NCBI GenBank assembly: GCA_025459365.1
Contig: JALOQR010000009.1
Coordinates: 1 to 37,263 of the forward strand
DNA: 37,263 bases
Direction of reading: 5' to 3'
From: Fimbriiglobus sp.
Lineage (GTDB): Bacteria; Planctomycetota; Planctomycetia; Gemmatales; Gemmataceae
Part shown: piece after piece, positions 1 to 37,263 of the stretch
How positions within the stretch are numbered: position 1 is the first letter of the stretch
Layout of the letters: every line of letters begins with the position of its first letter
Notes under the pieces: model-generated
Database searches by the model: none
What the model saw: the letters and a program-made list of their open reading frames with translations, nothing else
What the model was told of the DNA's origin: nothing
Translations under genes and position numbers: made by a program

Positions 1-111
1 GTCCTGGCTTTGGCATCAGGACAATACAATCCGTTTTGTAGCAGGCAATGCCGGCTGACTGTTGACCCTGGGTAAAACTGTCACTGGTGACGGTCAGCAT
101 CGCCACGACGG

Positions 112-141
112 CTAGCACTCCTACAACTAGTACTCCTACAA
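112..141. repeat. two-copy 15-bp tandem repeat
   Basis: The unit CTAGYACTCCTACAA occurs twice head to tail (112-126 and 127-141) with one C/T difference. No gene is nearby on the visible side. Confidence 0.85.
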
Positions 142-146
142 GGCGT

Positions 147-170
147 GGGACAGGGGGCAGGGGGCAGGGG
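147..170 (+). other. possible G-quadruplex tract
   Basis: Four runs of three to five G (147-149, 153-157, 160-164, 167-170) are separated by 2-3 bases, which fits the canonical intramolecular quadruplex pattern on the plus strand. Folding is inferred from the pattern only. Confidence 0.6.
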
Positions 171-450
171 CATGACTACCTCGTGAAAGTTGACGTGTAA
201 AAAATTGTTTTAATATCTAATTCAGGCTGGTGACAGCTAGCTTGATTCGAGTCTCCCAACCACCTGACCACACCAATATATTTGGCAGTCTCCAAAGTGA
301 TTGTCAAGCCCACAATCCAAAAACCTGTCGTCCTGTGCACTGATCGCTCACCGTTGCCAAGATACGTTCGAGGCCTGTGTTGGTTTTGTGAGACTTGCGG
401 CGCACCTTCCCTCGGGCCGATGGATGAGGGCTGCAACACCTTCCGAAACG

Positions 451-480
451 CCACAACCCCGGCCGGGGCCGGGGTTGTGG
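451..480 (-). terminator. perfect 14-bp inverted repeat, possible terminator
   Basis: Arms 451-464 and 467-480 are exact reverse complements with two bases between them, so a stem of about 12-13 bp with a tetraloop is expected. It lies 27 bp beyond the stop codon of the minus-strand gene ending at 507, where a terminator would sit. No clear T run follows on the minus strand (CGTTTCGG), so intrinsic termination is possible but not proven. Confidence 0.5.
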
Positions 481-506
481 GGACCACTCAGGGTGTGCGA
501 TGTACG

Positions 507-1010
507 TCAGGCATCGACGCCGAGGTGGGTACGCAGCTTGCGAATGGCCTTGAATACCTGCTCGGCCGCCACGTTCACCGCCTCCCACTGCTCACGCACC
601 GCCGTCGGCTTCTGTCGCACATCTGCCACGTCGGCCCCCAATTCGCCCGGCCGTCGTGCCCGCTGCGTCCGCTTCTTCACGGCGTCGATGGCCCGCAGGA
701 ACTCCCGCTTCTCCTCGCCGTCAACCTGGAGCATGAGCGTCCAGTGTGCCGGCCGGATGGTTTGGAGCAGGCGGGCGAGCACCTGCTGGGTGCAGTCGTC
801 CCAGGCGTCGGCCGGGAGGCGGGCGTTCCGCCAGCACACCTGGCAGTAGCGGGCCACGTCGCGGATCTGCTCGCCGTTCACGTCGGTCGTCGGCACCGGG
901 CGGGTGTCGTCGGCCGACGCTGTACCAGTGGCGGTGAGGGCGGTGCCGATCACCACCGCCGCGATCACCCCGCGCGACTGTGCCGCCGCAGAAGGAATCA
1001 GTTGTCTCAT
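507..1010 (-). CDS. exported or membrane-anchored protein with sigma-factor-like core
   Basis: The 167-residue product starts with a signal-peptide-like segment: Arg at position 2, a hydrophobic Ala/Val/Ile stretch around residues 15-32, then TASADD, which could be a cleavage site. After it comes a helical, Arg-rich region. The segment LPADAWDDCTQQVLARLLQ resembles ECF sigma region 2.2 (xxAEDxxQevFxxll), and the C-terminal KAIRKLRTHL resembles the end of an ECF region 4, but the region between is short and no complete region 4 is visible. Two Cys lie close together (YCQVCW). I would call it hypothetical with weak sigma-like similarity. It is divergent from the HEAT-repeat gene and probably transcribed alone. 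No Shine-Dalgarno motif decides the start; the signal peptide does. Confidence 0.7.
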   Translation of the reverse strand: MRQLIPSAAAQSRGVIAAVVIGTALTATGTASADDTRPVPTTDVNGEQIRDVARYCQVCWRNARLPADAWDDCTQQVLARLLQTIRPAHWTLMLQVDGEEKREFLRAIDAVKKRTQRARRPGELGADVADVRQKPTAVREQWEAVNVAAEQVFKAIRKLRTHLGVDA

Positions 1011-1215
1011 GAGTCCACCCCAAAGTCACACAACACAAGTATACCGGACGAGGGTGCGGAGAGTTCTCGCGGCCCCGCTTCGGTTTGGCCGGCCTCACGT
1101 TAGGTATTTATGGTAACCGACTTATGGCGTTCCATGCAATCCGATTTGCAGCCCCGCCGGCACGCACTACCCTTGTTCGGATTGCCCCGCTGCACCGCCC
1201 GGATGGCGGACGAGA

Positions 1216-2124
1216 ATGATGTCGTACCCACCGGATGAACCGATCTCCGAGTTGCTCCGCGGGCTGAAAAGTCCGCTGCCGGCATTTCGAGCGAAAGCGG
1301 CTCGGGCGCTGGGCAAGTATGGCCCGACCGGGACAGACGTCTACCAGCAACTGCTCGCCCTGACCAACGACCCGGAGCAGGTCGTGCGGGAGGCCGCGGT
1401 GCAAGGATTGGCTGGGTTCGGGGTTCAGGGGGTGCCGACGCTCATCCGGCTCCTGACAAGCCAGTGCAAGTACGTACGAAGAAATGCCGTGTGGGGGCTG
1501 GGCAAGCTCGGCCCGGAGGCGTTGCCCGCTCTGGTCGCACTCATCCCTGTACTCAAAGACCCCGACCCGCGGACAGCCACCGGCGCCGCCCAAACTCTCG
1601 GCGGAATGGGGCAAGCCGCCGAGGCCGCGGTGCCTGCACTGGCCGAAGCCATGCGCGGAACGAATGTCGTGCTCTGCCGAATGGCGGCGAAAGCCCTCAG
1701 CCAGATCGGGCGGCCTGCCCTACCAACGCTCGTTTCGCACCTCAAGCATCACGACCCATTCGTGCGGGGAGAAGCGGCCGTTGCCCTGGGCTGGATGGGG
1801 CCTGTGGCGTCGGCGGCCGTCCCCCACTTGATCCACCTCTTGAGTACGGCGGCGGGGTCCGGGCGCTATCGCAAGCTGTCACAGCCGGCGTGGGCCGATT
1901 CAAGCAACACCATCACGCCGGTGGCCACCCCGCCACCCTCGAGCGGCGAGCAATCGGTGTTGTTGCAGGTGATTCAGGCGCTGGGGCGGATCGGGCCTTC
2001 GGCGCAGGAGGCAATGGAACAACTCGACGAACTCGCCGACGACACACGAGACGACGTGCGTAGTGCCGTGATGTCTGCGATGCGGAGCATTCGCGGAGAA
2101 GACAGCCTGGCCGACGACGAATGA
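1216..2124 (+). CDS. HEAT-repeat protein
   Basis: The 302-residue product is built of PBS-lyase/HEAT-type repeats. Successive units of about 31-37 residues begin near residues 10, 40, 75, 110, 145 and 180 and share the pattern AAxALGxxGxxAxxAVPxLxxLL. A Pro/Ser-rich linker (about 225-248) separates them from a last repeat whose motif is VLLQVIQALGRIG. There is no signal peptide, so it is probably cytoplasmic. Such solenoids act as protein-binding scaffolds; no partner is suggested by the neighbours. Two ATG codons stand in tandem at 1216 and 1219 without a strong ribosome binding site. The gene converges on comEC, with 73 bp between the stops. Confidence 0.9.
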   Translation: MMSYPPDEPISELLRGLKSPLPAFRAKAARALGKYGPTGTDVYQQLLALTNDPEQVVREAAVQGLAGFGVQGVPTLIRLLTSQCKYVRRNAVWGLGKLGPEALPALVALIPVLKDPDPRTATGAAQTLGGMGQAAEAAVPALAEAMRGTNVVLCRMAAKALSQIGRPALPTLVSHLKHHDPFVRGEAAVALGWMGPVASAAVPHLIHLLSTAAGSGRYRKLSQPAWADSSNTITPVATPPPSSGEQSVLLQVIQALGRIGPSAQEAMEQLDELADDTRDDVRSAVMSAMRSIRGEDSLADDE

Positions 2125-2197
2125 CGCCAGGGGCACTCTCCACCCGGCGTTCCGTTCCCAAAGAACAGATCCGATCTCGTTGGCACTGCTCGGGGTG

Positions 2198-4708
2198 CTA
2201 CCTGTTCCGGACGACCTCCCGTAGCCCGCTGCGATAGCCCTCCACCACCAACCCGGTGGAGTGGCTTCGCACGATGAGCGCCCCGTGGCTGAATGTGTCC
2301 CACGTTGGCACGCCGGTGTCTCGTTCGGTCACCGTGTTGGCGTACAGGTTGCCACGGCTGACGAGCACGCAGCTTGGGGTCGCCCACGCCCGTAGCCCGG
2401 CTGGGAATGCTGCCTGACTACCGTGGTGCGGGGCCATCAGTACGTCGCACGTCACCGGCCGGAGCATCAACACCCGATCGGTGCCCGCCTTCTCCAAATC
2501 CCCGGTCAGCAAGAGCGTGTGCCCGGCGTGCCGCACGGTCAGCACCAGGCTCCGCTCGTTCTCCGCCCCCGGTGGCCCGACCGCCGGCGGATGCAGTACC
2601 TCGAACGCCACGTCGCCGGCCTCGAACCGCTGGCCGGCGCTCACCACCCGCACCGGCACGCCCGCCCGCTTCAGGGCATCGACCACCTCGGCCACATCGG
2701 CCGCCGGCTTCTCCGCGAAACTCGGGGTGAACGTCGCCCGCCCGACCGGGAACCGCCGCACCAGTTCTCCGATACCGTTGAAGTGGTCGCTGTCGGCGTG
2801 CGACACGAACAACTCGTCCACCCGGCGAATCCCGCGAACCCACAGGTACGGGGCGATCACCCGACGCACGGCGTCGGGTCCGGCGGTGGTGCCGCAGTCG
2901 TACAGCAGGCAGCGGCCGTCAGGCGTCTCCATCACCACGCACCCGCCGTGGCCGACGCTCAGGAAGGTGGTCCGCAGTTCGTCCGCTGGCCTGGTTGGTC
3001 CGGGAAGGAACGCCGCGACCGCGACCCAAACCGGCACCGCCACTGCGAACCGTTTGGATGCAGCCCACCCGCGGAGGACGATCACACCCACCAGCAGGTA
3101 GAACCCCGCCAGCCACCAGCCCGGTAGCCCCGGCAGGTACACCGAGGCAAAGGGCAGGCGGTCGGCGGTATGAACGCACCACTCGGAGGCGGCGAGCGGC
3201 CAGCGGGTGAGCGCCCCGCACACATCGGCGAGCACCGGCACCCCGGCGACGAGCATCAGCAGGAAGCCGCACACGAGGGCAAGCGACGTGAGCAGTACGA
3301 GCGGCGGGCCGACGAGCAGGCCGACTGGCGAGAGGAGGTGTTGCTCGGCGATCAACAGCGGCGTGTTCACCACGAACAGCACGGCGTTGATGGCATAGGC
3401 CACCCACACCGCCCGCACCGCCGCCCGCAGCACCTTTTCGGGCAGGCTCCGCGACTCGTCGATGAGTTGTTCGAGCGGGGTCTTCCGCCGCGGTTCCAAC
3501 CACCGCCCGACGCCCCATACCAGCACGAACACGCTGAAAAAGCTGAGCCGACAGCCGAGGTCGAACGCGGCCGTCGGGTTCACGCCGATCACGACGAGCC
3601 ACGCCAGGGCGAAGCTGTTGGCGGTGCTCGGTGGCCGCCGGAGGATCACCGCCCCGCATGCCGCCGCCACCATCACCGCCGCCCGCAGGGCCGACGGCCG
3701 CAGCCCGGTGAGCAGGGCGTAGGCGAACACCACCGCGGCCACCGCCCACGCCGCCCGCGGCCGGCGCACCCCGGCGGCGGTGAGTACCAGCCACGCGAAC
3801 GCGGCCACGAGCACGAGGTGCTGCCCGGAAATGGCCAGCACATGCACCACACCGGTGCGGGTGTAGCTCTCCCACTCGGCGCGGTCGAGGGCGTTGGTGT
3901 CGCCGAGGAGCAGAGCCTTGCCGACGGGCGACTCGGCCCCGAGTGCGGTGTCGATGGCCGCCCCCGAGCGATCGCGGAACCAGCCGAGCACGCGGGCGAC
4001 GCTCCACCCGCCGGCCTCCAACCGCACCACCGCCGCGGCCCGGACTCGTAAATCGCCCCGCCACCGCTGATCGAGATACACCGCCCGCCGATCGGCCTCG
4101 CCGGGGTTGCCGGGCGGTTCGGGTATGGTGAACCGGCCCACCGCCTCCACCATGTCGCCGGCCCGCACCCCGCCGAGCGGGAGCGTCTGCCCCGCCGCGT
4201 GATCGACTGTCAGCCGCACCCGCCCGGAGCACGGCTCCCACCCGGCGGCGGTCTCCACCTCGGTCACCTCCAGGGTGGCGGCGTCGGTGACGGTGCGCCG
4301 GGCGGGCGTGAGCGGGTCGGGGGTGATGCGGCGGGTGAAGGGGTCGTCGGCGAGGGTGCCGCGGACTTTCAGGACGACGGGGGTCGGGGCGGCGAAGCGG
4401 GCGACGTCGTCCGGTGGGAACTCGTGCCGGTGGGCGTGGTGGGAGACGGCGGCCAGCCCGGCGAAGGTGAGCCACAGCCACGCCAACGCCCACGGCTTCA
4501 GCCGGAACACCACCCACCCGACCAGCCCGAGGGCCGCCACTGACAGCCCGATGACACTCGGCACGCCGGCGAACCGGTCGGCGAGCAGGCCGAGGGTGGC
4601 GGCGACGGCGGGGGGCACGAGCGGGGCGGCGAGGAACTCGTGCCACGGCGGGGGCGGGGGCGTGTCTGGCAGGAGGTCTTCGGCGAGCGGGTCCGGGGCG
4701 GTGCTCAT
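2198..4708 (-). CDS. comEC: ComEC/Rec2 family DNA uptake channel
   Basis: The 836-residue protein has the complete ComEC layout. The N-terminal part has membrane segments and a DUF4131/OB-like region (about 1-230). The central Competence domain holds the signature VLAISGQHL near residue 289, followed by many membrane helices to about 555. The C-terminal metallo-beta-lactamase domain (about 565-830) shows LSVGHGG, DCGTT, the metal motif SHADSDH near 636, and MAPHHGS. ComEC moves single-stranded DNA across the inner membrane in natural transformation, and the MBL domain is thought to trim DNA. Other competence genes are not in the window. The ATG at 4708 gives a normal family length. A large palindromic element lies just upstream, between this gene and rarA. 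Confidence 0.93.
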   Translation of the reverse strand: MSTAPDPLAEDLLPDTPPPPPWHEFLAAPLVPPAVAATLGLLADRFAGVPSVIGLSVAALGLVGWVVFRLKPWALAWLWLTFAGLAAVSHHAHRHEFPPDDVARFAAPTPVVLKVRGTLADDPFTRRITPDPLTPARRTVTDAATLEVTEVETAAGWEPCSGRVRLTVDHAAGQTLPLGGVRAGDMVEAVGRFTIPEPPGNPGEADRRAVYLDQRWRGDLRVRAAAVVRLEAGGWSVARVLGWFRDRSGAAIDTALGAESPVGKALLLGDTNALDRAEWESYTRTGVVHVLAISGQHLVLVAAFAWLVLTAAGVRRPRAAWAVAAVVFAYALLTGLRPSALRAAVMVAAACGAVILRRPPSTANSFALAWLVVIGVNPTAAFDLGCRLSFFSVFVLVWGVGRWLEPRRKTPLEQLIDESRSLPEKVLRAAVRAVWVAYAINAVLFVVNTPLLIAEQHLLSPVGLLVGPPLVLLTSLALVCGFLLMLVAGVPVLADVCGALTRWPLAASEWCVHTADRLPFASVYLPGLPGWWLAGFYLLVGVIVLRGWAASKRFAVAVPVWVAVAAFLPGPTRPADELRTTFLSVGHGGCVVMETPDGRCLLYDCGTTAGPDAVRRVIAPYLWVRGIRRVDELFVSHADSDHFNGIGELVRRFPVGRATFTPSFAEKPAADVAEVVDALKRAGVPVRVVSAGQRFEAGDVAFEVLHPPAVGPPGAENERSLVLTVRHAGHTLLLTGDLEKAGTDRVLMLRPVTCDVLMAPHHGSQAAFPAGLRAWATPSCVLVSRGNLYANTVTERDTGVPTWDTFSHGALIVRSHSTGLVVEGYRSGLREVVRNR

Positions 4709-4718
4709 GCGAATAGGT

Positions 4719-4842
4719 TAGAGCATTTTCAGTCGGTTCCTTGGGGGGGCGGTGTTGGGGTCCGCCCTTCAGGGCGTGGTCCGCACTGCGCGCCCTGAAG
4801 GGCGGACCCCAACACCGCAAGGGACTCGCTGAAACTGCTCTA
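4719..4842. repeat. 124-bp palindromic element (MITE/REP-like)
   Basis: Inner arms 4750-4776 and 4791-4817 are perfect 27-nt reverse complements around a 14-nt loop. The symmetry continues outward less perfectly: 4719-4740 pairs with 4821-4842 at about 17 of 22 positions. The ends read TAGAGCA and TGCTCTA. There is no reading frame inside. The layout fits a non-autonomous palindromic repeat inserted between comEC and rarA; whether it is mobile is inference. Confidence 0.85.
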
Positions 4843-4845
4843 GCC

Positions 4846-4874
4846 CGACGCACGAGCGAGGGGCAGACCACGAG
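4846..4874. repeat. short intergenic repeat, copy 1
   Basis: This segment matches 32108-32136 at 23 of 29 positions, including an uninterrupted 12-mer CGAGCGAGGGGC and the CCACGA string. Both copies lie just past the stop codon of a minus-strand gene, here rarA. It is followed by a short hairpin ACCACGA-G-TCGTGGT (about 4867-4881). Confidence 0.55.
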
Positions 4875-4910
4875 TCGTGGTGTGTCCTTCCAAAACCCGC
4901 CCCACCAGGG

Positions 4911-6449
4911 TCATTCCCCGGTCCCCTTCGGGTCGCGGCTCAGTTTCCTGCGCTTCTCGATCTCGGCCATTCGTTCACGAATCGTCGCCTCGAAGCCGCG
5001 GTCAGTCGGGGTGTAGTACACCGCGTCGGACGGGATGTACTCCTGGTCCACCCATCCACCGTCGCCGTCGTGGGCGTACTGGTAGCCGACATGCCCGAAC
5101 TGCTTCGACCCCTGGTAGTGCGAATCGCGCAGGTGCTTCGGCACCGGAAGGGTCCGCCCTTCCTTCACGTCCTTCGTCGCCAGACCGATCGCCACCGTCG
5201 CCGCGTTCGACTTCGGGGCGGTGGCGAGGTAGCAGACCGCCTGCGACAAGTTCAACTGGCACTCCGGCAACCCCACCCGCTCGACCGCGTCCCACGCCGC
5301 GTTAGCCACGAGGAGTGCTTGCGGGTCGGCGTTGCCCACGTCTTCGGACGCGAAGATGACCAGCCGGCGGGCGACGAAACGCGGGTCTTCGCCGGATTCG
5401 AGCATCCGGGCGAGCCAGTAGACGCCGGCCTGCGGGTCCGAGCCACGGAGCGACTTGATGAACGCCGAGGCCACGTCGTAGTGCGTGTCGCCGGTCGGGT
5501 CGAAGTCGAGCACCTTGCGCTGGATGCTGTCTTGGGCCAGTTGCAGATCGAAGAGAATGGAAGCGGAGGATTGGGGTTGCCCACCTCCCCCCTTGAGAGG
5601 GAGGTCGGTTCGAGCGGAGCGAGAACCGGGAGGGGGGTCTGCTTGGCGTTTCACCCCCCTCCCGCCTCCACCTGCGGTGTCGGCGACCTCCCCCTCAAGG
5701 GGGGAGGTGGGGTGGTTGGCTTCCCCCGTCCCCCTCATCCCTAACCCCTCTCCCCCAGCAGAGAGGGGAACCGTCGCGGACTTCACCCCGATTTCCAGCG
5801 CCGTCAGTGCCCGGCGGGCGTCGCCGTCGCACGCCTCGCACAGGAACGCCAGCGCGTCGTCGGTCAGCGTCACCGGGGTGTCACCCAACCCGCGTTCCGT
5901 GTCGGCGAGCGCCCGGCGGATCACGGTGGCGATGTGCTCCCGTGTCAGCGGTTCGAAGGTGAAAATCTGGCTGCGGGAGAGCAGGGGCGTGTTGATGGCG
6001 AAGAACGGGTTCTGCGTCGTCGCCCCGATCAGGATCACGACGCCCTCTTCCACGTCGGGCAGTAGCACATCCTGCTGGCTGCGGTTGAAGCGGTGGATCT
6101 CGTCCAAGAACAGGATGGTGCGTCGGCCGTCGTACTCCAGGTCGTGCCGGGCCTGTTGCAGCACCTCCCGTACGTCCTTGATGCCGGCGCTCACCGCGTT
6201 CATCGGGCGGAACTTGCTCTTCGTCTGGTTGGCGATGACGTGGGCGAGGGCGGTCTTACCGCACCCCGGCGGGCCGTAGAAGATCAGCGAACTGATGCGG
6301 TCGGCGAGGAGCATGCGCCGGAGCAGTTTGCCGGGGCCGAGGAAGTGCTCCTGGCCGACGTACTCGTCGATGGTGCGCGGTCGCATGCGCGCGGCGAGCG
6401 GGCGGGCCGAGCGGCGGTTCTCGGTCCGCATTGAGTCGAACAGGTCCAT
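4911..6449 (-). CDS. rarA: replication-associated recombination protein A (AAA+ ATPase)
   Basis: RarA/MgsA is a clamp-loader-like AAA+ ATPase acting at stalled replication forks. The product shows RTIDEYVGQEH at the N-terminus, Walker A GPPGCGKT near residue 62, Walker B LFLDEIHRF, and the sensor-1 segment GATTQNPFF. The C-terminal half has the family signature DGDxHYD-like GDTHYDVASAFIKSLRGSDP and ALYWLARM-like VYWLARML. At 512 residues it is longer than usual (about 430-450) because about 70 residues of low-complexity sequence (roughly 222-292) are encoded by palindromic repeats between the small AAA domain and the C-terminal domain, with the frame kept open. A weak AGGG site precedes the ATG at 6449. 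Confidence 0.93.
   Translation of the reverse strand: MDLFDSMRTENRRSARPLAARMRPRTIDEYVGQEHFLGPGKLLRRMLLADRISSLIFYGPPGCGKTALAHVIANQTKSKFRPMNAVSAGIKDVREVLQQARHDLEYDGRRTILFLDEIHRFNRSQQDVLLPDVEEGVVILIGATTQNPFFAINTPLLSRSQIFTFEPLTREHIATVIRRALADTERGLGDTPVTLTDDALAFLCEACDGDARRALTALEIGVKSATVPLSAGGEGLGMRGTGEANHPTSPLEGEVADTAGGGGRGVKRQADPPPGSRSARTDLPLKGGGGQPQSSASILFDLQLAQDSIQRKVLDFDPTGDTHYDVASAFIKSLRGSDPQAGVYWLARMLESGEDPRFVARRLVIFASEDVGNADPQALLVANAAWDAVERVGLPECQLNLSQAVCYLATAPKSNAATVAIGLATKDVKEGRTLPVPKHLRDSHYQGSKQFGHVGYQYAHDGDGGWVDQEYIPSDAVYYTPTDRGFEATIRERMAEIEKRRKLSRDPKGTGE
5581..5710. repeat. palindromic repeat inserted in frame inside rarA
   Basis: Arms 5581-5607 and 5684-5710 are 27-nt reverse complements with one mismatch. 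A second pair, 5627-5638 and 5653-5664, is nested inside and perfect. The element reads through rarA without a stop, giving peptides such as TSPLEGEVADTAGGGGRG and DLPLKGGGG. This resembles the logic of Rickettsia palindromic elements, which also sit in frame within genes. Confidence 0.85.
5746..5769. repeat. second hairpin repeat inside rarA
   Basis: CCCCTCTC and GAGAGGGG form an 8-bp stem around an 8-nt loop. It adjoins the larger palindrome and encodes VPLSAGGEGLGMRG, a peptide that commonly comes from intergenic repeats in other bacteria. It belongs to the same expanded segment. Confidence 0.7.
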
Positions 6450-6780
6450 CGGTCGCCCTGCGGGGAACTACGCCGGTACGGGCAGTGTACCCCGGCTCAC
6501 GCCATGCCGACAACCCAAGGGAATCGTCTAATGGCACTCAGAGAGTGAGCGGTTCCACTTTCCCCCGGTCTGGGGTCGGTGACAATGACAGAAAGGAGAA
6601 AGAGGCTGATTTTCGCCACTTTTTGGGCCGCGGCAGAGGGGGGGGGTATGTGTGTGGCAGGTGGCAGTGTGGCAGAGAGGGGGGAGTGAACCGTGCCCCG
6701 GATGTTACGACGTTACTCGTATCTCTGTCGAGGTGTCCTCCGTACCACTTCAATCCTCTTTCGCACCGGATCATCCCCGC
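6450..6780. other. intergenic region upstream of rarA
   Basis: No coding frame is convincing across these 331 bp. The stretch contains the G-run repeat at 6638-6684 and presumably the rarA promoter on the minus strand, though no clear -35/-10 pair stands out. It also receives the 3' end of pstCA; I saw no strong intrinsic terminator there. Confidence 0.6.
6638..6684 (+). repeat. dispersed repeat with G runs, copy 1
   Basis: A G9 run is followed by a 32-nt core that begins TATGTGTGTGGCAGG and ends GGCAGAGAG, then a G6 run. The same core occurs on the opposite strand at 13147-13194. The middle is built of TGGCAG/GTGGCAG units. Confidence 0.9.
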
Positions 6781-8775
6781 TCACCCACCGGACGAGGCCG
6801 CCACCACTCGCTTACCAGCCACCAACCGGATGCCCACATTCAAAGCCATCACCACTCCCATCAGCACCAGCGTACCGCCCCAGGCCTGGTCCTTGTAGTC
6901 GGCATAGGGCGACTGGGCGTATTCGTTGATCTTGCCCGTCAGGAAGGGGAACGACTCGTCGAGCGCCAGTACGGTCGGTGAGTCTGGGTCTCCCTCGTCG
7001 ATGGCCACCATTGGCAGTTCCTGGTTCTGCTGGGCGGTGAACAGGAGCGGGGCCGTCTCGCCAGCAATCCGCCCGATAGCCAGGAAGATTCCCGTCACGA
7101 TCGCCGGCAGCGATGCCGGCACAATCACCCGTAGGCTGGTTTGCATGCGGTTCGCCCCGAGCGCGTAGCTCGCTTCCCGCAACGACGACGGGACCAAGCG
7201 CATCGATTCCTCCGCCGACCGCACCACCACCGGCAGCATGAGCACCGCCAAGGCAACCATACCTGCCCACGCACTCGCCCCGAGCGGTTCATCGTTCCCA
7301 TAGGTCGGAGCACAGAGCACCGCGTACACGAACAGGCCGATCACAATCGACGGCACCCCACCGAGCAACTCAGCAACAGCACGGGTGACGTTGGCCACCG
7401 GCGAGCGGCGTGCCTCCGCGAGCCAGATGGCCGCTAGCAGGCCGACCGGCACAGCCAGTAGCGTCGCCCCGACCACCATGACGAGGCTGCCGAGCATTTG
7501 GTGCCCCAGGCCACCTCGCACCAACCGGCGGCCAGTGACGGAATTCCGCGGCGGGTCGGCCCGCTCGCCCCGCCGCCATTCCTGGTACTCACGAAACTCG
7601 TCGTCCTTCAAGTGCGACTTCGCCACATGGGTGAAGAGGGCTGGATCAGCAACGGCCGGCACCCCCTTCACCACGATCAGCCCGAGGATGAGGAAGAGTG
7701 GTACCACAGTGACCAGAGTGCCAACGGCGAGAACAGCGGTCATCACCCGGTTCCACAGCGCTGCCAACGACCGTGGAGGCACGATCCCCGGCGGCGGAGG
7801 AGGCAGTTCACCGGCGGGGACCGGCTCACCAACTGGCGGGGCGGCCGGAGCCTTCGGCCGAGTGAGCCACGTGAGGAGCAAACGAGCCAGTACGTTGGTC
7901 ACGGCGGTGACGGCGAACAAGATCAGGGCGAGGGACATGACCGCCGCACGGGTGTTCGGGTCACCGGCCTCGGCGATCGAGTTGGCCATCTTGCTGGCAA
8001 TGGTGTCGCCCGAGCCGAACAAGGGCGACTGGATGACGGACTTGTTGCCGATGAGCATCGTGACGGCCATCGTCTCACCAAGCGCCCGCCCGAGAGCGAG
8101 AAAGGCAGCGGCCACGATGCCAGGCCGGGCCGTCGGCAGAACGACACTCCAGATGGTCTGCCAGCGGCTCGCCCCCAGAGCGAGCGACCCCTCACGGGAG
8201 ATACGGGGGACGGCCCGAATCACATCGAAGCTGATGGCGGTGATGTACGGAAGCACCATTACCGCCAGTACCAACCCGGCCGCGAGGATGCCGTTCCCGC
8301 CCGTGTTCGGCCCACCCACCAGATCGAACACCCGCTGCAACGCCGGTGCGAGAACGGTCAACCCCCAGAACCCGTACACCACACTCGGGATGGCGGCAAG
8401 CAATTCGACCAGGAACATGCCAACCTTTCGGACCGGCCGTGGGGCGATCTCGGAAAGAAAAGCAGCCGATCCGACGCCGAGCGGCACGGCCAGCAGCAGG
8501 GCGATGCCCGAAGTCACCAGCGTGCCGTACACGAACGCCAGCGAGCCGTAACTCGGGTCGGGATTCACCGGGGTGGGGTTGGGCCGCCACTCGGCGGAGG
8601 TGAGAAGGTGATTCTGACCCGCCCCGGCGAACGCCGGCCACGACTGATAGGCGAGGACCACCACCAGGCTAAGGACGCACGCCAGCACACCCATGCCCGC
8701 CCCACGGGTGACAGCGGCAAAGAGCGTCTCGCCCCAGCGGGCCGGTGGTTTTTGGGGGGTGGCGGGCGAAGTCAT
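6781..8775 (-). CDS. pstCA: fused phosphate ABC transporter permease PstC-PstA
   Basis: One 664-residue protein carries both phosphate permeases. The PstC half (about 20-310) has the YGSLAFVYGTLVTS segment and the cytoplasmic loop LGASRWQTIWSVVLP...GRALGETMAV. The PstA half (about 340-660) has GGLGHQMLGSLVMV and YALGANRMQTSLRVIVP...GRIAGETAPLLFT. Each EAA-type loop would contact a PstB subunit. The two halves are joined by a Pro-rich linker. The PstA half has a charged insertion (KDDEFREYQEWRRGERADPP) before its main helices. I chose ATG 8775 (MTSPATPQ); a TTG at 8859 would add 28 residues. pstS lies directly upstream on the same strand. No pstB or phoU is in the window. Confidence 0.92.
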   Translation of the reverse strand: MTSPATPQKPPARWGETLFAAVTRGAGMGVLACVLSLVVVLAYQSWPAFAGAGQNHLLTSAEWRPNPTPVNPDPSYGSLAFVYGTLVTSGIALLLAVPLGVGSAAFLSEIAPRPVRKVGMFLVELLAAIPSVVYGFWGLTVLAPALQRVFDLVGGPNTGGNGILAAGLVLAVMVLPYITAISFDVIRAVPRISREGSLALGASRWQTIWSVVLPTARPGIVAAAFLALGRALGETMAVTMLIGNKSVIQSPLFGSGDTIASKMANSIAEAGDPNTRAAVMSLALILFAVTAVTNVLARLLLTWLTRPKAPAAPPVGEPVPAGELPPPPPGIVPPRSLAALWNRVMTAVLAVGTLVTVVPLFLILGLIVVKGVPAVADPALFTHVAKSHLKDDEFREYQEWRRGERADPPRNSVTGRRLVRGGLGHQMLGSLVMVVGATLLAVPVGLLAAIWLAEARRSPVANVTRAVAELLGGVPSIVIGLFVYAVLCAPTYGNDEPLGASAWAGMVALAVLMLPVVVRSAEESMRLVPSSLREASYALGANRMQTSLRVIVPASLPAIVTGIFLAIGRIAGETAPLLFTAQQNQELPMVAIDEGDPDSPTVLALDESFPFLTGKINEYAQSPYADYKDQAWGGTLVLMGVVMALNVGIRLVAGKRVVAASSGG

Positions 8776-8868
8776 AGGGGCATCGTGCGGGTAGGCGAAC
8801 CCGAAGGGGGTTGTTGTACGGTACGATCGCCCCGCGTTGACCGCGACGGACGAAGCCAATAAGTCGAC

Positions 8869-9951
8869 TCACTCGAACTCGATGGCTTCGAGTTTGGCCG
8901 CCACCTTCGCTCTGAGTCCTGCGGGGAGTTGGGCGTAGTTGCGGCTTTCCGCCATCCGCTGCCCCTCGCTCGAAGCGGCCCACTTGAGGAACTCGACCAC
9001 CGCCTTCCCGCGGGCCTTCGGTTGCTTCTTGTACAGCAGGGCGAAACTGGTGGCTGTGATCGGGTAAACGTCGTCGCCGGGCAGGTCGGTCAGGTTGTAG
9101 GTGAGGTCGTGTAGGTCGTAGGGGGCGGCAGTTTGGGGTCGGTTCGCACCCACCTCGGCCGCAGCTGTCACACTCGCCAGGGTAGCCCGCACATCCTTGC
9201 CCGACTTGTTCCGCACCGATCCGAACGTCGCCTTGGTGTCGAGGGCGTAAGTGAGTTCGATGTAACCGATGGCCCCATTGGTGGTGGCGATGTGCCCGGC
9301 CACGCCCTCACTTCCCTTCTTCCCTACCCCCACCTTATCGGGAAATGCCTTCGTCGCCCCCACCTTACCGGCGAACTCTGGGCTGACCTTCGATAGGTAC
9401 TCGGAGAATACATACGAGGTCCCGCTCCCTTCCGAGCGGAACACCGCCTGAATCTCCAGGTCGGGCAGTTTTGCGGTAGGGTTGAGCGCGACGATAGCCG
9501 GTTCGTTCCACCTCTTCACTTTCCCGAGGAAGATGTCGGCCAGCACCGGACCGGTGAACACCAGCGGTTGTTCGACCCCGTCCAGGCGGTAGGCCGGCAC
9601 CACCGCCCCGACTACCAGTGGCAGGTGGATCACCTCCCCGCCGGCGGCCTTCGCGTCAGCCGTTTCCTTCTGGTTCATCGGGGCGTCCGAGCAACCAAAA
9701 ACGAACTCCCGACTGGTCATCTTCTTGATGCCGTCACTCGACCCCGTCCCCTGGTAGTTCACCTTCACCTTGTTGTCGGTGATCTCACGGTACTCGTCGG
9801 TCCAGAAGGCCATGATCGGCTGGACGAAAGTTGCCCCACCGGCGTCCAGGTTGGCGCGGACAGCCCCCCCACCCCCCTTCCGTCCGCATCCAGCAAGGGC
9901 GGCGAGCAAGGCCACGGGGAGTAGCAGGGCAAAGATGCGAACTGGTCGCAT
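8869..9951 (-). CDS. pstS: phosphate-binding lipoprotein PstS
   Basis: This is the 360-residue substrate-binding component of the high-affinity phosphate ABC transporter. The start at 9951 gives a classic lipoprotein signal: MRPVRIFALLL..., lipobox LAGC with Cys22. The mature protein has the family motifs GAGATFVQP-like GGATFVQPIM, YQGTGSSDGI, FGCSDAPM, and RSEGSGTSYVFSEYL, which form the phosphate pocket. The C-terminal part has YPITATSFALLYKKQ and FLKWAASSEGQ, typical of PstS. It precedes the fused permease with a gap of about 93 bp to the chosen start, so one transcript is likely. The 100 bp upstream contain no clear Pho box. Confidence 0.95.
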   Translation of the reverse strand: MRPVRIFALLLPVALLAALAGCGRKGGGGAVRANLDAGGATFVQPIMAFWTDEYREITDNKVKVNYQGTGSSDGIKKMTSREFVFGCSDAPMNQKETADAKAAGGEVIHLPLVVGAVVPAYRLDGVEQPLVFTGPVLADIFLGKVKRWNEPAIVALNPTAKLPDLEIQAVFRSEGSGTSYVFSEYLSKVSPEFAGKVGATKAFPDKVGVGKKGSEGVAGHIATTNGAIGYIELTYALDTKATFGSVRNKSGKDVRATLASVTAAAEVGANRPQTAAPYDLHDLTYNLTDLPGDDVYPITATSFALLYKKQPKARGKAVVEFLKWAASSEGQRMAESRNYAQLPAGLRAKVAAKLEAIEFE

Positions 9952-10051
9952 GGGCGTTGGCTCATCGGTTGGGTCGGAAGCGGTGAGAATGCTAGCGACG
10001 AGCCGGTGCGAAACAACCGCCGGTAGATGAAGATTCGGAGTAGATCGGCGG

Positions 10052-11875
10052 TCACACCCCGACCGCCTCGAACACGGCGGCATGCAGTTCGCCAGCAGTG
10101 AATGGTTTCCGCAAAAACGCGGTCGGCCGATCCGGACCGAACGAGGCCAGCACTTCCTGTCGCCCGTAGCCCGTACACAGGATCACTGGCACATCGGCAC
10201 GCACCGCCCGCAGATCACGGAAGGTGGCTCGCCCGTCGGGTGGGGGCATGGTCAGGTCGAGCAACACCACCGCCACCCGGTCGTGGAAACTGCGGAAGGT
10301 CTCGGCCCCATCACGCCCGCCGGCAGCCGTCAGGACGGTGAACCCGACCGCTTCGAGAAGCTTGCGGGCGACTGCTCGAACTTCGTCCTCGTCGTCGATC
10401 ACCAGCACCGTCTTACCCGCCCCGCGGCTCTGGGTGAGTGCCGGATCGGAGGCCGAGCCGGCGGCCGGCAAGAGGACTCGGAAGGTACTCCCACGGCCAG
10501 GAATGCTCTCCACGTCCACCGCACCCTTGTGCCCGCGGACAATCCCCTGAACAGCGCTCAGCCCAAGCCCACGGCCGATGAACTTGGTGCTGAAAAACGG
10601 ATCAAACACCCGGCCGCGAGTGCCCTCGTCCATACCCACCCCGGTGTCGCTCACCTCAAGGATGGCATACAGCCCGGGCGACAGGTGGCCGGTCGCCGGG
10701 CGGGAAGCGAGCAGTTCACGGGAGGCGTGCAAACCCGAGGTTGAAACAGTCACGCAGCCACCGTTATCGGTCACCGCATCGGCAGCATTCGAGAGCAGAT
10801 TCAGGATCACCTGCCGCATCTGGGTCGCGTCGCCACGCACCGGCGGAGCCGGGTCGTCGAGGGCAAGATCAAGATTGCATCCGGGCGGCACGAGAGTCCG
10901 AAGCACCGGCCCCATCTCTCGCACGAGTTCGGTTAGTTGGAGGCGCCGAACGACGAACTGCCCACGACCAGAATACGCCAGCATCTGTTGGCACAGTCCG
11001 GCGGCGGTGCTGGCGGCCGATTCGAGTTTGCGGATGTACTCGGCGGCCGGCCCGGCGCCGGACTGGAGCCGGGCGAGTCCGGCGTTTCCGAGGATGGAAG
11101 TGAGCAGATTGTTGAAGTCGTGTGCCACGCCTCCGGCCATCACCCCGAGCGACTCCAGCCTCTGCTCGTGTAACAGTTGCCGTTCGACCGCCCGGCGAGC
11201 GTCTTCCGACCTCTGACGATCGGTCACGTCGATTCCGATGCCGGCGGCGTAGCACCGGCCGTCGTCGACACCAAGCGGGAACTTGACGTTGTGCCAGGTA
11301 CGGGCGTCGCCGGCCGGGCCGGGGGAAGTGTCGTACTGGTCGACAATCTGCCGGGCCGAAATCACCCGCCGATCGCTGGCGGAAAATCGCTCGGCCACTT
11401 CGGCGGCAAACACCTCGCTCAGGTGTCGGCCGATCACTTCTCCGGGTGTCCGCCCGATCGCCCGCAGGTACTCTGGGTTGGCCCCAACGTACCGTCCGGC
11501 ATCATCACGAACCCACGCCGGAAACGGGGCGAACTGGCCAAACCGCAAGAAGGCATCGAGGATCGGCGGAAGGGAGGGAGGGTCGAGAGTTACGAGCACT
11601 CCGGTGGAGCCAACCAGCGGGCTGAACCGCGCTCGAACTGTTACCCCACCAGCCGAGAGACGAACCGCGAGTGTTTCGCCGTTCAAAGCCGTGGACAGGG
11701 CCGTCGCCCATTCCTGCGTCGCGGAAACGACATCACCAAGCCCACGGCCAATAAGAACCGCCGGTGGTATCGACACCCACTCCACGAATGCCGGGTTCGC
11801 CGCCACAACCCGATGGTGGGCGTCGAACACCGCGGCTGCGAGCGGCAGCGCATCGAGGATATGGTTGTGCGACAC
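10052..11875 (-). CDS. hybrid sensor histidine kinase with C-terminal receiver
   Basis: The 607-residue protein has two PAS-type sensor regions (about 5-95 and 110-225), the second ending in the PAC-like DVTDRQRSEDARRA. A HisKA domain follows with the phosphoacceptor His near residue 252 in GGVAHDFNNLL. The HATPase domain has the N box ILNLLSNAADA, G1 DTGVGM and G2 GRGLGLS. The receiver has acidic DDEDE, phospho-acceptor Asp near 538 in VVLLDLTMP, and Lys in FLRKPF. There is no membrane segment, so it is probably a soluble sensor. The GTG at 11875 is the only reasonable start. It lies 100 bp upstream of pstS on the same strand; a role in phosphate sensing is possible but only inferred from position. 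Confidence 0.93.
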   Translation of the reverse strand: MSHNHILDALPLAAAVFDAHHRVVAANPAFVEWVSIPPAVLIGRGLGDVVSATQEWATALSTALNGETLAVRLSAGGVTVRARFSPLVGSTGVLVTLDPPSLPPILDAFLRFGQFAPFPAWVRDDAGRYVGANPEYLRAIGRTPGEVIGRHLSEVFAAEVAERFSASDRRVISARQIVDQYDTSPGPAGDARTWHNVKFPLGVDDGRCYAAGIGIDVTDRQRSEDARRAVERQLLHEQRLESLGVMAGGVAHDFNNLLTSILGNAGLARLQSGAGPAAEYIRKLESAASTAAGLCQQMLAYSGRGQFVVRRLQLTELVREMGPVLRTLVPPGCNLDLALDDPAPPVRGDATQMRQVILNLLSNAADAVTDNGGCVTVSTSGLHASRELLASRPATGHLSPGLYAILEVSDTGVGMDEGTRGRVFDPFFSTKFIGRGLGLSAVQGIVRGHKGAVDVESIPGRGSTFRVLLPAAGSASDPALTQSRGAGKTVLVIDDEDEVRAVARKLLEAVGFTVLTAAGGRDGAETFRSFHDRVAVVLLDLTMPPPDGRATFRDLRAVRADVPVILCTGYGRQEVLASFGPDRPTAFLRKPFTAGELHAAVFEAVGV

Positions 11876-12160
11876 GTCGATTGTTCCAGACCGAGCAGGG
11901 TTCTGAACCAGTTTCGGATCGATTGGGTAAAGTCAAATCTCGCACATTTAGGTTGAGTAGCTGTTCACGGGTCAGAAGTTCCGTTTTCCCCGCGCTTTGG
12001 AAGATTGCACTCCGATTTCGGGGATCCATCTTCCTCAAGACTGCCCCTGAGCCTTGGCAGCCCCTCGGATTTCCCGCGTTTCAGCCATGCAGGGTTTCTC
12101 AGTGAACGCGCCCTTTTCCCGGCAACGCGTGGGTCGCGGCGACAAACCTCGCAGAAAAAC
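11876..12160. other. intergenic region between prmC and the histidine kinase
   Basis: No gene is visible in these 285 bp, which are AT-richer than the flanks. The region must hold the 3' end signals of prmC and the promoter of the kinase, but neither shows a clear consensus. Confidence 0.5.
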
Positions 12161-13033
12161 CTACCCACGGGCACGAACCACTCGCCAGCGACCACCCAAA
12201 TCCTTCACCGAAGGGAGTACTGTCATGCCGACGGCGCCGAACAATTCCCGCACGTTGGCGTCCTGGGTCCAGCCCACCTCAACTGCCACTTGACCGCCTG
12301 GATTCAAGTGTGCGCTTGCGGAGGCAGCAATCCTTCGATAAAAATCTAGGCCGTCTGGCCCACCATCCAATGCCTTCCGTGGCTCGAAACTCCGGACTCC
12401 GACATCGAGCGCCTCGATTTCCGACGCCGGGATATACGGAGGGTTCGACACGATCAGGTCAAACCGGCGGTCGGACGGCAGCGGAGCAAATAAATCGCCA
12501 ACGAGAACTGACACCCGGTCGGAAACACCATGTTTTTCCGCATTTTTCTTCGCAACCGCGGCAGCTTTTGGGCAAAGGTCAACCGCAGTCACCACCGCCG
12601 ATTTCACCTGGTTAGCGAGACTAATTGCGATACAACCGGAACCGGTGCCTAAATCCAAGACAGTTGGCGTCGGCTTTCCCTTCAAGAAATCCACCGACGA
12701 TTGCACCAATGCCTCCGTATCCGGGCGGGGGATGAGCACATCTGGCGTCACTTCAAATGTGAGCAGGTAGAAGTCTCGGGTGCCGACGAGGTAAGCCGTT
12801 GGGCAGCCCTCGGTTCGCCGCTTGATCAGGTCTCGGAACCGTTGCCGTTCGTCGTCGGTCGGTTGGTCGTCATACCGGGCGAGCACCTCAATCGGGCGGC
12901 AACCGAGAACGTGGGCGAGGATCAGTCGGGCCTCTTTGGCCGGATCGTCGATTCCTTTGGCGGTGAAGTGTTTGGCGGTCCAGGTCAGGAGATTACGCAC
13001 CGTCCAGACGGTAGGGCCAGGGTCGCTCGACAT
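12161..13033 (-). CDS. prmC: peptide chain release factor N5-glutamine methyltransferase
   Basis: PrmC (HemK) uses S-adenosylmethionine to methylate the Gln of the GGQ motif in release factors RF1/RF2. The 290-residue protein has the helical N-terminal domain (WTAKHF...EARLILAHVLG), the linker RPDTEALV, the SAM-binding loop VLDLGTGSGCIAISLA, and the catalytic NPPY (SNPPYIPASE near residue 197). The ending RWRVVRA is also typical. Length is normal. prfA, its usual neighbour, is not adjacent here. The ATG at 13033 has no Shine-Dalgarno motif. It is divergent from the HEAT/propeller gene. Confidence 0.95.
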   Translation of the reverse strand: MSSDPGPTVWTVRNLLTWTAKHFTAKGIDDPAKEARLILAHVLGCRPIEVLARYDDQPTDDERQRFRDLIKRRTEGCPTAYLVGTRDFYLLTFEVTPDVLIPRPDTEALVQSSVDFLKGKPTPTVLDLGTGSGCIAISLANQVKSAVVTAVDLCPKAAAVAKKNAEKHGVSDRVSVLVGDLFAPLPSDRRFDLIVSNPPYIPASEIEALDVGVRSFEPRKALDGGPDGLDFYRRIAASASAHLNPGGQVAVEVGWTQDANVRELFGAVGMTVLPSVKDLGGRWRVVRARG

Positions 13034-13323
13034 GCGAATCCGTCCGGGAGGAGCAATGAGTGGGGAATTGTAGCAATGGGGTCGGGGGGATTGTCAGGGG
13101 TCGGTCGCCTTTCGAGCATCGGAGGCTTCCTGGTGATCTCGGGATGCCCCCCCCTCTCTGCCACACTGCCACCTGCCACACACATACCCCCCCCTTGTAG
13201 AGTCGGTGGCGTGGGAGGTCGGGTCTGGAACCGGCCGCCCTTCCTTCTTTGCCCTAACGCCCTGGCGCACCGGCCCGTAGAATCAGTGGCATCAGTCCAC
13301 CCCCGGTCTGCCCGGAGTCTGCC
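13034..13323. other. divergent intergenic region with repeat
   Basis: The 290 bp between prmC and the divergent HEAT/propeller gene carry the second copy of the G/C-run repeat. No clear promoter consensus is visible for either gene. Confidence 0.5.
13147..13194 (-). repeat. dispersed repeat with G runs, copy 2
   Basis: Reverse-complement copy of 6638-6684: a C8 run, the same 32-nt core, and a C8 run. Core identity is complete by eye, and only the homopolymer lengths differ. Confidence 0.9.
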
Positions 13324-15276
13324 ATGCGCTCTGCCCGACTGCTGCCATCGGTCGGTTTGTTCGCCGTGATGCTGACCATCGTCACCGCCAACGCACAGGA
13401 CCCGCCACCGGCCAAAGCGGAGCCGAAGAAGGAAACCAAGCCCGACCCCCGTGTGGTGGCCCAGCAACTCGCCGACAAAAAGGCTCTGGACTCGGCCGGG
13501 CTGAAAACCGACGACGTCGCCGGGTTGATCGGCCACCTGAAGAACCGCACCCTTTCGACCGAGCAGGTGGGCAAAATCACCTCTCTGGTGCAGAAAATGC
13601 ATGCCGACGCTCCATTCGACGAACGCATTGCCGCCCAGGAAGAGGTGCTGAAAATTGGCGGGCAGGCCGCTGATGTGCTGCGGAGGGAGGCAAAGGAGAA
13701 TCCCGATGCCGAGATCCGCTTCCGGGCGTGGGACACCCTCCGGCGACTCACCCAGGAGAAGCAAAGCGGGCCAGAGTTGACGGCGGCGGTGGTGCGGGCA
13801 TTGCGTAGTGTGCGGTCGGACGAGGTCGCCCCGGCACTTCTCGCCTATCTCCCGCTGGCCGACGGGCCGGCACTGGCCGACGCCATTCAGGAGGCGGTGA
13901 CAGCCAACGCCGGAACAGATGGCAAGCCGTCGCCGGCCGTGGTGAAGGCACTCGATGATCCAAGCCCGCTCACCCGGCAAGTGGCGGCCGTGGCCCTGGC
14001 GTCCGGCGGCACCTCCGCCCAGCGGGTCCGCTTCCCGTCGGCTTATCCCAAACTGCTCGAAATCGCCAAATCGGACCGAGAACACGCGGTACGGTTCGCC
14101 GTGACGAAGGCGCTTCTCCTCGATGCTCGCGAGAAGCAGGCGGTGGCCGCCCTCATCGACCTGCTCCCGGGCATGACACGCGGGCAGTCGTGGCAAGCCG
14201 AGGAGTTGCTTGCCCAGGTGGCCGGGAAAGACAGCCCCAAAGAACGATGCAAACACCTCCGCGACCCATCCAACCCCACCCGTGAATCGCAGGCGAGCAA
14301 GGAGTCCCGCACCAAGTGCCGCGATGCATGGAAAGCGTGGTGGGACAAGGCATCGGCCGCCACCGATCTGAACAAGGTCGATCTCCAGTTGACCGTCAAG
14401 GGTGAGTTGGTGGCCGTCAGCCAGAGTTGGGCCAACATGCAACAGGTCCACCTGATCGAATACGGTGCCGACGAGAAAGAGAAGGGGCGGAGTACCTTCC
14501 CAAACAATTCCGGCAACTTGTTCGACGCCGCCATCCGCGACGATGGCATCATCGTGACTATGGACCAGTACAACAACCAGATTCAACTCCGCGACACCTC
14601 TGGCAAAGTCACGAAAGTGTGGCAAGTCAAGGACGCCGCCGCTGCCCGGTTCGGCTTCCAGCCCCGCGGCATGGAACTGCTCGACAACGGCCACCTGATC
14701 GCCTACCACCAGAACGGCTTCACCGAGTTCGATAAAGATGGCAAACAGGTCATTGCCTATGCCCGCCCAGAAGTGAACAAGGGCCAGCCGAGAAACGATC
14801 TGTGGGGCGGGGTGCGAATGAAGAACGGAGAGACGGTGGTACTGATCCTCAACCAGAACCAGGGGGAGTTGATCGTCCTCGATGCCAAGGGGAAGGAACT
14901 GGCTGATCGCAAGCCGGTGAAACTGCCCGGCCAGCCGTATTACCGCAACACTCTCATCCAGACGGGCGACGACAAGGTCATGCTCTACGACCAGAACAAC
15001 AACCGCATGCAGGAGATCGATCTGAAGACGGGCAAGGTCGATGCGGCCAAGTGGAGCGGGCTGAACAGCCCGATGAGCATCCAGCGGTTGCCGAACGGCA
15101 ACCTCCTCTTCGCCGAGTATAACCGGCTCAGCGAACGGGCGGTGGACGGGTCGGAGGTGTGGAGCACTACCAACCGCGACACCTCGGGCAATTCGCAGTT
15201 CCTCCGGACCTCACTTCGCGCGCCCCTGTCACCACGCCCGCCAGTCTTTCGTCACCCGATACACCCCCACCCGTAA
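13324..15276 (+). CDS. secreted HEAT-repeat and beta-propeller protein
   Basis: The 650-residue product begins with a signal peptide (MRSARLLPSVGLFAVMLTI...ANA-QD), then a Pro/Lys-rich stretch. Residues about 60-330 are helical and HEAT-like (AVRFAVTKALLLDAREKQAVAALIDLL). A propeller-like part follows from about 350 (GNLFDAAIRDDGIIVTMDQYNNQIQLRDTSGKV, then repeated GxxxVxDxxxNRxxExD motifs), similar to NHL/PQQ-like repeats. No enzymatic motif is seen. The last 25-30 residues (SLRAPLSPRPP onward) look unrelated to the propeller and are partly read from the 3' end of the convergent gene, which it overlaps by 48 bp. The natural C-terminus may have been lost. Function unknown; probably periplasmic. 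Confidence 0.85.
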   Translation: MRSARLLPSVGLFAVMLTIVTANAQDPPPAKAEPKKETKPDPRVVAQQLADKKALDSAGLKTDDVAGLIGHLKNRTLSTEQVGKITSLVQKMHADAPFDERIAAQEEVLKIGGQAADVLRREAKENPDAEIRFRAWDTLRRLTQEKQSGPELTAAVVRALRSVRSDEVAPALLAYLPLADGPALADAIQEAVTANAGTDGKPSPAVVKALDDPSPLTRQVAAVALASGGTSAQRVRFPSAYPKLLEIAKSDREHAVRFAVTKALLLDAREKQAVAALIDLLPGMTRGQSWQAEELLAQVAGKDSPKERCKHLRDPSNPTRESQASKESRTKCRDAWKAWWDKASAATDLNKVDLQLTVKGELVAVSQSWANMQQVHLIEYGADEKEKGRSTFPNNSGNLFDAAIRDDGIIVTMDQYNNQIQLRDTSGKVTKVWQVKDAAAARFGFQPRGMELLDNGHLIAYHQNGFTEFDKDGKQVIAYARPEVNKGQPRNDLWGGVRMKNGETVVLILNQNQGELIVLDAKGKELADRKPVKLPGQPYYRNTLIQTGDDKVMLYDQNNNRMQEIDLKTGKVDAAKWSGLNSPMSIQRLPNGNLLFAEYNRLSERAVDGSEVWSTTNRDTSGNSQFLRTSLRAPLSPRPPVFRHPIHPHP

Positions 15277-16929
15277 CCGTGGGTGATCTCGCCCACGGAA
15301 TGGGTACGCCCCACCGCCATACATCGGCGGGATGGTTTGGGCGCTCAGCCCATCGCGCCACTCCAGCACCGTCACCTCTTCCAACCTCAGTTCCGCCGGG
15401 GGAAACTCCGGATCGGGTGGATGGGGGCGATAGAAGCCGCCATCCCGTGGCACCAGGGGCAGCACCAGCCAGTCGCCGGCTTTCAAGAGTGTCGTGCGAT
15501 CAGTTTTCCCATCCCACTGCGACACCACCGGCCTCATCCCGGCGCGTTCGCAGTAGTATTGCCACCCCCAGTGACCGGTGTACCACACCGTCGGCCCCGG
15601 TTCCATCTTCACCACCGCCGCTGCCCGCTCGGCCAGCACCTTCTCCGCCTGGGCGTCCCAGCAGTCGATGGCCCACACCAGCACCCCCAACCCAACGGCA
15701 AATGCCACCCCCCACCGTGGCACCGCCGGCCTCCCCTGCCCCAGTTTCGCCACCAGATGGAACAGCAACACCGCCACCGCCAGGCAGACGCCAATCACGC
15801 GGCGAGCGGCCGGGAACGGCGTCATGCCAAGCATGCCGAGAGTTTCGATGAACACCCACCCGACAAGAAACAGAGTGTCGGCATCGGCCACCCGCTTCCA
15901 CACTCCCCGCCCGAGGCCCATGACGACCGTGACGGCCACGGATACCCCGCCAAGCCCGAACACAATGAAGGGCAGATCGTACCGCGGGCCGAGTGGCTGA
16001 GTTGCGGAGTACGGCAGCACCAGCAGGCACGCCACGGCGACCATGAACACCGCCACGGCCACGACCCGCACCCACCGCGGCCAACCGATGCCAGCCGCTG
16101 CGGTGACCGACACCCCCGCCGCCAACCCGCCGAACTGCCCGAACAGCGGTTGGGCGAACGCAAATCGCTCGGCCAGTTTCTCCCACAGATCACCCGCCCC
16201 GGCCCCACTGCTCTCCCGGAAGTGTCGGAGGAAGTGAGACTCGCCATGAACAGCGACGAGGTACTGCTCCCACCCCCAACAGATCGCAGCAGCCACCACC
16301 AGAGCCGCGATCAGAGCCATGAGCGCCCACACCGAGTGCGGCCGACCGAGGCGGGTGAAGGCGTAGGCCACCAGCACCGGGGGCACCGCGAGCATGCTGT
16401 ACTTGGTCTGGACGGCAAGCGCAGCGCACAACCCGGCGAGCGGCACCAGCCACCACCGGCGGGCATCGCATCCGTGCATGAACAGTGCCACCGCCGCTGC
16501 ACCGAGGGCGAGCGCTGGTACGTCGAGCATGACACTGAACAGCGGCAGCACGGCTGGCGACAGGCAGAAGGCGATCGTTCCTTCGGACTCCACGCCGGGG
16601 GCAAAACGCCGCAACAGCGAACGTACTGCCAGGCAGAGAATCCAGGCGAACGGAAAGAGCCAGAGTTTCAACAGGAAAAGGTGTTCGCCGAACAAGGCGA
16701 TGCCAGCGGCCAACCAGTACGGTAGCACCGGCGGGAGGAGGATCTCCATCGCCGGTTGTGGGCACCAGTACCAGAACAGTTCGAATCCGTAGGGGTGGAG
16801 TGGGTCGGTTGCGAGGTGGCGGGCGAACAGCAGGTACGCGGTGTCGTCGACCACTGCGGGCTTCACGGCGTTCAGCAGGGTGACGACCACCGCGAGGAAT
16901 AGCGGCAGGCGGTGGGTACGCCACGACAT
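15229..16929 (-). CDS. membrane glycosyltransferase-like protein (GT39/ArnT-like)
   Basis: The 566-residue protein has about ten to twelve predicted membrane helices and a soluble C-terminal domain (about 430-566). The first periplasmic loop has the paired acids VVDDTAYLLFARHL, at the place where GT-C enzymes of the GT39/GT83 kind keep catalytic Asp/Glu. The second helix group has LPPVLPYWLAAGIALFGEH. These enzymes move sugars from polyprenyl-phosphate donors onto lipids or proteins at the outer face of the membrane; the acceptor is unknown here. It is the last gene of a minus-strand run with SDR, J-like and GrpE-like genes, 40 bp after the GrpE-like stop. The ATG at 16929 has a GGAG about 10 bp upstream. 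Confidence 0.82.
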   Translation of the reverse strand: MSWRTHRLPLFLAVVVTLLNAVKPAVVDDTAYLLFARHLATDPLHPYGFELFWYWCPQPAMEILLPPVLPYWLAAGIALFGEHLFLLKLWLFPFAWILCLAVRSLLRRFAPGVESEGTIAFCLSPAVLPLFSVMLDVPALALGAAAVALFMHGCDARRWWLVPLAGLCAALAVQTKYSMLAVPPVLVAYAFTRLGRPHSVWALMALIAALVVAAAICWGWEQYLVAVHGESHFLRHFRESSGAGAGDLWEKLAERFAFAQPLFGQFGGLAAGVSVTAAAGIGWPRWVRVVAVAVFMVAVACLLVLPYSATQPLGPRYDLPFIVFGLGGVSVAVTVVMGLGRGVWKRVADADTLFLVGWVFIETLGMLGMTPFPAARRVIGVCLAVAVLLFHLVAKLGQGRPAVPRWGVAFAVGLGVLVWAIDCWDAQAEKVLAERAAAVVKMEPGPTVWYTGHWGWQYYCERAGMRPVVSQWDGKTDRTTLLKAGDWLVLPLVPRDGGFYRPHPPDPEFPPAELRLEEVTVLEWRDGLSAQTIPPMYGGGAYPFRGRDHPRLRVGVYRVTKDWRAW

Positions 16930-16969
16930 GAGGCACTCCGGCCGAGGGTTGCGGAACGGCGATCCGGGG

Positions 16970-17803
16970 CTACCGGGCGACTTTCACCAGTGCGAACCGC
17001 ACCACTGCTCCGTTGCGGGTGTACCCGCGGCGGACCTCCTCCACCACCGTACCGCTGTTCTCACCGCCGACCACCTCCACCACCTCCATCAACTCCGGGT
17101 CGAACGCACGGCCGACAGTCGGGATCGCCCGCAACCCCGCCCCCTCCAGCGCTTTTTCCACCCGCCGCAAGCTCATGGTGTAGCCATCGGCCAGCCCAGC
17201 GAGCATTGGTGAGAGCTTGGCCGTCGCCTCGGCCGCGGTGGCGGATCGCTGGTGGTCTGCCGTCACCGCTTCCTTCGCCCAGTCGGTGAGTACGGCCGAC
17301 CTCCCGAAGAGTTTGCCGAGAAACCCTGTGGTCACCACCGGCGGGTCGGGCAACGCAGCCGCCGATAACTTGGCCAGCAGCGGTTCGACACCGGCTCGCA
17401 CCGATTCGATCTGCCGTTGCGACGCCGAGAGGGCATCGGCGATCTCGATCAGCCCCTTCACCAGCGGGGCGGTCGAGTCGGACGCCGGCGGTGGGGGAGC
17501 GGGCTTCGGGGCGGCGGCGAGTTGCTGCACGGCCGCGGCTGCTTGTTCGGTGGCCGTGCGGGTGGCCTTCGTCTGTAGGTTCACGTCGTGCCGCAGGGCG
17601 GTGAACTGGGCGACTACCGCCGACAGGTCGAACCGCTCGGGTAGGGTTTCCGGTGCAGGCGGCGGGGAGAGCAGGTTTTCCAGGTAGGTCCGGAAGTCGG
17701 CCAGTACGGCGTCGATGTGGTCGGCAGTCAGGTACCCGGCTTGGCGGGGGTGGTTGCTGCCGTGAGTTGATCCAGGCTCGGTCGCGGGCGGGGCGTCGTG
17801 CAT
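16970..17803 (-). CDS. GrpE-like nucleotide exchange factor
   Basis: The 277-residue protein has a helical N-terminal part with a Pro-rich linker (about 100-108) and a C-terminal domain that matches the GrpE beta domain: LEGAGLRAIPTVGRAFDP, ELMEVVEVV and GTVVEEVRRGYTRNG. GrpE releases ADP from Hsp70 (DnaK). It is longer than classic GrpE (about 190), with an extended N-terminal region. The ATG at 17803 is preceded by GAGGA at a good distance, and both lie inside the upstream J-like gene, so the 76-bp overlap is probably real. Its pairing with a J-like protein suggests a dedicated Hsp70 helper set; no Hsp70 is in the window. Confidence 0.85.
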   Translation of the reverse strand: MHDAPPATEPGSTHGSNHPRQAGYLTADHIDAVLADFRTYLENLLSPPPAPETLPERFDLSAVVAQFTALRHDVNLQTKATRTATEQAAAAVQQLAAAPKPAPPPPASDSTAPLVKGLIEIADALSASQRQIESVRAGVEPLLAKLSAAALPDPPVVTTGFLGKLFGRSAVLTDWAKEAVTADHQRSATAAEATAKLSPMLAGLADGYTMSLRRVEKALEGAGLRAIPTVGRAFDPELMEVVEVVGGENSGTVVEEVRRGYTRNGAVVRFALVKVAR

Positions 17804-18033
17804 TCGGCTTCCTCGATGATCGCCTCGATGGTGTTTTCGCTCCCCTGCTCGAAGAGTTTGTATTTCACCCGTGCATCCAGGGTGCGGAGTTTCTCGTAAG
17901 CCGCTCGCACCGCCGCGAACTTCTCCGGATGCTGTTCCGGCGTGTATCGGAGCGTGAATTCGAGATACCGCTTGCGGACTGTTGCATCGTCGGCGTCTGG
18001 CGTCAATTCGAGCACGGTGTACGGGTCGGGCAT
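17728..18033 (-). CDS. J-domain-like protein without canonical HPD
   Basis: The 101-residue protein starts with a J-domain-like fold: PYTVLELTPDADDATVRKRY (helices I-II), then HPEKFAAVRAAYEKLRT (helix III). In J proteins an HPD tripeptide sits between helices II and III and is needed to stimulate Hsp70. Here the position reads YTPEQ, so T31-P32-E33 replaces H-P-D. The C-terminal 40 residues have no recognised domain. It starts 3 bp after the SDR stop codon and overlaps the GrpE-like gene by 76 bp, so the three genes are surely co-transcribed. It may be a J-like protein that binds without activating, or one with divergent chemistry. Confidence 0.8.
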   Translation of the reverse strand: MPDPYTVLELTPDADDATVRKRYLEFTLRYTPEQHPEKFAAVRAAYEKLRTLDARVKYKLFEQGSENTIEAIIEEAECTTPRPRPSLDQLTAATTPAKPGT

Positions 18034-18036
18034 GGG

Positions 18037-18933
18037 TCAGGTTCCGGGCGAGCGGGGAGCGTCGGCCCCCTGGTTCTGATACTCACCACCCGCGTGCTGA
18101 CGTAGGCCGTTCGACTGCCGGGCGGCGATCTCGTCCTTGAAGAGTTCACGGATTTTACGCCGGGCGAAGAACTCGAACACCCACGGCACGAAGCGATTGA
18201 CCAACACGAGCAGTTTGCCTCGCGGGGTGAGCGTGACTTCGGGGCGGTCGGCGGCGATGGCGTTGAAGGTGGCAACGGCCACTTGCTCCGGTGTGCTTCC
18301 CCGCTGGTGATCGAGAGAGATACGGGCCGACCGTTCGAGCATGTTCTGCGAGAAGTTGGTTCGCGTCAGCCCAGGGTTGACGACCAACACCCCGATGCCC
18401 TCCTTGCTCAACTCGGCCCGAATGGCATCGCTCAGCCCCTGGATGGCAAACTTGCTGGCCGAGTACAGCGACCGTGCCGGATATCCGCGCCGACCAAACA
18501 CCGAGCTGATGTTCACGATCAACGGCCGATCTCCACGGCGGAGAAGCGGCAACCCCTCGCGGATCATCTCGCCGGTGGCGAACACGTTCACCTCGAAGAT
18601 CTGCCGGAGCGTCTCGGGCTTCGTCTCGATGAAGTGCCCGGTCGCCCCGATGCCGGCGTTGTTGATGAGGATATCCAGCCCTCCGAATTCCTGCTCGGCG
18701 GCGGCGAACATGGCATCGCGGCCGGTGGGGTCGCACACGTCGGCGACCACGGTGACGATCGTTCCGCCAGCCGCACGAATCTCGCGGGCCAGTAGGTCGA
18801 GCAAATCCTTGGAGCGGGCCGCGGCTACCACCTGGCAACCGCGGCGGGCCGCCTCGACTGCCAAGGCGTAGCCGATCCCCTGCGACGCGCCGGTGACGAG
18901 CACCCGTTTCCCGGTCAACTCCCGCCGCGGCAT
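18037..18933 (-). CDS. short-chain dehydrogenase/reductase
   Basis: The 298-residue enzyme is a classical SDR with a Rossmann fold. Visible motifs: cofactor-binding TGASQGIG (residues 14-21), NNAG near 89, Ser in VNISSVFG, and the catalytic pair YSASK near 155. Asp-Val in VADVCD suits adenine binding. An Arg after the glycine motif (AAARSKD) suggests NADPH preference. The C-terminal tail (about 230-298) is basic with a hydrophobic segment (LVLVNRFVPWVFEFFARRK), possibly membrane associated, as in lipid-modifying SDRs. Substrate unknown. I prefer ATG 18933, which has GGTGGA upstream, over GTG 18942. First gene of the SDR - J-like - GrpE-like - glycosyltransferase run. Confidence 0.92.
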   Translation of the reverse strand: MPRRELTGKRVLVTGASQGIGYALAVEAARRGCQVVAAARSKDLLDLLAREIRAAGGTIVTVVADVCDPTGRDAMFAAAEQEFGGLDILINNAGIGATGHFIETKPETLRQIFEVNVFATGEMIREGLPLLRRGDRPLIVNISSVFGRRGYPARSLYSASKFAIQGLSDAIRAELSKEGIGVLVVNPGLTRTNFSQNMLERSARISLDHQRGSTPEQVAVATFNAIAADRPEVTLTPRGKLLVLVNRFVPWVFEFFARRKIRELFKDEIAARQSNGLRQHAGGEYQNQGADAPRSPGT

Positions 18934-18951
18934 AAAGTCCACCCCATGAGC

Positions 18952-18957
18952 GATAAT
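18952..18957 (+). promoter_or_regulatory. possible -10 element upstream of nagA
   Basis: GATAAT stands in the 83-bp divergent region between the SDR gene and nagA. No good -35 is seen, so this is only a candidate. Confidence 0.25.
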
Positions 18958-19016
18958 GGTGTTAACTTACTCCCACACCCCCCCGCGGCGAGCCGGGCCA
19001 TACCCGGAACTCACCC

Positions 19017-20198
19017 ATGTTCGAATTCTTCAACGCGACCCTCATCCTGCCCGATGGGCTGATGCCCCAGGCGGCGTTCTCGGTCCGCAACGGCCGGTTC
19101 ACAAATTTCGGCTACCCCCGCAAGACCAGTATGGAGGCGATCAACCTCGGCGGGCGATACGTTGCGCCGGGGTTCGTGGATCTGCACGTTCATGGCGGAG
19201 ACGGAGCCGACTTCATGGACCTGACGGCCGACGCCTTCCGCACCGTCTGCCGCTGCCACGCCCGCCACGGCACCACCACCCTCACCCCCACCAGCACGGT
19301 CGGCACCCGCGCACAATACAAGAAGTTCCTCCAACTGAACGCCGAACTGACCAACGCCGACACGGGCGGGGCCAGGATCGTCGGCGGACACCTCTACGGC
19401 CCCTACTTCCATCCGGCTGCGAAGGGGTGCCACCCAACCGCCGACTTCCTCACCCCCGATCCAGCCCAGGACGACGAACTACTCGCCTTCGCCGGGAAGG
19501 GGCTTAAGACCCTCACCGTCGCCCCCGAAACTCCCGGTACCGACCGCCTGGCGAAGGCGGCCAAGGATAAAGGAGTGCTCGTGACGGCCGGGCATACCTA
19601 CGCCACCTTCGAGCAACTCGAAGCGGCCGTGGGATGGGGGGTGAAGCACGTCGATCACTTGTTCTGTGCGATGTCGGATCGGGCACGCTTGCGGCAAGAG
19701 CAGCCGTACCCCATGCGGGCCGGGGTGATGGAAGGTACGCTCTTCCACGATCAACTCACCACCGAGGTGATCGCCGACGGCGTTCATCTGTCGCCGGGGC
19801 TGCTGAAGTTCGCCTACAAGCTCAAGGGCCCCGACAAGCTCGCGCTCGTTACCGACGCCATGCGGGCAGTCGATCGGCCCGACGGAGAATATTGGTTCGG
19901 GCCGACCGACTTCGGCGAGTTGGTGCGGCGGAAAGGGGAGGCCGGGCTGACACTCGACACAAAAGGGCTAGCGTCGGGAGTCATGGGCATGGATCACTGT
20001 GTGCGGACGATGCTCAAGGCGACCGGGGCCCCGCTTCCCGACGTGGTCCGCATGGCGAGCCTGACCCCGGCGAAAATCCTCGGCATCGAACGCGAGACCG
20101 GCAGCCTGGAAGTGGGCAAACGGGCCGACTTCCTGGTGCTGACCGAAGATTTGCAGGTAGAGCGTGTGTTCGTCGGCGGTGTGAAAGTGGTGGGGTGA
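19017..20198 (+). CDS. nagA: N-acetylglucosamine-6-phosphate deacetylase-like amidohydrolase
   Basis: NagA removes acetate from GlcNAc-6-phosphate in amino-sugar and cell-wall recycling. The 393-residue protein has the amidohydrolase layout: a small beta domain, HVHGG (His57, His59), GHTYAT (His193), HVDHLFCAMS (His214), the catalytic Asp280 in LVTDAM, and the closing GSLEVGKRADFLVL. The usual metal-binding Glu in HLEGP is replaced by Tyr127 in HLYGPYF, followed by KGCH where KGAH/KGTH is usual. The enzyme may use a single metal site or be specialised for another N-acetyl sugar. The ATG at 19017 gives full length. No nagB or kinase is next to it. Confidence 0.85.
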   Translation: MFEFFNATLILPDGLMPQAAFSVRNGRFTNFGYPRKTSMEAINLGGRYVAPGFVDLHVHGGDGADFMDLTADAFRTVCRCHARHGTTTLTPTSTVGTRAQYKKFLQLNAELTNADTGGARIVGGHLYGPYFHPAAKGCHPTADFLTPDPAQDDELLAFAGKGLKTLTVAPETPGTDRLAKAAKDKGVLVTAGHTYATFEQLEAAVGWGVKHVDHLFCAMSDRARLRQEQPYPMRAGVMEGTLFHDQLTTEVIADGVHLSPGLLKFAYKLKGPDKLALVTDAMRAVDRPDGEYWFGPTDFGELVRRKGEAGLTLDTKGLASGVMGMDHCVRTMLKATGAPLPDVVRMASLTPAKILGIERETGSLEVGKRADFLVLTEDLQVERVFVGGVKVVG

Positions 20199-20243
20199 GC
20201 CGGGGTAGGCGAGCCGGGGGGGCCGACACGCACCCCGGCTCAC
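20195..20243. terminator. bidirectional hairpin between convergent genes
   Basis: GTGAGCCGGGGT (20195-20206) and ACCCCGGCTCAC (20232-20243) are perfect 12-nt reverse complements around a 25-nt loop. It starts inside the nagA stop codon and ends 6 bp before the stop of the opposite gene. No T run follows, so it may block readthrough or protect 3' ends. Confidence 0.55.
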
Positions 20244-20248
20244 TGCTG

Positions 20249-22762
20249 TCAGTTCACCCGGAACTCGAACTTGGCGAAGAACAGCATCTTGCGATCGCCA
20301 GTGCGGTAAAGCTCTTCCATCATCACGTCCAGGTCGGGCTTCACTTTCGTCGGCTTCAATTGGTTGACCCCGGCGTTCACGCTGAACTTCACCTCGGTGT
20401 CCCAGGCGATCATTCCCCGTTCCAACCACACCGTGACCTTCTTCACCCCCGCCCCGGCCTTCACCACGATGGTGTTGCCGTTGATGATGTCGGCCGAAAA
20501 GGTCGCCGGGAAGGGTGGGTTGTCTGGCCGTGCGGCCCGCTTCGAGGTCAGCGAATTTCCTTCCATCAGCCCACTGACTCCCACCCAGTAGAAGCGGTCG
20601 TCGGTCGGGCGGAAAGTGCGCCAGTCGTCAAAGCGTTGGCCGTCCATCCGCAACGACTCCAACCCCCGCACCCGTTTTTTGCGATTCATCCAGTCGAAGA
20701 TGGTCGGCACCTCGCCGGCATACCATTCCTCGGACCGCCCCTTGTACACGCTCAGCACCGCGTAGTACCCGAAGGGGAGCCAGTTTTGGTAGAGCCGCCG
20801 CAGCCCATCCATCCCGGACGCCCGCTCGCCCGTCACACTGTAGACCGCCAGTTTCTGGGCATTTTTGGCGTAGTCGCGGTAGAACTGGTGGACCGGCGAG
20901 CCGCACATACACACGACCCCGGCGAACTGGTCGGGCCGGCTCATGGCCAGATCGAGGGCCAGGTTGCCCCCTTCCCCAAATCCGAAGGCAAACACCCGAT
21001 CCGGATCGACGGCGAATCGGCGAGAGACGTCTCGCACGGTCGAGGTGACAATCCGGTGATCGGTGCCGAGGTAGTCGAACCGTTTCTTGCGGGTGAGCCA
21101 TTCCGGGGCCACGAGGATGTACCCGTTGCGGTCGGCCTCGGCAGCCAGGTTGCCGACCATGCCGGCCGGCGGCAGAGCCGGATCGTGCAAGGCCACCAAA
21201 AGCGGGTACGTTCGCCCGTGCTGGTACTCCCGCGGCAGGCGGATGACGTACGACACCCCGTCGGTGTCGTCTGGGAGGGCACCAGAATCCACCTGATACA
21301 CGTCTGGAGCACCGCTCTCCTTCACGTCAATCAACTTCCCACGCCGGTTGGCGAGGTCTTCGGGGTCGGAGGGCGGCAGGAGCGTCACCAACTGGGCGAT
21401 TTCATCTGCCCCGAGGGCATCATTCGACTGTTGATACTTCTGCAGCAAAGTGACGCGGGCATTCGATGCCCGCTCATTGAGGTAGTCGGTGATCATCGCC
21501 CGCGTGTTCCACACCCTGGAGGCGTACACCGGGTCGGTCTTCGCTCCGTTCTTGCCAAGGAGCCAGCCAGTGACGGCCAGGGCGAGGGCCTCCTCGGTCT
21601 TCGCCTTGGGCTGACGGCCGGCGGCTCGTTCTCGGGCCATCTGGGCAGCGACCTGTGCGAAAGTCTCCACCCGATCGAGGGTGTCCGGATGCAACTCGGC
21701 GTACACCGCCTCCGCGCCGGGGATCACCCCTTTCCACTCCGCTGGCACCGGCTTGCCAGGGAACGACAACTCGATCGCTGGCCCGCCGACCGCCGCCGCC
21801 AGGTGCTGCCGGTCGGCCCCGGTCACTTCGTCGATCATGGTTCGCAGGTGCCGCCGGGCCGCTTCGTGCTTTGGTTGGAGCGTCTCGACGGTGGCCTTCA
21901 ACTTGCTGAAGCGGTCGAGCGTCAGCTTGTCGGCCCCTTTGGGCTGGTAGGTGGCGAGGGCGTCAGCGGCCGTTCGGTACTGACCGGCGGCGACGGCCGA
22001 TTCGAGCCGGCCCATCACCCAGTTGGTTTCGGCCTGATCGATCGCCGCGGCGATCTGGTCGTACTTCTCGGTCGCCTCCTTCGGCCACGCCCAGGGGATC
22101 TCTTTTTTCGTCCGGTCCAGTTCGGCCCGCGTCTCGACGAACCAGCCCGCCGCCAACATCAATTCGGCGATCCGCAACCGCTTGGCCGGATCGGGGGCCG
22201 GCAGCCATCCGTCTCGCAGATCGGGGTGGTTGGCCAACAACTCCCGCACCACGGCTGGACCAAACCCAGGATCGTTCAGCCCGTGGACCTGCCGGAGGTT
22301 GTGGGTGATGGCGGTGAGCGTGAGGTGCTTTGGCGTGATCGAACTGACCACCTGCACAATCCGGCTCCCGGGCGAGTTGCTGAAGGTGATGTTGATTTGC
22401 CGGCGGCCATCGGCGTTGAAGGGGCCGATGGTGGTCGTGGATGTCCCGATACCCGTCGGCAGCTTGCTCGGTCCCAGAGTGGCGGGGCGGGTGAACGCCA
22501 ACGGTTTGTCGTCCTTGATCGCCCCCTGGATGAGCTGGATTTTTTTCTTGGTATTGTTGCTGAAGTACACCCAGTGGTCGCCGGCGTTCAGGTAATCGGC
22601 CGGGAAGGTGAGGTCGAGCGGGCTGTCGAGTACCGCCGGACTGGCGACTTCCTTACCGTACTTGCCACGGAGGGTGAACCCATCCGGGAAGACGACCGCA
22701 TCTTGAGACAGTGCAACCGGGGCAGTGAGCAGCCATCCAGCGAGCGCGAGGCGGCAGAGCAT
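20249..22762 (-). CDS. large secreted alpha/beta-hydrolase-like protein, altered nucleophile elbow
   Basis: The 837-residue product starts with a signal peptide when ATG 22762 is used (MLCRLALAGWLLTAPVALSQ), and GGGGA lies about 8 bp upstream; an in-frame ATG at 22813 would bury the signal. The N-terminal 500 residues are helical with no known domain; the opening DAVVFPDGFTLRGK is typical of planctomycete secreted proteins. Residues about 510-700 look like a peptidase/esterase fold: YPLLVALHDP (oxyanion-hole strand), EADRNGYILVAPEW, VDPDRVFAFGFGEGGNLALDLAM. At the elbow, where GxSxG is expected, the sequence is G-F-G-E-G-G, so Glu597 replaces the catalytic Ser. It may be inactive or a binding protein. 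It converges with nagA. Confidence 0.85.
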   Translation of the reverse strand: MLCRLALAGWLLTAPVALSQDAVVFPDGFTLRGKYGKEVASPAVLDSPLDLTFPADYLNAGDHWVYFSNNTKKKIQLIQGAIKDDKPLAFTRPATLGPSKLPTGIGTSTTTIGPFNADGRRQINITFSNSPGSRIVQVVSSITPKHLTLTAITHNLRQVHGLNDPGFGPAVVRELLANHPDLRDGWLPAPDPAKRLRIAELMLAAGWFVETRAELDRTKKEIPWAWPKEATEKYDQIAAAIDQAETNWVMGRLESAVAAGQYRTAADALATYQPKGADKLTLDRFSKLKATVETLQPKHEAARRHLRTMIDEVTGADRQHLAAAVGGPAIELSFPGKPVPAEWKGVIPGAEAVYAELHPDTLDRVETFAQVAAQMARERAAGRQPKAKTEEALALAVTGWLLGKNGAKTDPVYASRVWNTRAMITDYLNERASNARVTLLQKYQQSNDALGADEIAQLVTLLPPSDPEDLANRRGKLIDVKESGAPDVYQVDSGALPDDTDGVSYVIRLPREYQHGRTYPLLVALHDPALPPAGMVGNLAAEADRNGYILVAPEWLTRKKRFDYLGTDHRIVTSTVRDVSRRFAVDPDRVFAFGFGEGGNLALDLAMSRPDQFAGVVCMCGSPVHQFYRDYAKNAQKLAVYSVTGERASGMDGLRRLYQNWLPFGYYAVLSVYKGRSEEWYAGEVPTIFDWMNRKKRVRGLESLRMDGQRFDDWRTFRPTDDRFYWVGVSGLMEGNSLTSKRAARPDNPPFPATFSADIINGNTIVVKAGAGVKKVTVWLERGMIAWDTEVKFSVNAGVNQLKPTKVKPDLDVMMEELYRTGDRKMLFFAKFEFRVN

Positions 22763-22929
22763 CGAAGCTTTCCCCAAACGGAGTCGGCCGGGCAGACGTT
22801 CCCCATTGTCCACCCGTGGGAGGTTGGGTCAAGCGAGCCGTTGCCCGATCGCCCGCCGGGTGAAACAATACACGCACCGGTCGTCGAACGGAGAACGGGC
22901 CGAGCGGGCCGGGCGTTGGAGGGGGCGTG

Positions 22930-23439
22930 ATGCCGATCGCGTTTCGCTGTCCGGGGTGCCGGAAGAAACTGAGCACCGCCAAGCGGAAGGCGGGGTCTAC
23001 GGTCGCCTGCCCCGGTTGTGGAGCCGAGGTGCGAGTGCCGAGTGCGGGCACTCTCGACGCCCAGGTCGAGAAGTTGCTCGCCGCGGCTGCCGCCAAGACC
23101 TCCCCCGCCGCGGTGGAGCCGAATGTCGAACTCATTGAGGAGCCATCGCCTTTACGACGCCCTTCGCCGGCGAAAAAAGTGGGCCAGGCGAATGGCCCGA
23201 AACCAGAGGCGAAGCTGAACGACCTGCCACTGTTTGAGCGCGACGACCTGTCGGAATTGCTGGAGAAGGGCGACGACTCCGACCACGAACCGCAGCCGCT
23301 TCCACCCGCACCGCCGCCGACGGCCCCCGCCGACGGCCTGTTCGTCTCCCGGAGCACCGCCACGATGGCGATGGCGGCAGTGGCAGTGCTTCTCGGGCTG
23401 GCGTTCATCGCCGGGTATCTTGTCGGCAATCGGGGGTGA
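22930..23439 (+). CDS. zinc-ribbon protein with C-terminal membrane anchor
   Basis: The 169-residue protein begins with a zinc ribbon: FRCPGCRKKLS and VACPGCGAEVRV give two CPGC knuckles about 20 residues apart. A low-complexity Pro/Ala/Glu-rich middle follows. The C-terminus has one hydrophobic helix (TMAMAAVAVLLGLAFIAGYLVG) and ends NRG, so it is probably anchored with the ribbon in the cytoplasm. Such proteins are frequent and uncharacterised in planctomycetes. ATG 22930 is preferred to GTG 22927 because GGAGGGGG lies just upstream at proper distance. The gene is divergent from the large secreted protein and converges with the AAA ATPase; the two stop codons touch. Confidence 0.85.
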   Translation: MPIAFRCPGCRKKLSTAKRKAGSTVACPGCGAEVRVPSAGTLDAQVEKLLAAAAAKTSPAAVEPNVELIEEPSPLRRPSPAKKVGQANGPKPEAKLNDLPLFERDDLSELLEKGDDSDHEPQPLPPAPPPTAPADGLFVSRSTATMAMAAVAVLLGLAFIAGYLVGNRG

Positions 23440-24807
23440 TCACGTGGCCCCGTGCCCGAGGTTACCGAGCTGAATACCGGCCCCCTCGGCCGCGCCCCTC
23501 TTCGGCACGTAGTTGCCGAAGTACCCGGCCCAGGCGAGGTTGATCACCTCCTCGGACAGCTCGATTGGCTTGCCGCGGAACCGGCAGATGTCTTTCGCCC
23601 GTTCCAGAATGTCACGCGGTTCGCAGGCCCGCAGTTCCCGCCCCTCCCGCTCGTACCGGGCCAAAATGCCCTCCAGAATCCCTGGTGGCACCTGCGCCCC
23701 GATCTTGGCCGCGTATCCGTGGAAGATCTGGGTGTACTGGTCGGGCGTCGGCGCTTCGAGCAACAGACGGTAACCCATCCGCCGGAGGAACGCCGGGTCG
23801 GTCACCGTCTCCAGGCTCAGGTTGGTGGCGATGATGAGTACTTGCCGTAGGGGCACGGCGATCTTTTGCCCGGTGGACAGCGTGAAATAGTCCACCTGGT
23901 GCTCCATCGGGGTGATGAAGCGGTTGAGCAACTGGTGCGGCGACACCCGCTCGCGGCCGAAGTCGTCCACCAAAAACACCCCGCCGTTCGCCTTCAGGTG
24001 CGGTGGGGCCTCGTAGAACCGCAGCGACGGGCTGTAGATCAGGTCGAGGTATTCGAGCGTCAATTCGCCCCCCACCACCACCATCGGCCGCTTGCACCGC
24101 ACGAACCGCTGATCGATGGCGGGCGACTTGAGCGCGTCCGACTCCACCCGCTGGTGGACCTGCTCATCGAACAGGCGGATGACGTCGTTCCGCACGCTGA
24201 TGCAATATGGGATCCAGATATCGCCTTGCATCGCTTTCTGGATCTGCCGGCCGATGCTGCTCTTGCCGTTGCCCGACGGGCCGTACACGAACAAGCTCCG
24301 CCCACTCGACACCGCCAGCCCGGCCATCTCGATCGCCTTCGGGGTCAGCACCAAGCCCGCGAGGGCATCAGTCACGTGCTTCGGTTTCACCTCTGGCGAG
24401 TGGGCGAACTCCCACCGCAGCATGGCGGCATACGACTCCAGGCTGACCGGGGCTGGGCCGAGGTAGCCGTTCACCTCCATCGCGCGCTCGGCGTGCCGCC
24501 GCCCGCTGTCGGTGATGCGGTAGATGGGGCGTTCTTTCGTCCCCGACATGGTCGTCTCGATCCATCCCTCGGTGAGGAGGGCCGAGCAGACCTCGGCGGC
24601 CACCGGCGGGGAGATGCGGAGGCGATCGCACATGTTGTCGGCGGCGAACCGGTTGGACGCCATCGCATACTTGGCGGCCAGGTCGATGAGCGCGCCTTCG
24701 TCGAGCTTGGCCTCGGCGATGTTCGCCGGGGCACGGGGGCAGACGATCTCGCCAAGCCGCCCGAGCGCGGGCATATTCGGGTCTTTCAGCGGCGACGTGT
24801 TGTCCAT
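23440..24807 (-). CDS. AAA ATPase with winged-helix-like N-terminal region
   Basis: The 455-residue protein has a helical N-terminal region (about 30-120) resembling a winged-helix reader: ALIDLAAKYAMASNRFAADNMCDRLRISPPVAAEVCSALLTEGWIE. An AAA-type ATPase follows, with Walker A YGPSGNGKSS near residue 179, Walker B VFLVDDFGRE near 279, and sensor-1 VLIIATNLS. The ending PCEPRDILERAKDICRF resembles lid helices of this family. Homologous planctomycete ATPases are often near secretion or pilus genes, but none is visible here. The ATG at 24807 is chosen because the residues encoded upstream (about 70) are Arg/Gly/Pro-rich and lack any fold. It converges on the zinc-ribbon gene without a gap. Confidence 0.88.
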   Translation of the reverse strand: MDNTSPLKDPNMPALGRLGEIVCPRAPANIAEAKLDEGALIDLAAKYAMASNRFAADNMCDRLRISPPVAAEVCSALLTEGWIETTMSGTKERPIYRITDSGRRHAERAMEVNGYLGPAPVSLESYAAMLRWEFAHSPEVKPKHVTDALAGLVLTPKAIEMAGLAVSSGRSLFVYGPSGNGKSSIGRQIQKAMQGDIWIPYCISVRNDVIRLFDEQVHQRVESDALKSPAIDQRFVRCKRPMVVVGGELTLEYLDLIYSPSLRFYEAPPHLKANGGVFLVDDFGRERVSPHQLLNRFITPMEHQVDYFTLSTGQKIAVPLRQVLIIATNLSLETVTDPAFLRRMGYRLLLEAPTPDQYTQIFHGYAAKIGAQVPPGILEGILARYEREGRELRACEPRDILERAKDICRFRGKPIELSEEVINLAWAGYFGNYVPKRGAAEGAGIQLGNLGHGAT

Positions 24808-25004
24808 CGGCGTGCGGCCTCGACAGAGAGCGGGTGTATTGCCGAGTAGTCTAACGGCCCACCCGCCTTCGCGGCGACGGTGGGGCGATATTCGGAAGCG
24901 ACCGAGCCTGCCGCCACGTCGGCCCAGACCGGCGGAGCGAGCCCCACCGCGCGGTCCAAGTGGCGACAGCCGCCCTTGTGGTACAGGGCAGATGGGGCGA
25001 GCAC
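24808..25004. other. intergenic region before the AAA ATPase gene
   Basis: This 197-bp region has no gene. It includes a 10-bp palindrome ACCGCGCGGT (24946-24955), which could be part of a hairpin after the CE15-like stop or an operator for the ATPase gene. Confidence 0.4.
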
Positions 25005-26252
25005 TTACTTCATCCACTGATTGGCAAAGGCGAGGAACGTCTTCCAGTCTTCGGCGTTCATCTCGTGCTTGCCGGCCCGGATCCAGTACCCCAGGCGGCT
25101 GTTGAGCAGTTTCCCCTGCCCCGGCATCGTGTCGGCCTCAACGCCTTTCACGCCGAGCAACTCGTACACCGGCGTGGCCCGCCTCATCATGTCGAACTGG
25201 CCGCTCGGGTTCGCCCACAGATCGTCGGCGGCGTTCGTGTACAGCACCGGCCGCGGGGCACACAGGGCGAGCAGTTCGTGCTGGTCGATAGGCAACTTGT
25301 TCGGGTCGTCGTTGTACTTCTTGAAGCTATCGCTAAACCAGTGCGGGAAGCTGGTGTTGATCCGTTTCACGCTCTCCGCCTTCGGGTCGGCGTGGCGGCT
25401 CGGGCCGGTGCCGCCGCACCCGGCCTGATGGGGGAACACGCAGGCGATGCGGTCGTCGAACGCCCCGGCCAAGAGTGCCGTCTTGCCCAGCCGCGAGTGC
25501 CCGACCACCGCCACCCGCTTCGGATCGCACCACTTCTCGCCCACTGCGAAATCGACCATGCGGTGAACGCCCCACGCCCACAGCATGATGGTGGCCGTCT
25601 GGTTTGGCGACGGGAAGCCAGGAGGCGGCGGAGATGCCCAGTGGAGCAACCCGCTCCCGCCCACGCGGTCTTCCTGGAAGTCGCCGTTGTAGCACGTCAC
25701 CACCGCGTAACCGGCCTTCACGATGTCTTCGAGCGGCCAGACGCTCTTGGCCGTGCCGCGGCCCTCGGCCGTTGCCTTGTTGTCCTTCACCCCGACCCGG
25801 TTCGGGTACATCCACCCGGTGGGGATGTGAACTCGTGGGTCGTCGGTGAGGGAGTGGTTACCGCTGAAGTTCAGCCCGACGAACACCGGGGCACCGGCCT
25901 TCGGGCGGTCGTTCGGCAGGGCAATGAGCAGGTGAACCGGCGGGGCTTTGTCGTCGGCGAACAGCCGCAGTTCCACTTCTTTCAGCGTGCCCTTCCCGCC
26001 GAACGCCTTGTCATCTTCGAACAGCACCTTGGCGATCGGTTGCGACTTGGTGAACGGGTAGATGCCGTACATGTCGCTTTGAAACAGTTCCTTCAACTCC
26101 GGCTTTCGTTTCTTCGCCCAGTCGTCGGCCGACGTGACCTTCGCGCCGTCCTTCATCACCAGCGGGTCGGGGAAGTCGAACTTCGGCGGGTCGGCGGAGA
26201 ACGCGATCGCGGTCACGGCGAACGCTCCGAGCAGGGAAAGGGGGAATCGCAT
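25005..26252 (-). CDS. secreted CE15-like (glucuronoyl) esterase
   Basis: The 415-residue protein has a signal peptide (MRFPLSLLGAFAVTAIAFS-ADPP) when the ATG at 26252 is used. The fold is an alpha/beta hydrolase of the carbohydrate esterase 15 type: GLNFSGNHS, DIVKAGYAVVTCYNGDFQED, then the nucleophile motif VVGHSRLGKTAL near residue 252 (GCSRxGK in CE15), AGCGG in the loop after it, RPVLYTNAADDLWANP, and catalytic His in AGKHEMNAEDW. CE15 enzymes cut the ester between lignin and glucuronoxylan or related uronic esters. The substrate is inferred. It follows the GT39-like gene by 23 bp, so the two are probably co-transcribed. Confidence 0.9.
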   Translation of the reverse strand: MRFPLSLLGAFAVTAIAFSADPPKFDFPDPLVMKDGAKVTSADDWAKKRKPELKELFQSDMYGIYPFTKSQPIAKVLFEDDKAFGGKGTLKEVELRLFADDKAPPVHLLIALPNDRPKAGAPVFVGLNFSGNHSLTDDPRVHIPTGWMYPNRVGVKDNKATAEGRGTAKSVWPLEDIVKAGYAVVTCYNGDFQEDRVGGSGLLHWASPPPPGFPSPNQTATIMLWAWGVHRMVDFAVGEKWCDPKRVAVVGHSRLGKTALLAGAFDDRIACVFPHQAGCGGTGPSRHADPKAESVKRINTSFPHWFSDSFKKYNDDPNKLPIDQHELLALCAPRPVLYTNAADDLWANPSGQFDMMRRATPVYELLGVKGVEADTMPGQGKLLNSRLGYWIRAGKHEMNAEDWKTFLAFANQWMK

Positions 26253-26275
26253 GTCGGCACCAAGAAGAGGAGAGG

Positions 26276-27997
26276 TTACGGACAGACCCACAATTCCCAT
26301 CCGTCGCCGCTGGCAGTCCGGACGACTGGTCCACGTGTTTCCAGCACGGTCATGAGTCGCTGGCTGTAGACGTTGTCGGGTAGGTGCACGAACGCCACCT
26401 GTGGGGGCAATTCAACGGCATCGGCCGGCACCCGCAGGGGTTTGTAGTCTCGCAGATAATACAGGCCGGGGTCGGTCGCTGGTCGAAGAACCATCATCAG
26501 CACCCCCGGCGGTGGATCGGCGGTGAGTTCATCAACCACCCCCCGCCAGTCGATGGTGTGCAACCCGAGGTGTGGTCCGGGCCAGCCGAAGAGCCGACCG
26601 ATGGCGTCGTAATGTGAAGCCGCGACGACGAGTACCCCCAGTATGATCACCGCGGCCACCAGCCCCACTGGGCGGCTGGCGAGCCGGTCTAGCGCGAACC
26701 CCACGGCCAGATACGCCGCCGGCAAGAACACGATCAGGTTGCGAGTCTGATGGAACGGGACGCCCAGCATGCCAATAAACCCGACGACCGCGGCGGGCAC
26801 CACGATCGCCGTCAGCAAGAAAGGCCCGAGAGGAAACTGTCCGATGGCGGGCTGAGGGGGTGTACGCTCGACGTACCGCCACGCGAGCAACACTACCCCC
26901 GCCATGACCCCACACAGGGCGAACAGCCAGCCCGTCTGACGGAGTACTTGGATCTGAGCATCCGCCACTTCGCCGTAGTACCCGTGCGCCGCGAGTGTCT
27001 GTTGGGCCGCCGGTTCGACAGATCTCGGAAACAGGATGGCCATGCCGCCCGCGGCGACCAGAGCAAGAGCGAGCAACACGGCTCCCACCGGCCCGGCCGA
27101 CAGTCGCCGGGTCGGGCCGGTGGTTGGCACCACTACCCGCCACCCCGCCCACACGCCCACTGCGGCGAGCAGCATCACCCCTGCCGCGAGCGCCCAGCCG
27201 ATCGCGGCCCCCCATCCGCGCACGCCGAAGAGGTCGGCCAACGAGTCGGCCAACCCGGCGGGAGTCAAGTGGGAGAGATGCTCCCACTCGCTCCGCGTCT
27301 GAAAGCGGAGTACCGGCAGCCAGGCGACATACGGCAGCCCTGCCAGGCCGACCGCGAGCAGAAGACGTCGGGCCACCGCGGCCCCCGCCCCGCCGACCGA
27401 CCAGGCGGCGGCCAGAGCCGCGTGCCCTGCCAAAACAGGCACGGCGAAGTAATGCGTGAAAGCCGCCCACGTCGCAATCAAGTAGTACCCGACGAGCCAA
27501 CTGCGAGAGCCGGTCGTCCAGGCACGCAAGTACAGCCAGTGCGCGGCCACCAACAGGCACACCAGTAGGGAGTACTGCCGGGCCTCGGCGGAGTAGGTGA
27601 TGTGAATCGGGTTGACCGCGAGCAGTGCCGCCGCAAACACTCCGGCCCACGGCCGACCCATGGCCTGGCCAGTGAAGAACAGAAGTGCCACCGCGGCCAC
27701 CCCGGCCACGAACGGCAACCCACGAACGGCCACTTCAGACGCTCCAAACAGATCGACCCAGAGCACGAACGGTACGCTCATCAGCGGCGGATGGTTGGTG
27801 TGCAGTCCGTCCCGCGCTACCACCGCCGCGACGTTCTTCGGCGTTGCTCCTTGAATGCGAACAGCGTAGAGTTCGTCGCAATCGAAACATGGCTCGCCGA
27901 GGTCGTACCCGCGAACACCCATAGCCGTCACCAATCCGACAGCAACGGCCACCCAAACAGGCCAACGAGTCGAGCTCGACAGACGGTGGGCAGACAC
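26276..27997 (-). CDS. membrane glycosyltransferase (GT39/ArnT-like)
   Basis: The 573-residue protein has about ten membrane helices and a soluble C-terminal part. The first loop holds CFDCDELYAVR, with Asp/Glu residues as in GT-C enzymes; NHPPLMSVPFVLWVDLFGASEVAVRGLPFV and NPIHITYSAEARQYSLL are characteristic of the GT39 (PMT_2) family. It probably transfers a sugar from a polyprenyl-phosphate donor to lipid or protein outside the membrane. I chose GTG 27997 because GAGAGG stands 8 bp upstream; longer starts run back into the dehydratase gene. It lies between the dehydratase (28 bp upstream) and the CE15-like esterase (23 bp downstream), suggesting one transcript. Confidence 0.85.
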   Translation of the reverse strand: MSAHRLSSSTRWPVWVAVAVGLVTAMGVRGYDLGEPCFDCDELYAVRIQGATPKNVAAVVARDGLHTNHPPLMSVPFVLWVDLFGASEVAVRGLPFVAGVAAVALLFFTGQAMGRPWAGVFAAALLAVNPIHITYSAEARQYSLLVCLLVAAHWLYLRAWTTGSRSWLVGYYLIATWAAFTHYFAVPVLAGHAALAAAWSVGGAGAAVARRLLLAVGLAGLPYVAWLPVLRFQTRSEWEHLSHLTPAGLADSLADLFGVRGWGAAIGWALAAGVMLLAAVGVWAGWRVVVPTTGPTRRLSAGPVGAVLLALALVAAGGMAILFPRSVEPAAQQTLAAHGYYGEVADAQIQVLRQTGWLFALCGVMAGVVLLAWRYVERTPPQPAIGQFPLGPFLLTAIVVPAAVVGFIGMLGVPFHQTRNLIVFLPAAYLAVGFALDRLASRPVGLVAAVIILGVLVVAASHYDAIGRLFGWPGPHLGLHTIDWRGVVDELTADPPPGVLMMVLRPATDPGLYYLRDYKPLRVPADAVELPPQVAFVHLPDNVYSQRLMTVLETRGPVVRTASGDGWELWVCP

Positions 27998-28025
27998 AAT
28001 GGTGCCTCTCGGAGGATCACTATTG

Positions 28026-28973
28026 CTACCAATACAGCCGATCCAGACCGACATTACCGCCACACAGCACGACACCCACACGCCGGGCATTCGTGGCTTT
28101 GAACGCCTCACCCAGCACCACCGCCACACCGACGGCCGCACTCGGTTCGATCACCAGTTTCATCCGCTCCCACACCAGCCGCATCGCCGCCACGATCTCC
28201 GCTTCACTCACCGTGAAAATACCTTCGACGTGCTTTTGGATGATCGGCCACGTCAGTTCGCCGAGGTTGGTGAGCAACCCATCCGCGATGCTATTGGGCG
28301 GCACCTGGGGTTGACGCTCGCCGGTCGCCAGGGAGCGTGCAGCGTCGTCGGCGTTGAGCGGTTCGGCCCCAAACACCCGCACGGTGGGGTTCGCTCCCTG
28401 GATGGCAACGCAATAGCCGCTCAGCATCCCACCACCACCGACCGGCACCACCACCGCGTCGAGGGCGGGCACGTCGGCGAGTAGTTCGAGGGCAGCCGTC
28501 CCCTGCCCCGCGATCACATCCGGGTGGTCGTAGGGAGGGATGAGTACAGCACCGGTCTCCCGCTCCACCTCGCTCACCACTCGCAGGCGATCGGCGATCG
28601 TCGGTTCACACTCGATCACCCGCCCGCCGTAGCCGAGCACCGCCTGCTTCTTCACCGCCGGGGCGGTCCGCGGCATGACGATCGTGGCCGGGATACCTCG
28701 CACCTTCGCCGCGAGCGCCAGGGCTTGAGCGTGATTGCCGCTGCTGTGGGTCACGACCCCGCGGCTCGCAGTCGCGGCATCCAGCTTCTGCACCGCATTC
28801 GTCGCCCCACGGTACTTGAAGCTCCCGGTTGTTTGGAAGTTCTCGCACTTGAAGAAGAGCTCACGGTGGCTCAGCCGGTCCATCGTTCCGGAGGTGTGAA
28901 CAGGGGTCCGCGACACGAACCGGCGGATGCGATCGGCAGCCGCACAGACATCCGCAAACGAGACGGCAGGCAT
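28026..28973 (-). CDS. PLP-dependent threonine/serine dehydratase or serine racemase
   Basis: This is a fold-type II PLP enzyme of 315 residues. The cofactor Lys is in TGSFKYRGA near residue 52. Also visible are SSGNHAQALA (substrate loop), VPVGGGGMLSG (phosphate cup) and the C-terminal VVLCGGNVGLD. Length and motifs match the short catabolic threonine dehydratases and serine racemases, which lack the ACT regulatory domain of biosynthetic IlvA. It would convert L-Thr to 2-oxobutanoate or L-Ser to pyruvate, or racemise serine; sequence alone does not decide. The ATG at 28973 (MPAVSFADV) fits homologues; upstream codons look non-coding. First gene of a minus-strand run with the GT39-like and CE15-like genes. 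Confidence 0.9.
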   Translation of the reverse strand: MPAVSFADVCAAADRIRRFVSRTPVHTSGTMDRLSHRELFFKCENFQTTGSFKYRGATNAVQKLDAATASRGVVTHSSGNHAQALALAAKVRGIPATIVMPRTAPAVKKQAVLGYGGRVIECEPTIADRLRVVSEVERETGAVLIPPYDHPDVIAGQGTAALELLADVPALDAVVVPVGGGGMLSGYCVAIQGANPTVRVFGAEPLNADDAARSLATGERQPQVPPNSIADGLLTNLGELTWPIIQKHVEGIFTVSEAEIVAAMRLVWERMKLVIEPSAAVGVAVVLGEAFKATNARRVGVVLCGGNVGLDRLYW

Positions 28974-29500
28974 GGCAAAGCTCGGAGGCAACGGTGAGAT
29001 TTGTTGTAGACCGTTGCCGACGCTCCGTGTGCCGCCGGCTTGCAAAAATTACAGGCCCATTCCCCCCGACCGCGGCCAGCTTGCGGTTGCAATTATTACC
29101 CATCGACAACCACGCTTCGTGCCGGTATTAGCCCACCCGAACACCACACACCAGCGGGCCTGCGGCGACGTGATTGGGGAATCACTCGCCGGCGACGGGC
29201 CTGGCGTGAAACGAGCGAAAGCCTGCGGGCTGCGCCCGAACACACGCTATGGCGCAATCGCGCCCACTGGCGCTGTGGCGCGGAGGGGGGCTTCCGATTT
29301 CGGCTACCGACGTGGCGGGTTTCTTGCACCCGCTGGCGGTTCGTGGCCGATAATTGCGAAGCGGTGCCGGTCTGCTTCCCGCTCGGCACCCGGGGGGATT
29401 GGCTCAGTCGTGTGTCGCGGATCGTGGCGCAGCTTGGATGCGCCCGCCTGCCCGTCCTTCACGGGCCACCGACTCCGAGCCGCTCATCAGGGAGGATCCG
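28974..29500. other. divergent intergenic region upstream of the sigma factor
   Basis: These 527 bp between the dehydratase and the sigma factor hold no convincing gene. A cluster of short inverted repeats built on GGCGC/GCGCC lies around 29250-29282, and CGGGC-TGC-GCCCG near 29227-29239. I saw no tRNA and no clear promoter. Confidence 0.5.
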
Positions 29501-30280
29501 ATGGTGACCCGTGCTGCCGAAACCGACCTCGCCCAGCTCTGGCGCGACTACCGGGCACACCCGACCGTCGAGCTACGGAACCGGCTACTGGAGAACTACC
29601 TCCCGCTGGTGAAGTACAACGCTGAGCGGATCTGGCAGCGGCTGCCGGATGGCGTCGATCTCGACGACCTCATCTCCGCTGGCACCTTCGGCCTGATGGA
29701 CGCGGTCGATGCCTTCGACCTCGACCGCGGGGTGAAATTCGAGACCTATTGCGTACCCCGGATTCGCGGTGCCATGCTCGACGAACTCCGAAGCATGGAC
29801 TGGGTGCCCCGCCTGGTGCGGAGCAAACAGAGCAAGTGCGAAGCTGCCCGCAAGCAGCTCGAAGCCGCACTCGGTCGCCCACCGACCCGTGAAGAACTGG
29901 CCGCCAAGCTCGGCGTGCCGATGGAGCAGATCGAGGCATTCGTCGGCGAGGCGACGGCGGTCAACCTCGTGTCGCTCAACAAGAAGTGGTACGAGACCGA
30001 CAGCTACAAGGATGTCCGCGAGATCGACATTCTGGAAGACAAACGGGCCGAAGACCCAACCGGTCGGTTGCAAAACCGCGACCTGATGCGGCTCGTCACC
30101 CGTGGGCTGAACCGCAACGAGCGTCTCATCGTCATCCTCTACTACTACGAGGAGATGACGATGAAAGAGATCGGGGCAACGCTCAACCTGAGCGAGAGCC
30201 GTGTCAGCCAGATGCACAGCAGCATCGTGGCCCGGTTGCAGGCCCAACTCGACAAACGCCGCCCCGAGTTCTCGAACTGA
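29501..30280 (+). CDS. sigma-28-type RNA polymerase sigma factor (FliA/WhiG family)
   Basis: The 259-residue factor has regions 2, 3 and 4. Region 2: NYLPLVKYNAERIWQRLP...DLDDLISAGTFGLMDAVDAFD and FETYCVPRIRGAMLDELRSMDW, the FliA/WhiG signature. Region 3: RPPTREELAAKLGV. Region 4: RGLNRNERLIVILYYYEEMTMKEIGATLNLSESRVSQMHSS, with a full helix-turn-helix. No region 1.1. Family members control flagellar or developmental genes; no flagellar gene is in the window. The ATG at 29501 is well supported by GGAGG at 29491-29495; upstream in-frame codons are Arg/Pro-rich and unlikely coding. Confidence 0.95.
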   Translation: MVTRAAETDLAQLWRDYRAHPTVELRNRLLENYLPLVKYNAERIWQRLPDGVDLDDLISAGTFGLMDAVDAFDLDRGVKFETYCVPRIRGAMLDELRSMDWVPRLVRSKQSKCEAARKQLEAALGRPPTREELAAKLGVPMEQIEAFVGEATAVNLVSLNKKWYETDSYKDVREIDILEDKRAEDPTGRLQNRDLMRLVTRGLNRNERLIVILYYYEEMTMKEIGATLNLSESRVSQMHSSIVARLQAQLDKRRPEFSN

Positions 30281-30303
30281 TCGACGCTCGCCTACAACGA
30301 CGC

Positions 30304-30326
30304 AGCCCACCCCTCGCGGGTGGGCT
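30304..30326 (+). terminator. hairpin after the sigma factor gene
   Basis: AGCCCACCC (30304-30312) and GGGTGGGCT (30318-30326) form a perfect 9-bp stem with a 5-nt loop, 24 bp past the sigma stop and 26 bp before the tryptophanase start. Only a weak T stretch follows (GTTCGCATTT), so it may be a partial terminator or leader structure. Confidence 0.6.
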
Positions 30327-30352
30327 GTTCGCATTTCCCACCGGTGGCCGCC

Positions 30353-31726
30353 ATGAACACCATCATCGAGCCGTTCCGCATCAAGATGGTCGAACCGCTC
30401 CGGCTGACCACCCCGGCCGAGCGCGATGCCATCCTACGGGCCGCCCACTTCAACCCGTTTCTCATCCCCGCCGACGACGTGTTGATCGACCTGCTCACCG
30501 ATAGCGGCACCTCTGCGATGAGCGCCGAGCAATGGGCCGGCATGCTCCGCGGCGACGAGAGCTACGCCGGGGCGAAGAGCTGGTTCCGCTTCGAGACGGT
30601 CATGAAGGAAATCACCGGCCTACCGCATGTGCTGCCGACACACCAGGGGCGGGCGAGTGAGCGTATCCTGTTCGAGCTACTCGGCGGCCCGGGCAAGGTC
30701 ATCCCGAACAATAACCACTTCGACACCACGCGGGCCAACTGCGAACATAGCGGCGCGGCAGCGGTCGATTTGGTCATCGACGAGGGCAAGCAACCGCAGA
30801 GTCGCCACCCGTTCAAGGGCAACATGGATGTGGCCAAGCTCGAACGGCTGATCGACGAGGTGGGGGCCGACCGCGTGCCGTTGGTCATGCTCACCGTCAC
30901 GAACAACAGTGGCGGCGGGCAGCCGGTGAGCCTGGAAAACGTGCGGGCGGTGCGGGGGGTGTGCGACCGGCACGGCATCCCGTTCTTCCTCGACGCCTGC
31001 CGTTTCGCCGAAAACGCCTACCTCATCAAACTCCGCGAACCGGGGCAGAGTGGCCGCAGCGTGGCGGACATCGTGAAGGAACTTTTCTCCCTGGCGGACG
31101 GCGCGACTATCTCGGCGAAGAAGGACGGGTTGGTGAACATCGGCGGGGTGCTGCTGATGCGGGACGAGCACCTCGCCGCCCGTGCCAACAATCTGCTCAT
31201 CCTTACCGAAGGGTTCGTCACCTACGGCGGGTTGGCCGGGCGAGACCTGGAAGCGATGGCTCAGGGGTTCCGCGAGGTGTTGGACGAACACTACCTCGAA
31301 TACCGCTTGCGGAGTGTGGCCTACCTCGGTGAGGGGCTGATACGGCACGGCGTGCGGATCGTCGAGCCGCCGGGAGGGCATGCCATCTACGTCGATGCCG
31401 CCGAGTTCTGCGACCACCTGACGCCCGACGACTTCCCCGGCCAGGCGCTCCTGTGTGCCCTCTACCGGCACGCCGGCATCCGGGCGGTCGAGATCGGCAG
31501 TGTGATGTTCGGCCGCATCGACAAGGCCACCGGGAAAGCGGTTCACCCGCCGATGCAATTGGTACGGCTGGCGGTCCCGCGGCGGGTCTACACTCAGAGC
31601 CACATGGATTACGTCATCGAGGCGATTGGCGAAGTGCGGGCCAACCGTCAGGCGATCCGCGGCTTACGGATCGTGGAAGCGCCCGAGGTGCTCCGGCACT
31701 TTACGGCCAAATTCGCCGAAGCGTGA
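30353..31726 (+). CDS. tnaA: tryptophanase
   Basis: Tryptophanase splits L-Trp to indole, pyruvate and ammonia with PLP. The 457-residue protein matches family length. Motifs: LPTHQGRASE, NNNHFDTTRANCEHSG, TNNSGGGQPVSLENVRAVR, FFLDACRFAENAY, and the PLP lysine in ISAKKDGLVNIGG. The closely related tyrosine phenol-lyase has an Arg after ME in its SMERG segment; here the segment is AVEIGS as in tryptophanase, and the ending LRHFTAKFAEA is also tryptophanase-like. The VNIGG after the Lys is shared with phenol-lyase, so a minor doubt remains. The ATG at 30353 gives a start homologous to TnaA. No TnaC-like leader or tnaB permease is visible. Confidence 0.92.
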   Translation: MNTIIEPFRIKMVEPLRLTTPAERDAILRAAHFNPFLIPADDVLIDLLTDSGTSAMSAEQWAGMLRGDESYAGAKSWFRFETVMKEITGLPHVLPTHQGRASERILFELLGGPGKVIPNNNHFDTTRANCEHSGAAAVDLVIDEGKQPQSRHPFKGNMDVAKLERLIDEVGADRVPLVMLTVTNNSGGGQPVSLENVRAVRGVCDRHGIPFFLDACRFAENAYLIKLREPGQSGRSVADIVKELFSLADGATISAKKDGLVNIGGVLLMRDEHLAARANNLLILTEGFVTYGGLAGRDLEAMAQGFREVLDEHYLEYRLRSVAYLGEGLIRHGVRIVEPPGGHAIYVDAAEFCDHLTPDDFPGQALLCALYRHAGIRAVEIGSVMFGRIDKATGKAVHPPMQLVRLAVPRRVYTQSHMDYVIEAIGEVRANRQAIRGLRIVEAPEVLRHFTAKFAEA

Positions 31727-31734
31727 GCGCATCA

Positions 31735-31746
31735 GGTTGCGCAACC
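31735..31746. repeat. 12-bp perfect palindrome
   Basis: GGTTGCGCAACC lies 9 bp after the tnaA stop. Its core GTTGCGCA recurs at about 31768-31775. It could be an operator for the small downstream gene or chance. Confidence 0.4.
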
Positions 31747-31876
31747 AGTTGACAGAACGGGAGATACGTTGCGCAGTGGGCTTGCCTCGGCCCGCCGAGA
31801 GGGTACATTTCCCGCAACCTCTCGTTATCCAACTCGCCATTGGGCTGCCTTTGTGGTCGGCCCGGAGGCCGTGCGC

Positions 31877-32092
31877 ATGCTCCTGGTCCGCCGCCTGGTC
31901 GAAACCCCGGCTTGCCGTCAGTATGTTCAGATCGACATTCACGACTTTATGCTGGATGAGCGCGAACTCGCCGAGAAGTACGGCGTGCCGTGGCACTCCG
32001 ACACCGCCATCGTCACTGCTCTGGCCACCGGGCTGGCAGTGCTTTTCGCCGGTTATTGCGTGCTGGCGTCGATGCTTGGCAAGGGGGCATGA
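31877..32092 (+). CDS. small single-pass membrane protein, unknown
   Basis: A 71-residue product. The soluble N-terminal 45 residues include RRLVETPACRQYVQIDIHDF and LDERELAEKYGVPWHSD; one hydrophobic helix follows (AIVTALATGLAVLFAGYCVLAS). I do not recognise a family. The start at 31877 is supported by GGAGG (31864-31868) at 8 bp; the longer frame upstream lacks a good start. It lies between tnaA (150 bp upstream, same strand) and the convergent esterase, separated by a hairpin. Confidence 0.6.
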   Translation: MLLVRRLVETPACRQYVQIDIHDFMLDERELAEKYGVPWHSDTAIVTALATGLAVLFAGYCVLASMLGKGA

Positions 32093-32099
32093 GCAGGGA

Positions 32100-32136
32100 G
32101 GTTCGCCCACCGCGCGAGCGAGGGGCGAACCACGAA
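32100..32136. terminator. hairpin between convergent genes, containing intergenic repeat copy 2
   Basis: GGTTCGCCC (32100-32108) pairs with GGGCGAACC (32123-32131) over a 14-nt loop. The stem lies between the small membrane gene and the esterase stop at 32138. Bases 32108-32136 match 4846-4874 at 23 of 29 positions. Confidence 0.55.
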
Positions 32137-32137
32137 C

Positions 32138-33064
32138 TCACTTCGTCAGCATGTGGATCAGGTACGCCTGAGAGGTGGGAAACTTCTCGTTCGGCTGGCC
32201 GGTGGAGTGGAACGTCACATCCACCGCCGCTGTCTTCAGTTTCTCGGCCAACATCATACCGAGTACCGGCGAGTGGGTCGGGTCGGGGTGTGTCGCTCCG
32301 GGCTTGGCGTCCTTGTCTCCCTTGTAGAACAGGCCGATCGGCGGGTCGTCTTTGCTCACGTGGGTGATTGGTGAGTACTCCTTGATCCACTGTGCCAGTT
32401 TCTCGCGGTCTTTCTCCACCTCGTCGAGGCTTTTCCGCCCGAAGGCGTGCGCACCGTAGGTGTAGTTGGGGAGCCACTCGCGGGTCTCTTTCGGGTCGAG
32501 CGACACCTGGGCGCCATCGACCCCCACGCACAGCAGGCGGGTGCTCTCCCGTTTCACCGGGTCGTCGCTCCTCGGGTCGGCCATGTCATCGTGCAGTGCG
32601 AGCCACAACGACGAACACGCCCCCGCCGATCCGCCCGTCGCGGCGATCTTCGTTTTGTCGATGTTCCACTCTTTCGCCTTGCTCCGCACGAACTGCAGTG
32701 CCCGGGCGGCATCTTCAAGCGGGGCCTTCACCGGCGGATCGACCTTTTGCTCGTTGGCCTGCTTCATGAGCCGGTAGTTGATGGTGACAACGGAAATCCC
32801 CTTCTCCAGGAAGCCCTTCACCCGCGAGTAGTAGCTGCTCTTGTCGCCGTTGCTCCACCCTCCGCCGTGGATGCAAAACACCAGCGGGGTGGGCTTGTCG
32901 GCCTTGGCTTGCCAGAAGTCGAGCTTGTTCCGCTCGTGTGGTCCATACGACAAGTCGGCCGCGGTCGGCTCGATGGGCGGTTTGGGGAGCGGCTTGGCCG
33001 GTGGCTGGGCGATCGCAACCGACGCCACAAGCCCGGCGAGTGCGGAAAGGGTACGAGAAGGCAT
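32138..33064 (-). CDS. secreted BD-FAE-type esterase/lipase
   Basis: The 308-residue alpha/beta hydrolase starts with a signal peptide (MPSRTLSALAGLVASVAIA-QPP). The ATG at 33064 has GGAGG 5 bp upstream, deciding the start. Motifs: LSYGPHERNKLDFWQA, oxyanion-hole HGGGW near residue 69, INYRLM, and nucleophile GGSAGA near 147. DP(T)HSP near the end may carry the catalytic His/Asp region. The HGGG(W) and GGSAGA motifs fit the bifunctional feruloyl/acetyl-xylan esterase and hormone-sensitive-lipase-like families common in planctomycetes. Substrate inferred to be an acylated sugar or similar. It faces the EF-G gene divergently. Confidence 0.9.
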   Translation of the reverse strand: MPSRTLSALAGLVASVAIAQPPAKPLPKPPIEPTAADLSYGPHERNKLDFWQAKADKPTPLVFCIHGGGWSNGDKSSYYSRVKGFLEKGISVVTINYRLMKQANEQKVDPPVKAPLEDAARALQFVRSKAKEWNIDKTKIAATGGSAGACSSLWLALHDDMADPRSDDPVKRESTRLLCVGVDGAQVSLDPKETREWLPNYTYGAHAFGRKSLDEVEKDREKLAQWIKEYSPITHVSKDDPPIGLFYKGDKDAKPGATHPDPTHSPVLGMMLAEKLKTAAVDVTFHSTGQPNEKFPTSQAYLIHMLTK

Positions 33065-33452
33065 GTTGCCTCCTGAATGAGGGGGAGAGGATGCTGAACG
33101 TACCACACCGCCACGGAGGGAGCAACCAACCGACATGCGTGGAACGTACGGTCGGAATGGCATCAGAAGAGTCAACTGCTGCCTTCATTCAGGGCCGTGA
33201 GGTCATGGAGTGCATCAAGCGGGGCGACTCCCTTCATCGTTCCTTTGCTCAGATCGCGTAGACGGGTGGACGTTGTCGGATACGATAAATGTTTGCTTTC
33301 CGCTCGGCCGGCGAACCTGCGTGTTTCCGGGCGGGTCGTTTCTACACTAATCCAAGCGAGCTGCGGTCCGCCGCCGCTCCCGACGCCGGGCGAGTGCCCG
33401 ACGCCGACCGTCCCCCCCTTTCCCCCGGCCGTCGAGCCGGGGCAGGCGAACG
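33065..33452. other. divergent intergenic region with fusA leader
   Basis: No gene is visible in these 388 bp. The right part holds two GC-rich hairpins (33387-33400 and 33423-33442) just ahead of fusA. A GATAAA string at about 33284 could be a -10, but no matching -35 is clear. Confidence 0.5.
33387..33442 (+). promoter_or_regulatory. two-hairpin leader ahead of fusA
   Basis: CGGGC-GAGT-GCCCG (33387-33400) and CCCCGGC-CGTCGA-GCCGGGG (33423-33442) are both perfect. The second ends 10 bp before the ATG and next to the only purine-rich stretch (GGGGCAGG), so it could limit ribosome access. This is seen as structure only; regulation is inferred. Confidence 0.4.
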
Positions 33453-35603
33453 ATGCTCGACAAAGTACGCAACATCGGGATCATGGCCCACGTGGACGCC
33501 GGCAAGACCACCACGACGGAGCGGATCCTGTACTACAGCGGGACCAAGCACAAAGTCGGCGACGTAGACGACGGGGACACCACGACCGACTTCGACCCGC
33601 TGGAACGGCAGAAGGGCATCACCATCAACAGCGCCGCAGTCTCGATCGACTGGGGCGACATGGCCATCAACATCATCGACACCCCTGGGCACGTCGACTT
33701 CACCGCCGAAGTGGAGCGCTCGCTCCGCGTACTCGACGGCGCGGTCGGCGTGTTCTGTGCCAAGGGCGGCGTCGAGGTGCAGAGCGAAACCGTGTGGCGG
33801 CAGGCGACCAAGTACAAGGTGCCGCGGCTGGCCTACGTCAACAAACTCGACCGCATGGGCGCCAACTTCTGGGCCTGCGTCGAGCAAATGAAGACCAAGC
33901 TGAACGCCAATCCGGTGGTGGTCACCATCCCCGCTGGCCAGGACGACAAACTCGAAGGGATCATCGACCTGATCCGCATGAAGCTGATCACCCGCGACCT
34001 GACCGACAAAACGAACCGCAAGTTCTTCGTCGAGGATATCCCCGAGAAGTACCGCGAGGAAGCGGCCAAGCGCCGCGAGCAGATGCTCGACGGCGTGAGC
34101 GCGGCCTCCGATGAAATCATGGAACTGGTGCTCGAAGGCAAGCCGGTCAGCGAAGAAATGATCCGCAAGGCGCTGCGGGTCGGCACGCTCGGCAACATCT
34201 TCACGCCCGTTCACTGCGGCAGCAGCAAGATGTTCCACGGGGTGCAGCAGTTGCTCGACCTGGTGGTCGACTGCCTGCCTAGCCCGCTCGACCGCCCGCC
34301 GGTCGAAGGGACCCACCCGAAGACGAAAGAAGTGTCGCTCCGCAAGCCGGAGGCGAGTGAGCCGCTCGCCGCGCTGGCGTTCAAGACCGTCGCCGAGACG
34401 AACGGCGACCTCGTGTACATCCGCGTGTATAGCGGCGAACTGAAGCCGGGCGAAACCTACATCAACACCACCACCGGCAAGAAGGAACGCATCGCTCGCT
34501 TCTACCGCATGATGGGCGACAAGCGCATCAACCTGGAGAAGGCAGGCCCCGGCGACATCGTCGCCGCGATGGGCCTGGCCGACACCTTCACCGGGAACAC
34601 GCTCTCCGACCCGGAGAAACCGGTGGCCCTGGAAGCGATCCAGTTCCCGAAGCCGGTGATCAGCCAGGCGCTGACGTTCAGCAAGACGCTCGACGCCGGC
34701 AAGGTGGGCGAGGCCCTCAACCGCCTGGTGCGAGACGACCCGACGTTGAAGACGCACACCGACGAGGAAACGAAGGACACCATCATCAGCGGGATGGGTG
34801 AACTTCACCTCGAGATCAGCATCGAGAAGCTCAAGCGAGCCGTGGGCGTGCCGCAAGACGACACCGAAAAGGTGAAGCTGGGCAAGCCCCGCGTGGCCTA
34901 CCGCCAAAGCCTCGCGAAGATGGTCGACTTCGAGTACAAGTTCCAGAAGCAGACCGGCGGCCGTGGGAAGTTCGCCGTCATCGTGGTGAAGTACACCCCG
35001 CTGACGCCCGAACAGATCGAGGAGAAGGTCAAGGAGATCGAGGCGCTCAACGATCCGAAGATCAAGCCCGACCCGAACAACGTCTACTTCGTGAACAGCA
35101 TTACCCAGGGGTCGATCGACAAGCAGTACATCCCGAGCGTGGAGGAGGGCCTCCGGGAAGGAGCGAAGAAGGGGTACAAGTACCCGTTCCCGTTCGTGGA
35201 CCTGGAGTTCGACCTGCACTTCGGCAAGATGCACGACGTTGACTCGTCGCAGGACGCGTTCTACCTGTGTGCGCTGGAAGCCTTCCGCGAGGCCCAGGAC
35301 AAAGCCGGCATCCAACTGCTGGAACCGGTGATGAAAGTGGTGGTGGTGTCGCCCAAGGACTACCAGGGGCAAATCACCGGGAACATCAGCAGCAAGCGGG
35401 GCGTCATCGAAGAGACAAGCGAGGAGGGCGGGGTCGCCCAGGTGACCGCCAAGGTGCCGCTCGCCAACCTCTTCGGGTACACCTCGGACCTTCGCTCGGC
35501 GACCAAGGGCCAGGCGAGTTTCAGCATGGAGTTCAGCCACTACGCCCCGGTGCCGGTGGAACTGGCTGACCTGCCGGCCGGCACCGTCCGCGGCGGCAAG
35601 TGA
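33453..35603 (+). CDS. fusA: translation elongation factor G
   Basis: EF-G moves tRNA and mRNA through the ribosome using GTP. The 716-residue protein has all G motifs: G1 AHVDAGKTT (12-20), G2 ERQKGITI (usually ERGITI), G3 DTPGH, G4 NKLD. Domain II, domain III (PEKPVALEAIQFPKPV) and domain IV-V (RGKFAVI, GGVAQVTAKVPLANLFGYTSDLRS, GQASFSMEFSHYAPVP) follow. Length is normal. No str-operon neighbours (rpsL, rpsG, tufA) are present, so this is probably a stand-alone paralogue; planctomycetes often carry several EF-G copies. A strong terminator follows directly. Confidence 0.97.
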   Translation: MLDKVRNIGIMAHVDAGKTTTTERILYYSGTKHKVGDVDDGDTTTDFDPLERQKGITINSAAVSIDWGDMAINIIDTPGHVDFTAEVERSLRVLDGAVGVFCAKGGVEVQSETVWRQATKYKVPRLAYVNKLDRMGANFWACVEQMKTKLNANPVVVTIPAGQDDKLEGIIDLIRMKLITRDLTDKTNRKFFVEDIPEKYREEAAKRREQMLDGVSAASDEIMELVLEGKPVSEEMIRKALRVGTLGNIFTPVHCGSSKMFHGVQQLLDLVVDCLPSPLDRPPVEGTHPKTKEVSLRKPEASEPLAALAFKTVAETNGDLVYIRVYSGELKPGETYINTTTGKKERIARFYRMMGDKRINLEKAGPGDIVAAMGLADTFTGNTLSDPEKPVALEAIQFPKPVISQALTFSKTLDAGKVGEALNRLVRDDPTLKTHTDEETKDTIISGMGELHLEISIEKLKRAVGVPQDDTEKVKLGKPRVAYRQSLAKMVDFEYKFQKQTGGRGKFAVIVVKYTPLTPEQIEEKVKEIEALNDPKIKPDPNNVYFVNSITQGSIDKQYIPSVEEGLREGAKKGYKYPFPFVDLEFDLHFGKMHDVDSSQDAFYLCALEAFREAQDKAGIQLLEPVMKVVVVSPKDYQGQITGNISSKRGVIEETSEEGGVAQVTAKVPLANLFGYTSDLRSATKGQASFSMEFSHYAPVPVELADLPAGTVRGGK

Positions 35604-35630
35604 CCGCCCGATCGAACGTGAAACAGCACA

Positions 35631-35662
35631 GACCCCCGGCCGAAACGCCGGGGGTCTTTTTT
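35631..35662 (+). terminator. intrinsic terminator after fusA
   Basis: GACCCCCGGC and GCCGGGGGTC form a perfect 10-bp stem with a 6-nt loop, followed by six T. It ends 28 bp after the fusA stop codon. Confidence 0.95.
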
Positions 35663-35699
35663 CGATGAGTACCGTCTGCCGAATCGATGCAACTATCAC

Positions 35700-35730
35700 T
35701 TGACACAGAAGCCCCCCCCCCCGTTACAAC
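35700..35730 (+). promoter_or_regulatory. possible promoter with C11 tract in its spacer
   Basis: A perfect TTGACA (35700-35705) is followed by CAGAAG, eleven C (35712-35722) and GTTACAAC. TTACAA at spacing 18 or TACAAC at spacing 19 would be the -10. The transcript would start about 40 bp before the ATG at 35779. Changing the C count would change the spacing. Confidence 0.5.
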
Positions 35731-35778
35731 TACACGCGTCGGCTTCCACACGATTCACACCACGAATGGAGAACGGGG

Positions 35779-36231
35779 ATGAACACGCGATTCGGGTTGC
35801 TCGGTCTGATGGCGGTGGCTATCGCATTGGCGACGATCGAGACCTCAGATGCCGCAGATCCAAAAGTGACGAAAGGGAAAATATACGCCGGCTACTCATC
35901 CACAAACCAGATGATAACCGTAGCGCCGAGTGGAACGTTCGATATCGATTCGCAAGTTGGCGAATACCAAGTGGTGGTCGATGCTGGAACGGTAAATAAT
36001 GGTAAGTTCCTAGCTTGGAACGGGCTAGCCCAATATGAACAAGATGTGACGACCACCGATGTGGGGATGACAAAACCATTTGGACCTCCCCAACCGAAAG
36101 CGATCACCAACCCCCCGCAGGGTCTGTTAATCAGAGGGCGTGTGCGGTGGCGTGCGAATACCAACGACAATTGGAAGTGGCTTGGCGACGAGTTCACGAC
36201 ACCGTACACCTCTGTTGCTGCGGCGCAATAG
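35779..36231 (+). CDS. small exported protein, unknown
   Basis: The 150-residue product has a clear signal peptide (MNTRFGLLGLMAVAIALAT...SDA-ADP). The mature part is beta-rich (KIYAGYSSTNQMITVAPSGTFDI, GEYQVVVDAG) with no known domain and no Cys. GGAG at 35766-35769 precedes the ATG by 9 bp. The gene is AT-richer than its neighbours and uses more A/T-ending codons, which may indicate recent acquisition. It comes before a DUF1559 prepilin-like gene on the same strand, 96 bp away, so the two could share a transcript. Confidence 0.8.
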   Translation: MNTRFGLLGLMAVAIALATIETSDAADPKVTKGKIYAGYSSTNQMITVAPSGTFDIDSQVGEYQVVVDAGTVNNGKFLAWNGLAQYEQDVTTTDVGMTKPFGPPQPKAITNPPQGLLIRGRVRWRANTNDNWKWLGDEFTTPYTSVAAAQ

Positions 36232-36327
36232 TTGGCACACCAAGATGTCTCAACAATATTATCCGGAATATGCCATGTGCACAACGTGGCAACTGAATGA
36301 AGCCCACACTTTTTCATGGAGGATGTC

Positions 36328-37263
36328 ATGACACCCCGACGTGGAGCGAGTTTGGTCGAGTTGCTAGTCGTGATTGCCATCCTCGCCATCCTCATTGGCC
36401 TACTCCTGCCGGCCGTGCAGAAAGTGCGAGAGGCGGCACGTCTGATCCAGTCGCTGAATCACCTGCACCAACTGAGTGCCGGCTTGCATCAGGTGGCCGA
36501 TTCCAACGGTGGGAAGATCGGGGGGACGGTGAAGGCCGATCCCGCGAACCATCAGGAATACCGACTTCAGAATTCATCGCTCCCATGGTCGGACACACTC
36601 CCCCCGCTCTGGCTGATCATACGCCTCATCGACGGGAAAAGCCTGTATCACCCAGATGAAGAGACAGTTGGCTATCGGCACTACCTGATCAGTACCGCCG
36701 ACCCTACATTTCCATCCATGCATAAGGACGTGTTGAACCAAGACGGACAGGTAACCTATCCATATGGCGGACCTACTAGCTATGCCTTCAACATGATTGC
36801 TTTTGTAGGCCCACCACGCTTCCCCACCACGTACTCGGACGGCACGTCGAACACGATCGCATTTTGTGAGCGATACTACACAACACGCGAATTTGGTGCA
36901 GACCCGTCCCTTGAGGCGAGCGGTTACTCACCTTATCAGTACCTGATGCACGGCACGATGGACCCGGCGTATCCCATCCAACCTGGCTCGTCAGTTCGTA
37001 ACAACCTTGACAAAAGAAGAGCAAGTTTTGCTGATGCTGGATGGGGAGATGTGATACCCGTTACGACCATGTTTCCTCCGGTCTCTCGGCCTTCCGTGTC
37101 GGGATTGACGTTTCAGGTACGGCCGAAGTTCCTTGACACGGACAACCGCATCCCCCAAACCCCGTTCTCGGCTGGGCTACCGGTGGCGATGTTCGACGGC
37201 AGCGTCCGTACGGTGCGGCCGGGGGTCAGCCCGGAGGTCTTCTGGGGGGCCGTCACCCCCGCC
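36328..37263 (+). CDS. DUF1559 prepilin-like protein, 3' end outside window
   Basis: At least 312 residues are visible and the frame is open at the edge. The N-terminus is a type IV prepilin/pseudopilin signal: [35 protein letters not shown], with cleavage expected after Gly before ASLVE and Glu at +5. The body is DUF1559 (SBP_bac_10-like): [18 protein letters not shown] near the end is the family's H-X9-DG type signature, and [13 protein letters not shown] is the other conserved block. These proteins are greatly expanded in planctomycetes, with unknown roles, perhaps in surface fibres or uptake. The ATG at 36328 is supported by GGAGG at 36318-36322. Confidence 0.93.

Follow-up and report, generated by a model that had tools for sequence, protein, structure and literature searches.

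A His-less J-like protein and a GrpE-like protein as probable partners of a distinct Hsp70 in Planctomycetota and other bacteria

The window analysed here is a stretch of 37,263 nucleotides of Fimbriiglobus sp. DNA (contig C25) from a 5.0-Mb genome that is assembled in 471 contigs and is 89.8% complete. It carries a short gene for a J-like protein followed by a gene for a GrpE-like protein, with these features:

18037-18942, minus strand: SDR oxidoreductase gene, directly upstream of the J-like gene on the same strand and ending three bases before its start
17728-18033, minus strand: J-like gene (open reading frame), 101 aa, with TPE at the HPD site
17935-17943, minus strand: codons ACG-CCG-GAA for Thr31-Pro32-Glu33 in the J-like gene sequence
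17810-17814, minus strand: GAGGA within the J-like gene, six bases before the GrpE-like ATG at 17803
16970-17803, minus strand: GrpE-like gene (open reading frame), 277 aa
15229-16929, minus strand: gene for a membrane protein, tentatively a glycosyltransferase, next downstream of the GrpE-like gene

The two reading frames overlap by 76 bp (17728-17803, minus strand). This overlap, the TPE at the HPD site and the internal GAGGA had all been described in the original prediction and were confirmed from the sequence. The GAGGA is probably the ribosome-binding site of the GrpE-like gene, and its bases are also the codons for Glu-Glu of the J-like tail. The J-like protein scored 33.9 bits against the Pfam DnaJ family, above the gathering cut-off of 27.8, and its Thr31-Pro32-Glu33 aligns with His33-Pro34-Asp35 of E. 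coli DnaJ. Its AlphaFold model (mean pLDDT 84.9) has J domain helices I-IV at residues 4-7, 16-29, 36-49 and 52-62 together with two tail helices, and matched the DnaK-bound J domain of 5nro (5nro_B) with a Z of 9.1 and an rmsd of 1.4 over 57 residues (VIA-align). The best Foldseek match of the model had an E of 0.0034 and a probability of 1.00. With TPE instead of the HPD tripeptide the protein is not a canonical J-domain protein; a clear J domain with HPD non-conservatively replaced places it among the Type IV or J-like proteins. The second protein scored 66.7 bits against Pfam GrpE (cut-off 25.8) and at best 43.9 bits against the NCBIfam GrpE equivalog, below the cut-off of 164, and is therefore named GrpE-like and not housekeeping GrpE. 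Its AlphaFold model (mean pLDDT 83.1) shows long N-terminal helices and a C-terminal GrpE beta domain, and the first twelve Foldseek matches were all GrpE, e.g. 1dkg, 4ani and 9bls.

The SDR neighbour named in the original prediction is present, and the glycosyltransferase label is tentative since the 15229-16929 protein scored only 18.4 bits against PMT_2 (cut-off 26.1). In the same-genus genome G003 the gene order is amidohydrolase / SDR-J-GrpE-Hsp70, the last three genes being referred to below as the trio or triad, and the window keeps all of these except the Hsp70; the 15229-16929 gene stands where the Hsp70 stands in G003. Among the 40 other loci, the SDR gene adjoins the pair in G003 only and no match to the 15229-16929 gene was found beside the pair, and both were rejected as members of the system. 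The amidohydrolase gene of the window (19017-20198, plus strand) is divergent from the SDR gene, which it adjoins in G003 too.

The J-like gene was searched for in 119 related genomes and was found in 43 by the criteria used, comprising 41 tabulated loci and the genomes G080 and G082. A GrpE-like gene lies directly behind it on the same strand in 38 of the 41 loci, and the contig ends before any GrpE-like gene in the other three (G014, G063 and G015), so that the pair is intact in 38 of the 38 loci where it is visible. The J-like motif of all 41 relatives is without His and reads [P/S/T/A]P[E/D], with an invariant proline and Glu or Asp throughout (PPE in 15, SPE in 15, TPE in 7, PPD in 3 and APE in 1). 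The original prediction was to be given up if close homologues had HPD and the pair was not conserved; with His in 0 of 41 relatives and the pair kept, the homologues argue the other way. An HPD shifted by the alignment was considered and rejected, as rows with 'HPPD' or 'HPPE' (e.g. G024 and G085) put His at the Tyr32 position and Pro at 33. The other J proteins of the same genome (on C294 and C249) keep HPD.

More distant loci, obtained by a contig scan, were without His in 51 of 51 cases and had Pro34 and Asp/Glu35 in all, although the scan pattern accepted only P, S or T in place of His and the count is thereby biased. The search of the 119 genomes, the phylum-wide search described next and the GrpE-anchored control are free of this bias. 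A phylum-wide search with a J profile built from His-less rows gave matches in 308 of 392 genomes, most of those listed being ordinary or long J proteins, and only the best loci were read. These best 29 loci besides the window, at least seven of which encode long J-like proteins, were all without His and all with Pro34 and Asp/Glu35, and the trio was in order within flanks of about 1.5 kb in 16 and not in 13. The three sets of J-like rows (41, 51 and 29) overlap with each other in the genomes G113, G080 and G082, and their counts are not additive. In two steps of the analysis, 56 of 79 J rows and 43 of 50 GrpE rows were taken in. Position 33 is P, S, T, A, R or G across the J-like rows, and conservation is concentrated on the Hsp70-facing surface of the J domain (P34, D/E35, Y25, R22 and F47). 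A GrpE-anchored control was used because it avoids choosing loci by the J motif: the GrpE-like profile was run against 294 genomes of the phylum, and for the 30 best loci the upstream region was read. Canonical GrpE genes with an upstream DnaJ of 350-400 aa had HPD in 16 of 16 readable cases, and the triad-type J frames (102-285 aa) had His in 0 of 9, window included. The 29 loci besides the window thus comprise 16 canonical loci with HPD, 8 triad loci without His and 5 with no readable motif (L237 without the motif region; L242, L247, L251 and L257 without a J gene in reach). In the comparison of one genome pair (G000 and G003; dS 0.8-1.0), dN/dS was 0.16 for the J-like gene, 0.16 for the Hsp70, 0.34 for the SDR and 0.46 for the GrpE-like gene, the N-terminal half of which is variable. 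Judged from these ratios, the J-like and Hsp70 genes are under purifying selection.

A GrpE-like start inside the J gene, with GAGGA and then ATG, is present in 27 of the 41 relatives. The ATG of these 27 loci lies 58-85 bp ahead of the J gene end, and the GAGGA and ATG bases encode Glu-Glu/Asp and Cys of the J tail. The other 14 loci use a start codon at a 4-bp overlap, which is ATG in 10 and GTG in 4, whereas the codon at this position is never ATG in the 27 internal-start loci (Fisher p 9e-7, a value that ignores relatedness). The recurrence of the internal start indicates that the internal GAGGA site is real and conserved, and this start may couple the translation of the two proteins. The tail Cys occurs in 27 of 27 internal-start loci and 0 of 14 others; it was rejected as a functional residue because it tracks the internal start and is explained by the overlapping ATG.

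The original prediction described the pair as being without its Hsp70 and proposed that it might serve a special Hsp70 or be a decoy module. The first statement holds at this locus and not generally, as an Hsp70 gene lies directly behind the GrpE-like gene in 31 of the 41 loci, including that of G003. The proposed look for DnaK paralogues in the genome gave an orthologue on another contig, so that a special Hsp70 is now well supported:

C408:1008-2984: own-genome orthologue of the partner Hsp70, 658 aa, 81% identical to the Hsp70 of G003

About 1 kb of unrelated sequence lies upstream of this gene, and its place on a different contig means that the operon is split in this genome. The pair and the Hsp70 are apart, with both present, in eight genomes (G000, G006, G008, G015, G024, G034, G052 and G063), which fall within at least two genera that also have intact operons. 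The triad Hsp70, called at ≥53% identity and ≥533 bits, was found in 46 of the 119 genomes, namely in 42 of the 43 J-like genomes vs 4 of the 76 others (both 42, J only 1, Hsp70 only 4, neither 72). The contig ends at or just past the Hsp70 or GrpE gene in the four Hsp70-only genomes, and G014 is the sole J-like genome among the 43 searched in which no triad Hsp70 was found. A dedicated partnership of the pair with the triad Hsp70 is, on these patterns of sequence and gene order, very likely.

Further Hsp70-like genes occur in the same genome. The protein on C454 (L016:7210-8835), a divergent Hsp70 of about 540 aa on a very long branch, has Asp at R167 and at N170 and was rejected as the partner for lack of these two residues. 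On C194 (L015), an HscA-like Hsp70 adjoins an IscA-like protein and an HscB-like one that has HPD, and together they make up an ordinary iron-sulfur Hsp70 system. The genome also encodes three more large Hsp70-like ATPases (L006, L007 and L008; frames of 680-981 aa), for which the matches were partial only.

The partner Hsp70 misses the NCBIfam DnaK equivalog cut-offs (533.9 vs 648 and 524.4 vs 822.55 bits) and scored 422.0 bits against NCBIfam HscA, below the cut-off of 708.55. In a quick tree of 47 rows without bootstrap, in which HscC has a long branch, all 33 triad Hsp70 rows fall into a single clade (SH-aLRT 99), separate from DnaK plus HscA, and E. coli HscC forms a further group with seven planctomycete Hsp70s (SH-aLRT 100). 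The trio thus appears to define an Hsp70 lineage outside the DnaK/HscA/HscC scheme. The comparison of single residues covered 30 + 42 Hsp70 rows, with G072 and fragments dropped and L091-L119 dropped as repeats of set A. In E. coli DnaK numbering, R167, N170, E217, D393, P419, K70, T199 and E171 are present in 72 of 72 triad Hsp70s and L391 in 71. In the DnaK-DnaJ contacts described in PMC8215388, H33 bonds to L391, P34 packs on P419 and D35 bonds to R167. With these Hsp70 residues and the Pro and Asp/Glu of the J-like proteins all kept, both partners retain what the Pro and Asp contacts require, and the His alone has been lost. The loop at D208-D211 (E209/D211) is four residues shorter in the triad Hsp70 than in DnaK, and helix II of the J-like protein carries Leu in place of K26 and, in most rows, Glu, Gln or Ala in place of R27; these changes look like matching losses in the two partners. 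The linker of the triad Hsp70 reads G-x-V-L-V-D vs D-V-L-L-L-D. The loop that is deleted in HscA, given as the GrpE signature in PMC8215388, has its full length in 68 of 72 triad Hsp70s, which fits a dedicated GrpE. Most set-A triad Hsp70 tails end in a conserved LFYLED-type motif, unlike DnaK.

The trio is widespread. The contig scan showed J-GrpE-Hsp70 in order in 67 of 80 loci of named genomes, these 80 loci being used for gene order and spread only, given the bias of the search pattern on His. Of the 13 not in order, nine have <1.5 kb left downstream, three belong to operons already known to be split, and at L164 the J protein is a different, long one. Carriers were found in Planctomycetota, Desulfobacterota, Acidobacteriota and Acetobacteraceae and include Limnoglobus roseus, Zavarzinella formosa, Singulisphaera acidiphila and Rhodopirellula solitaria as well as Paracraurococcus, Desulfobacterota and an Acidobacteria bin; labels of MAGs may be wrong, and the named isolates are firmer. 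A second GrpE was also present in 10 of 10 trio genomes searched. One Paracraurococcus triad Hsp70 copy is read in two frames (L160:3379-5507), and the other copy (L155) is intact. The triads of the MAGs Gsp477_bin66, Rs511_bin15 and Ncb351_bin65 (L143, L158 and L163) have more divergent J-like proteins. No description of the J-GrpE-Hsp70 trio was found in the literature searched; Barriot et al. (2020), the principal survey of J proteins in bacteria, which lies outside it, may discuss such proteins. The trio is new as a variant of the Hsp70-J-NEF machine.

The reading that is favoured here, and that is considered fairly probable, is that the J-like and GrpE-like proteins are the J partner and the NEF of a dedicated third Hsp70 machine, in which docking takes place through Pro and Asp/Glu without His. 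The Hsp70 gene normally stands behind J-GrpE and has moved to another contig in this genome. The J-like domain would dock at the usual J site of the triad Hsp70, i.e. the junction of NBD, linker and SBD-beta, with its invariant proline placed on P419 and its acidic residue on R167, and with no counterpart of the DnaJ histidine that bonds to L391 of the linker. Such docking would still support a His-independent ATPase cycle, and the GrpE-like protein would then exchange nucleotide on the same Hsp70. The parts of this reading differ in strength. Stimulation of the triad Hsp70 by the J-like protein without His has about even chances, and the broader proposal, that a widespread and complete bacterial Hsp70 system cycles its ATPase with a His-less J protein in which Pro and Asp/Glu suffice because linker and NBD have co-adapted, is a possibility rated somewhat short of even. 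HPD is regarded as obligatory and as the motif that defines J proteins. For a 2026 review (PMC13254874) it is 'enigmatic' whether deviations from it arose by accident or were selected, and the review asks if non-HPD proteins compete, recruit or act in another way. Here the deviation has persisted in several phyla, within a trio that includes a dedicated Hsp70 and NEF, and so is selected. According to the same review, Hsc70 can be stimulated by designed J analogues that have no HPD; these, together with the HPE of DjlC, argue for the existence of other solutions. With the exception of HPE, every replacement tested at the His or the Asp of HPD abolishes stimulation (PMC8215388 and PMC13254874), and in simulations DnaJ H33A binds DnaK and misses the stimulating state (PMC13012618), a result that calls for caution on His-independent triggering. 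Against the favoured reading are also the canonical HPD proteins of the same genome (C294 and C249), which could drive the triad Hsp70, the three genes that are no longer together here, and G014 with a J-like gene and no triad Hsp70 found. If the reading is true, a supposedly universal His is dispensable in nature. With small proteins and known docking residues, the question of non-HPD J proteins becomes directly testable in vitro with three purified proteins.

The J-like protein might instead bind the J site without triggering, and so tether, target or restrain the Hsp70, much as Pam16 acts in the mitochondrial import motor, with hydrolysis left to a canonical HPD protein or to substrate alone. 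Such a role agrees with P34 and an acidic residue 35 in all rows, with the receiving residues kept in the triad Hsp70, with HPD proteins of the same genome that could do the triggering, and with the nature of the lost residue, H33 being dispensable for binding and needed for triggering in the simulations of PMC13012618. However, there is no second J gene in the operon, a dedicated NEF would be expected of a full cycle more than of a static tether, and the variety of residues at position 33 means that no single replacement was selected, so that docking alone is regarded as unlikely, although it is a serious contender. The decoy of the original prediction, i.e. a J-like protein that competes with DnaJ on the main DnaK as an inhibitor, would explain a trigger residue lost from a kept J fold, but the pair is co-inherited with a different Hsp70 (42 of 43 genomes) whose J-docking residues are kept. 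Helix II is, moreover, without the basic K26 and R27 that meet the acidic loop of DnaK, the partner Hsp70 is without that loop, and no link of the pair to another Hsp70 as inhibitor was found; the decoy is very improbable. Still less probable is a J fold with a task unrelated to Hsp70, for example as a scaffold of the GrpE-like protein, beside which it would stand mainly through the overlapping frames. J and GrpE do stay together, with interlocked frames, in the eight genomes where the Hsp70 has left, but all eight retain the Hsp70, and conservation is centred on the residues of the J domain that face it. A decaying gene or a chance likeness, which the non-standard motif and the operon broken in this genome might suggest, is ruled out for practical purposes by the dN/dS of 0.16, a motif class common to every relative and the pair intact wherever visible.

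Several known systems resemble parts of the trio. The J-like protein resembles two E. coli J proteins, DjlB and DjlC, the genes of which are:

L217:213-1664: E. coli djlC, HPE, short II-III loop
L226:1916-3343: E. coli djlB, HPE, short II-III loop

Like the J-like protein, DjlB and DjlC have Glu at 35 and a short loop between helices II and III, with nothing inserted from P34 to F47; the J-like protein matches them ungapped and shows a six-residue gap vs DnaJ. Among six E. coli J proteins, DjlB gave the best match to the J-like family profile (39.9 bits). Both keep His, which is absent from the TPE of the J-like protein, and both are tail-anchored proteins of 475-483 aa according to PMC8215388, whereas the J-like protein has 101 aa. 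DjlB and DjlC work with a specialised Hsp70, as the J-like family would likewise do, and DjlC is reported in PMC8215388 to stimulate HscC. HscC is without the GrpE signature, and its place in the tree is with a second planctomycete Hsp70 clade and outside that of the triad Hsp70. Loop likeness and profile score, not a tree, suggest that the J-like family has a DjlB/C-type J domain from which His has been lost as well. The Hsp70s of that other planctomycete clade (L218-L224) have 581-601 aa, and their loci also hold J proteins of 482-865 aa with KPE, KPD or RPE at the HPD site, which indicates a second lineage without His.

Type IV or pseudo-J proteins such as Pam16 and DNAJB13 share with the J-like protein a recognisable J domain with HPD non-conservatively replaced; unlike it, they are without a dedicated operon Hsp70 and NEF, and Pam16 pairs with the HPD partner Pam18 (PMC13254874). 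In Myxococcus xanthus, a second GrpE (MXAN_6672) lies directly upstream of a second, specialised DnaK (MxDnaK2), a likeness to the trio in gene arrangement, and the account in PMC11019930 reports no adjoining J gene. A comparison can also be made with DnaK-DnaJ-GrpE, which has the same three-component logic; the residues for nucleotide, linker and J docking are retained in the triad Hsp70, as is the GrpE-signature loop. The trio differs from it in a J protein of about 100 aa without HPD and without G/F, zinc or substrate domains, in a GrpE with a divergent helical N-terminal half, and in an Hsp70 that scores under the NCBIfam DnaK cut-offs and forms a clade of its own.
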